In this document: in pieces, positions 1 to 45,266 of the stretch
Layout of the letters: each line of letters starts with the position of its first letter
Numbering within the stretch: the first letter of the stretch is position 1
The notes under the pieces: model-generated
Seen by the model: the letters and a program-made list of their open reading frames with translations, nothing else
Databases searched by the model: none
What the model was told of the DNA's origin: nothing
From: Desulfobacterota bacterium AH_259_B03_O07
GTDB lineage: Bacteria; Desulfobacterota_D; UBA1144; Nemesobacterales; CSP1-2
NCBI GenBank assembly: GCA_027717645.1
Contig: JALLOG010000011.1
Coordinates: 1-45,266 of the forward strand
Length of the DNA: 45,266 nt
Direction: 5' to 3'
Made by a program: the position numbers and the translations under genes

Positions 1-363
1 AGAATCAGTTAATTTTTAATACATCTAAGATTAACTATAATCCCCTAATATTCAGGAAAAACCAATAATCTAAAACATATTTCCAAAACCCAACTCTCGG
101 GGAAAACCAGATAATCTTATATCAATTACCCGATGACCCACTCGACCCCCTCTAACCAATTATGTCCAAAGGAAAGGTTAGTTGTATTAGGTAATAAAAT
201 TGGTAGCGATTTGGTAGTAAAATTCTGAATAACAACGTTAAAGAGAGTAATAAGATATTTGTCTAAGAATTGAGAATATACCTGTAAAATAAGGCTAATT
301 CTTAATTGCTATTCATCACACTTTAACGCTGTTAACAGGCTCTAAAAGAAGCTATAATTCTTT
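1..363. other. Gene-free left margin
   Basis: I see no convincing coding region, RNA gene or strong hairpin in this AT-rich stretch. It contains a short motif AACCAATTATGT near 156-167 that recurs near 12013-12024. If the neighbouring integrase belongs to an integrated element, part of that element may lie here, but nothing in the bases shows a boundary. Confidence 0.4.
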
Positions 364-654
364 TCATTCACCGACAGATAATTCATTTATGGAGTCGCGT
401 AAGAATCTGCTTGGCTTAAAGGTTACAACATTCCTATCAGCTATGACTATCGCATCTCCTGTGGTTGGGTTTCTCCCCTTCCTAGCCTTCCTTTTCTGAA
501 GCCTAAAGCTACCAAAGCCACGTATCTGTACACGTTCACCTCTCGCAAGCTTTTCTTTTACTATATTAAAGAAAAAATCCACGATTTCTGCACATTCGCG
601 CCTTGAAATGCCGATTTTCTCATGTATAACGTCGGCAAGTTCTTTTTTTGTCAT
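364..654 (-). CDS. ihfA: IHF/HU-family DNA-binding protein, IHF-alpha-like
   Basis: A 96-residue histone-like protein that would bind and bend DNA as a dimer. An alpha-helical N-terminal half is followed by the signature GFGSF (residues 46-50) and the beta-arm motif GRNPTTG (60-66), whose proline intercalates DNA in this family. The C-terminal VVTFKPS is closer to IHF subunits than to HU. The length is normal for the family. The ATG at 654 follows a GAGAGGA purine tract on the minus strand. It is divergent from the integrase module, and IHF is a usual cofactor of tyrosine integrases, so proximity could be functional or chance. The alpha assignment is by resemblance only; a generic HU/IHF-like call is safer. 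Confidence 0.85.
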   Translation of the reverse strand: MTKKELADVIHEKIGISRRECAEIVDFFFNIVKEKLARGERVQIRGFGSFRLQKRKARKGRNPTTGDAIVIADRNVVTFKPSRFLRDSINELSVGE

Positions 655-868
655 CTTTATCCTCTCTTAAATTTTACGTAATTCTGGACATAAGATCGAG
701 CACTGCCATCTTTATGAACCTTATTACAAGCATCTTCATTCTGTTCTAACTCAAAACAGAGTTGATGGATAAATATCTTTATTTTTTCTTTAGATGAAAC
801 CCTTAGGGATTATATCATAGGAAATATGATTATTTTTATGGATTTCCTAAGTATTTCATTTGTAACTC

Positions 869-896
869 TTGACATTTTATTTAATGTGACTATAAT
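869..896 (+). promoter_or_regulatory. Strong sigma70-type promoter with flanking inverted repeat
   Basis: TTGACA (869-874) and TATAAT (891-896) match both consensus hexamers, separated by 16 nt. The -10 box ends 8 nt before the ATG of the small gene at 905, so the transcript would be almost or completely leaderless. TGTAAC (861-866) and GTTACA (900-905) form a perfect 6-bp inverted repeat bracketing the promoter, a plausible operator for the downstream ribbon-helix-helix-like protein. Promoter is seen; operator role is inferred. Confidence 0.7.
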
Positions 897-904
897 AATG
901 TTAC

Positions 905-1108
905 ATGAGACAAAAAAGAATAAGGACAAAGTTATTCAGAGTTTGGTTGCATGAAAAAGAATTGGAATTTCTAAGCAACTATGCTGAAGAAAATATGTTT
1001 ACGGCATCAGAGGTAATACGTGCTTTAATTCATCAGCTAATGAAAAGAGAAGGTTATAAGCTTAAAGAGCCTTTATTACCTGAAAAAAAAAAAAAACGGA
1101 GGAAATAA
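905..1108 (+). CDS. Small ribbon-helix-helix-like DNA-binding protein next to integrase
   Basis: A 67-residue basic protein. Residues about 10-45 have the layout of a ribbon-helix-helix fold: a short beta-strand segment (TKLFRVWLHEKE), then a helix, a turn (ENMFTASE) and a second helix (VIRALIHQLM). The C-terminus is a lysine/arginine tail. It ends 2 nt before the integrase start, so the two genes are one transcript. In mobile elements such proteins act as excisionases or autorepressors, and the inverted repeat around its promoter fits autoregulation. I did not recognise a named family. No ribosome-binding site can precede this start if transcription begins where the promoter predicts. Confidence 0.6.
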   Translation: MRQKRIRTKLFRVWLHEKELEFLSNYAEENMFTASEVIRALIHQLMKREGYKLKEPLLPEKKKKRRK

Positions 1109-1110
1109 TT

Positions 1111-2160
1111 ATGGGTGTATTTAAACGTTCGATAGAAAGCAAGAATGGAAGAAAAACACCATATTGGTATATAAGATTTGCCATGAATGGGAAAATGAAA
1201 TGGGAATCAGTTGGGAAGGTAGGTGTAGCAACTAAGGATATAGCTCGAAGCAAGCTAGATGAAAGAAAAAGGCAAGTTAGGCTAGGTCAATTGGATGTAA
1301 TAGTTGCAAAAATACCAACATTATCTGAGTATAAATGCGATTACATAAGATATGTAAAAGATGTGAAGGGCAATAGGTCTTGGCGATCGACAATTCACTA
1401 TCTTAACCAATTAGAAAAATTATTTGGCGATAAGAAGCTGTCCCAAATTTCTTCAAGAGATATTGATAATTACAAATTATCAAGAATACAAGAAGTTAAA
1501 CCATCTACTGTAAACAGAGAATTGGCTTGTCTAAATCATCTGTTAAATCTCGCAAAAAGACAAAAGAGATTCTTTGGGGAAAATCCAGTGTCAATTTCTA
1601 AATTACTACCTGAGAACAACAAAACAGAAAGGATATTAAGGACTGATGAGGAAAAGAGATTACTGGATACCTCCTCTATCCATTTGAAACCAATTATAAT
1701 TACAGCATTGAATACGGGGATGAGGAAGGGTGAGATACTTACATTAAAATGGAGCAACGTCGATTTAGAAAATAAAATAATTAACTTGGAACATACAAAC
1801 ACCAAAAGCAAAAAATCAAGGCGTATACCGATTAATAATGAGTTAAGAAAGCTACTGTTGGAGCTAAAATTAAAAAGCGGTGGTTCAGATTACGTATTTT
1901 TAAGTTCAAATGGCAGTCCATACAAAAGACACGATTCACTAAAGAAGGTTTTCCGTGATGCTTGCAAGCGTGCGGACATAACAGGGCTTAGGTTTCATGA
2001 CCTTCGACATACCGTAGCGACTCGTATGATAGAAAGCAACGCAAATATTGTGGCTGTGAAAGAAATACTAGGACATTCTGACCTAAAAACTACTATGAGA
2101 TATGCCCATCCAAATGATTCACTTAAAGATGCGGTGGAAAAACTGGCTCTTCATCAATGA
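1111..2160 (+). CDS. Tyrosine recombinase / phage-type integrase
   Basis: 349 residues. The N-terminal part (about 1-60) resembles an arm-binding domain, about 70-170 a SAM-like core-binding domain, and about 175-345 the catalytic domain. Catalytic residues visible are Arg205 (NTGMRKGEIL), Lys232 or a neighbouring lysine (TKSKKSRR), His296 and Arg299 (FHDLRH), His322 (LGHSDL) and the nucleophile Tyr331 (MRYAHP), so the enzyme appears intact. A clean GGAGG precedes the ATG. It would catalyse integration or excision of an element. tRNA-Ala, a typical target, lies about 1.1 kb downstream with its 3' end facing the integrase. No duplicated tRNA 3' end was found within the window, so element boundaries are not resolved. 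Confidence 0.92.
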   Translation: MGVFKRSIESKNGRKTPYWYIRFAMNGKMKWESVGKVGVATKDIARSKLDERKRQVRLGQLDVIVAKIPTLSEYKCDYIRYVKDVKGNRSWRSTIHYLNQLEKLFGDKKLSQISSRDIDNYKLSRIQEVKPSTVNRELACLNHLLNLAKRQKRFFGENPVSISKLLPENNKTERILRTDEEKRLLDTSSIHLKPIIITALNTGMRKGEILTLKWSNVDLENKIINLEHTNTKSKKSRRIPINNELRKLLLELKLKSGGSDYVFLSSNGSPYKRHDSLKKVFRDACKRADITGLRFHDLRHTVATRMIESNANIVAVKEILGHSDLKTTMRYAHPNDSLKDAVEKLALHQ

Positions 2161-2234
2161 AAAGACTCTACTGACTCATTAATAGGAAAGTAGTTTATTT
2201 AATAGTCAATAAGATTGGAGCGTATATTAAGAAA

Positions 2235-3131
2235 TTACGTAATTTTTTCGAATTCCAGGGCAAAGCGATATTCATTTTTTTTTGCTATCACTACTTCTAC
2301 ATGTTTAAGACCATTAGCTTCTAAGATATTTATAATCTCCTCCTTATCTTTATCACTTATTTTGCATCCCATTATTAGACCATCAATCTCTTCAGGAAGA
2401 ATTTCCAGCATTACATATTCTTGATTATTTTCTCCTTCTCTATCCGTGATACATCTCCATTCTTTTTCATAACTCCAGTGACGACTTTTAGTATAAATTA
2501 ATTCGTTAGTTTTCTTTTCTATGTTTATACGATTTTCCCCTGTAAGGTGTTTAACGAATTCGTCTAATGAAGCATATACTGGCGTCTCGGTTTGATAATT
2601 AATAGGTGTTGCAGCACACAATACTGTGTCAAATTTTTCGATGCATTTGAACCTAATAACCACTCCACTATGATTTTCTGAATAATGCGCCCACATAAGC
2701 AAATTATCGAATTCTTCAGCTACGCAAAAGACTTTGAATTTTAACAGGAATTCGTACCAATCCTTCGAACATTCTTCAAGTATACGCCTAAATTCCTTTT
2801 CCTCTGCCTTAATTACAGATTTCGATGCTTCTTCCCATTTTGTACGAGGTATCTTTTTTCGAAGTCGACGTAATGAACCAACTATTTCATAGCCAAATGT
2901 TGATGTGTCTAATTCGGGTTCGGTTTCAGAAAACATTAGTTTTGACAATTCACTTGTTAGGTGTTGGGCTAAGTCATCATATTCAAATCCAAATCGCAGT
3001 TTTAATTGCGTATCAAAAGGGTCATTAAAGAGTATCGGAGAACTCCAGCGAGCGTGTAAATTACTTATTATCTTTTTTGCGGTTCCAGCAGTTACATATT
3101 TGTAAAAGTATTCCTTATCATGGGTTTTCAT
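2235..3131 (-). CDS. DUF2971 domain protein
   Basis: 298 residues, no signal peptide or membrane segment. The start (residues 7-45, with NLHARWSSPILFNDPFD) and the middle (FCVAEEFDNLLMWAHYSENHSGV) carry the two motifs typical of DUF2971: the N-terminal 'sp..fNDPfD' and the 'lMWaHYa..h.GvvI.F' motif. The family is widespread, often found in accessory and defence-rich regions, and has no firmly established biochemical function; I assign none. It lies between the integrase and tRNA-Ala, convergent with the integrase, and is therefore a likely cargo gene of an integrated element. No obvious Shine-Dalgarno sequence precedes the ATG. Confidence 0.85.
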   Translation of the reverse strand: MKTHDKEYFYKYVTAGTAKKIISNLHARWSSPILFNDPFDTQLKLRFGFEYDDLAQHLTSELSKLMFSETEPELDTSTFGYEIVGSLRRLRKKIPRTKWEEASKSVIKAEEKEFRRILEECSKDWYEFLLKFKVFCVAEEFDNLLMWAHYSENHSGVVIRFKCIEKFDTVLCAATPINYQTETPVYASLDEFVKHLTGENRINIEKKTNELIYTKSRHWSYEKEWRCITDREGENNQEYVMLEILPEEIDGLIMGCKISDKDKEEIINILEANGLKHVEVVIAKKNEYRFALEFEKIT

Positions 3132-3234
3132 TTTTTTTAGTTATTGCATTGGGAATTTTCTATGATTTACTGACCATTCCACTGACCGCAAGGGTGTATA
3201 ATTATGAGACTTCGACGTAACCTACTTAAATAAT

Positions 3235-3310
<76 letters not shown>

Positions 3311-3323
3311 ACTAAGTCCCATT

Positions 3324-3352
3324 AATTTAAGCCCACTTTGATTTATTGTCAA
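3324..3352 (-). promoter_or_regulatory. Promoter of tRNA-Ala
   Basis: On the minus strand TTGACA (3347-3352) is followed by a 17-nt spacer and TAAATT (3324-3329), placing the start about 7-12 nt upstream of the tRNA 5' end at 3310. The hexamers are a perfect and a 5/6-type match to sigma70 consensus. Confidence 0.65.
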
Positions 3353-3419
3353 ATTTATTAATGTATAATTGTTCGGTAGAAATTAACAGAGAATTAGTAG
3401 TGTAAAGGAGACCGATTTG

Positions 3420-4721
3420 ATGGATGTCATAGATGTTGGTTTAATAGGCGCCGGAACTGTTGGATGTGGAGTCATTAAGGTCCTGAGTGATAACAGGGAC
3501 ATCATTGGAAAAAGGGTTGGGCTAGAGATTAATTTAAAGAAGATAGCAGACATCGACCCTGATAGGAAAAGACCTGTCAAAATACCAAAGTCTTTATTTA
3601 CGACTGATGCGTCAGAATTAATAGGTGATAGATCAATACAGATCGTAATAGAGCTGGTTGGTGGGACTACCGTAGCAAAAGACTTTATTTTAGGCTCAAT
3701 TGAGAATGGAAAACATGTAGTAACGGCGAATAAAGCGCTTCTTGCCCATTACGGAAAAGAGATATTTTCTGCTGCATCTACGAAAGGGGTTGATATTGGA
3801 TTTGAGGCTAGTGTCGGAGGAGGTATACCAATAATCAAGGCAACTAAAGAAGGATACGTGGCCAATAGAATAATATCCATACATGGCATAATGAATGGCA
3901 CCTCAAATTATATACTCTCGAAAATGACCGAAGAAGGAAGGGAATTCGATGACGTACTCAAGCAGGCTCAAAATGAGGGTTACGCTGAGGCCGATCCTTC
4001 ATTTGATATAGATGGCATTGATGCTGCTCATAAGCTTTCCATCCTCATAATGCTATCATTTGGAGTTTTCCTCGACTTCGAGAAAATACATGTTGAGGGA
4101 ATTCGTTATATAACTCCACTTGATATCTCATTTGCCGATGAACTAGGGTATGCGATTAAGCTTCTTGCAATAACAAAATCACGGGATGAGGGAATTGAGG
4201 CCGGAGTTTATCCAGCACTTGTGCAGAAAGGTACTCAAATTGCTGATGTTTCAGGAGCATTTAACGCGATATATCTTGTGGGAGATTCTGTTGGCCCCAC
4301 AATGCTTTATGGTATGGGCGCTGGCATGATGCCAACTGCTAGTGCTGTCGTAAGCGACATAGTTCAGATAGCTAACAATGTAAAATTGAAGAATTCACAT
4401 TCTTCATTACCAAAATTTTATGATGATGGGGAATCCTCGACTTTAATTTCGATGACCGAGATAATGACAAAATACTACCTAAGATTCCAGGTTGAAGACA
4501 AGCCTGGTGTTTTGGGTCAAATTACAGGTTGTCTCGGAAGAAATAATATAAGTATTGAGTCTGTTATTCAGAAGGGGAGGCACTTGGGTGGAGGGGATGT
4601 GCCCGTTGTAATGATGACGCATGAAGCAAAGGAAAAAGATTTACTTACTGCTCTTGATGAAATCAACAATTCCTCTTTTGTAAAAGCAAAAAGTGTCTTT
4701 ATAAGGATAGAAGATTTATAG
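3420..4721 (+). CDS. hom: Homoserine dehydrogenase
   Basis: 433 residues from the ATG at 3420 (a TTG three bases earlier is equally in reach of the AAAGGAG at 3404-3410). It reduces aspartate semialdehyde to homoserine on the threonine/methionine branch. The N-terminal Rossmann motif GLIGAGTVGCGV binds NAD(P). The catalytic domain contains TANKALLAHYG, GIMNGTSNYIL and the EADPSFDIDGIDAAHK block. The last about 80 residues form an ACT domain (LRFQVEDKPGVLGQITGCLG), normally the threonine feedback site. Length is normal for the monofunctional enzyme with ACT. It stands alone, with a TATAAT (3364-3369) upstream but no good -35 box. No aspartokinase, thrB or thrC is in view. Confidence 0.97.
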   Translation: MDVIDVGLIGAGTVGCGVIKVLSDNRDIIGKRVGLEINLKKIADIDPDRKRPVKIPKSLFTTDASELIGDRSIQIVIELVGGTTVAKDFILGSIENGKHVVTANKALLAHYGKEIFSAASTKGVDIGFEASVGGGIPIIKATKEGYVANRIISIHGIMNGTSNYILSKMTEEGREFDDVLKQAQNEGYAEADPSFDIDGIDAAHKLSILIMLSFGVFLDFEKIHVEGIRYITPLDISFADELGYAIKLLAITKSRDEGIEAGVYPALVQKGTQIADVSGAFNAIYLVGDSVGPTMLYGMGAGMMPTASAVVSDIVQIANNVKLKNSHSSLPKFYDDGESSTLISMTEIMTKYYLRFQVEDKPGVLGQITGCLGRNNISIESVIQKGRHLGGGDVPVVMMTHEAKEKDLLTALDEINNSSFVKAKSVFIRIEDL

Positions 4722-4781
4722 AGTTAATTTGGATCAGTAATAATTTTTTTCCTGCAGACAATTAATTCTTATATTCGATTA

Positions 4782-5459
4782 TTAAGTTTTTCTTTGATTC
4801 TTTCTGCTATTCCATTCGATTCCAAGCTTGTTGAGCAAAGCAATTCTGTCTTTTTTCAGTATGCCCCTACGGTATCTAGTCTTTTGTTTAAAAATCCATT
4901 TATATAAAGGATACATACTCACAGGAGGCCATCTATCCGGATTTTCCTTTCTATATTTTTTAAGCTCATCGTATTTTGCGTTCCACCTCTTATTTCTGGC
5001 TTCTGGATACCATTCAAATCCAATTTTATTTAGTGCAACTTTTCTGTATTTAGGATATGGACCGACGTCTCTAAGTTTACCCTGGTACCACATCCTATTG
5101 TTGTGGCACCAATAGGCAATCGATCTTTCTCCTTTATCCTTCGCGTCTTTGCTTGGCCATTTTCCCGAATTTTTTTTCCTGAACTCTACTAGTTTATTGA
5201 ATTGTTCTTCCCACCTTTTTTTATTTTCCTTTGTTGGATTCCAAATGACTCCTAATGATTCTAAGATTTCAATCTGCCTTTGAGTGAGGAGTTTATTTCT
5301 TTTATTTTTCCTTTGTCTTGCAAGCCAAGATGCCAAAGTATATTGAGGCTTTCCCATCGCAGATGGTTTTAAGCTAGGTAGTTTATTATATCTTTCCTGA
5401 AAATTTGCTAAATCATTATACCTTTCGCGCCAGGTCTTATATTCCCTTAATTTAGCCAT
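4782..5459 (-). CDS. Helicase-associated (HA) domain repeat protein
   Basis: 225 residues, very basic and rich in tryptophan. It consists of about three copies of the helicase-associated domain pattern: 'W...y..L..yr...', a short linker, 'L..W...qR...g.L...r...L..lGi.W'. The copies end with LESLGVIWNP, LNKIGFEWYP and LNKLGIEWNS. In other bacteria these repeats sit at the C-terminus of large superfamily 2 helicases and are thought to bind nucleic acid. Here there is no helicase core in this protein or next to it, so it is a stand-alone repeat protein. It is convergent with hom and its function is unknown. Confidence 0.75.
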   Translation of the reverse strand: MAKLREYKTWRERYNDLANFQERYNKLPSLKPSAMGKPQYTLASWLARQRKNKRNKLLTQRQIEILESLGVIWNPTKENKKRWEEQFNKLVEFRKKNSGKWPSKDAKDKGERSIAYWCHNNRMWYQGKLRDVGPYPKYRKVALNKIGFEWYPEARNKRWNAKYDELKKYRKENPDRWPPVSMYPLYKWIFKQKTRYRRGILKKDRIALLNKLGIEWNSRKNQRKT

Positions 5460-6044
5460 TGTTATTCAACAAATCCTTTCGCTTATTATATTCTCTCCAC
5501 TAAGTTTTAAAAAAGATCTTGGAACAAGTAAATCAGCCTACCCCAGGGATAACGACCATCTCAAAAGAAAGTATAACCCCTTTAAATACAACAAGGCAAG
5601 TCATTTTATTCTGGTCTAACCTAATTTAGAAATTTAAAATTTATTTCTTATATTTTAGTCTTTTTAATTGATAAATTTGTTAATAATATGTTCATACCAA
5701 GAAAGGCATTAATTTAATGAAATAAGTTTTTTAATAATTAGGCTAGATCATAACCATCATAATATGTGTTTATTTGTGTTGTATGTATTTCTCTGTATAT
5801 GATTGTTCTTAGAAAATCGAATAGGGGTTCATAATATTCCTTTCTATTAATACCACTGGGCTGGGGAAATCGATAATCTTTCCAGTCTGGATTAGGGTTA
5901 GGGCTTCGAATAGTTCATGAATTGGTCTAAACCCTCAGGGCATCACAATAAAAGTGTAAGGATATTTAATTAATGAAGGGTATATAGTTTTTTCTATAAT
6001 GAATAAAATTCCTTTCGCCGAAGATACAATTCAATCAAAGTATA
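5460..6044. other. Intergenic region without recognisable genes
   Basis: AT-rich, with no convincing reading frame or RNA gene. A loose inverted repeat (AGGGTTAG near 5895-5902 against CTAAACCCT near 5927-5935) could form a weak hairpin. A 14-nt stretch near 5538-5551 superficially resembles 23S rRNA but the flanks do not. I see nothing else supportable. Confidence 0.4.
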
Positions 6045-6326
6045 ATGTTAATAATGAGAATTGATATAGCTCAAGCCATAGGGATTGTATATATCATTTT
6101 GGTTATCCTGGCATGCTTATATGTGCCATGGAAAATTAGGGTTGGAACAAGTTCAGTCATATTAGGGTATTCATTCGCATGGTCTCCACCTACTGAGGTA
6201 ATATATCTAAGATCTTTTAATGTCTATATCGATTGGGTTATAGTATCGTTGGAGATAATAGTGATTACTCTTGTAGCGCTTCTACTTTATGCATTAGTCT
6301 TATACAGGGAAAAAAATAAAATTTAA
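6045..6326 (+). CDS. Small two-span membrane protein, unknown
   Basis: 93 residues (or 90 from the second ATG at 6054). Two hydrophobic segments, about residues 9-28 and 63-86, flank a polar middle containing WKIRVGTSSVILGYSFAW, predicting a two-pass inner-membrane protein. I do not recognise the family. It is followed after 7 nt by another small gene on the same strand and the two may be cotranscribed. No strong ribosome-binding site precedes either candidate start. Confidence 0.5.
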   Translation: MLIMRIDIAQAIGIVYIILVILACLYVPWKIRVGTSSVILGYSFAWSPPTEVIYLRSFNVYIDWVIVSLEIIVITLVALLLYALVLYREKNKI

Positions 6327-6333
6327 ATAGTTT

Positions 6334-6615
6334 TTGCATATGACCAATATTGACGAGGCTATACTGGTTCCAACAAATTTTTTTAAGACTCCTCAGGATG
6401 TTATAAGGGCGGATGATCTAACTCGTGATCAAAAGATAAAAATTTTGCGTAGTTGGGAATACGACGCAAGAGAATTAGAGGTAGCCGAGGAAGAAAACAT
6501 GCGTACAATAGAACCTGATATTCTTGACCAAATTCTAACTGCGCTAAATGCATTAGAAGCTGGTTCAGAGCCCGTGTTTTCATCACCAAATAAGCAGGGC
6601 GGAAAGTGGAGCTAG
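6334..6615 (+). CDS. Small conserved-looking acidic protein, unknown
   Basis: 93 residues, soluble and acidic. The pattern 'F..P.dV...ddLtrdqKi.iLrsWeyDareLevAeeEnM' followed by a short helix (ILDQILTALNAL) matches a widespread small proteobacterial protein type that I recognise by pattern but cannot name, and whose function is not known to me. It starts 7 nt after the small membrane protein gene. Two in-frame ATGs (6334 and 6340) are possible. Confidence 0.6.
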   Translation: MHMTNIDEAILVPTNFFKTPQDVIRADDLTRDQKIKILRSWEYDARELEVAEEENMRTIEPDILDQILTALNALEAGSEPVFSSPNKQGGKWS

Positions 6616-6684
6616 ATCATGAATTTCGACTCAATTAATGATGCATATTGTATTGAGTGTTCAGTAAGAATATTGCCCGAATAA

Positions 6685-7230
6685 TTAATCAGAGTCTTTC
6701 ATTCTCTTGAGTGCTTGTTTGGCACTGATTTGTAAAGGGGATTCTTCATCAGGTGAAATCTGAGTCGATACCTCTTCTGCTTTTTTCCCTCCCACCAGGC
6801 CTAAGCCAACTATGGCCTGAGATTTATACCTGATAATAAAATCATCTTTTTCCTTTGACATATACTGTTCAGGCGTTACATCTCTTGCCGCTTCAATATC
6901 CTGAGGGCTTAGTCCGAGGTCTGCACCGTTTGAAAGGAGTTTTTGGCGCTGTTCAAATTTGATCGCAGCCATACGTTCAAATTCTGAAAGGAGATCACTG
7001 CCCGGACCATTTTTCAATGCATCTAAAAAAGCCGGCTCCAATTGACTTCCGATTCTAATGGTTTCAGTTTCTAAGACAACTTTGTCTGCAAGACAACAAT
7101 TCTTAAGCAGCCATGTTTGAGCAAGGACAGATTGTTCCCGGGAAGGTTGTTGGGCGTAGGCGTGAATTGTAAGTAAGCCTGCAAGCATTATCGATGATAT
7201 AAAATTGGAACATGGTTGTACGGGAATCAA
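6685..7230 (-). CDS. Putative exported protein, unknown
   Basis: 181 residues if initiated at TTG 7230, the only canonical start upstream of an apparent signal sequence ending in HAYAQQ (about residues 15-28). The frame stays open further upstream (to a TAG near 7305) and no ribosome-binding site is visible, so the true start is uncertain. The mature part is mostly helical, with a GLGLVGGKKA segment near residues 141-150. There is no family I recognise. Confidence 0.5.
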   Translation of the reverse strand: MIPVQPCSNFISSIMLAGLLTIHAYAQQPSREQSVLAQTWLLKNCCLADKVVLETETIRIGSQLEPAFLDALKNGPGSDLLSEFERMAAIKFEQRQKLLSNGADLGLSPQDIEAARDVTPEQYMSKEKDDFIIRYKSQAIVGLGLVGGKKAEEVSTQISPDEESPLQISAKQALKRMKDSD

Positions 7231-7397
7231 TACGACGACACGAAGAAATGCTATACAGTTAATAAAAGCGGTAAGGTAATATACAGCGATAAATATTATT
7301 GCCTATGTGTAGATACTCCGACAAGCCCAAAACTATATTGAAAAAAATAAATACGGATTCTTAACGCTGAAGTCATAATGCTTTCAGATACACGTCT

Positions 7398-7787
7398 TTA
7401 CTTAAACAAAGGTATCTTTAGCATGGCACCACAGAACGTCCTTTTCATCTTTACAAATCCAACACTCACATGAACTTTATCATCAGGGGATTTACTATAG
7501 TGTATATCTTTATCCCATGCCATATTCTCTTCGATGTGATCATTTAGATCAATTTCCTTTAAAAATGGCGAGGTGAAAATGTGGGTTTCGTTAGTTAATT
7601 CTGAGGATGGGTTTTCATAATTGTACATATTCATTAATTCTTCTTTTGTTTCCAATCTTTTCACCCAATCTTTGTTCTTCTCAATAGTATTTTTAGAATT
7701 CTCCTCAGCAAATATATCAGAATCGAATATTAGAAATACAAGGGAAATAAAAAGTATTACGAATTTAGAGATTTTGTATTTAATCAT
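7398..7787 (-). CDS. Putative secreted protein, unknown
   Basis: 129 residues. Residues 1-27 are a good signal peptide (basic MIKYKISK, hydrophobic FVILFISLVFLIF, cleavage near DIFAEE). The mature portion of about 100 residues is polar and contains a KSPDDKVHVSVGF segment and a single cysteine near the C-terminus. No homologous family is recognised. It stands alone among other small hypothetical genes. Confidence 0.5.
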   Translation of the reverse strand: MIKYKISKFVILFISLVFLIFDSDIFAEENSKNTIEKNKDWVKRLETKEELMNMYNYENPSSELTNETHIFTSPFLKEIDLNDHIEENMAWDKDIHYSKSPDDKVHVSVGFVKMKRTFCGAMLKIPLFK

Positions 7788-7898
7788 ATAATTTGTAAAT
7801 GAATTATACTTGCTATTAAACTAATTAAAATACGGGACAATAAGGAAGTCAAGCATGTTATTTACGAATTAACTTATAACAGAGCGTTATTAATTTTT

Positions 7899-8516
7899 TT
7901 ATACCGATTTTAGCATTCCCGGAAACTCATATATAAACTTCAGCAACATTCCTACAAAGGTAATAAGCATTTCGGCATCCTCCCGATCCATCATCATTAT
8001 GTGATGCTTAGCTTCATTTCCATTATCTCTGATCCGTTTAACCCATTCTTTCCCATCTGGAGGGACATATCCTTTATTATCGAGAAAATCAATATATTCG
8101 TCAAACTTGAGATTTTGTTCAGCTCCTTTATTAACTGCGATATACATTAAGATCTTTCTGGAACAAATAGCCGAAGCTGTGTAGGCATTGACCCTCATAC
8201 AGTCTATTGATTCCGTGTAAAGTTCAGCAACTTCTGTAGAGGTTATATGGGCTATTGGTGAGCCAAAAGGAGCTCCAGGATACTGTGATTCTCCAATATC
8301 GAAAAACGTCGGTCTATCACAATGGTGACATATATAAATTGTAGGCCCATTACCACTTTGGCCAGTGTCTGGGTTATGCATTTTGGAAAGCCAGCCCTGC
8401 GCTGAAGCTACGGCATTTCCACAATAGCCACATATATATTTCTTTGATTCTATATTTTGAAGATTCTGCCAATTGATGTTCACATCGTAATTTATTTTAC
8501 GCAATTGACATACCAT
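7899..8516 (-). CDS. DUF4145 domain protein with N-terminal zinc-ribbon
   Basis: 205 residues. An N-terminal zinc-ribbon-like part carries CGYC (near residue 30) and CHHC (near residue 63). It is followed by the helical DUF4145 segment containing AYTASAICSRKILMYIAV, a GYVPPDGKEWVKRIRDNGNEAKH block and a terminal helix (AEMLITFVGMLLKFIYEFP), all typical of the family. DUF4145 proteins are often next to restriction-modification or other defence genes, but none is present here and the biochemical role is unknown. Its ATG at 8516 is divergent from the DNA towards 8830. Confidence 0.8.
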   Translation of the reverse strand: MVCQLRKINYDVNINWQNLQNIESKKYICGYCGNAVASAQGWLSKMHNPDTGQSGNGPTIYICHHCDRPTFFDIGESQYPGAPFGSPIAHITSTEVAELYTESIDCMRVNAYTASAICSRKILMYIAVNKGAEQNLKFDEYIDFLDNKGYVPPDGKEWVKRIRDNGNEAKHHIMMMDREDAEMLITFVGMLLKFIYEFPGMLKSV

Positions 8517-8831
8517 TAACCTCTCAAGAATAAAAATTATTGATTTAGGTTGGTTACGGGAATGGTGAAACCTAAACTGAATGAAAATACAAAGACTGTG
8601 GAATATGACACTGTGTAAAATGTGTAGGTTTACACATCTATCCGACTTTTGATATCAACTAAACTTGGTGAATACATGTCCTTCCTTCCAAATGTACATT
8701 GGGGTCTTGGTGGAAATTATATTGGTGGCCCAAGTGGAGGAATATCAAGAGCCATTGGCGGAAGAATTACTGTTGGTCCCGGCGGTGGCAGCATCGCTGT
8801 AAAGAGTAGAAATCTAATTTTATTAATATAT

Positions 8832-9272
8832 TTACATTTTCTTTAGAATTTTAAATATGTTCGCCGGAGGTGAACTATTGTGTCCCGGCAGCCGATAGAT
8901 TTCAAATGTAGATGAGATCAGTAGGACAATAATGAGCGCGGCAACTGCCATGAAAGCATATCGCATAGAAAATATACGGAAAAATAGCCAATTAATACCG
9001 GCCGATATGATAAATAGTACTGTACCAATAACTATGACATGAGCCCAAAGTATTCCCAGCATCCAAAAACCTTCAGATGTGAATTTTGGAAGCGCTACAG
9101 AAAGGCCTTGGATTGCGAGGTAAATTATACCTATAGAGGGAATTAACCCCCCTATGACAACCATATAATAAGGAACAGGAACTGTTATGAGAATTGTCAC
9201 AAAAAGAATCCACTTAGTCCAGTTACGCAGTTTCATAGATTCTTGATTAATTCGATTAGCAACCAAGAGCAT
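8832..9272 (-). CDS. Small polytopic membrane protein, unknown
   Basis: 146 residues with about four hydrophobic segments: residues 19-38, 42-60, 72-98 and 102-122. A polar C-terminal tail ends in FKILKKM. The start may be the internal Met13 (MKLRNWTKW), which is followed at once by the first membrane segment. No recognisable family. The 41-residue membrane peptide encoded at 9342-9467 lies just upstream on the same strand and may share its transcript. Confidence 0.5.
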   Translation of the reverse strand: MLLVANRINQESMKLRNWTKWILFVTILITVPVPYYMVVIGGLIPSIGIIYLAIQGLSVALPKFTSEGFWMLGILWAHVIVIGTVLFIISAGINWLFFRIFSMRYAFMAVAALIIVLLISSTFEIYRLPGHNSSPPANIFKILKKM

Positions 9273-9341
9273 TGGTAAAAGATAATGCCAAGTTGGAACA
9301 ATGTGACAAAGGTTATAGAATGACCTTTACCTGATCGAAAT

Positions 9342-9467
9342 TCATCTCCTCGTTAAATAAGCGAAAACAATAACAACTGCTGCGATAATTAATACGATTG
9401 TCAACGGAGATAAACCTTCTAACGAATTACCGACGCTGTTAAAGAAGTCAATAAGTGTTTTCCCCAC
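9342..9467 (-). CDS. 41-residue single-span membrane peptide
   Basis: A short frame starting at GTG 9467, with an AAAGGTG Shine-Dalgarno-like tract just upstream. The product begins VGKTLIDFFNSVGNSLEGLS and continues with a single hydrophobic helix PLTIVLIIAAVVIVFAYL and a basic end TRR. This layout (amphipathic N-terminus, one membrane span, positive end) is typical of small bacterial membrane proteins. It precedes the polytopic membrane protein gene at 9272 on the same strand. No family is recognised; conservation in relatives is the needed test. Confidence 0.45.
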   Translation of the reverse strand: MGKTLIDFFNSVGNSLEGLSPLTIVLIIAAVVIVFAYLTRR

Positions 9468-9836
9468 AATGCACCTTTATTAATTTAATTTAAAATTTGA
9501 ATCCACTCCAATTAACAAAGATTGAAGGCAAATGAATATCGATTTATTCAAAACCTTATGTATAAGTATAGTGCACTTTTAAATTTTTTTGTTTTAAGAA
9601 TCATTTCCTTTTTCAATCGACTCGATATTTGAAGACAATCAATGATGGAGTAAGGGGGGATGGGCTAATAACGAACTCTGTTTGGAAGATCTAATTAGCA
9701 GCCTCTTCTATATTGTTGTCTTAGTGTCAATAAAGGTATCTGAATATATAGGATTTATGTTTTTTTCGACTCTAAAAAATCTGTAACTAAAAATCTATTT
9801 GTCGGTTAACTAAATATATAGCCACATCATAACTCC

Positions 9837-9909
9837 GAGCCTTAGGCAATTAAACGCTTGGCTGTTTATCCCTACCTCCTTCAGATAGGTAAACGCCTAG
9901 GGCTCTTTT
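9837..9909 (+). ncRNA. Candidate structured RNA with anti-Shine-Dalgarno loop
   Basis: Outer arms GAGCCTTAGGC (9837-9847) and GCCTAGGGCTC (9895-9905) pair over 11 bp with a single G-U. Inside, GTTTA (9864-9868) pairs with TAAAC (9890-9894), and CCTA (9871-9874) with TAGG (9886-9889). The 11-nt loop CCTCCTTCAGA contains the anti-Shine-Dalgarno core CCTCC. GTTTA can alternatively pair with an upstream TAAAC (9851-9855), making a mutually exclusive hairpin. A short T-run (9906-9909) follows the outer stem, as in an intrinsic terminator on the plus strand. No flanking gene uses it within 270 nt. Structure is seen; a small-RNA role is inferred, and no clear promoter was found. Confidence 0.4.
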
Positions 9910-10042
9910 ATATCCGATTATAGTTTATATCATGAACTAATTTTAATATCATTACTTTTTACGCTTTATATAAAGAAAATTCTGAAAAAGTAGTGGTAGA
10001 TACTTCGGATTTTATGAGTTAATAAATAGATTTCTTGTTTAA

Positions 10043-10080
10043 CTTGATAATTCTATACAGCTTGTTGCGGGGTTGTTCAT
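10043..10080. repeat. Copy of a short dispersed repeat
   Basis: The segment starting CTTGATAATTC and containing CTTGTTGCGGGGTT matches, with few changes, the start of the repeat island at 25616 (CTTGATAATTCC then CTGCTGCGGGGTT) and a weaker copy at 25921. It looks like an end fragment of a dispersed intergenic element. Confidence 0.55.
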
Positions 10081-10178
10081 AAATCTTGAAAACTTTATGA
10101 AATTAGTTCATACTTACGCAATTGTTACAAAAAAGGTTCTATTGTTGCTAACTGTAACCGATTGAAATTATTACAAAT

Positions 10179-10253
10179 GGCGGCGTAGCCAAGTGGTAAG
10201 GCAGCGGTCTGCAAAACCGCAATACCCCGGTTCGAATCCGGGCGCCGCCTCCA
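10179..10253 (+). tRNA. tRNA-Cys (anticodon GCA)
   Basis: A complete cloverleaf. The acceptor arms are GGCGGCG and CGCCGCC, followed by discriminator T and encoded CCA (10251-10253). The anticodon stem GCGGT/ACCGC closes loop CTGCAAA with anticodon GCA, and the T-loop is TTCGAAT. It lies 67 nt upstream of tRNA-Leu on the same strand. Confidence 0.97.
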
Positions 10254-10320
10254 TTAATTGCGTATCGTTGTTTAGAAGGTAGCGTGGAATCTCTAGATCA
10301 ATTTGATATAGATTAATAAT

Positions 10321-10406
10321 GCCCGGGTGGCGGAATTGGCAGACGCATTGGACTTAAAATCCAATGGGCTTTACGGCCCGTGCCGGTTCGACCCCGGCCC
10401 CGGGCA
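10321..10406 (+). tRNA. tRNA-Leu (anticodon TAA)
   Basis: An 86-nt class II tRNA. The acceptor arms are GCCCGGG and CCCGGGC with discriminator A. The anticodon loop is CTTAAAA (anticodon TAA), and a long variable arm (TGGGCTTTACGGCCCGT) is present as expected for leucine. Unlike the Ala and Cys genes in this window, the 3' CCA is not encoded (TATT follows), so it needs CCA-adding enzyme. Confidence 0.96.
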
Positions 10407-10578
10407 TATTTTCATTTTATGAGCGTAAATCTTTCCTTATAATCAACAACAGAGATCCTTATCGGAAGCTGGTTCGCTTATTATTTGCAATGATTTAAGG
10501 AGGTTATTGGTTTGATAATGATTTGTAGAATTGTTCTTTCGTATAGTAGGAAATAAATGGATTTTTTAAATAAAAAGA

Positions 10579-10755
10579 TTAATTTATGGTTTTTTCGTCA
10601 TCGTCTTCCTCCTCTTCGTCCTCCTCATCCTCCCATTCATCTTCATCGAAAAGTTCGTCATCATCTTCGTCCCATATTTCATCCTCTTCATCTTCTAGCT
10701 CATCCTCTTCCCATTCATCTTCCTTTATCAACAACCTAGAAATGAATACAACCAT
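10579..10755 (-). CDS. 58-residue extremely acidic protein
   Basis: A frame of 59 codons from ATG 10755, preceded by AGGAG at 7-nt spacing. It begins MVVFISRLLIKEDEWEEDEL. From residue 11 to 54 almost every residue is Asp or Glu, punctuated by single aromatics (W15, W28, F36, W41), and it ends EKTIN. The opposite strand reads as serine-only or proline/histidine-rich frames, which are shadows of the GAA/GAT/GAG codon run. Mixed use of GAA/GAG/GAT/GAC codons and the ribosome-binding site argue for a real coding gene and not a simple nucleotide repeat. Such acidic peptides can mimic DNA or bind basic proteins or metal ions; no function can be assigned. Confidence 0.6.
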   Translation of the reverse strand: MVVFISRLLIKEDEWEEDELEDEEDEIWDEDDDELFDEDEWEDEEDEEEEDDDEKTIN

Positions 10756-10858
10756 TTATTTTCTCCTAGTATGAATATAATTGAAACATTACATTCTCGC
10801 TTTAAAAAGTCAAGTTCAGTAGAATCTGTTTTTAGCAGAACTATCATTTGTGTTTAAT

Positions 10859-11857
10859 ATGTTAATGATGATAGAGAGTTATGTAAGTACTTTATCGGTT
10901 ATATTTGGATTACTGTTTCTTGTTTCATGCCAGCGGGGTACCCATATAGAAAGGATGCAGTTTCTTATGGGTACCCATGCTCGTATAGTAGTATATGATG
11001 GAAGTAATAACGATGTAGACAAAGCATTCTCAGTAATGAAAAAATTAGAGGACTTGATGTCCGACTATGATGAAAGCAGTGAATTATCCGAGCTCAATGA
11101 AAACGCTGGAAAAAGAAGTATCGAAATAAGCAAGGAATTAAAAGAGGTTTTACAAATCGCACTGGAAGTGGCCAGGGAAACTGAGGGAGCATTTGATCCT
11201 ACAATAGGAGCACTGACAATCGGCCATTATGGTTTTGGGAGAGAGGATACTAAGGCTCCAGAGCCAAATGATATTAATGAGGCAAAGAAATTAGTTGATT
11301 ATAACTTGCTGAAGTTAAATGGGAATAAGGCATATATTGAGAAGAAGGGAATGATGATTGATTTGGGTGGACTTGGCAAAGGGTTCGCCGTTGATAAGGC
11401 AGTGGAGCTACTGAAAAAAAGGGGAATTGCAAGAGGATCCGTTTCAATTGCTGGAGACCTTAGGGTGTTCGGTAAAGACCAGGATATTTATTTAAAGCAT
11501 CCTAGAGGTGAGGGTACAATAGCTTCTTTCAGAAGTGGAGGAAGGGATTTGGCAATTTCAACTAGTGGTGATTACGAAAGATTTGTCAAATATGAAGATA
11601 CTACTATTCACCATATCCTTATTCCCAAAATGGGTAAATCTGGGACGGATTTTCAAAGCGTCACACTGGTGATGGAGGGGAATAACACCCTTGCAGATGC
11701 CTATGCAACAGCTCTTTTCGCTCTAGGCAGGGAAAGAGCAATGGAATTTCTAAAAACCCATCCAGAGATTGGAGCTTTTATAGTCTTTTTGAATGGTGAG
11801 GTATTTTATAATAGTAAATTCAAATGGCTTGTGAGCAATTTTAATTTACATAGTTGA
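10859..11857 (+). CDS. apbE: FAD:protein FMN transferase, ApbE family lipoprotein
   Basis: About 332 residues from ATG 10859; GTG 10850 and ATGs at 10865 and 10868 are alternatives, and no good ribosome-binding site separates them. A hydrophobic signal segment ends in a lipobox LFLVSC, so the protein is probably anchored on the periplasmic side. ApbE motifs follow: MGTHARIVVYD, the GAFDPTIGALT segment, IDLGGLGKGFAVDKA, a GDLRVFG flavin-binding block, and the late metal-binding region with DAYATALFALG. ApbE attaches FMN through a phosphoester to a Thr/Ser of target flavoproteins such as Rnf or Nqr subunits; no such target is in this window. The riboflavin genes follow on the same strand after 333 nt. 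Confidence 0.93.
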   Translation: MLMMIESYVSTLSVIFGLLFLVSCQRGTHIERMQFLMGTHARIVVYDGSNNDVDKAFSVMKKLEDLMSDYDESSELSELNENAGKRSIEISKELKEVLQIALEVARETEGAFDPTIGALTIGHYGFGREDTKAPEPNDINEAKKLVDYNLLKLNGNKAYIEKKGMMIDLGGLGKGFAVDKAVELLKKRGIARGSVSIAGDLRVFGKDQDIYLKHPRGEGTIASFRSGGRDLAISTSGDYERFVKYEDTTIHHILIPKMGKSGTDFQSVTLVMEGNNTLADAYATALFALGRERAMEFLKTHPEIGAFIVFLNGEVFYNSKFKWLVSNFNLHS

Positions 11858-12190
11858 ATGTCGTTTTGTTTCGTTGGCTAGTGAATTGGCAATAGCCAAA
11901 GTCATCAGAGAATTCTATGATTTTTCTGAATTTTTCTTCTTCTGTTCTAAAAGTGCTATTCCGCCGCCTACCTCGGCACTGGCTTGGTGCTACTAATGTC
12001 GAGGCTAAGCCGCTCCCACTGAACCAATTATGTATCTGTCCTTTATGATTCATAAATAGGGGCGTTGAAGTCATATTTCTTGATTTATTTATATCCTTTG
12101 ATTTAGTTGACAAAATTACTGATTAGCTTATTATTTAACTCTACAAAGTCAGGCTCTTAGGCAATTTCTCTAATAGGATAAGGCTAAATA
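11858..12190. other. apbE-ribBA spacer with a GC-rich structured patch
   Basis: No convincing gene. The segment 11960-12030 is clearly richer in G+C than its surroundings. CCTCG (11971-11975) can pair with CGAGG (12000-12004), and inside it GCAC (11976-11979) with GTGC (11987-11990). I compared it with the FMN riboswitch expected before riboflavin genes and found none of that element's conserved segments. A motif AACCAATTATGT (about 12013-12024) recurs near 156-167. Confidence 0.4.
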
Positions 12191-13399
12191 ATGAACATAT
12201 CCTCGATAGAAGAGGCTATTGAAGACGTAAAGAATAGAAAAATGGTTATTCTCGTTGATGATGAAGACAGAGAAAACGAGGGTGACCTGGTAATACCTGC
12301 GGAGTACGCCACCCCAGAATCAATTAATTTCATGGCCATGCATGGTAGAGGTCTTATTTGTTTAGCAATAACAAAAGATAATGCCGATAGACTAAGCCTT
12401 CAGCGGATAAGACCCGAAAATAGCTCAGTTCCTCAGTATACCGCATTTACAGTACCAATTGATGCTAGAAAACACATAACAACTGGTATATCGGCCTATG
12501 ATAGATCCTTAACCGTTCAACTCGCTATTACAGAAAACGCTAAACCTGAGGATTTCGTCCGACCAGGGCATGTTTTTCCTCTCATTTGCAGCGAGGGGGG
12601 GGTTCTGGTAAGGGCGGGACACACAGAAGGATCGGTAGATCTTGCGAGGCTGGCAGGATTGAAACCATCCTCTGTTATATGTGAGATAATGAAGGACGAC
12701 GGTGATATGGCAAGGCTGCCGGATTTGATTCAGTTTGCTGGAAAGCACAGAATTAAAATAGTGACCATTGCTGATCTTGTTCGTTATCGGCTTAGGGCTG
12801 AAAGTCTTGTTAAAAGGGCTGCTTTTGCTACGATTCCCACCGCGTTCGGTGAATTTCACGCAATAGTGTATGAAAATGAAATAGATCCCCAACACCATGT
12901 TGCATTTGTAAAGGGAGATATCGACTCTGAAAAAGAAATACTCGTGAGGGTTCATTCAGAATGCCTTACAAGCGACGTCTTTGGTTCTCTTAGATGTGAT
13001 TGTGGTCCACAATTACGCCAGGCAATGCGGATTATTGATAAGGAAGGAATGGGTGTTGTTCTATATATGCGACAGGAGGGTAGAGGAATAGGCTTGGTAA
13101 ATAAAATCAAGGCTTATGCACTCCAAGATAATGGTTTTGATACTGTAGAGGCAAATGAAGCACTAGGATTTAAACCGGATCTTAGAGATTACGGAATAGG
13201 AGCACAGGTTCTCAATGATTTAGGTGTGAGAAACATGCGTCTTCTAACCAACAATCCCAGAAAGGTTAAAGGTCTCGAAGGGTTCGGACTTCAGATTGTA
13301 GAGAGGGTTCCGATTGAAATACCCCCTAATGAAAGAAACTCCAATTATTTAAAGGTTAAAAAAGACAAACTTGGACACCTACTCTCGATGGTGGACTGA
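12191..13399 (+). CDS. ribBA: Bifunctional RibBA: DHBP synthase / GTP cyclohydrolase II
   Basis: 402 residues. The N-terminal half (about 1-200) makes 3,4-dihydroxy-2-butanone 4-phosphate from ribulose 5-phosphate. Its acidic metal site [10 protein letters not shown] is at residues 23-32, with [20 protein letters not shown] and a [14 protein letters not shown] block further on. The C-terminal half is GTP cyclohydrolase II, with the zinc-ligand cysteines in [19 protein letters not shown] and the catalytic [10 protein letters not shown]. Both domains look complete; GHTEG and KHITTG differ slightly from the usual GHTEA and GVTTG. An AAGG precedes the ATG. It begins a tight operon with ribH (14-nt gap), nusB, trpD and trpC. 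Confidence 0.97.
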
Positions 13400-13413
13400 T
13401 CAAAGGTAAAGAT

Positions 13414-13890
13414 ATGCCCCACGTATTCGAAGGGAAATTAGACGCCAAGGGACTTAAATTTGCAATTATTGCAAGCAGATTCAATGATTTAATTACCAGC
13501 CATATGGTAAGTGGTGCATTAGGCGTTCTACAAAGGCATAACGCCTCTGATTCCAATATCGATTTACTAAAGGTTCCAGGTTCATTCGAATTGCCATTTG
13601 CTGTTAAAACTGCAGCAATGTCCTCGAAATACGATGCCATAATTGCCATCGGAGTAATAATAAGGGGGGAAACCCCTCATTTCGGATATCTTGCGTCCAT
13701 GGTTACAAATGAACTAGCGAGAATAAGTCTCGAATATAATACTCCGGTGGTCTCGGGTGTTCTTACAACTGAGACACTTGAACAAGCAATTGAGAGGGGT
13801 GGTACAAAGGCTGGAAATCGGGGTGGTGAGGCTGCTCTTGGTGCCATAGAGATGGCAAATCTTAACAAACTTATCTCAAAGAAAAAGTAA
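13414..13890 (+). CDS. ribH: 6,7-dimethyl-8-ribityllumazine synthase
   Basis: 158 residues, the normal length. It condenses the RibA-branch pyrimidine with the RibB product to form lumazine, the penultimate riboflavin step. Family motifs are ASRFNDLITSHMVSGAL, the substrate-binding PGSFELPFA (residues 55-63) and GVIIRGETPHF with catalytic His89. It lies 14 nt after ribBA and 12 nt before nusB. The other riboflavin enzymes (ribD, ribE) are not in this window. Confidence 0.97.
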   Translation: MPHVFEGKLDAKGLKFAIIASRFNDLITSHMVSGALGVLQRHNASDSNIDLLKVPGSFELPFAVKTAAMSSKYDAIIAIGVIIRGETPHFGYLASMVTNELARISLEYNTPVVSGVLTTETLEQAIERGGTKAGNRGGEAALGAIEMANLNKLISKKK

Positions 13891-13902
13891 TTCCCCTGTG
13901 CG

Positions 13903-14343
13903 ATGGGCAAAAGGCGAAAAGCAAGGGAATTGACACTCCAATTTTTATATCAGTACGAAAGTTTAAAGGAAACCTCTTCACAGGAATTACGCCTCGAAGA
14001 ACAAATCGAGCTTTACTGGTCAATGAATTTTCCTTCGCACAATGATGAAATAAAGGAATTTGCAAATGTTCTTATAACGGGTTCTTGTGAAAATCTGGAT
14101 AGAGTCGATTGTATAATAACGAGATATTCTCAGAATTGGCGTCTTTCAAGAATGTCAAAAATAGATAGAAACATATTGAGAATGGCTATCTATGAATTAG
14201 CATACTTGAGGAATATACCTCCCCCTGTTACCATAAACGAGGCGGTTGAGCTTGCGAAGAAATACGGCACCGATGAGTCCGGAGCCTTTATCAATGGAAT
14301 ATTGGATAGAGTTAGAATTGCTATAGAGAAACAGGAGCTCTAA
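13903..14343 (+). CDS. nusB: Transcription antitermination factor NusB
   Basis: 146 residues, all-helical NusB fold. Visible motifs are the N-terminal RRKARELTLQFLYQYE (RNA-binding arginines), the central RLSRMSKIDRNILRMAIYEL and the C-terminal VTINEAVELAKKYG with SGAFINGILDRV. With NusE (S10) it binds boxA RNA during rRNA antitermination. It follows ribH, the common ribH-nusB arrangement. Its TAA stop is immediately followed by the ATG of trpD, suggesting coupled translation. Confidence 0.95.
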   Translation: MGKRRKARELTLQFLYQYESLKETSSQELRLEEQIELYWSMNFPSHNDEIKEFANVLITGSCENLDRVDCIITRYSQNWRLSRMSKIDRNILRMAIYELAYLRNIPPPVTINEAVELAKKYGTDESGAFINGILDRVRIAIEKQEL

Positions 14344-15366
14344 ATGCTAAAAGAATCTATAGTAAAAATTGTAGAAAGAATAGATCTTGAAGAGGATGAG
14401 ATGGCGGAGGTAGTGGAAAAGATGATGGAAGGAGTTGCTTCTCCGAGCCAAATTGCCGCTTTACTTGTAGGACTTAGGATGAAGGGCGAAGCAATTTCGG
14501 AAATTACAGGTGCTGCTAAAGTCATGATTGAAAAGGCTGTAAAAATATCTTCGATGCATGAAACTATGGTGGATCTATGTGGTACTGGGGGAGATCACCA
14601 ATCGACATTCAATGTATCAACTGTGGCTTCCTTTATTGCCGCAGGTGCCGGAATTGCTGTCGCAAAGCATGGAAATCGTTCAGTATCCAGTCAGGCTGGG
14701 AGCGCTGATGTATTGGAGGAGCTAGGTGTTAACATAAATATGTCTCCAAAGGGTGCGGAGAATTGTCTTAACGAAATCGGGATTGTTTTTCTCTACGCTC
14801 CTATACATCATCCAGCAATGAAAAATGTGTCGACACCTAGAAAGGATATAGGCCTTAGAACTATTTTCAATATTTTGGGTCCTATAACTAATCCTGCCAG
14901 AGTTAAACATCAGGTAATGGGGGTTTATTCTGAGATTTTATTAAAACCTATTGCAAAAGTCCTTCGTAACCTTGGAAGCATAAGAGCAATGGTTATTCAT
15001 GGTTCAAATTCACTTGATGAGATCACTGTAACGGGGGAGACGCAGGTTGCTGAATTGAAGGACGGAATGATTAAGGGTTATAAATTTGACCCAGCTAGTG
15101 TGGGTTTTAAAAGGAGGAAATTAGAAGAGCTTAAGGGTGGAAGTGCAAGTGATAATGCAAAGATTCTAACGTCAATCCTCAGGGGTGAGGAAAGGGAGGC
15201 CAAAAGAGAAATATCAGTTTTGAATGCGGCGGCAGCTATTTTGGTCGTGGGTAAAGCATCAGATATGAAGGAGGCTGTCGAAAGAGCGGAGGAATCAATA
15301 GATAGTCAGAGTGCATTAAATAAACTAAATAAAATGACTGAATTTACAGTCTCTTGGAAAGATTAG
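14344..15366 (+). CDS. trpD: Anthranilate phosphoribosyltransferase
   Basis: 340 residues, normal for stand-alone TrpD. It transfers the phosphoribosyl group of PRPP to anthranilate. The PRPP-binding motif GTGGD is at residues 80-84, followed by STFNVSTVASF and AKHGNRSVSSQAGSADVLE, all typical. The middle has RTIFNILGPITNPA and the C-terminal half VHGxxxLDE-like HGSNSLDEIT. It starts directly after the nusB stop codon and ends 41 nt before trpC. The other tryptophan genes (trpE/G, F, B, A) are not in view, so the pathway is split in this genome. Confidence 0.96.
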   Translation: MLKESIVKIVERIDLEEDEMAEVVEKMMEGVASPSQIAALLVGLRMKGEAISEITGAAKVMIEKAVKISSMHETMVDLCGTGGDHQSTFNVSTVASFIAAGAGIAVAKHGNRSVSSQAGSADVLEELGVNINMSPKGAENCLNEIGIVFLYAPIHHPAMKNVSTPRKDIGLRTIFNILGPITNPARVKHQVMGVYSEILLKPIAKVLRNLGSIRAMVIHGSNSLDEITVTGETQVAELKDGMIKGYKFDPASVGFKRRKLEELKGGSASDNAKILTSILRGEEREAKREISVLNAAAAILVVGKASDMKEAVERAEESIDSQSALNKLNKMTEFTVSWKD

Positions 15367-15407
15367 AAATTTTGGTTTAGTCATTCTTCGTTAAACATTT
15401 CCAAATA

Positions 15408-16211
15408 ATGATTCTTGATAGGATAATCAAAAATAAAAGATTAGAGGTAGAAAATAGTAAAAAATCCCTTCCACTTGAGCATCTGGTCAAAGGGATTGAA
15501 AATTTAGAGGATACTAAAGGATTCTGCGATTCCCTAAAGCATGATGGTAGTGTAAAGGTCATCGCGGAGATTAAGTGTGCGTCTCCATCCAAAGGGGTTT
15601 TGAGGGAAGATTTTGATCATGTCGGAATTTCTAAGAGCTATGAAAAGCACGGCGCCTCTGCAATATCTGTACTCACTGACACAAGATTCTTTAAAGGCAG
15701 TTATAAACACCTGACTGACGTAAGAAACACAGTAGATGTCCCATTATTAAGGAAAGACTTTATTATCGACCCCTATCAGGTCTATGAATCCAGGTATTAC
15801 GGGGCTGATGCAATACTTCTTATAGTCTCTGCGCTCGATTTAGAGATACTAAAACAGCTTTTGGAGTTAGCGCGTTCCTTAAACATGGAGGCAGTTGTGG
15901 AAGTTCATGATGAAGCGGAACTAGAAAAAGCAATTGATGCTGGTTGCAGAATCGTTGGAATAAATAACAGGGACTTAAAATCGTTTGATGTCAGTCTCGA
16001 AGTATCGATGAGATTGGCAAAGCTAATACCAGAAGGAAATATTGTTATCAGTGAAAGTGGGATCAGCTCGATAGAAGATATTGAGAAATTAGCATCCGTG
16101 GGTATTAATGTATTCCTTATAGGTGAGACCTTTATGAAGGCTGCTGATCCGGGGCATGAGCTTAAAAGAATTCTTTTGGAATGCAGTAGTAAGGAACTTA
16201 TAAGAGTTTAA
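15408..16211 (+). CDS. trpC: Indole-3-glycerol phosphate synthase
   Basis: 267 residues, a single-domain TIM-barrel enzyme of normal length that closes the pyrrole ring of indole-3-glycerol phosphate. Key blocks are AEIKCASPSKGVLRED (catalytic lysine), TDTRFFKGSYKHL, PLLRKDFIIDPYQVYE (second lysine), VGINNRDLKSF and ISESGISS. It is the last gene of the riboflavin-nusB-trp run; a NUDIX gene faces it from the other strand 27 nt later. No TrpF domain is fused to it. Confidence 0.96.
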   Translation: MILDRIIKNKRLEVENSKKSLPLEHLVKGIENLEDTKGFCDSLKHDGSVKVIAEIKCASPSKGVLREDFDHVGISKSYEKHGASAISVLTDTRFFKGSYKHLTDVRNTVDVPLLRKDFIIDPYQVYESRYYGADAILLIVSALDLEILKQLLELARSLNMEAVVEVHDEAELEKAIDAGCRIVGINNRDLKSFDVSLEVSMRLAKLIPEGNIVISESGISSIEDIEKLASVGINVFLIGETFMKAADPGHELKRILLECSSKELIRV

Positions 16212-16238
16212 CGAATTTTGCTGTACATGGAATTTAAA

Positions 16239-16655
16239 TCACATAAAGCCTGTATCTTTTAAAATCTTTTTGTGGTCAAAGGCAAGATTAATAGATTCTA
16301 ATTCTTTTTTATCAAAGGCCTTAACTTCTTTTGTCTCTACACTCGTAGTTAATTCCCCTCCTACTTTTCTACAAAGGAAGCAAACTGTGACAAAATGTCC
16401 CCTTGGATCTCTATCTGGATCAGAGTAGACTCCTATCAGTTTTTCTATTTCTACAATGAGGCCTGTTTCTTCCTTTGCCTCTCTAATTGCAGCATTCTCG
16501 ACAGTTTCACCATATTCGACAAATCCGCCTGGAAATGCCCAGTGATCTTTGTAGGGTTCAAAACTTCTTTTTACAAGAATAATTTCTTTATCTTGTGTGA
16601 TTATGACTGGATCTACAGTAAGTGTAATTTTTTTACTGATGTTTACCGTGTTCAT
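16239..16655 (-). CDS. NUDIX hydrolase
   Basis: 138 residues. A complete Nudix box is present in GFVEYGETVENAAIREA followed by KEETGL, with the REx2EE core that binds Mg2+ and hydrolyses nucleoside diphosphate-linked substrates. The start KKITLTVDPVIITQDKEIILVKR and the DPDRDPRGHFVTVCFLC block resemble the ADP-ribose/ADP-sugar pyrophosphatase subgroup, but the substrate cannot be fixed from sequence. It is convergent with trpC and divergent from the membrane protein at 16800. Confidence 0.9.
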   Translation of the reverse strand: MNTVNISKKITLTVDPVIITQDKEIILVKRSFEPYKDHWAFPGGFVEYGETVENAAIREAKEETGLIVEIEKLIGVYSDPDRDPRGHFVTVCFLCRKVGGELTTSVETKEVKAFDKKELESINLAFDHKKILKDTGFM

Positions 16656-16799
16656 TTCGAAAATAGATTTTATGTTATTCTATTTCTTTTATACACCTTT
16701 AAAAAGATTAATTACATAATCTCTAGATAGAAATTTCCTTTATATGTTAGAATATCTCAAGATTCAATTGGATCGAAATCGCATGGAATTTATGTAGCG

Positions 16800-17129
16800 A
16801 TGAGTGAAGAGAAAAAAAGAAAAAACCCTTTGATTGCCATTATACTCTCTGCAATATTACCCGGACTTGGGCAGATTTATGTTAGCAGAATACCCAAAGG
16901 GTTGATTCTTATAGGCTTAAATTTGATCATTAGTTTCCTTCTTGTAGAGCCTTCTGAAAAGATCCTTGAAAATCTTGACAGGTTTCCTGAACAAATTCCA
17001 GATAATTCACTCTTGTTTATAGTTTGTGGTTATTTAATAGCTATGCTGGTGCTATTGATCTATGCCATTATCGATGCGAAAAAAACTGCGGATAGGATTA
17101 ATATGGAAATTGATAATTTGATAACTTAG
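16800..17129 (+). CDS. Small two/three-span membrane protein (PGLGQIY type)
   Basis: 109 residues. A short lysine-rich start (KKRKNP) leads into a hydrophobic segment holding the pattern ILPGLGQIYVSRIPKGLILIG, seen in several small bacterial membrane protein families of the TM2/DUF6677 kind. Two more hydrophobic segments follow at about residues 35-48 and 70-90, then a polar tail. Function is unknown. It sits between a divergent NUDIX gene and a convergent obg gene. Confidence 0.65.
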   Translation: MSEEKKRKNPLIAIILSAILPGLGQIYVSRIPKGLILIGLNLIISFLLVEPSEKILENLDRFPEQIPDNSLLFIVCGYLIAMLVLLIYAIIDAKKTADRINMEIDNLIT

Positions 17130-17248
17130 GGTATTTTTAAACCTTTCTCATTTAGATCTTTCTTGTCCTTTTTAAAAAGTTCCGATTGTTACGATTCAAT
17201 CTATCAAATAATAAGAATGAAAGAGGTTTCTTTTTTCAAGGAAAATAG

Positions 17249-18262
17249 TTAAATACTTTCAATCCCTCGTAATACTTTAACTGCCTTGCTAATTAGTTCT
17301 TCTATCCCTTGGCCTGTGACCGATGAAATTGGAAAAACCTCTATTCCCAATTTACTGAAATCGTTTTTTATCTTTTCTATCCTTTCATAGGTCTCAACAA
17401 TATCAATTTTATTTATAGCTACTATCTGAGGCTTTTGCGTGAGCTCATAGCCGTATGCCCCAAGCTCTTGGTTCATAGCTTGATAATCTTCAATAGGATT
17501 TCTTTTAGTTAAGGGTGAAATATCTATAAGATGAATTAGTACCTTTGTACGTTCTATGTGTTTAAGGAATTTTGTTCCCAAACCGATACCAGAATGTGCA
17601 CCCTTTATTAAGCCAGGAATGTCTGCTACGACAAAGCTTTTCGCATCGTTGTAACTTACGACCCCTAGATTCGGGATTAGTGTTGTAAAAGGATAATCTG
17701 CAATTTTGGGTCTTGCAGCTGAGATTCTGGAAATCAGTGTTGATTTACCTGCATTTGGGAACCCAATAATTCCCACATCTGCAAGAAGTTTAAGTTCCAG
17801 TTTTAGTACCTTCTCCTCTCCTTCCTTACCATCTTCCGCATTTCTTGGAGTCCTGTTAGTGGGTGTCGCAAAATGTGAATTTCCCTTTCCGCCACTACCA
17901 CCATGAGCGACAACTAGTTCTTGATCTTTTTTTGTAAGGTCTCCGATGATCTCATCGCTAAAGAAGTCCTTTACTATTGTGCCAACAGGCACAGGAATAT
18001 AGATTGACTGAGCGCTTTTTCCGTTTTTATTCTTTCCTTTTCCGTGCTCTCCATTCTTGGCTTTATAGTGCTGTTTGTATCGGTGGTCTAGAAGGGAAGA
18101 TTTATTTTCCTTAGCTATTACTATCACATCTCCCCCATCTCCTCCATCCCCGCCGTCAGGACCCCCACGAGGAACGTACTTTTCTCGCCTGAAGCTGACA
18201 CATCCATTCCCACCTTGTCCTGATATTACATAAATCTTTGCTTCATCAATAAATTTGACCAT
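17249..18262 (-). CDS. obg: GTPase Obg/CgtA
   Basis: 337 residues. The glycine-rich Obg domain covers about residues 1-158 (RREKYVPRGGPDGGDGGDGG). It is followed by the GTPase domain with G1 GFPNAGKST, G2 region DYPFTTLIPNLG, G3 DIPGLI and G4 NKID. The protein ends after the G domain, so it lacks the variable C-terminal OCT extension found in some Gram-positive homologs. Obg associates with the 50S ribosomal subunit and couples ribosome maturation to GTP/ppGpp levels. It normally follows rplU-rpmA, which are not here; it stands alone, divergent from the lipoprotein gene at 18445. Confidence 0.97.
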   Translation of the reverse strand: MVKFIDEAKIYVISGQGGNGCVSFRREKYVPRGGPDGGDGGDGGDVIVIAKENKSSLLDHRYKQHYKAKNGEHGKGKNKNGKSAQSIYIPVPVGTIVKDFFSDEIIGDLTKKDQELVVAHGGSGGKGNSHFATPTNRTPRNAEDGKEGEEKVLKLELKLLADVGIIGFPNAGKSTLISRISAARPKIADYPFTTLIPNLGVVSYNDAKSFVVADIPGLIKGAHSGIGLGTKFLKHIERTKVLIHLIDISPLTKRNPIEDYQAMNQELGAYGYELTQKPQIVAINKIDIVETYERIEKIKNDFSKLGIEVFPISSVTGQGIEELISKAVKVLRGIESI

Positions 18263-18346
18263 TTATACCATATTTATATTAAACTTATTGTTGGTTTATG
18301 AGATAGTTATTTTAATAAATTCTAAATAAAAAGGCTTATTTCAATG

Positions 18347-18373
18347 CTTTTTCGATTTTTTTAATCGAAAAGG
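18347..18373. repeat. Inverted repeat in the obg upstream region
   Basis: CTTTTTCGATT (18347-18357) and AATCGAAAAGG (18363-18373) pair over 11 bp, with one G-T, around a 5-T loop. It lies between divergent obg and the quinoprotein-type lipoprotein gene. It has no T-run suitable for a terminator in the plus direction. It may be an operator or a leader hairpin; role unknown. Confidence 0.45.
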
Positions 18374-18444
18374 TATTATATAATATTATTTAATGTTTTA
18401 TGCAAGTTACATAATTTATGGTGACACTTTAAAGAGGTATCATA

Positions 18445-19656
18445 ATGACTCAAAAATGTAAATACTCGTTTGCCCTGATCATCATAATAGTTTTGGCCTG
18501 TTCAGGATCGGATGATGACACCTTTGATGACTCTGGTGGTAATCAACAGTCTCAATTCATTTTAGTTAATGCTTTTCCAAATATTTCCTTCGATCGACCG
18601 TTGGATATTCAGAACGCCGGTGATGGAACGGATAGGCTTTTTGTTGTTGAGCAAAGGGGTATCATACATGTCTTTGAGAACGATCCTTTTGTAACAGATT
18701 CTAGTATCTTCTTAGATATAAGGGGAAGTGTTTTCTTTGATGGAAGCCAAAGGGGTATGCTTGGAATGGCTTTTCACCCTGATTATGAGATTAACGGTTT
18801 TTTCTATGTATTTTATTTAGCACAAAATCCAAACCGCACCATAATATCCCGTTTCAAAGCAAGAGGTGACAACCCGAATCAAGCCGATGCGAGCAGTGAA
18901 TTTATTTTGTTGGAAATTATTCACCCAGGTGTACTGGTTGATCCTGATGCGTTTCATGGTGGTGGTCGTATCGCCTTTGGTCCTGATGGATTATTATACA
19001 TTGCATTGGGTGATGCTGGGCCTGGAGGAGACGCTTCTTCTAACGGTCAAAATACTTCAACCTTATTTGGATCGATACTGAGGATTGATGTTGATAATCC
19101 AGAAGGAGACCTTAACTATGGAATTCCTCCGGACAACCCCTTCGCTTCTAATAATAATGGGGATAGGGAGGAAATATTTGCATATGGATTTAGAAATCCC
19201 TTCCGGTTTAGCTTTGATTTTTTGACAGGATTACTTTGGTTAGGAGATGTTGGCGAATTCACTTTCGAAGAGGTTAATATTATTAATAATGGCGGAAACT
19301 ATGGTTGGGATATAATGGAAGGAACAGATTGTCATGACCCCCCAATGCTATGTGATAGGTCTGGTCTTCTTTTGCCAGTACTAGCTTATTCCCGTAACTT
19401 AGGTGGTTCAGTTATAGGAGGGCATGTTTACAGAGGCTCGACGATTCCAGAACTAGTAGGTTCATTTATATACGGTGATTTCTTATCAGGTATAGTATGG
19501 GCATTACTCTTTAACGGTATTGATCCAACGGTAAATACTGAAATATTGCGCTTCGATCCCTTTAGCTTAGTATCATTTGGTATAGATGAGAATAATGAGA
19601 TATTTGTTTGTTCGCTTGACGGAAGCATTTACACATTGATACGAGACATTGCTTAA
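18445..19656 (+). CDS. PQQ-dependent sugar dehydrogenase-like lipoprotein
   Basis: 403 residues. The signal peptide ends in lipobox VLAC (Cys19), followed by an acidic, Ser/Asp/Gly-rich linker, so the protein is probably lipid-anchored in the envelope. The rest is a beta-propeller of the glucose/sorbosone dehydrogenase (GSDH/YliI) family: DRLFVVEQRG, RGMLGMAFHPDY, HGGGRIAFGPDGLLYIALGD, EEIFAYGFRNPFRFSFD, GDVGEFTFEEVN and GGHVYRG. Family members use pyrroloquinoline quinone to oxidise sugars; the substrate here is not predictable and no pqq biosynthesis genes are seen. The ATG at 18445 follows AAAGAGG. Confidence 0.9.
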   Translation: MTQKCKYSFALIIIIVLACSGSDDDTFDDSGGNQQSQFILVNAFPNISFDRPLDIQNAGDGTDRLFVVEQRGIIHVFENDPFVTDSSIFLDIRGSVFFDGSQRGMLGMAFHPDYEINGFFYVFYLAQNPNRTIISRFKARGDNPNQADASSEFILLEIIHPGVLVDPDAFHGGGRIAFGPDGLLYIALGDAGPGGDASSNGQNTSTLFGSILRIDVDNPEGDLNYGIPPDNPFASNNNGDREEIFAYGFRNPFRFSFDFLTGLLWLGDVGEFTFEEVNIINNGGNYGWDIMEGTDCHDPPMLCDRSGLLLPVLAYSRNLGGSVIGGHVYRGSTIPELVGSFIYGDFLSGIVWALLFNGIDPTVNTEILRFDPFSLVSFGIDENNEIFVCSLDGSIYTLIRDIA

Positions 19657-19851
19657 AGGTACGATTCCCTTATATAACTTTAGGTCGGCGGAATATCATT
19701 GGGAATAGTTTTGAATATTAATTTATTAGCCAGACCCCCAACCATTGCATTGGACTAATTCTAATACCGTCAATTACTATAACAAATCACATAGTGTTCG
19801 GTAATACACAATGGATTGCCTATTTTAATAGAGATGCTAAGATAGTTTTGA

Positions 19852-20907
19852 ATGGTAATCGGTGTACCAAAAGAGAGAAAAATTCATGAATATAGGATTG
19901 CCGTTACTCCCAAAACAGTGAGAGTTTTGGTTAAGAGGGGACACCAGGTAATAGTGGAAAAGGGAGCTGGATTTGGGAGTGGATTTACCGACAATGATTT
20001 TGAAATTTCTGGAGCAACTTTAGCTGAAAATGAGAAGGAGGTTTATAAAAGGTCAAAACTTATCCTAAAGGTTAAAGAACCGATCCATGAAGAATTTCAC
20101 TTAATACAAAGGGATCAAATTTTATTTACATTCCTTCACCTTGCTGCGAATACTGATTTGTTGAAAGCGCTCATTAATGGGAAATCAACGGCAATAGCTT
20201 ATGAAACAGTGCAAGATTCGGATGGTTCACTTCCGATCCTGACACCAATGAGCAGGATTGCAGGGCTTCTTTCAATTCAGATTGGTCTCCATTATCTGGA
20301 AAAGCCAAATGGAGGAAAGGGCATTTTACTTAGAGGCGCTGCAGGTGTAAGACCGGGGAGAGTAACGGTAATTGGTGGTGGTACAGTTGGTTATAATGCG
20401 ATAATTTCGGCGTTAGGTAACGGAGCGGAAGTTACTGTGATTGATAACGATATCAAGAAGCTAGAGATGTATTGTGATAAGTTTAGTGGGCAAGTAGAGA
20501 CCCTTCCTTCGTATCCAGATTTAATTGAAGAGCAATTGCGTGAGTCTGATTTAGTCATAGGAGCAGTATTGAAGCCTGGAGCAAGAGCACCTAAAGTGAT
20601 AACAAAAAAGATGATAAAAAAAATGGAGCCGGGCAGCGTATTTGTTGATTTGGCCATAGATCAAGGGGGTTGTTCTGAAACAAGTCACCCGACTAACCTT
20701 GATTCACCGGTTTATGTAGTAGACGATGTCACGCACTACTGCGTAACCAATGTTCCTTCACTTGTTTCTAAAACAGCTACCGAATCATTATCATATACAT
20801 TGCTACCTTATGTGTTAAAGATAGCTGAAGATAATTTCGATCAAGATAGTGCCTTTAATAGCGGAATCAACGTAAAGAATGGGGACTTGCTTATTAGTTT
20901 AGATTAG
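19852..20907 (+). CDS. ald: Alanine dehydrogenase
   Basis: 351 residues, about 20 shorter than typical Ald. It interconverts alanine and pyruvate plus ammonia with NAD(H). The N-terminal domain shows MVIGVPKERKIHEYRIAVTP, a lysine in LILKVKEP and the catalytic-histidine block LFTFLHLAAN. The Rossmann domain has VTVIGGGTVGYNAI and the late region DQGGCSETSHPT, VVDDVTHYCVTNVPSLV and KTATESLSYTL. These match Ald and not transhydrogenase PntA. It is monocistronic by spacing. Confidence 0.95.
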   Translation: MVIGVPKERKIHEYRIAVTPKTVRVLVKRGHQVIVEKGAGFGSGFTDNDFEISGATLAENEKEVYKRSKLILKVKEPIHEEFHLIQRDQILFTFLHLAANTDLLKALINGKSTAIAYETVQDSDGSLPILTPMSRIAGLLSIQIGLHYLEKPNGGKGILLRGAAGVRPGRVTVIGGGTVGYNAIISALGNGAEVTVIDNDIKKLEMYCDKFSGQVETLPSYPDLIEEQLRESDLVIGAVLKPGARAPKVITKKMIKKMEPGSVFVDLAIDQGGCSETSHPTNLDSPVYVVDDVTHYCVTNVPSLVSKTATESLSYTLLPYVLKIAEDNFDQDSAFNSGINVKNGDLLISLD

Positions 20908-21049
20908 ATGATTAGAACTATTTAGTTTGTGTCAAAATTTTTGTTGGTTCCTTATGGAATTTTGAGGGAATGCTTTTGATAACCAATTAATTATGGGTGT
21001 TGATCGATTTATTTTATCTTACCATGTTTTTTAAAGTTCTCTTTTTCAA

Positions 21050-21058
21050 TGGTATAAT
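21050..21058 (+). promoter_or_regulatory. Extended -10 promoter for the BamD-like gene
   Basis: TGG followed by TATAAT (21053-21058) forms an extended -10 element (TGnTATAAT), 33 nt upstream of the ATG at 21092. No good -35 box exists at the standard distance, as is common for extended -10 promoters. Confidence 0.55.
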
Positions 21059-21091
21059 CTTGCACTTCCCAATTAATATCTGGAACGTAAA

Positions 21092-21904
21092 ATGCCAGGA
21101 AGCAGAGAAAAATTCTTAATAATTACTTTAATTATATTATTGTCAGCAAGTTGCGGTAAAAAGCAATTTGATCAGACTGCTGACTCTGAGCAACTCTACC
21201 AAGATGCAACAGAGGAACTAAAAGAAGATAAAGGTGGTTTCCCTTGGATTTTTACTGGAACTGATTATAAATTAATTTTTAATACTTTAAAAGAAATCCA
21301 ACTCAGGGATCCTTATAGTCCCTATGCTACGCTTGCAGAATTAAGAACTGCCGATACTTATTTCAAAAAGGAAGAATACGAGCAAGCTGCAATAGAATAT
21401 GAGGAATTTTTAAAGCGTCATCCCGGGCATGAGGAATCGCCGTATGCAACTTATCGTTTAGCTCTTACACATTATAAACTGATGAGGGGACCTGACAGAG
21501 ATCCAACTAATACTAGAGAAGCCTTGAAATGGTTTCAATATTTTATTGAAAATTATCCTGATTCTCCTTTAGCGACCGAGGCTTATGAAAAGATGAGCGA
21601 GTGCAGAAACAGACTTGCCAAACGTGAAATTTATATCGGGAAATTTTATGCAAAAAGAAAGAACTACAAAGCTGCTGCTCATAGGTATAATGTGGTTGTG
21701 AACGAATACAGTGATACAAATGCTTTTAAAAAGGCGCTATATCTTTTGGGAGATTCATATTTTAAAATGGGCGATAGTGCCTTAGCCAAGCAGACCCTTA
21801 TTAGGGTAATCAATGAATTTCCTGACACAGACTACCAAAGAAAAGCCGAAAGTCTGTTACAAGAAGTTGAAAGTAATGAGAGCGAGGAAGTGAAGGAGGG
21901 ATGA
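21092..21904 (+). CDS. bamD: BamD-like outer-membrane assembly lipoprotein
   Basis: 270 residues. The signal peptide ends at Cys21 (LLSASC), and the mature part is built of TPR-like helical pairs (residues about 75-255, for example FKKEEYEQAAIEYEEFLKRHPG and YYxxxGDS-type ALYLLGDSYFKMGDSALAKQ). This matches BamD/ComL/YfiO, an essential BAM-complex lipoprotein that works with BamA. The length is close to BamD. The next gene overlaps it by 4 nt (ATGA), so they are translationally coupled. A TPR lipoprotein of another kind is possible, but the length and repeat type favour BamD. Confidence 0.88.
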   Translation: MPGSREKFLIITLIILLSASCGKKQFDQTADSEQLYQDATEELKEDKGGFPWIFTGTDYKLIFNTLKEIQLRDPYSPYATLAELRTADTYFKKEEYEQAAIEYEEFLKRHPGHEESPYATYRLALTHYKLMRGPDRDPTNTREALKWFQYFIENYPDSPLATEAYEKMSECRNRLAKREIYIGKFYAKRKNYKAAAHRYNVVVNEYSDTNAFKKALYLLGDSYFKMGDSALAKQTLIRVINEFPDTDYQRKAESLLQEVESNESEEVKEG

Positions 21905-22353
21905 TGAGAATCTCCTTGCTTTTCATTTCTATCATAATTTTCAGCATAGGTTGCGGAAGCTCTGATAAAAGGGAAATAGGGAATATACTCTCAAAGAGGC
22001 AAAAAGCCTTCGAAACTAAGGATGTAGAGATTTATCTATCCTGTATATCTCCAAATTATGAAGAGAAAAAAAAAGGCGAAGTTATTGGCATTGATGAAAT
22101 AAAGAAAAAGTTTTTGTCGAATGTTTCACTCTTCGATAGCATTGAGATTAATAGTAATGATACGAGTATTTATGTTCAAGTCGACAAAGCCCTTGTAGCA
22201 CAAAAGACAGACGTAAGGGTGAAAATTGATCAGGATGAAAGCTTATTTCGACTTGATGAGAGACTTGGTTTCGAGAAGGTTGATGGTAAATGGCTAATAG
22301 TCAAGGAGTCGGATACGGATTTTCTTGAAGGCTTTGTATTTGGAGGGAACTAG
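21901..22353 (+). CDS. NTF2/SnoaL-like lipoprotein, unknown
   Basis: 150 residues. The signal peptide ends at Cys18 (IIFSIGC), giving a lipoprotein. The mature part has the cone-shaped NTF2/SnoaL-like pattern: an initial helix (GNILSKRQKAFETKDVEIYLSC), a small strand region, then beta-strands ending with GFEKVDGKWLIVKESD, a hallmark of the fold. The fold is used for ligand binding or as a scaffold; no catalytic site can be assigned. Its ATG overlaps the bamD stop by 4 nt, so it probably functions in the same envelope compartment. Confidence 0.7.
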   Translation: MMRISLLFISIIIFSIGCGSSDKREIGNILSKRQKAFETKDVEIYLSCISPNYEEKKKGEVIGIDEIKKKFLSNVSLFDSIEINSNDTSIYVQVDKALVAQKTDVRVKIDQDESLFRLDERLGFEKVDGKWLIVKESDTDFLEGFVFGGN

Positions 22354-22373
22354 TAGATATTAGGATAATTAGG

Positions 22374-22736
22374 TTATAATCCGAATTGCTTCTCGATTTC
22401 TTCCTGCTCTTCCTTACAATCAATGCAAAGGGTGGCTTCAGGTCTTACTTTAAGCCTATTTTCGGAGATTTCATTTCCACATTCCTCACAAATTCCGTAT
22501 GTTCCATCTTCCGTTCTTTGGATTGCTTTTTTTATCTTTTGTATTAGTTTTCTTTCCCGGTCTCTTTTTTTTAGCTCTATGGTCCTGCCGGATTCAGACA
22601 TGGCTCTGTCAACGGGATCCGGAAATGCATCACCCTCTTTGCTCATTTGGCTCATAGTTTTTTCAGCGCTACCTAAAAGGTGGTTCATTTTTCCTTTGAG
22701 AATTTCTTTAAAATACCGTAGTTTTGTACCCTCCAT
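22374..22736 (-). CDS. dksA: DksA/TraR C4 zinc-finger protein (short paralog)
   Basis: 120 residues. A coiled-coil-like N-terminal half is followed by FPDPVDRA (residues 38-45), which supplies the two coil-tip aspartates Asp40 and Asp43 needed for RNA polymerase secondary-channel action. The zinc finger uses Cys83, Cys86, Cys104 and Cys107. The block RDRERKLIQKIKKAIQRTEDGTYG is classic DksA. It should modulate initiation, especially at rRNA promoters, together with ppGpp. It is convergent with the bamD pair. A second dksA-type gene lies at 24897-25457. Confidence 0.93.
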   Translation of the reverse strand: MEGTKLRYFKEILKGKMNHLLGSAEKTMSQMSKEGDAFPDPVDRAMSESGRTIELKKRDRERKLIQKIKKAIQRTEDGTYGICEECGNEISENRLKVRPEATLCIDCKEEQEEIEKQFGL

Positions 22737-22928
22737 GGTAAAAAAATTATATCATCTGAGAAACTGACTGCAAATCTTGTCTATACCCTTATTTATAGGT
22801 GTTAAGTTGTATATGAAGGTTGTTTCAGCTTAACAATCAAATTCACGGGATCTCATATTATTACGCTCCTTAGTTTTATTTGTACGTTTAAAAGTGATGG
22901 AATTAATTTATAATCTTAAGAAACCCCG

Positions 22929-23813
22929 ATGTGTAAAGTGTTGAAATTATCGATAGTAGGATCCGAGGACGGGAAATCCTTAATTTCCGATTTTCTTCTT
23001 GGCTTGAATGCCTTTTCGGTAGCAGAGGATGTATTAGAAGGTGAGAAATTCGAGATTTCGGGATATTTCTCAAAAGAGGTCGATATGGGTAAGGTGATCG
23101 AAAGGCTTAAGCTTTATGTGCCCATTTTGGAGAATATAATCGATGGTTTATCTGTTGAAAAAATTGATGTTGAAGAAATTAATCGTTCAAGTTGGGAGGT
23201 TTGGAAGAACAGATTAAAGACGATACGAGCGAGTGAAAAGGTCGTTATTAGGCCACCATGGGAACAATATTTACCTCGAAATGATGAAATTGTGATAGAA
23301 ATTAACCCTTCTATGGCATTTGGTACTGGCCATCACGAGACTACCAGGCTTTGCATTAGGGGTATAGAACATTTACTCAAGACAATCAGTCCGAAAAGGG
23401 TTATTGATGTTGGCTGTGGTAGTGGAATACTTTCAATTGTCGCCTCCTTGCTTGGTGCCAAAGAGATTGTTGCGTTGGATATAGACCAGGTCGCTGTAAA
23501 AGAAGCGAAAAATAACTTTGAAAGAAACTTACTTAAAAAAAATATAAAGCTGGTTTGTGGTTATATTGATAGTGTTAAAGGGAAATTTGATTTAATTGTA
23601 GCAAACATTTCTGTTGAGACAATAATTCTTATGAGAAACGAGCTTAAGAATAGACTCAGCCCCGATGGATTGCTTTTGATATCGGGAATTCCATGTTCAA
23701 GGAGGGATGAATTAATATCCGGAATGGGGGGGGCTCTGTTTGTTAAAAAAGACGAAATTAGAGAGGGAGATTGGATAGGTGTCTTTTTCCATGTTGATAA
23801 AAATCTTCACTGA
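22929..23813 (+). CDS. prmA: Ribosomal protein L11 methyltransferase
   Basis: 294 residues. The N-terminal L11-recognition domain (about 1-115) is followed by a Rossmann methyltransferase domain. PrmA signatures are INPSMAFGTGHHETTRLC and the SAM-binding VIDVGCGSGILSIVA, then a VALDIDQVAVKEAKNN acidic loop and FDLIVANIS. It trimethylates L11 amino groups. A TATAAT-like box lies about 20 nt upstream of the ATG. It is followed on the same strand by mtnA after 54 nt. Confidence 0.95.
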   Translation: MCKVLKLSIVGSEDGKSLISDFLLGLNAFSVAEDVLEGEKFEISGYFSKEVDMGKVIERLKLYVPILENIIDGLSVEKIDVEEINRSSWEVWKNRLKTIRASEKVVIRPPWEQYLPRNDEIVIEINPSMAFGTGHHETTRLCIRGIEHLLKTISPKRVIDVGCGSGILSIVASLLGAKEIVALDIDQVAVKEAKNNFERNLLKKNIKLVCGYIDSVKGKFDLIVANISVETIILMRNELKNRLSPDGLLLISGIPCSRRDELISGMGGALFVKKDEIREGDWIGVFFHVDKNLH

Positions 23814-23867
23814 CGTAAACTTAACAAGCATTCTATCGGAATGCCCTAAATATATGAGGTTTTTTTA

Positions 23868-24905
23868 ATGTCTTCCTTTAAAACAATCGAGTGGAAAAAT
23901 GATAGAGTTGTGATGATAGATCAAAGGAAGCTCCCGTCAGAGGAGGTTTATATTGAATGTTTGACCTATAAAGAGGTTGCCAAAGCTATAAAGGAGATGG
24001 TAATACGCGGGGCCCCCGCCATTGGTATTGCTGCTGCGATGGGCATTGCCCTGGGAGCGCTTAAAAGTTCAAAAAGCGATAAAAGTGAATTTCTTTCAGA
24101 ACTTGATGAAATATCGCTCTTAATATCGACGACAAGACCGACAGCCGTAAATCTTTTTTGGGCGATAAATAGAATGAAAGAATTGGTTGATAGGAATAAG
24201 GGCGAAGATATTGATTTTATAAAAAATAGTCTAGTCGAAGAAGCAAAGAGGATATACGAAGAGGATGTAGAGACCTGTAGAAGGATTGGAAGTATAGGAG
24301 CGAAACTGATAGAAGACGGCTCAGTGGTTCTTACACATTGTAATGCCGGCTCTCTGGCAACAGCCGATTATGGTACAGCTCTGGGTATTGTGAGAAACGC
24401 TTTCGAGAGTGGAAAAAAAATTAAGGTAATTGCTACAGAGACTAGACCTTATTTACAGGGAGCACGGCTTACTGCTTGGGAGTTAAATAAAGATGGATTA
24501 CCTGTTTCGCTAATTACCGATAGTACGGCTGGTTATGTGATGAGCAGAGGTATGGTTGATACAGTAATAGTAGGAGCAGATAGGATTGCATCTAACGGGG
24601 ATGTGGCAAATAAAATTGGTACCTATGTGCTGTCTGTGCTTGCCAAATCACATGATATCCCCTTTTATGTTGCTGCTCCAGTTTCTACCATTGATTATGA
24701 TTGTTCAGTGGGTGAGATGATTCCTATCGAAGAACGTAATATCAAGGAAGTAACTCATATTATGGGTAATAAAATTGCTCCAGACGTTAATGTTTTAAAT
24801 CCCGCCTTTGATATTACTCCAAATGAGAATGTAAGTTCAATAATTACTGAAAAGGGAATAGCTTCGGCTCCATATCTTGGAAGCTTAAAAGAGCTTTTAG
24901 ATTGA
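23868..24905 (+). CDS. mtnA: S-methyl-5-thioribose-1-phosphate isomerase
   Basis: 345 residues, the normal length. It shows MtnA motifs: MVIRGAPAIGIAAAMG, SxRPTAVNL-like TTRPTAVNLFWAINRM, LTHCNAGSLATADYGTALG (catalytic cysteine), ATETRPYLQGARLTAWEL and VIVGADRIASNGDVANKIGTY (catalytic aspartate). The enzyme isomerises 5-methylthioribose 1-phosphate in methionine salvage. No mtnB, C, D, K or P is near, so a related role in 5-deoxyribose salvage is equally possible. Its last 9 bases overlap the tail of the convergent dksA-type gene. Confidence 0.93.
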   Translation: MSSFKTIEWKNDRVVMIDQRKLPSEEVYIECLTYKEVAKAIKEMVIRGAPAIGIAAAMGIALGALKSSKSDKSEFLSELDEISLLISTTRPTAVNLFWAINRMKELVDRNKGEDIDFIKNSLVEEAKRIYEEDVETCRRIGSIGAKLIEDGSVVLTHCNAGSLATADYGTALGIVRNAFESGKKIKVIATETRPYLQGARLTAWELNKDGLPVSLITDSTAGYVMSRGMVDTVIVGADRIASNGDVANKIGTYVLSVLAKSHDIPFYVAAPVSTIDYDCSVGEMIPIEERNIKEVTHIMGNKIAPDVNVLNPAFDITPNENVSSIITEKGIASAPYLGSLKELLD

Positions 24906-25457
24906 CGATAAATTTCCTTGACTTTCAAGGTCTATTTTGCATGATAGGCACAACTTTGCAAAAGGCATTGCAAGCAGCCTCTCCGCATCTATTTCTTCGC
25001 CGCAGCTTTCACAGATCCCGTAGCTACCTTCATCAATTTTCTTCAAGGCCTCTTCTATTTGTATCAACTTCTGTCTTTCTCTATCAGTGAGCATAAGGGA
25101 TAGTTCGCGTGCTCTATCAGTGGTGGCGTGGTCGTAGAAGTCCCCTACGTCGAACCTTAAATGGTCCGATTCAGTCTTAATAGACTGTGAAACGTCTTCA
25201 ATTAGTTTCTTTCTCATTTCGAAAAGAACTTTTTTAATTTTGTTCTTTAACTTTGCTTTTACTGAACCCTTCTTTTTTCGGGTAGTCTTGGGGCTTTGTT
25301 TTTTTAGTGTTTGTTTAGAACTAGAAGTAACTTTTTGTTTTCTAGCAGATACTTTCTTCCCCTTTTTTAGAACGGGTTTTTTTGCCTTTTTCTTGGCTCG
25401 TGTAACTCCCTTAGATCTTTGTGTTTTTTTACCCTTTTTCATCTGTTCCCTATTCAA
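24897..25457 (-). CDS. DksA/TraR protein with long lysine-rich N-terminal extension
   Basis: 186 residues. Residues 1-76 are a low-complexity tail packed with Lys, Arg, Ser and Thr, looking like a histone-like or disordered nucleic-acid-binding tail. Residues about 77-180 are a DksA-type domain: coiled coil, the tip region DFYDHATTDRARELS, RERQKLIQIEEALKKIDEGSYG, and a C4 zinc finger at Cys149, Cys152, Cys170 and Cys173. The tip aspartates are spaced differently from the paralog at 22374. It may act on RNA polymerase or be a DNA-associated variant. An alternative start within the tail cannot be excluded, although the first ATG has the best context. Its 3' end overlaps mtnA. Confidence 0.88.
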   Translation of the reverse strand: MNREQMKKGKKTQRSKGVTRAKKKAKKPVLKKGKKVSARKQKVTSSSKQTLKKQSPKTTRKKKGSVKAKLKNKIKKVLFEMRKKLIEDVSQSIKTESDHLRFDVGDFYDHATTDRARELSLMLTDRERQKLIQIEEALKKIDEGSYGICESCGEEIDAERLLAMPFAKLCLSCKIDLESQGNLSSI

Positions 25458-25615
25458 ATTTATAAGTTTAATTAAAACTCATTTATTACATTCTATATAA
25501 TTGAGGCTTATAAGATAAGCGAATTAATGTGTTTGTCAAGGGGAAATTTTAGCATGATAGAAAGACAATTGATAAGCACCTAAGTTATATTATCCACGAA
25601 TTTATATTCGTCTAA

Positions 25616-25945
25616 CTTGATAATTCCTGTAACCTGCTGCGGGGTTACCGCACTCATTGCAACGACAGGCCTCAGAAGCGTCATTGCGAACACTTCGACT
25701 GTGCAATTTAACTCAGGACTCAGTGTGGACTTTGTGAAGCAATCTCCAGCCTGGCAAAGTCGGAGGGGATTTCCACGACTGACTTTGTAAGTCTCGCAAT
25801 GACAAACAGTCCTGTCATCGCAAGTGAAAAGAAGCGATCTCATGCTAACGAAGGAGGTTGCTTCGGTTCTTTCTCTCCCTTGCAATAACCGTCAGGAATA
25901 TCTTATCATATTTAGATACCCAGCAGCTTGCTACAGGGTTATTCC
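25616..25945. repeat. Composite dispersed palindromic repeat
   Basis: GTCATTGCGA (25680-25689) and TCGCAATGAC (25794-25803) are perfect inverted ends of a roughly 124-bp unit that also contains GTGAAGCAATCTC. A second, degenerate unit follows (25814 on: GTCATCGCAAGTGA, GAAGCGATCTC, then GTTGCTTCGG and CTTGCAATAACC). The pair is bordered by CTGCTGCGGGGTT (25633-25645) and CAGCTTGCTACAGGGTT (25924-25940), two copies of the motif also found at 10043-10080. The GTCATTGCGA...GAAGCAATCTC type is a common dispersed intergenic element in many bacterial genomes. It is locally richer in G+C than its surroundings. Confidence 0.75.
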
Positions 25946-26015
25946 TTTTGGTTTTGCGAGTGTATTTGGTTTGTGATTGGATTTAGCGCGGATTTTAATA
26001 CAGCGAATTTTTTTC

Positions 26016-26043
26016 TTGCTAATAAATCAGATTAACTTACAAT
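26016..26043 (+). promoter_or_regulatory. Promoter of the sodium symporter gene
   Basis: TTGCTA (26016-26021), a 16-nt spacer and TACAAT (26038-26043) lie 26 nt upstream of the ATG at 26069, with AAGGA in between as ribosome-binding site. Confidence 0.55.
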
Positions 26044-26068
26044 AAAATAGCTTTTTAAGGATTTTTAA

Positions 26069-27625
26069 ATGCCTAGAACCAACGATTTGAGCAGGGATCT
26101 CTGGTTAACAAGGACGGGTCTCATCTTGGCTATGGCAGGCAATGCAATAGGCCTAGGTAACTTTTTACGATTTCCTGTCCAAGCCGCGGAAAATGGTGGT
26201 GGGGCCTTTATGGTTCCTTATATAATAGCTTTTTTCTTAATTGGAATACCTCTTATGTGGGTTGAATGGGGAATTGGCAGGTATGGAGGCTCCAGAGGCC
26301 ATGGAACTGCTCCAGCAATTTTTAGTCTTTTATGGAATAATCCTGTTTCAAAGATAATCGGTGTGTTTGGACTATGGATACCTCTCGTGGTTGCTATTTA
26401 TTATATATATATTGAGTCTTGGACATTGGGATATTCCATTCACTTTCTTTTGGGTTCAGGACCGGAACTGGCAAATGGTACGGATATTAATGCAGAAAGT
26501 TATCTAAAGCCTTTTAGTGATTTCCTTTCTAAATACATAGGTGCAGGAGCTGGGGATTATTTTAGCCCTTCGATCATGGCCTATTGCGCATTCATACTAA
26601 CCTTCGCGGTAAATGTGTTTATACTTTTAAGGGGCATTTCTAGGGGTATAGAGATCTTTGCAAAGATAGCACTACCAACATTATTTGTTTTGTCATTGAT
26701 ATTACTTGTAAGGGTCTTGACTCTAAAAACTCCCCAAGGAAGTGCGATTGAGGGACTTAATTTCCTCTGGAATCCAGATCTTAAAGTGCTAAGGTCGCCT
26801 GATGTTTGGATCGCAGCGGCTGGTCAGATTTTTTTCACCTTGAGTCTCGGCTTTGGTGCAATAATTACTTATGCTTCATATATCAGGAAAAATCAAGACA
26901 TCACACTTAGTGGACTTACATCCGCTACGTTAAATGAGACTGTAGAGGTTGTGATCGGGGGGTCGATTGCAATTCCTGCCGCTGTTGCTTTTTTCGGGGT
27001 TGCGGGTGCGGTCACAATAGCTAAGTCTGGGGCTTTTAATCTTGGTTTTGTGAGCCTTCCTGCAATATTTGCTAGTATGCCGGCTGGAGGGTTTTTAGGG
27101 TTTCTTTGGTTTTTTCTACTTTTCTTTGCGGGACTAACTTCTTCGGTAGCACTAACTCAGCCCGTGATAACATTTTTCCAAGATGAGTTTGATTTATCGA
27201 GGAAGAAATCGGTCCTCATCACTTCTGCAATTATACTGATAAGTGTTCCTATGGTTATATTTATGAATCAAGCACTTGACGAGCTGGATTTTTGGGCTGG
27301 GACTATAGCTATTGTAATGTTTGGATTATTGGAAGTTGTAATTTTTATGTGGATATTTGGTGGAGAAAAAGCGTGGGAAGAGATAAATCGTAATGGATTA
27401 ATCAGAGCTCCTAGGATTATTTATTATGTTCTCAGGTATGTAACACCGCTTTACTTGTTGGTCATTTTAGGGGTATGGTATTATAATAAGATACCTACAA
27501 TTCTCGGTGAATCTAACTGGAATATTTGGTGTGCCAGGATATATATACTTGTTCTATTTATTGTATTAACGGTGCTTGTATTCGTAGCTGATAAAAGGAA
27601 ATATAAGGAAAAGCATGGAAATTGA
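26069..27625 (+). CDS. Sodium-dependent transporter, NSS (SNF) family
   Basis: 518 residues with about 11-12 membrane spans. The first span carries the family sodium/substrate motif [25 protein letters not shown], followed by a [11 protein letters not shown] loop. Such symporters move amino acids or related compounds with Na+; the substrate is not predictable. NSS proteins of the methionine/alanine importer type work with a tiny membrane subunit, and a 48-residue single-span gene overlaps the 3' end of this one (27615). Codon use and composition look like the neighbours. Confidence 0.93.
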
Positions 27626-27761
27626 CGCTTTCTTGTTTATGCTGTTTTCTTGGGGATTTATTTTAGGAATTCTGACCTTTTGTTTGATTAAGTTGCTTAG
27701 GAATCCTGAATCGGCACCTACATTATCTTCAAATAATAAGAAGAACAGAGTGTCTGATTAA
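27615..27761 (+). CDS. Small single-span subunit of the NSS transporter (MetS-like)
   Basis: A 48-residue frame from ATG 27615, inside the last codons of the transporter gene and ending 136 nt past its stop, with AAGGA just upstream. It encodes [20 protein letters not shown], continuing [10 protein letters not shown] and a polar tail ending KKNRVSD. One membrane helix with a short outside N-terminus and a basic inside C-terminus matches the small subunits (MetS/AlaS type) that some NSS methionine/alanine importers need. The 11-nt overlap implies translational coupling. Function is inferred from position and topology, not from a strong sequence motif. Confidence 0.65.
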
Positions 27762-27829
27762 TCTCCCTTCTCACATGTTAAATGACCTTTGATATTATTA
27801 AGATCGGGGATCCTTTTCGATAATAACTC

Positions 27830-28606
27830 TTAATTGCCGTAGAACTTCTTTTCCCATTCTCTTTGGTTTTTCTGTGCTTCTCGAATAGCATGAGTAAATA
27901 TTGCGGCACTGAGGATATATTTGTTTAGGAGGTTAATTGGGAATTTTAAGGGTCTTACGAAATCTACGAATAACACGGCACGATGGCCGGATGTATCATT
28001 CCAAACCTCATGGTTGAATGTGTCGTCAAATATAAGACTTTTCCCTTCTTCCCAATGCTTAACTTCTTGATCGATTCGAATACGACATTTTTCCTTAGGC
28101 TCTGGTACTATCAGTCCAAGGTGGTATCGCAGCACTCCGTTGTAAGGCCCTTTATGCGCCGGAATATGCTTATTAGGCGACAAGATTGAGAAAAAGGCTG
28201 TTTTCATTCCCGGTATTTTTTTCAAAATTCGAGATGTTTCTGGACAGTGTTTGGAATTCATCTCGCTTTCCAACCCATAGCCAGCAAGCATATAGGTCTT
28301 CCAAAGATTGTCGCTTGTAATCGGTTTTACCTCGGCAGTAATGTCATGAAAGTTCGGGAGCTCATCTCTTCGTAGCAAAACTCGATCTAATTCAGCTCGA
28401 ATTCTCTTCCAATCCCGTTCTATTTCAAGTGCCCAGGGAAAAGTCGAGTTGTCATATAAAGGAGGGTTTCCATAGATTGAATACTTCTCAATTAGACCTT
28501 CTATCCAATTTATGAATTTTGAAATAAGTTTAGGAGCGTATCTCTTGTTGGGATTGTATGACTTTCCATGTGCCGGTAAACTCTTGTCTTGATTTAATTC
28601 ATTCAT
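27830..28606 (-). CDS. Aspartyl/asparaginyl beta-hydroxylase-family dioxygenase (AspH/LpxO-like)
   Basis: 258 residues without membrane segments. The C-terminal half has the PF05118-type fold: LSPNKHIPAHKGPYNGVLRYH with metal/2-oxoglutarate-binding residues, then the IFDDTFNHEVWNDTSGHRAV block that supplies the second iron histidine and the 2-oxoglutarate arginine. Family members hydroxylate Asp/Asn in proteins or, as LpxO, the 2-position of lipid A acyl chains. Its position after the CDP-alcohol phosphotransferase suggests a lipid- or headgroup-linked substrate, which is an inference. The gene starts 26 nt after that gene's stop. Confidence 0.85.
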   Translation of the reverse strand: MNELNQDKSLPAHGKSYNPNKRYAPKLISKFINWIEGLIEKYSIYGNPPLYDNSTFPWALEIERDWKRIRAELDRVLLRRDELPNFHDITAEVKPITSDNLWKTYMLAGYGLESEMNSKHCPETSRILKKIPGMKTAFFSILSPNKHIPAHKGPYNGVLRYHLGLIVPEPKEKCRIRIDQEVKHWEEGKSLIFDDTFNHEVWNDTSGHRAVLFVDFVRPLKFPINLLNKYILSAAIFTHAIREAQKNQREWEKKFYGN

Positions 28607-28631
28607 TTAACAACGCCCTTAAATCAATGGG

Positions 28632-29951
28632 TCATTTAAGTGTTGTTTCGGGTTTCAGTTTTTTGAGCATTATTATATCTTCAATTTGATGAATTAGGAA
28701 TAATATAAGAGAAATTGTTATGCACCAGAATACCCAAGGTGATCCTCCAATGATCGCTAACACAAGCAAACCAAGTGAATAGAAGTTTCTTCTACTCATT
28801 GGACGAACATATAATATTAGCTTATGTACTAGGGTCCTTTGCTCCTTAATTATCAGTTTATCTACGTTGAAGTAAGATACCAAGCTGCCCGAATTCGTAT
28901 ACCTGACTAGAAAATAGAAAGACCAGATTAGGAAGAATATAAAAATCCCCAGATTTAACCCACCAAAAACCAAAACTATAGGGTTTCCTGCAACCCCATA
29001 ATATCCGATAGTTACTCCAACTACGAACGAAAGAATCGTTAGCTGATCCGAAATCGTGTCCACCCATTGCCCACGTTTTGTCTCCATAAGTTTTATCCTA
29101 GCTACCTCTCCGTCACATCGATCTAGAACAGTAGCAATCTGTAGACATATGGCGCCCCATACAGGATGTCCAATGGCATAAAATGGACCCGAAAGTACTC
29201 CTATCATATTTGTTAGGACGCTGATCATGTTTGGTGTGAGCGGTGTTCGTATTAGGTATCGACTTACACGTAAAGAAATTTTGCTATTAATATTTCTTGA
29301 AATCCACCCTGTGAGTGTTTTTCCTACGTGGGATATAATGAGTCGTTCTGCTTTTTTGGGCGATGTGGGATCAGATGTGATTCTCATCCAGTAACCATTA
29401 GAAAATTCCGTAAACTTTAGTTTGCCCCCGCCAACTAGCTCTTGAGCCCATGTGTCTAAGGACATCGAATTCATTATAGATTTTTCTAGAAGTCTGCCAG
29501 AAGCGATAAAGGCCCCTACAGCTCTACCTCCACCCAGATATATGTCTTCTATCGATCCGTTATCTGCCTTTAGCCCCGCGTCTTGGGAACGATCCACTAA
29601 CAACAGGATTTCATCGTTTTTAACAGAGCATTTCATGAATTCTGAAAGCGCAACGGGGGTAGTTACGAGATTTGACTGAAGAACTAATGACGGGCTTGAC
29701 TCAAATTTTACTGGTTTTCCAAGCTTATGCCACTCTATTTCGCTATCTATGCGTTTGTCGTTAATTAATAGGTCTTTAAGGGGACTATCAAGGGTATCCG
29801 TGATAATTGAAAATCTTTTTATTCCAGCTCTCTGTGCGGTAATGATTAGTCGTTTAACTTGGGGTACTGATCCAAAAACTATATTTCCAAACGAGCTGAG
29901 ATCCTCTCCGTCTAAGCCTGTGCCGGCCGCTACTAATATTGCGTGATCCAT
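28632..29951 (-). CDS. CDP-alcohol phosphotransferase with nucleotidyltransferase-like N-terminus
   Basis: 439 residues. The C-terminal membrane domain (about 225-435, several spans) has the full catalytic motif D-x2-DG-x2-AR-x8-G-x3-D-x3-D in DRCDGEVARIKLMETKRGQW plus VDTISD. It would transfer a phospho-alcohol from a CDP-linked donor to an acceptor, or a CDP-lipid to an alcohol. The N-terminal about 210 residues have a nucleotidyltransferase-like layout (ILVAAGTG, then PQVKRLIITAQRAGIKR) but lack the usual GxGxR...KP signature, so this half is probably inactive. The fusion resembles bifunctional IPCT/DIPP synthases of inositol-phosphate pathways. It follows the separate, intact nucleotidyltransferase gene after 4 nt. 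Confidence 0.88.
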   Translation of the reverse strand: MDHAILVAAGTGLDGEDLSSFGNIVFGSVPQVKRLIITAQRAGIKRFSIITDTLDSPLKDLLINDKRIDSEIEWHKLGKPVKFESSPSLVLQSNLVTTPVALSEFMKCSVKNDEILLLVDRSQDAGLKADNGSIEDIYLGGGRAVGAFIASGRLLEKSIMNSMSLDTWAQELVGGGKLKFTEFSNGYWMRITSDPTSPKKAERLIISHVGKTLTGWISRNINSKISLRVSRYLIRTPLTPNMISVLTNMIGVLSGPFYAIGHPVWGAICLQIATVLDRCDGEVARIKLMETKRGQWVDTISDQLTILSFVVGVTIGYYGVAGNPIVLVFGGLNLGIFIFFLIWSFYFLVRYTNSGSLVSYFNVDKLIIKEQRTLVHKLILYVRPMSRRNFYSLGLLVLAIIGGSPWVFWCITISLILFLIHQIEDIIMLKKLKPETTLK

Positions 29952-29955
29952 TTTA

Positions 29956-30729
29956 TCAATTTGAATCTACGACACGAAGGAACCTTTCCGGATATGGTTT
30001 GTTGAGAAATTTGTTAGAATTAAATCTGGCTTTAAAAAGGTCACTGGGATAATCTACATCCATCCAAAATAAATCCTGGATATCTAGAGATTTTACCTTG
30101 TAGCCTTTTTTAATTAAGCGATGTATGGAAGATATATACCACTTTTTTTCTGCTCCTTCTATTCTCATCTCCTCTTCGATTGCTCTCCTAAGAAATTCAA
30201 CCCCCGTGTCTCTAAAGACTCTGATTCCTACAGATTCGGCAGAAGAACGGTTCGTAAGTGTCTTACCTATTTCGATTATCCTTTTTCCTCTCATATGAAC
30301 CTTCATATCTTCTTCTTCATATAATGATTTAATTTTTATAGGTAAACAAATTTTCTCATCTCTTGTTGCTAGGGCCTGTTCAAGAACCTCGATCTCAAAT
30401 ACATCATCCCCATTCATTACAACAATATCCCCATCCATTTCTCCTCTTGCTATCCAAAGTGAAATTAAGCTATTGGTGGTTTGATAAAAGGGATTATAAA
30501 CGGTTTTTACTTTCATTCCTAAGCTATCGTAATTTCTAAGAAAGTTCTCAACCTTTTCAAATCCAAATCCAATCACAATTATGACTTCGTCAATTCCACA
30601 ATCTCTTATATGATTTATTTGATGTTCAAGTATAGTTTCCCCACCGATGTCTAGAAGGCACTTAGGTATGTATTTAGTATATGGATACAACCTCTTGCCT
30701 CTGCCTGCTGCAAGTATCACTGCTTTCAT
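29956..30729 (-). CDS. Sugar/alcohol-phosphate nucleotidyltransferase
   Basis: 257 residues. The N-terminal motif AVILAAGRGKRLYPYTKYIP with KCLLDIGG is the intact NTP-binding loop and conserved lysine of the nucleotidyltransferase family. YNPFYQTTNSLISLWIARG and the metal-binding IVVMNGDDVF are of the phosphocholine/inositol-phosphate cytidylyltransferase-like subgroup, and the late DLFWMDVDYPSDL block supplies a second metal aspartate. It should activate a phospho-alcohol or sugar phosphate as an NDP (probably CDP) derivative. It heads the three-gene operon behind the promoter at 30853-30881. The true substrate is unknown. Confidence 0.9.
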   Translation of the reverse strand: MKAVILAAGRGKRLYPYTKYIPKCLLDIGGETILEHQINHIRDCGIDEVIIVIGFGFEKVENFLRNYDSLGMKVKTVYNPFYQTTNSLISLWIARGEMDGDIVVMNGDDVFEIEVLEQALATRDEKICLPIKIKSLYEEEDMKVHMRGKRIIEIGKTLTNRSSAESVGIRVFRDTGVEFLRRAIEEEMRIEGAEKKWYISSIHRLIKKGYKVKSLDIQDLFWMDVDYPSDLFKARFNSNKFLNKPYPERFLRVVDSN

Positions 30730-30786
30730 GTTATCTTCTCCGTTTTATTAGGAGAATTTCTACCCTGTTCGTGATTAATTAGAAAT

Positions 30787-30825
30787 TCAAAAGGGGGCCA
30801 ATTGAGATAAAACTTCAGCAATCAC
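30787..30825 (-). other. Possible 12-residue leader peptide
   Basis: GTG 30825 is preceded by a very strong GGAGGAGG tract and opens a frame VIAEVLSQLAPF before a TGA. It lies in the 5' leader between the promoter at 30853-30881 and the nucleotidyltransferase gene. The ribosome-binding site is much stronger than that of the main gene, so a translated leader is possible. Chance cannot be excluded for so short a frame. Confidence 0.25.
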
Positions 30826-30852
30826 CCTACCTCCTCCTTTTTATAGCTTACA

Positions 30853-30881
30853 TTTATAACCTCCTTAAAAGCTTATGTCAA
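30853..30881 (-). promoter_or_regulatory. Near-consensus promoter of the phospho-alcohol cassette
   Basis: On the minus strand TTGACA (30876-30881), exactly 17 nt of spacer and TATAAA (30853-30858). This is among the best promoters in the window and separates the three-gene cassette from the pan operon. The leader is about 120 nt long. Confidence 0.75.
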
Positions 30882-30947
30882 TATTTTTGATGAATTTTCT
30901 CATATTTAGGGTCAATTTTTGGTATAATTTATAAAAAGAAACTCAGT

Positions 30948-31337
30948 TCAGCTCTTTGCGACTCTTAATTTTTTTCGTTTGCTCTTTATCTTCTTTATTC
31001 TATTCTTATCATCAACGTAAACCAGTTTAGGTTCGTGTTCCCCGAATTCATCTTCATCATATGACGAAAAGCTAGCGATTATGAGGGAATCGCCTTCTCT
31101 AGCTAGATGAGCTGCGGCACCATTCACACAAATTTCATTTGAGCCTTGCCTACCTTCAATGACGTACGTGGAGAATCTGTGTCCATTTGTAACGTTAAAG
31201 ATATCAACCTTCTCATATGGAATTAAATCAGCCGCTGCCATTAAATCTTTATCTACAGTAATGCTTCCTTCGTATTCAATGTTGGCTTGTGTAACCGTAG
31301 CTCGATGAATTTTTGATTTAAGAAGCGTTCTTTCTAT
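30948..31337 (-). CDS. panD: Aspartate 1-decarboxylase with apparent ATA start
   Basis: 129 residues counted from ATA 31337. It makes beta-alanine and matures by self-cleavage to a pyruvoyl enzyme. Aligned with E. coli numbering, the key residues fall exactly in place: Lys9, the cleavage site Gly24-Ser25 (EYEGS), Arg54, Thr57 and Tyr58 ([11 protein letters not shown]). The first in-frame ATG (31241) is at codon 33, past the cleavage site, and cannot be the start. Upstream of it the frame is open to a TAA at 31359-31361 but has no ATG, GTG or TTG. AAGGAGG (31346-31352) lies 8 nt before ATA, whose codon aligns with the usual Met1 ([16 protein letters not shown]). It follows panC by 13 nt. Confidence 0.92.
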
Positions 31338-31350
31338 TTTCTTTGCCTCC

Positions 31351-32208
31351 TTAAAGTCTTATGTTGTCTATTAGTCTTGTTCCGCCTAATCTTACCGCAA
31401 TTGCTAACAAGTCACCACTTTCAGCAATTTCCTTACTCTGGAGTGTTTCTGGGTCACATATATCCATATAGTCTATGTCTGTAATACTTGATTGTTCTAG
31501 TATCTTTCTACCTGACTCAATTATTTTTTTTGATATTTTACAACCCAAATCGAATTCTTTTTTTATCTCACTTAAGGCCTTGAAAACACCAAAAGCCGAT
31601 ATCTTCCGTCTTGGGGATAGGTATGAGTTTCTGGAGCTCATAGCCAGACCATGTTTCTCCCTTATAATTGGTGAAGGCAGAATTTCTATCTCAAGATTTA
31701 AGTCCCTTACCATTTTTTGAACTATTTTTAATTGCTGAAAATCCTTCTCGCCGAAAATAGAAACATGGGGTTTTACAATATTAAATAATTTGAGAACTAC
31801 CGTCGCAACCCCTCTAAAGTGCCCATTACGAAAGGGACCGCAGAGATGCTTCTCAAGCTCACTTACTTCAACATATGTTTGGAATCCTTGGTGGTAGATC
31901 TCATCTACCTCGGGTGTGAATACAATATCGGCTCCTATATTCTTCAATTTTCCTAAATCACCATTTAGATTCCTAGTATACTTATCGTAGTCCTCACCGG
32001 GCCCAAACTGTGTTGGATTTACAAATATGCTTACCACACAAACATCCGCTTTTCTCTTAGCCTCGGTTACTAAACTGAGATGAGCTTCGTGTAGTGCTCC
32101 CATAGTTGGCACTAAGGAGATGGTTTTCCCATCCTTTCTTATTTTGTTCGATAAATCCTGCATATATTTAACTTTGTTAACAATTCTCATTTTATCAGTT
32201 TCAATCAT
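31351..32208 (-). CDS. panC: Pantothenate synthetase
   Basis: 285 residues, normal length. It joins pantoate and beta-alanine using ATP. The nucleotidyl-transfer motif [50 protein letters not shown] (the KFNQ-like block) and MSSRNSYL (KMSKS-like) are all present. It overlaps the panB 3' end by 8 nt and its stop codon TAA overlaps the panD Shine-Dalgarno sequence, giving a tightly coupled panB-panC-panD run. Confidence 0.97.
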
Positions 32209-33001
32209 AAGAATGGCTTAAGCTTGGAAAAGTGCCACACTGAACTTCGTCTCTGAATTCTATAACTGACTTAGTCATTATCTGTCTCACATTCGCATAT
32301 TTCTTTACAAACTTAGGAGCGGGATCGGGAGTCAGTCCAACTAGGTCATTGATAACCAATACTTGACCATCACAATATGGCCCCGCACCAATTCCAATTG
32401 TGGGAATTCCTATCGATTTAGTTATTTTCTTTGCGAGTTTAAGGGGAATGCTTTCCAAAACTATTGAGAAAGCTCCGGCATCTTCAATGGAATTTGCAAG
32501 TCCAACTAACCTTTTGGCCTCGTTTTTTTCTCTTCCTTGAATTTTATAGCCACCAGTCATTAGTACGGACTGTGGACACAATCCTATATGTCCCATGACA
32601 GGTATGCCTGCTTTTTGAATCGCATATATGGTTTCAAGGTAATTCTCGTTCGTCTCTATCTTGACAGATTCCGCTCTACCATCCTTAATAAATCTTCCGG
32701 CGTTTCTAATTGCTACTTCGATCGAGGACTGATAAGACATAAATGGCATGTCACCACAAAGATGAGCACGATTAATCCCCCTAGAAACTATTTTTGTGTG
32801 ATAAATCATTTCATCCATAGTTACCTCAAGGGTTTTGTCGAGACCCTGTATAACATTTCCAAGAGAATCGCCTACGAGAATAATGTCAACACCAGTTTCA
32901 TCTATAATCCTTGCGGTGGCTGCGTCATACGCCGTCAATGTGACAATTTTTTCATTCCTTTTTTTCTTTCCGACGATTATAGGAACAGTAACTTTTGACA
33001 T
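32201..33001 (-). CDS. panB: Ketopantoate hydroxymethyltransferase
   Basis: 266 residues, normal length. It adds a hydroxymethyl group from methylene-THF to 2-oxoisovalerate. Motifs are IVTLTAYDAATARIIDETG, ILVGDSLGNVIQGLDKT (first Mg2+ aspartate), GDMPFMSYQ, SVKIETN, HIGLCPQSVLMTGGYKIQG and GIGAGPYCDGQVLVIND. First gene of the pan operon. No Shine-Dalgarno sequence of note precedes the ATG, and a terminator hairpin ends only 18 nt upstream, so expression is probably controlled in the leader. Confidence 0.97.
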   Translation of the reverse strand: MSKVTVPIIVGKKKRNEKIVTLTAYDAATARIIDETGVDIILVGDSLGNVIQGLDKTLEVTMDEMIYHTKIVSRGINRAHLCGDMPFMSYQSSIEVAIRNAGRFIKDGRAESVKIETNENYLETIYAIQKAGIPVMGHIGLCPQSVLMTGGYKIQGREKNEAKRLVGLANSIEDAGAFSIVLESIPLKLAKKITKSIGIPTIGIGAGPYCDGQVLVINDLVGLTPDPAPKFVKKYANVRQIMTKSVIEFRDEVQCGTFPSLSHSYD

Positions 33002-33018
33002 AGGAATAGTTATGACAC

Positions 33019-33055
33019 AAAAAATCCAGCTAAAGGGCTAAACCCTTTGCTGGAT
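33019..33055 (-). terminator. Intrinsic terminator in the panB leader
   Basis: On the minus strand ATCCAGC-AAAGGG (33043-33055) pairs with CCCTTT-A-GCTGGAT (33024-33037, one bulged A) around a short loop, followed directly by TTTTTT (33019-33024). It stops 18 nt before the panB ATG, so read-through must be regulated for the operon to be expressed. It could in principle terminate moaE, but it lies nearly 190 nt past that gene. Confidence 0.75.
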
Positions 33056-33200
33056 CAATTTTATTATTTCTATTAAAGGTACGGATCTTGTTCCGTCCTA
33101 GTATATCTTTTCAAATTTCTCTCCGTCCCGGTCACAGATTGTGATCCAAGCGGCTGATATTATTAACCTTAAAAAATCCTAGCAAATACAAAAGTAGTAA
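33056..33200 (-). promoter_or_regulatory. Candidate riboregulator (pan-type leader) of panBCD
   Basis: Upstream of the terminator are two hairpins, each with a single bulged A. One is 33130-33147 (TCACA/TGTGA closed by GG/CC with a bulged A on the 5' arm). The other is 33078-33098 (ACGGA/TCCGT closed by GG/CC with a bulged A on the 3' arm). GGACGGA occurs at the second, and GGGACGGAG follows the first. The known pan motif RNA, found before panB/C/D operons in some Deltaproteobacteria, Firmicutes and Chloroflexi, is described as a stem with conserved bulged adenosines, often in tandem. I did not align to its consensus, so this is a match in location and architecture only. Confidence 0.5.
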
Positions 33201-33243
33201 TATAGGTTAAAGGAGACTTAAAAAATGTCAAATCGGGAATCTC

Positions 33244-33657
33244 CTATGTTCCTTGTATCCATTCCAGTCCACCATCCCAAGCTTCTTTTTTCCAGATTGG
33301 TACCTTCTGTTTAAGTTTTTCAATAATATATCTAGAAGCCTTGTAGGCATCATCCCTATGGGGAGAAGCAACGGCGATGACTACGCTTATTTCTCCAACT
33401 TTAAGCCTTCCGATTCGATGAACTATAGAGACTTTTTTTACATTCCACTTGCTTTTAGTTTCGGCAGCTAATTTACGAAATTCTTTAATGGCCATATTTT
33501 CATAAGCTTCGTATTCTAAGTAAAGAACTTCTCGACCGTGCGAAGATTTTCTCACGGTACCAATAAATATAACAACGGCCCCCGAATCAATATTTAGAAC
33601 TCTATTTACTACACTATCAATATTAATTGCCTTTATTGTAACCTTGAAATAACTCAT
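33244..33657 (-). CDS. moaE: Molybdopterin synthase catalytic subunit
   Basis: 137 residues from ATG 33657; a TTG at 33672 would add five residues and is less likely. It transfers sulfur to precursor Z with MoaD as donor. MoaE motifs visible are AVVIFIGTVRKSSHGREVLYLEYEAYENMA, the ASPHRDDAYKASRYII block, and KVPIWKKEAWDGGLEWIQ with the catalytic lysines. No moaD, moaA or moaC is in this window. It is upstream of the pan leader on the same strand. Confidence 0.93.
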   Translation of the reverse strand: MSYFKVTIKAINIDSVVNRVLNIDSGAVVIFIGTVRKSSHGREVLYLEYEAYENMAIKEFRKLAAETKSKWNVKKVSIVHRIGRLKVGEISVVIAVASPHRDDAYKASRYIIEKLKQKVPIWKKEAWDGGLEWIQGT

Positions 33658-33756
33658 AGAAATTGATCTCAATATCAGATTTGAGAGCTTAAACTAGAAA
33701 AAATATCTGTACATATACATTAAAAACACTAACAGAGTTAAAAATGTGTCAGCGAT

Positions 33757-34422
33757 TTACTCCAATATGACTTTCCCTCTATAGCCGAATTTTTTTAAGC
33801 TATGAGAGGTTTTTTCAGCGTCTTCTCTTCTGGAGAAACGTCCTATCCTCACCCTGTAATATTTTTCGCCCTCAATATCAATTTTCTCAACCCTTACCTC
33901 GTTATTTAATCTTAATAAAAGATCACTTTTAAGATTCAAAGCCTTGTTTTTATCCCTGAAGGATCCAACTTGTACAATGTATTTCGGTTCAAAGAAGTCG
34001 CTCGACCGACCAGGAGCTGAAATTATCTCAACTTTTACATTTGCCGTTCCCTTTCTTATCATCGCAATAGATTTTGCTGCGGCATATGAAAGATCGATCA
34101 TTCGACCTTCTACGAATGGTCCACGATCATTAACTTTCACAATTACATCTCTTCCGTTTTCTAGATTCGTGACTCTGACTATGGTTCCCATAGGAAGGCT
34201 TTTATGGGCAGCAGTAAAAGCATCCTTGCTGAATCTTTCACCGGTTGCCGTAGGCAAACCGTGTTCTTCAATGCCATACCACGATGCAATTCCAATCTGA
34301 GTCGTCCCTTCTTTGGGATAACTCTTGATTTCTTGTCTTCTACTAACGCTCTTTTTCGAAAAAATTGCACACGAAAAAAGAAATGGAAGTACCAAGAAGA
34401 TTATAAGACACCTTTTATTCAT
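33757..34422 (-). CDS. rlpA: RlpA-like septal lipoprotein with SPOR domain
   Basis: 221 residues. The signal peptide ends at Cys18 (PFLFSC), indicating a lipoprotein. Residues about 42-125 are the double-psi beta-barrel RlpA domain ([58 protein letters not shown]). Residues about 148-221 are a SPOR domain ([21 protein letters not shown]), which binds denuded glycan strands at the division site. RlpA in some bacteria is a lytic transglycosylase. It follows a shorter paralog (34475-34870) after 52 nt on the same strand. Confidence 0.92.
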
Positions 34423-34474
34423 TTAAAATTTTCTTTTAATATATTGCGAAAGTAGCCTAACGAAATCCCGAGTA

Positions 34475-34870
34475 TTAGGAACTCATTTTGTTATTTTTAG
34501 GTATTGAGATTACTTCTATCTTAACTCTTGTAATCCCTTTATTGATTAATCCTATGGTCTTGGCTGCTGCATGTGAGAGGTCTATGATCCTTCTTCTTGC
34601 AACGGGTCCTCTATCAATGATCTTTACCGTAACTCCCCTTCCATCTTTTAGGTTGATGACTTTAACCATTGTCCCAAATGGCAGAAATTTATGTGCGGCG
34701 GTAAATGCATGCATATTGAATAACTTACCACTAGCAGTTTTCTTTCCATGAAATTTCATGCCATACCAAGAAGCAATACCAATATGTGTATAGCTCTCAT
34801 ATGAGTAACTTATACTGTATAGAATTAGGAATGTTAATAACAAAGTTAGTATTACTACTTTTAGTTTCAT
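34475..34870 (-). CDS. Short RlpA-like double-psi barrel protein without SPOR
   Basis: 131 residues. A signal peptide (KLKVVILTLLLTFLILYSIS) is followed by the same RlpA barrel as the next gene: GIASWYGMKFHGKKTASGK, AFTAAHKFLPFGTMVKVIN, DGRGVTVKIIDRGP and IIDLSHAAAKTIGL. The segments are nearly identical to those in the 33757 protein, pointing to tandem duplication, but there is no lipobox and no SPOR domain. It is therefore likely a soluble periplasmic version. It heads the rlpA pair, divergent from the aminotransferase. Confidence 0.88.
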   Translation of the reverse strand: MKLKVVILTLLLTFLILYSISYSYESYTHIGIASWYGMKFHGKKTASGKLFNMHAFTAAHKFLPFGTMVKVINLKDGRGVTVKIIDRGPVARRRIIDLSHAAAKTIGLINKGITRVKIEVISIPKNNKMSS

Positions 34871-34977
34871 AATGCTTTTAAATTTAACATAAAATGATCT
34901 CTTTTTTCCAGAAAGCTTGAGATTGTCATTTATTATAATAAGATAAATAGATTATTTAATTTTCGTGAGATTGTGTG

Positions 34978-36165
34978 ATGCAAGACATTGTAGAAGAATT
35001 TTCTCTGATTGAAAGACTTCCACCCTATGTGTTTGCAATTGTAAATGAGATAAAGACAAAGGCTAGGGCTCGGGGAGAGGATATTATCGATTTGGGTATG
35101 GGAAATCCGGACCAACCAACCCCTACACACATCGTAGACAAGTTGGTAGAAGCTTCGAGAAATCCCAGGAATCACAGATATTCTGCATCAGCTGGTATCC
35201 CTAAATTAAGATTAGCAATTTGTGACTGGTATAGACGAAATTATGGAGTTGAACTGGATCCTGATGCGGAAACCATTGCAACAATCGGTTCTAAGGAAGG
35301 GATCTCACATCTTATACTGTCAATTATATCACCCGGAGACGTTGTTATAGTTCCCAATCCAGCTTATCCGATTCACACGTATTCTGTGATAATTGCTAGG
35401 GGTGATGTGCAAAGTGTACCCCTTTTAGATGACGTAGACCTTATCGATTCTATAGAAAAGGCTTTGAAGGAGGTTTGGCCCAAGCCTAAGGTACTAATGA
35501 TTTCATTTCCAAATAATCCTACTACCAGTGTTGTTGACGTCAATTTTTTTAAAAATGTCACAGAACTGGCGCGGGAATTTGGCCTAATCGTCGTTCATGA
35601 TTTTGCCTATGCTGATCTTTGTTTTGATGGGTATAAGGCTCCCAGTTTTTTAGAAGCTCCGGGTGCAAAGGAAGTTGGGGTAGAGTTTTTTTCATTATCT
35701 AAGAGTTATAGTATGCCTGGATGGCGTGTCGGTTTTATGGCGGGAAACCCGAGCATAATATCTGCTCTAAGAAGAATCAAAAGCTATCTAGATTATGGAA
35801 TTTTTCAACCTATTCAGATTGCAGGAATAGCGGCATTAAATGGTCCTCAGGATTGTGTTAGTCAAATCAGGGATAAATATAAATTGAGAAGAGATAAACT
35901 GATAGAAGGTCTTTCTCGGCAGGGTTGGGATATACCGAGTCCGAAGGGGACAATGTTTGTATGGGCTGAAATTCCGCAAAAATTCAAAACGATGGGTTCA
36001 CTTGAATTCTCCAAATTACTTATCGAGAAGGCGAAGGTTGCAGTTTCGCCAGGGATCGGATTCGGTACCTATGGTGAAGGGTTTGTAAGATTTGCCCTTG
36101 TTGAGAATGAACAGCGCATAATGCAGGCTGTCAGAGGAATAAGAAGGGTTTTACTAAATGGCTAG
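34978..36165 (+). CDS. alaC: Alanine-type PLP aminotransferase (AlaC-like)
   Basis: 395 residues from ATG 34978 (GTG at 34975 also possible). Class I/II fold-type I aminotransferase: [54 protein letters not shown] and the PLP lysine in [19 protein letters not shown]. The sequence matches the AlaC/YfdZ alanine transaminase group more than LL-diaminopimelate aminotransferase, which it also resembles. It may link to ald (19852), but no operon partner is present. Confidence 0.88.
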
Positions 36166-36222
36166 ACGAATGAGGGCAACATCAGTCATTAGTTGGTTTC
36201 CTATTTAAAACAATAAAATAAG

Positions 36223-39200
36223 TCAGAAGTTGAAGTTATAGAACAAATCCGCCCCCGAGTTAACATTACCTATTTGACTTTCTACTGATAGGAAATTGAA
36301 AAAATAGTATTCTATAAATACCCAATCAGTAAGTAGATTTGTAGTTTCTAATGTAGATTCTGAAATACCTCGGTTGTATGAAACATATAAATCGTCTGTT
36401 AAGTATTTCCCGACCTCGAATTCTGTTCCTTGTTCGCCGGTCCCCATTCTTAAGACATCTGGTGATATATTTTCCCCTACCAAACTCTGAAGTTTCTGTG
36501 CGGCTATGCCTCCCGCTAACCCTGCTGCAGTAGACTGAAGACTATTCCTTTCATCTGCACCAATTTTATCTGATGACGTTCCAAATACGATATAGGAAAT
36601 GATATCCGTTTCCTGCATTGGTGGATCACTGCTGAAGATTAATTTTGGCTTCTTTGCTGTTCCACTAATATTTATAAATACCTTTACATTTGAAACCTTA
36701 TGAAGGGCTTGAAGGTCTAATAAAGGGTTAATTTCAGGCATACCACGAAAGCTCACAGTTCCCTTTTCGATGAAAAATACCTTTCCCAAAACCTTGTAAG
36801 TGCCCCTAATTGTTTTGACTGTACCAAACAATCTAAGTTCTTCACCATACCCTTTTTCGATATCAAAATCTCCCTCGACTTCGATATTTGCACCTTTACC
36901 TCTGATCCATGCATTTCTAGGCATGGATGCTTTAAGATCGATTGCTATGTTCTCAACAAAAAAATCTGTTTTTTTCGTATCCTCGATTACGATTTTCTCT
37001 TTTTCCTCTTCGTCAACAAATTTGATATCAGGCAATTTTTTTGGTGGTTCTTCGGGAATATTTATACGGGTTCTTGGAACTTTTATATCTCCATTAATGC
37101 TAATCTTCCCGTCATTTCCTTTTACCTTTAAACTACCATCAAGTCTCGCAGATACCCCCTTTGGCTTTATCAAAAATCTGTTCATTTTTCCATTTAAGTT
37201 AAAGGACAAGGTTGAAAGATCGATATCGCCATCAAATGTACCATCCCCATCGTCGGTTATAATTACAAGCTTTAGGAAACCATTTTGACCCTGAAATTCC
37301 AAGAGTCCGCTTTCTATCTTTAATTCATTTCTTAGTGAATGTAATCTTAAATTTACGTCGACTAACTTCACTTGACCGTTTATAACAGGGCGTTTTATAT
37401 TTCCTGTAACTTTTACATTGGTTATCAGGTTCCCTTCTATAATTTTTATTTCGTCGATTAACCCAGATATGGGGCTGAGGTCTATTCTGGTTAAGCTAAT
37501 TGAGAGGTTTAAAGATGCGTTTTGAAGGTTTTTGCCTATTTCTTTAAAATTGAGATCTACATTGACATTTCCGGATATAGTCAGTATTTCCTTTGAGTTT
37601 TGGTCAGCATTAATGTTTAAATTTAACCGTTTGCCTAAGTAGTTGATATCGGAATTTAAACTATTTAATTCGAGTTCACGAAACTTCAGATTTGAAACAT
37701 TAATATTGGTCTTAATAATAGGTTCTAGCATTGTGCCACTAACATTTATGCTTCCCGTCACGATACCTTCCAAGGGTTCTTCAAACTCTAAAGTCTCCGA
37801 GATGAGAGCTAGATTTAGACCTTTTTGCTCTAGATTTATATTGATATTTCCTTTGAAATTAACCTCGGCGTTGCCTACGACTGAGCTATCGTTATAGTAA
37901 AGATTAAACGATCTTACGATTAGTTTTTCCGGACCGATGATCAAGTCAATCCTATCTTTATTTTGAATGATGGTGTTCTTTAAGTTTAATTTAATATTGT
38001 TTATTTCTATATCTTTTTCTTTACCTTTTATATCAGCTAGCGTGAAATCAATATTGAAATTTCTTTCCTCAGTTTCTGTGATGGATAACTCAGCTACAAT
38101 ACCCTTTCCTTCATTTTTCGCATTAAAATTAATGCTTCTTATGTCTTTATCCTTGTATTTGATCGATTGGATATCTGCTTTGGCCTGGATTTGTGGATAA
38201 TCGGCATTAAAAACACCTTCGGCAGCGAGATCGATGGATTCGACCTGTATTTCATCTTTGTACGAAAGATCAAGAATTTTGGATGTGATATTAAAATTTG
38301 GACTTGCAATTCTACCTTCGACAGTTCCTTGGGCCTTGAGAGATCCCGAAAAATCAAGTTCTGGAGAAATCTTGGATATAAAGTTTAAATTTGGAACTTC
38401 AGCCTCAAAACTGAAACCAGTCCCTTCAACGTTTCCTTTAGCGCTTATTTCCAAGGAATCTGAAGTTAGTGAAAGAGAACTTACTGTAATAAGATCCTTA
38501 TTGTAAGAAACATCTATTTTCCCTTTAATCTGCTTTAAATCAAATATTGTCGAAGGCAATATTTCTCCGTTTACAGATGCGGTAAGCCCTTTTAAGATAT
38601 CCCCTTTTAATGGGATGGTACCTTTAAGGGCTAATGATGTATTTAGGTCACTCTTATATTTTTCATTCGCTAGTAATACGGATAAATTGAAATTTTCCAG
38701 TTTGGAATTTATATCAACTTTTACGTTTGACCTGGAAGCCTCGGCAGTACCCTTTAAATCGACTTTTCCAACCTTTTCCCCCTTCAAGTTAAGTTCGTCT
38801 ATTCTTGCGTTTACTTTGATTTCATCAAATTCTTTCCAATCTCCATTTAGAGTTAAATTAGCATTTAGTGAGGCACTAGGATCATTTTCTACAGAGTCGG
38901 GTCTTTTCTCGATAATATCAATTAGTTCATAGGTCTTGATGTTATTAAGTAATAAGTTTAAATCGAATTGATTTAGGCCTTCTTTGGTAAGGATTCGATC
39001 TAGCCTAGCTTCGCCACTTATAATAGCTTCTCCAAAACCGGTTTTTATTGAACCATGGGTCAGTTCAGCCTTTGTTCCCTCCATCTTTATCTGAACTAAA
39101 ACATCTGCCTTTTTCCCTAACACAACTGAGTTAGTAAGTTTAATATCCATTTCGGCCTCAATGTCTTTGTTACTTCTATATTGACCTCTACCTTCTACTT

Positions 39201-40038
39201 TAGCGTTTAGAACACCTATATCTTTCATTTTTAACCCGAGGGCACTGGCTTTTATTATGAATTTTGGTTTCCTAAAATCACTTACTTCTGCATTAATTCT
39301 AATCTCTCCATCATTTAACTTTGCTTTGAGGTCTTCTATACGGGCTTCACCCTCACTGAAGAAAACGTCAGTGGATAAACCTTTTATTACTATATTTTGT
39401 GGATTTACTTCTATATCTGCATTTCTTAATTCAAGGTCAATTTTGTTTGTAATTCCAATCAAATCTATGCCGAAATCCAATTCGGTAGCTTCTATAGTAG
39501 TTGTTTCTCCCTTTGTTCTATCTTCAAATTGTATTTTATTCTCTTGCAGTAGAACGCTTTGTAAAAAAACGCTCCATCTGGAGGATTTCTTTTCCTTTTT
39601 TTCTACTTCCTCTTCTTTCTCTTTACTTTCTTTTTTCCCAGAGAGTTTATCAAAATTCCAACTTCCGTCCTCTTCTTTTATTAGATTCAAATTTAGCCCA
39701 CTCGTGGAAACATTACTGATAGGGACATTTCCTCTTAAAATCATAGAGTTGCTGAACATAAGAGGGAGGGAGTAATTGACTGAAATCTTTTGAAGTGTTA
39801 AAAAGTGTTCGCCGTCTATTTTCAAGGAAATGTCATTTACCGCAAAACCACTAAAGAAATTCCCTTCAATCTCCTCTATGGTAAAAGTTTGGTTCGTTGC
39901 AGAACTTACTGCTCTTTCTATTTGTGCTTTTAAAATATCTCTAAAATACTGTGTCTGAGAAAATACAGCTAGACCTGAAATTAGAAGCAATATAATTAAA
40001 ATAAATATTCCTATAGCTTTTATAATAATAGAACGCAT
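36223..40038 (-). CDS. tamB: TamB-like translocation/assembly and lipid-transport protein
   Basis: 1271 residues. One N-terminal membrane anchor (residues 6-25) leads into a long repetitive beta-rich periplasmic region (about 30-1000), then the TamB/DUF490 C-terminal domain with TSDKIGADERNSLQSTAA, KLQSLVGENISP and EVGKYLTDDLYVSYNRG, and a final outer-membrane-type end NFNF. Family members form a hydrophobic groove spanning the periplasm to carry phospholipids or help the TamA/BamA-type barrel. The KE-rich stretch at about residues 137-152 is a linker. The partner barrel gene lies directly upstream (70 nt away) on the same strand. Confidence 0.93.
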   Translation of the reverse strand: MRSIIIKAIGIFILIILLLISGLAVFSQTQYFRDILKAQIERAVSSATNQTFTIEEIEGNFFSGFAVNDISLKIDGEHFLTLQKISVNYSLPLMFSNSMILRGNVPISNVSTSGLNLNLIKEEDGSWNFDKLSGKKESKEKEEEVEKKEKKSSRWSVFLQSVLLQENKIQFEDRTKGETTTIEATELDFGIDLIGITNKIDLELRNADIEVNPQNIVIKGLSTDVFFSEGEARIEDLKAKLNDGEIRINAEVSDFRKPKFIIKASALGLKMKDIGVLNAKVEGRGQYRSNKDIEAEMDIKLTNSVVLGKKADVLVQIKMEGTKAELTHGSIKTGFGEAIISGEARLDRILTKEGLNQFDLNLLLNNIKTYELIDIIEKRPDSVENDPSASLNANLTLNGDWKEFDEIKVNARIDELNLKGEKVGKVDLKGTAEASRSNVKVDINSKLENFNLSVLLANEKYKSDLNTSLALKGTIPLKGDILKGLTASVNGEILPSTIFDLKQIKGKIDVSYNKDLITVSSLSLTSDSLEISAKGNVEGTGFSFEAEVPNLNFISKISPELDFSGSLKAQGTVEGRIASPNFNITSKILDLSYKDEIQVESIDLAAEGVFNADYPQIQAKADIQSIKYKDKDIRSINFNAKNEGKGIVAELSITETEERNFNIDFTLADIKGKEKDIEINNIKLNLKNTIIQNKDRIDLIIGPEKLIVRSFNLYYNDSSVVGNAEVNFKGNININLEQKGLNLALISETLEFEEPLEGIVTGSINVSGTMLEPIIKTNINVSNLKFRELELNSLNSDINYLGKRLNLNINADQNSKEILTISGNVNVDLNFKEIGKNLQNASLNLSISLTRIDLSPISGLIDEIKIIEGNLITNVKVTGNIKRPVINGQVKLVDVNLRLHSLRNELKIESGLLEFQGQNGFLKLVIITDDGDGTFDGDIDLSTLSFNLNGKMNRFLIKPKGVSARLDGSLKVKGNDGKISINGDIKVPRTRINIPEEPPKKLPDIKFVDEEEKEKIVIEDTKKTDFFVENIAIDLKASMPRNAWIRGKGANIEVEGDFDIEKGYGEELRLFGTVKTIRGTYKVLGKVFFIEKGTVSFRGMPEINPLLDLQALHKVSNVKVFINISGTAKKPKLIFSSDPPMQETDIISYIVFGTSSDKIGADERNSLQSTAAGLAGGIAAQKLQSLVGENISPDVLRMGTGEQGTEFEVGKYLTDDLYVSYNRGISESTLETTNLLTDWVFIEYYFFNFLSVESQIGNVNSGADLFYNFNF

Positions 40039-40107
40039 GTCTTAATTATAGAAGAAAGTCTAACATGAGCATAGCTTAACTAGTATATTCTGACTTTGTT
40101 ATTATTA

Positions 40108-41943
40108 TTAGAATGCCTGTCCAATACTGATCCAAAACTGGGTTCTGCTGAATTCTGGCTCCGGATTGAGGGCGTATCCAACATCGAATCTTATTGGTCC
40201 AATTGGTGTGTCATACCTTAAGCCTACTCCAGGTGCATATTTTAGGTCACCTATCCTAAAATCCCATTCCTTAACATAAATGTTACCATAATCGAAGAAT
40301 ACAACACCGCCTAAATCCCTGAATATTGGGAATCTTGTCTCGAAACTTCCCACAATTAGTGAATTCCCTCCAAGTGGGTCGCCTTCATTGTTTAGTGGTC
40401 CTAATTTTTGAAATGGAAAGCCTCTCATGCTGTTGCTTCCACCTGCGAAAAATCTCTTGAAAATGGGGATATCAAAAGTACCGGTTGGAGAAAAGGGCTG
40501 AATTACTCCAATATTAAGTCTTGCGGCGAATACGATTTCTGAAATTAATTTGTATCCTCTCAGATCGATTATACCCTTAAGATAATTCACATCTGATGCA
40601 AGAGCCCTGAAGGATGGTTCCAGTCCAAGAGAAATAAATGAACCTCTTGTTGGATCGAGAACATTGTTAACTGTCGAACGGTCAAAAACAAAATTAAAAA
40701 ACGTTAAGAAAACATTATCTAAGCTTTCTTCTTCTGGATTCCTTTTTGTACTGCTTTCTATATTAGAATACTGAATGTTAAAAGATCCGAACGCGTTATA
40801 TATCTTTTTAAAGCTTTTACTTAACCTGGTTGTGTTACGTAGGCTGGTACCTTTAAAACTCGGTACGTCGTCTCTAGATAAATTTAGCAAAGTAGAAAAT
40901 TCAGAGTTTCTTCCTATTATATAAGGTTGAATAAGCTCAGTTTCTAATCTTTGCGTTATAAATGATGCCTTAGCAGAGGTTCTCAATGTTCTTCCAGTAC
41001 CAAATAAATTTCTCTGAGTCCAGATAATTTGTCCCCTCAGCTTATCCTCTGTACCAAACCCAGCACCTATTTTCACACTTCCAAATTTTCTTTCAGAAAC
41101 TCTGATTACTATATCGACGAATTCTTCTTCATCATTATAGAGAGTATCGATTAGAACTGATCTAAACATACCAAGTTGAAAGATCTGAGCCTGTGTATCG
41201 TCTATTTTTGATTCAGAAAAAATATCTCCCTTCTTATACAATATTTCTCGAGTAATCAATTTCTTTTTCACTTTATCATTCCCTTCTATACTGGTAGAAC
41301 CAAACCTATAAAGGAGCCCGGGGTTTATAATGAAACTCGCTTTAGCCCACTTTTCTTTTCTGTCGACAAGGGCCTCACCCTTTATTTCTGCTTTAGGGTA
41401 TCCTTCGTCGGAGAGAACATCGAGAATCACATTTTTTGTATTCTCATATTTATCTGCCGAGAAGACTTTATTTACTTTAATGGGAATCAATTTTAGTATC
41501 TTGTTTCCAGTTTTTTCGCCTATTATTTTCTGATAATCAAGATTAAATTCAGTTAGGATCACAGGTTTTCCTTCATCGATTTTAATGGTAATATCCACCA
41601 TGTTTCCTTCCTTGTTGTATTCGAGTTCGTACTCAACTTTAGCATCGTAGTATCCATTGTTATTATAAAGAGTTTGAATTCTCATAATGTCATCTTTTAA
41701 GATTTCTTCATCAAACTCCGGTTTTTTTACCCAGGGTTTAATGGAAGGAGTCTCTGTTGCTATACTCTCCTTAATTTTTTTTGTGGATATAGTCTTGTTA
41801 CCATTAATTTTTATTTTCGAAATTCTGATTGTATCAGAATCATCATTGCCTGAATCGTCCTTACTAGATGATGGAGTCGAAAAGAAGAGGAAGGTAAAAA
41901 AAAATAGCAGGATCGTAGATGAGGGGCCTATTGCTTTTGTCAT
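40108..41943 (-). CDS. tamA: BamA/TamA-family outer-membrane barrel protein
   Basis: 611 residues. A signal sequence (about 1-27) is followed by an acidic stretch, then three POTRA-type domains (from ISKIKINGNKTIS, then FNLDYQKIIGEKTG, then FGSTSIEGNDKVKKK) and a 16-strand-type barrel (about 300-611) with the conserved RGF loop as SMRGFPFQKLG and a C-terminal phenylalanine. Three POTRAs and adjacency to tamB favour TamA over BamA (which normally has five). A BamD-like gene at 21092 shows a BAM complex also exists. It is divergent from the transglycosylase gene at 42210. Confidence 0.9.
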   Translation of the reverse strand: MTKAIGPSSTILLFFFTFLFFSTPSSSKDDSGNDDSDTIRISKIKINGNKTISTKKIKESIATETPSIKPWVKKPEFDEEILKDDIMRIQTLYNNNGYYDAKVEYELEYNKEGNMVDITIKIDEGKPVILTEFNLDYQKIIGEKTGNKILKLIPIKVNKVFSADKYENTKNVILDVLSDEGYPKAEIKGEALVDRKEKWAKASFIINPGLLYRFGSTSIEGNDKVKKKLITREILYKKGDIFSESKIDDTQAQIFQLGMFRSVLIDTLYNDEEEFVDIVIRVSERKFGSVKIGAGFGTEDKLRGQIIWTQRNLFGTGRTLRTSAKASFITQRLETELIQPYIIGRNSEFSTLLNLSRDDVPSFKGTSLRNTTRLSKSFKKIYNAFGSFNIQYSNIESSTKRNPEEESLDNVFLTFFNFVFDRSTVNNVLDPTRGSFISLGLEPSFRALASDVNYLKGIIDLRGYKLISEIVFAARLNIGVIQPFSPTGTFDIPIFKRFFAGGSNSMRGFPFQKLGPLNNEGDPLGGNSLIVGSFETRFPIFRDLGGVVFFDYGNIYVKEWDFRIGDLKYAPGVGLRYDTPIGPIRFDVGYALNPEPEFSRTQFWISIGQAF

Positions 41944-42078
41944 TAGGGATTGTCTGACCCGAAAATAAAAGGTTAAATCAATGATTATGTTAGGTCTAAT
42001 TATCCACAGAAGCCCTTAAGATTCAAGAGTTATGTATGTGAGTTAAATTTATTTAATTTTTTAAATTCATTCTAGCAT

Positions 42079-42114
42079 AAAGTCATAGAATTAAAGTGCT
42101 TGAAGTATGACTTT
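42079..42114. repeat. Inverted repeat between tamA and the transglycosylase gene
   Basis: AAAGTCATA (42079-42087) and TATGACTTT (42106-42114) are perfect 9-bp arms around an 18-nt centre. It lies between divergent envelope genes and may be an operator or hairpin. Confidence 0.5.
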
Positions 42115-42172
42115 GTCGTTTTAAAGACGATCCTGCTTTATCACTTTATTTGTTGTTACTCCCTAAAAATTG

Positions 42173-42201
42173 TTGACATATGGTGAGATATATGATAAAA
42201 A
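42173..42201 (+). promoter_or_regulatory. Possible promoter of the LysM transglycosylase gene
   Basis: TTGACA (42173-42178) is followed by TAAAAA at 17 nt (42196-42201); TATGAT (42191-42196) is a better -10 box but with 12-nt spacing. Either places the start just before the ATG at 42210, so the leader would be very short. Confidence 0.35.
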
Positions 42202-42209
42202 GAGAGCCA

Positions 42210-44450
42210 ATGCAATTCAGGTATTATTATATCGTAGGGCTCATTAGCCTTATTCTTTTTTCCTGCTCAAGCAATACCTACAAATCACAGTCTCCCTTAA
42301 CAAGTGGTATTAAAATGTATGGTACGGGGGATGTCTCAGGTTTGGGCGCCGCATATGGCAAGGATTCGCTTGGAAGAAGCTTTGCGATTCCATCAAATCG
42401 ACAAGACTTATTTTTAAGGGACAAAGAGTCTCGTTTCTTTCTTCTTGAACCAAATTCCCAAACATGGAGTGCCTATTATTATTTCTTCTATCTAAGGGAT
42501 GATATTTATGCGAGTTATCCAGAGTTTGATCCGAAAAGAAAGGAATTTCCGGTAGTCCTAAATCCTAGGGTTACTTATTATATTGGTTATTTTCAAACCT
42601 CGGGTCGAAAGTTTTTTGAAAAATGGCTTGAACGCTCTGGGAAGTATATTCCTATGATGACCGAGATCCTAAAGAGGAAGGGATTACCACCTGACCTTGT
42701 TTACCTTGCAATGATAGAGAGTGGATTTAATGTCAAGGCCAGATCTCACGCTGCTGCGGTTGGACCTTGGCAATTTATCAAGCCAACCGCGTTACGATAT
42801 GGTCTCAGGGTTGACTCGTGGGCTGATGATAGAATGGATCCCGAAAAATCTACAATTGCAGCTGCAAATTATCTAGCAGATCTCTATGATATGTTTCAGT
42901 CTTGGGAGCTAGCCGCAGCTGGTTACAATTGTGGCGAGCATAGAGTGCAGGCTGCTATTGATCAATATAATTTATATGATTACTGGTTGATTTCCGAGTT
43001 TACTCTTCCAAAAGAAACTAGGGATTATGTGCCAAAGCTTATGGCTGCCTTAATAATAACTAAGAATCCAGAAAAATATGGATTTAGTGGAATTTATTAC
43101 GAAGCACCAATTAGATATGAAAAAGCTTATGTGCCACCACAGAAGAATCTAAGTGAAATAGCTAGTGTAATAGGGGCTAACGGTTATTCCCTAAGGGAAC
43201 TAAACCCGGGTTTGAAACATGGCGTCACACCACCTGGAGGATTATATCAGGTTAAGGTACCTCCAGGTTTTGGTAAAGTAGTTGCTGCCAAGAAAGCCAA
43301 TCTTTCTTCTTTGAGGACTGTAGCTTCTGTAGGTTATTCGGGTGGTGGAGGGACTTCAAAGTATCGGGTTAAGAGGGGCGATTCACTTGGAAAGATTGCA
43401 AGACGTCATCGTGTTAGCGTTTCTTCAATAAAGAGAGCTAATGGATTAAAAGGTTCAACCATAAGAACTGAACAGGTCCTTAGAATTCCCGGTAAGGGAT
43501 CTGGTGGATCTGGTCCCAAGTATGCCAGCATCTCTAATAGGTCTACGGTTAGATACAAAGTAAGAAATGGTGATACTCTCGGGGCTATTGCGGCCAGGCA
43601 CCAAGTTAGTGTCTCCAATGTTAAAAGTGCAAATAATATAAGGGGAACGACCATTTTTGTTGGACAATCCATTAAAATACCGAATGCTGCGGAAGCGAAA
43701 TATGTAGCAAGGAATGCCGCACCTTACAAATACAAGGTGAGGAAGGGAGATACACTCGGAGTTATAGCTCAGCGAAGTGGTGTAAGCGTCTCTTCTATAA
43801 AGTCAGCGAATAATATCAGGGGAACGACAATAAGATCTGGTCAGACTCTGACAATCTCCGGTGGTAAAGGTTCGGGCAGTACTTATGCCAGGAGTAGTGG
43901 TAAACCTGTAAAATACAAGGTGAGGAAAGGAGATACACTTGGTAAGATAGCTGCGCGTCATGGAGTGAGTGTCTCTTCGATAAAGTCGGCGAATAATATC
44001 AGGGGAACGACAATAAGATCTGGTCAGACTCTGACAATCTCCGGTGGTAAAGGTTCGGGCAGTACTTATGCCAGGAGTAGTGGTAAACCTGTAAAATACA
44101 AGGTGAGGAAAGGAGATACACTTGGTAAGATAGCTTCGCGTCATGGAGTGAGTGTCTCTTCTATAAAGTCAGCGAATAATCTTAGAGGAACGACAATAAG
44201 ATCTGGTCAGACTCTAACTATTCCGGGGGGAAAAAGTCGTAGTTATGCAAGCAAAAGCAGTGCGCCAGTTAAATACAAAGTGAGGCGTGGAGATACGCTA
44301 GGGTCAATAGCCAGAAAACACGGAGTGACTGTAGCATCTATAAAGGCCGCCAATAATCTCATGGGATCTACCATAATAGCCGGTCAAATATTGACTATAC
44401 CGAGTGGAAAGAGAATTTCCAAAAGATCATCAAAAGGTTCACGCGGTTAA
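42210..44450 (+). CDS. mltD: MltD-like lytic transglycosylase with six LysM repeats
   Basis: 746 residues from ATG 42210, chosen because it places a lipoprotein signal (IVGLISLILFSC) at the N-terminus and an AAGAGAG tract ahead; ATG 42180 would add ten residues. The SLT domain spans about residues 130-300, with catalytic Glu170 in MIESGFN, then SHAAAVGPWQFI and the ELAAAGYNCGE block. Six LysM domains follow, starting near residues 383, 447, 506, 567, 628 and 687 (for example KYKVRKGDTLGKIAARHGV). It cuts glycan strands while binding peptidoglycan. LysM 4 and 5 and their linkers are encoded by a 183-bp almost exact tandem duplication. Confidence 0.93.
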   Translation: MQFRYYYIVGLISLILFSCSSNTYKSQSPLTSGIKMYGTGDVSGLGAAYGKDSLGRSFAIPSNRQDLFLRDKESRFFLLEPNSQTWSAYYYFFYLRDDIYASYPEFDPKRKEFPVVLNPRVTYYIGYFQTSGRKFFEKWLERSGKYIPMMTEILKRKGLPPDLVYLAMIESGFNVKARSHAAAVGPWQFIKPTALRYGLRVDSWADDRMDPEKSTIAAANYLADLYDMFQSWELAAAGYNCGEHRVQAAIDQYNLYDYWLISEFTLPKETRDYVPKLMAALIITKNPEKYGFSGIYYEAPIRYEKAYVPPQKNLSEIASVIGANGYSLRELNPGLKHGVTPPGGLYQVKVPPGFGKVVAAKKANLSSLRTVASVGYSGGGGTSKYRVKRGDSLGKIARRHRVSVSSIKRANGLKGSTIRTEQVLRIPGKGSGGSGPKYASISNRSTVRYKVRNGDTLGAIAARHQVSVSNVKSANNIRGTTIFVGQSIKIPNAAEAKYVARNAAPYKYKVRKGDTLGVIAQRSGVSVSSIKSANNIRGTTIRSGQTLTISGGKGSGSTYARSSGKPVKYKVRKGDTLGKIAARHGVSVSSIKSANNIRGTTIRSGQTLTISGGKGSGSTYARSSGKPVKYKVRKGDTLGKIASRHGVSVSSIKSANNLRGTTIRSGQTLTIPGGKSRSYASKSSAPVKYKVRRGDTLGSIARKHGVTVASIKAANNLMGSTIIAGQILTIPSGKRISKRSSKGSRG
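43806..44171 (+). repeat. 183-bp tandem duplication inside the LysM region
   Basis: The unit beginning GCGAATAATATCAGGGGAAC at 43806 recurs from 43989 (period 183 bp, 61 codons) with only a few differences, and a diverged third unit starts near 44172. The two copies are far more alike than the other LysM units, so the duplication is recent or kept uniform by gene conversion. Confidence 0.85.
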
Positions 44451-44500
44451 ATTTGCTAACACCCCTTTCTTCGTTAATTTCTTCCTAGTATAATTCCAAT

Positions 44501-45151
44501 ATGAGGGATAATCTTTTCGAAAGACTTCAGAAAAGTTACATCGAAAAGAGGAAGCAAATACGATCTCGATTAAGAGAATTCAAGGATATATTGAAAAAGG
44601 GTGATGATCTTAAAATCTTTGAAGAGCTGGCTTTCTGCATTTTTACAGCCGGAGCTAGTGCTAAAATGGGTCTCAAATCAGTTGACTCAATTAGGGATGT
44701 CATCATGAGTGCAGACGAGTATGATCTTTCCAAAAGACTAAAGGGTATACATAGGTTTCCAAATGCCAGGGCTAAGTATGTTTTTTACACACGGGAGTTT
44801 CTCAAAAAGGAATATGATTTTAGACTAAAGGATCTGATTCTATTCAATAAAGATGCACAAAATAGAAGGGACTTTTTCGCCAGTTACAAGGGTATTATGG
44901 GAATGGGATATAAAGAGGCGAGTCATTTTCTTAGGAATATTGGATTCACAGGGTATGCAATACTGGATAAACATATATTGCGATCACTCCATGAACTGAA
45001 AATAACAAACAGTTCGAATCCTCCCACATCGAGAAAAAGTTATTTATCTATTGAGAAAAAGTTGAAAAAGTTTGCGAGTCATTTAGATATCGATTTTGAT
45101 GAACTCGATCTGCTTCTTTGGAGTGAAAGGACGGGTGAAATACTTAAATAG
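44501..45151 (+). CDS. ogg: N-glycosylase/DNA lyase, Ogg2-type
   Basis: 216 residues, typical of the small OGG2 family (8-oxoguanine DNA glycosylase/AP lyase) that is best known in archaea. Its helix-hairpin-helix-GPD segment is GIMGMGYKEASHFLRNIGF (catalytic lysine) followed by GYAILDKHILRSL (catalytic aspartate). The FEELAFCIFTAGASAKMGLK block at the N-terminal side is also characteristic. It removes oxidised guanine and nicks the backbone. It follows the transglycosylase gene after 50 nt, and nothing in its neighbourhood suggests an operon. Confidence 0.92.
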   Translation: MRDNLFERLQKSYIEKRKQIRSRLREFKDILKKGDDLKIFEELAFCIFTAGASAKMGLKSVDSIRDVIMSADEYDLSKRLKGIHRFPNARAKYVFYTREFLKKEYDFRLKDLILFNKDAQNRRDFFASYKGIMGMGYKEASHFLRNIGFTGYAILDKHILRSLHELKITNSSNPPTSRKSYLSIEKKLKKFASHLDIDFDELDLLLWSERTGEILK

Positions 45152-45187
45152 TTTTAATAATTAAAGGTAAATTTCTTGAACAGTCAT

Positions 45188-45232
45188 CTCACCCCCGTCA
45201 TTCTCGAATGCGGTAATCGGGTATCCATAATG
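45188..45232. repeat. Decayed dispersed palindromic repeat at right edge
   Basis: CCCCCGTCATTCTCGA...TCGGGTATCCA matches the well-known intergenic GTCATTCCCGA...TCGGGAATCCA type of repeat, with decayed pairing (TTCTCGA against TCGGGTA). It is unrelated to the GTCATTGCGA type at 25680. Confidence 0.55.
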
Positions 45233-45266
45233 TTTATTTATTTTTCTTTGTCTTGATACAAAGAAA

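Follow-up and report, generated by a model that had tools for sequence, protein, structure and literature searches.

What does a small gene set that combines a nucleotidyltransferase, a CDP-alcohol phosphotransferase and a hydroxylase make, and which of its members belong together? The set lies in a Candidatus Dadabacteria MAG, and the window that we analysed is the 45,266-nt stretch of contig JALLOG010000011.1 that contains it. The three ORFs are co-directional, in the order nucleotidyltransferase (NTP), fused CDP-alcohol phosphotransferase (CAPT) and hydroxylase (Table 1). A preliminary description of this DNA read them as a cassette for the synthesis of a CDP-linked phospho-alcohol, its transfer to a lipid or inositol-type acceptor, and a hydroxylation. 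The ORF coordinates, the Pfam and NCBIfam matches and the motifs agree with the three genes being real and of the families claimed. The gap between NTP and CAPT is 4 nt as described, while the gap between CAPT and the hydroxylase is 25 nt and not 26 nt.

Table 1. Features of the NTP-CAPT-hydroxylase locus (positions in the window).
Feature	Position	Strand	Remarks
NTP, LicC/IPCT-like nucleotidyltransferase	29956..30729	-	257 aa, catalytic residues intact
CAPT, inactive-looking NTP-transferase-like N-domain (~aa 1-205) and intact six-TM CDP-alcohol phosphotransferase	28632..29951	-	439 aa
AspH/OlsC-type iron/2-oxoglutarate hydroxylase, accessory third gene	27830..28606	-	258 aa
Sigma-70-type promoter TTGACA-17-TATAAA	30853..30881	-	Position and sequence conserved in much of the class
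Transcript leader, ~120 nt, AAAGGAGGA near the 5' end	30727..30852	-	Anti-SD-like stretch ahead of NTP's own SD

The near-consensus promoter noted ahead of the set is also found in the same gap of relatives. In most of those tested, the panD-NTP gap holds TTGACA or TTGACT, 17 nt, and TATAAA or TATAAC. As dinucleotide shuffling of the 218-nt gap gave a promoter score of at least 11/12 in 8 of 1000 cases, this conservation is a far stronger argument for the promoter than the score. The leader had no Rfam match and no covariation support, and since its fold energies were also mostly ordinary we rejected it as a riboswitch.

NTP matches the Pfam family NTP_transferase with 53 bits (cut-off 21.2). 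It has the GxGxR...PK signature and the metal-binding Asp residues predicted for an active NTP/sugar-phosphate nucleotidyltransferase, and R13, K23, D108, D224 and D226 are invariant in 13 homologues. The top NCBIfam match is Arch_glmU, a sugar-1-phosphate family (104.9 bits, cut-off 292), and the best PDB match by sequence is LicC. By fold (model pLDDT 89.6), PntC, IPCT and LicC are about equal, with PntC-AEPT on top and with 4jd0 and 2xme among the matches. NTP also carries an NGD motif and a "TNSLxSL" motif, which is LicC-like and not IPCT-like. The protein is thus a member of the LicC/IPCT/PntC group.

CAPT belongs to the CDP-alcohol phosphotransferases according to PF01066 (39.9 bits, cut-off 22), and its motif D277xxDGxxAR...GxxxDxxxD302 in TM2/TM3 is invariant in 14 homologues. 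The AlphaFold model (pLDDT 82.4) has its best full-length structural match in Archaeoglobus IPCT-DIPPS (4mnd; 455 columns, TM 0.67/0.71), followed by AF2299. IPCT-DIPPS is also the nearest NCBIfam model (NF041135), with a score of 95.3 bits that falls short of membership (cut-off 580). The N-domain of CAPT has kept its fold, but the signature Arg and Lys are lost, and Asn and Arg/Thr are found at the metal Asp positions. Its mean pairwise identity is 0.32 compared to 0.54 for the CAPT domain, a faster divergence that would be expected once a domain no longer serves catalysis. We therefore regard it as an inactive-looking pseudo-nucleotidyltransferase. Modelling of both nucleotidyltransferase-like domains had been proposed along with the cassette, and the models together with the residue comparisons bear out the earlier reading of an intact active site in NTP and, in CAPT, an intact phosphotransferase fused to a degenerate domain.

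A strong CAPT match was found in 55 of the 58 genomes of the class (G000–G057), and all loci that were read, also those of the ~1 Mb marine genomes, have NTP immediately upstream at a distance of 0–12 nt. Genes panB-panC-panD are seen just upstream of the pair in most loci, except that panD is absent from that spot in two genera (L039/L059/L060 and L040/L062). Three genomes lacked a strong CAPT match, namely G037 (77% complete), G043 (59% complete) and G023, in which the contig terminates 129 nt past the hydroxylase. The hydroxylase itself occurs in only 22/58 genomes. It is absent from the marine 1-Mb family, genus g11 and several other lineages, and most of the remaining 36 genomes have the pair without it. 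Where its surroundings are visible, it lies directly downstream of CAPT, co-directional and on one contig (21/21 genomes; the 22nd is G023). The conserved unit is the NTP-CAPT pair, and the hydroxylase is accessory. Conservation of the trio, as expected from the preliminary description, consequently applies to the pair and not to the third gene. Likewise, the activation and transfer steps of the suggested pathway are supported, while hydroxylation would be an optional third step. There is a strong case that NTP and CAPT are a CDP-alcohol pathway pair, which probably uses CTP to activate a small phosphorylated alcohol and links the alcohol to a membrane lipid.

The identity of the alcohol was approached from the NTP active site and from the gene content of the genomes. 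PntC and LicC have an acidic residue beside the metal site, in a position suited to binding the amine (PMC6697681). M105-N106 occupy this position in NTP, which from the sequence favours a neutral polyol as substrate. A phosphonolipid pathway, in which AEP would be activated by a PntC-like NTP, agrees with PntC-AEPT as the top fold match but not with the missing amine-binding Glu. Nor does PntC's companion, PEP mutase, regularly accompany NTP in the same genome; the family is absent from G010, G014 and 13/14 of the streamlined marine (f8) genomes that carry the pair. Because PEP mutase is not co-distributed with the pair we rejected this route, which we consider highly improbable.

A CDP-choline/CDP-ethanolamine Kennedy pathway would give phosphatidylcholine or phosphatidylethanolamine (PE), and the invariant NTP residues W197, Y198 and W222 could line an aromatic choline pocket, in line with LicC as the best PDB sequence match. 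The lack of an acidic residue at 105/106 speaks against such a substrate, as does the absence of any APH/choline-kinase match in several near-complete pair-bearing genomes (e.g., G010 and G011). A LicC would be expected to have a LicA-type choline kinase as companion in the genome. Choline_kinase was above cut-off in only 1/61 genomes, and PE could be made by the Psd route in 58/61 genomes (these two profile counts were taken over 61 genomes and not the 58 of the class). With the kinase match missing from many genomes, the choline route is disfavoured, and either amino alcohol appears quite improbable. CDP-glycerol, or a CDP-sugar or other polyol, might also be the donor for a glycerophospho- or glycophospho-lipid, as AF2299 accommodates CDP-glycerol and NTP has the NGD motif and the Arch_glmU match mentioned above. 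The CAPT domain, however, scores highest with the CDP-inositol enzyme model, and we find a donor of this kind unlikely.

The leading candidate alcohol is L-myo-inositol-1-phosphate, although the evidence is circumstantial and we do not present it as a finding. Inositol-1-phosphate synthase (MIPS) is encoded in 53/58 class genomes, including the streamlined ones. MIPS is weakened as evidence for inositol by a further CAPT of these genomes, which is PIP/archaetidylinositol-phosphate-synthase-like (149.6 bits, cut-off 180) and could use inositol-1-phosphate. As this enzyme could explain MIPS, we dropped MIPS presence as proof. The MIPS gene is not within the NTP-CAPT locus. In Bacteroidetes, a set of NTP transferase and CAPT has been proposed to make inositol lipids via CDP-inositol (PMC9246714).

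The acceptor was considered by comparison with RsPIPS, in which R153 and R191 bind inositol phosphate and R153 contacts the phosphate of the acceptor (PMC4634129). In a low-identity alignment, with the numbering equivalence drawn through PIP-synthase-like relatives, R191 corresponds to the invariant R383 of CAPT and R153 to the invariant G355, which is part of an SGS motif common to the Gemmatimonadota/Latescibacterota homologues. CAPT therefore lacks the two-Arg pattern of PIP synthases, and Gly in place of the phosphate-binding Arg hints at an unphosphorylated acceptor. For eukaryotic CHPT1 a Glu/His pair has been proposed to activate DAG, which most bacterial CAPTs do not have (PMC10182977). 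The CAPT described here does not have it either, which counts against DAG as its acceptor.

The homologous pair of Gemmatimonadota and Latescibacterota stands first in a recurring cluster that also contains LPG_synthase_TM, OEP (TolC-like), DUF3047, MlaC and MMPL. This context suggests a lipid product and seems to fit lipid handling and export. The cluster is found in these other phyla and not at the Dadabacterial locus. A soluble phosphodiester solute (di-inositol-phosphate- or glycero-phospho-inositol-like) would be made instead if the CAPT acceptor were a small polyol or polyol phosphate, as for DIPP synthase. The solved structures closest to CAPT point in this direction, as neither Af2299 nor AfDIPP synthase acts on lipids (PMC4634129) and AF2299 binds CDP-glycerol. 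The invariant R383 also agrees with it. The cluster context and the invariant Gly at the other phosphate-binding position argue against a solute, and so do the lipid-acting subfamily of the downstream hydroxylase and a separate intact IPCT-DIPPS-like fusion in the source genome (L049, 319 bits). We hold a soluble product to be rather unlikely. Of the lipid or inositol-type acceptor first suggested, the lipid side is thus supported by the context in other phyla and opposed by the nearest structures.

The third gene does encode an iron/2-oxoglutarate hydroxylase as described. It matches Asp_Arg_Hydrox (PF05118) with 182.6 bits (cut-off 22.6), and H151, H199 and R209 align with AspH at its iron/2OG positions, so the two-His and Arg pattern of the superfamily is present. 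The AspH/LpxO-type label was correct for the superfamily, but the protein is nearer to OlsC (NF052565; 350.5 bits over residues 26–257, below the equivalog cut-off of 450) than to LpxO (126.8 bits, cut-off 500). With OlsC as the nearest NCBIfam model, stand-alone paralogues in G000, G004 and G005, and so many genomes with the pair only, the hydroxylase could be a passenger with ornithine lipid, lipid A or ceramide as its substrate, unrelated to the product of the pair. Its constant position after CAPT does not favour this, and neither does the distribution of the genes for such lipids. A full-length OlsB-like match was found in G000, but in none of the hydroxylase-bearing genomes G002, G005, G017, G020, G021 and G029. 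Many hydroxylase-bearing genomes also lack the long PilZ-AOS gene (sphingolipid-type synthase), and most of the hydroxylase-bearing genus g13 has neither of the two genes. Ornithine lipid and ceramide therefore seem not to explain the distribution of the hydroxylase and were set aside as its probable targets. A short AOS protein was rejected as serine palmitoyltransferase; it looks like BioF, because its gene adjoins one for a BioA-like protein and another that its position marks as a likely BioB (neighbourhood read by eye). We consider a passenger role unlikely. The simplest reading is that the hydroxylase acts on the product of the NTP-CAPT pair.

We tentatively propose a Kennedy-type CDP-polyol (perhaps CDP-inositol) pathway for a lipid head group, with optional acyl hydroxylation, and regard the full three-step scheme as a real possibility, if short of an even chance. 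In a first step, NTP would use CTP to turn an alcohol phosphate, most probably that of a polyol (e.g., L-myo-inositol-1-phosphate), into a CDP-alcohol. Membrane-bound CAPT would then transfer the phospho-alcohol to the hydroxyl group of an acceptor, for which a neutral lipid (e.g., diacylglycerol) is the likeliest candidate, with its pseudo-NTP domain possibly left over as a structural or docking domain from an IPCT-DIPPS-like ancestor. In the source and some other lineages, the OlsC-like hydroxylase may finally hydroxylate an acyl chain of the resulting lipid. Sequence and structure provide the families, active-site states, linkage, conservation and promoter on which this scheme builds; to these we add, as what we infer, the alcohol, the acceptor, the lipid product at this locus and the hydroxylation target.

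Retention of the pair in ~1 Mb marine genomes indicates an important membrane component. It is conceivable, though doubtful, that the pair represents a class-wide and near-essential pathway for an undescribed phospho-polyol lipid, acyl-hydroxylated where the third gene is present, and that the homologues in other phyla feed a MlaC/MMPL/TolC-like export cluster. Since a cluster of lipid-export type begins with this pair in other uncultured phyla, a single enzyme assay could give the head group for several phyla. Dadabacteria are, to our knowledge, apparently known from metagenomes only, and our literature search gave no paper that deals with their inositol lipids. The locus may also be a clean case of a CAPT-fused nucleotidyltransferase that turned into a pseudo-enzyme while the chemistry moved to a separate gene.

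The enzyme families of the locus are known, while their arrangement as a set and their product are undescribed. The earlier statement that no described pathway has exactly this set is thus right for the set, but a related inositol-lipid route with NTP transferase and CAPT had already been proposed. This Bacteroidetes cluster (MIPS, NTP transferase, CAPT and HAD; PMC9246714) shares the stand-alone NTP transferase and the CAPT with the Dadabacterial locus, which has neither HAD phosphatase nor MIPS, carries a pseudo-NTP domain on CAPT, has an added hydroxylase and adjoins pan genes. LicC and PntC share the fold, the signature and a TN(S/N)xxSL motif with NTP, which in contrast has no lic or ppm genes nearby and has not kept the acidic amine-binding residue. 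The Dadabacterial hydroxylase and OlsC, the ornithine-lipid acyl 2-hydroxylase, are from the same Asp/Asn-hydroxylase subfamily, but the former scores under the equivalog cut-off, adjoins CAPT and also occurs where the genome gives no full-length OlsB match.

Fusion of a CAPT to a nucleotidyltransferase-like domain was known before, from AF2299 and IPCT-DIPPS. AF2299 (4o6m/4o6n/4q7c) likewise combines a CAPT with an N-terminal cytidylyltransferase-like extramembrane domain, but is archaeal, has another acceptor-site motif and is not reported to process lipids. We know of no neighbouring NTP and hydroxylase set for it. IPCT-DIPPS (4mnd, NF041135), with the same N-terminal NTP-transferase-type domain and six-TM CAPT, has the CAPT domain nearest in both sequence and fold. 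Unlike this enzyme, the Dadabacterial CAPT scores far under the family cut-off, has Gly where the aligned PIP-synthase residue is Arg, and combines a fused NTP domain without catalytic residues with a separate active-type NTP gene upstream.

The leader between the promoter and NTP, the LicC/IPCT-like nucleotidyltransferase gene that opens the trio, is alike across most lineages with the hydroxylase. It has AAAGGAGGA close to its 5' end and CCTTCT directly 5' of the SD of NTP (GCGGAGAGG), and these could pair. Neither covariation support for this pairing nor an Rfam match to the leader was found. panD lacks a canonical in-frame start 5' of its Gly-Ser cleavage site. At the start position set by SD spacing the window reads ATA; relatives carry ATG or GTG there, and locus L044 carries ATT. 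Either the start codon is a rare one or the assembly is in error here.

Features in the window and at other loci
Feature	Location	Coordinates	Strand
panD	window	30948-31340	-
Leader, promoter to NTP (about 120 nt)	window	30727-30852	-
Sodium-dependent (SNF) transporter gene	window	26069-27625	+
Second NTP-CAPT fusion (window's own genome)	L049, G000:C52	5039-6352	-
930-aa fusion protein	L137, G000:C705	4876-7668	-
Stand-alone OlsC-like hydroxylase paralogue	L132	7066-7869	
Stand-alone OlsC-like hydroxylase paralogue	L133	5100-5924	
Stand-alone OlsC-like hydroxylase paralogue	L134	6318-7103	

The SNF transporter gene flanks the other side of the trio, a position kept in many relatives. The three stand-alone hydroxylase paralogues lie among unrelated genes, without the NTP-CAPT pair.

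The second nucleotidyltransferase-CDP-alcohol phosphotransferase (NTP-CAPT) fusion has a more intact NTP signature and is IPCT-DIPPS-like (319 bits vs a cut-off of 580). The L137 protein, in which a PilZ-like domain is fused to an alpha-oxoamine synthase and a C-terminus resembling GNAT (PilZ and GNAT labels assigned by eye), is encoded next to histidine-kinase genes and is possibly sphingolipid-related.

A recurring cluster in Gemmatimonadota and Latescibacterota (loci L095-L099, L102, L104, L105, L107-L109 and L114) comprises NTP, pseudo-NTP-CAPT, LPG_synthase_TM, OEP, DUF3047, MlaC, MMPL and a TPR/FG-GAP protein, as well as a second, divergent CAPT-like gene plus NTP. It looks like an undescribed system for lipid synthesis and export.
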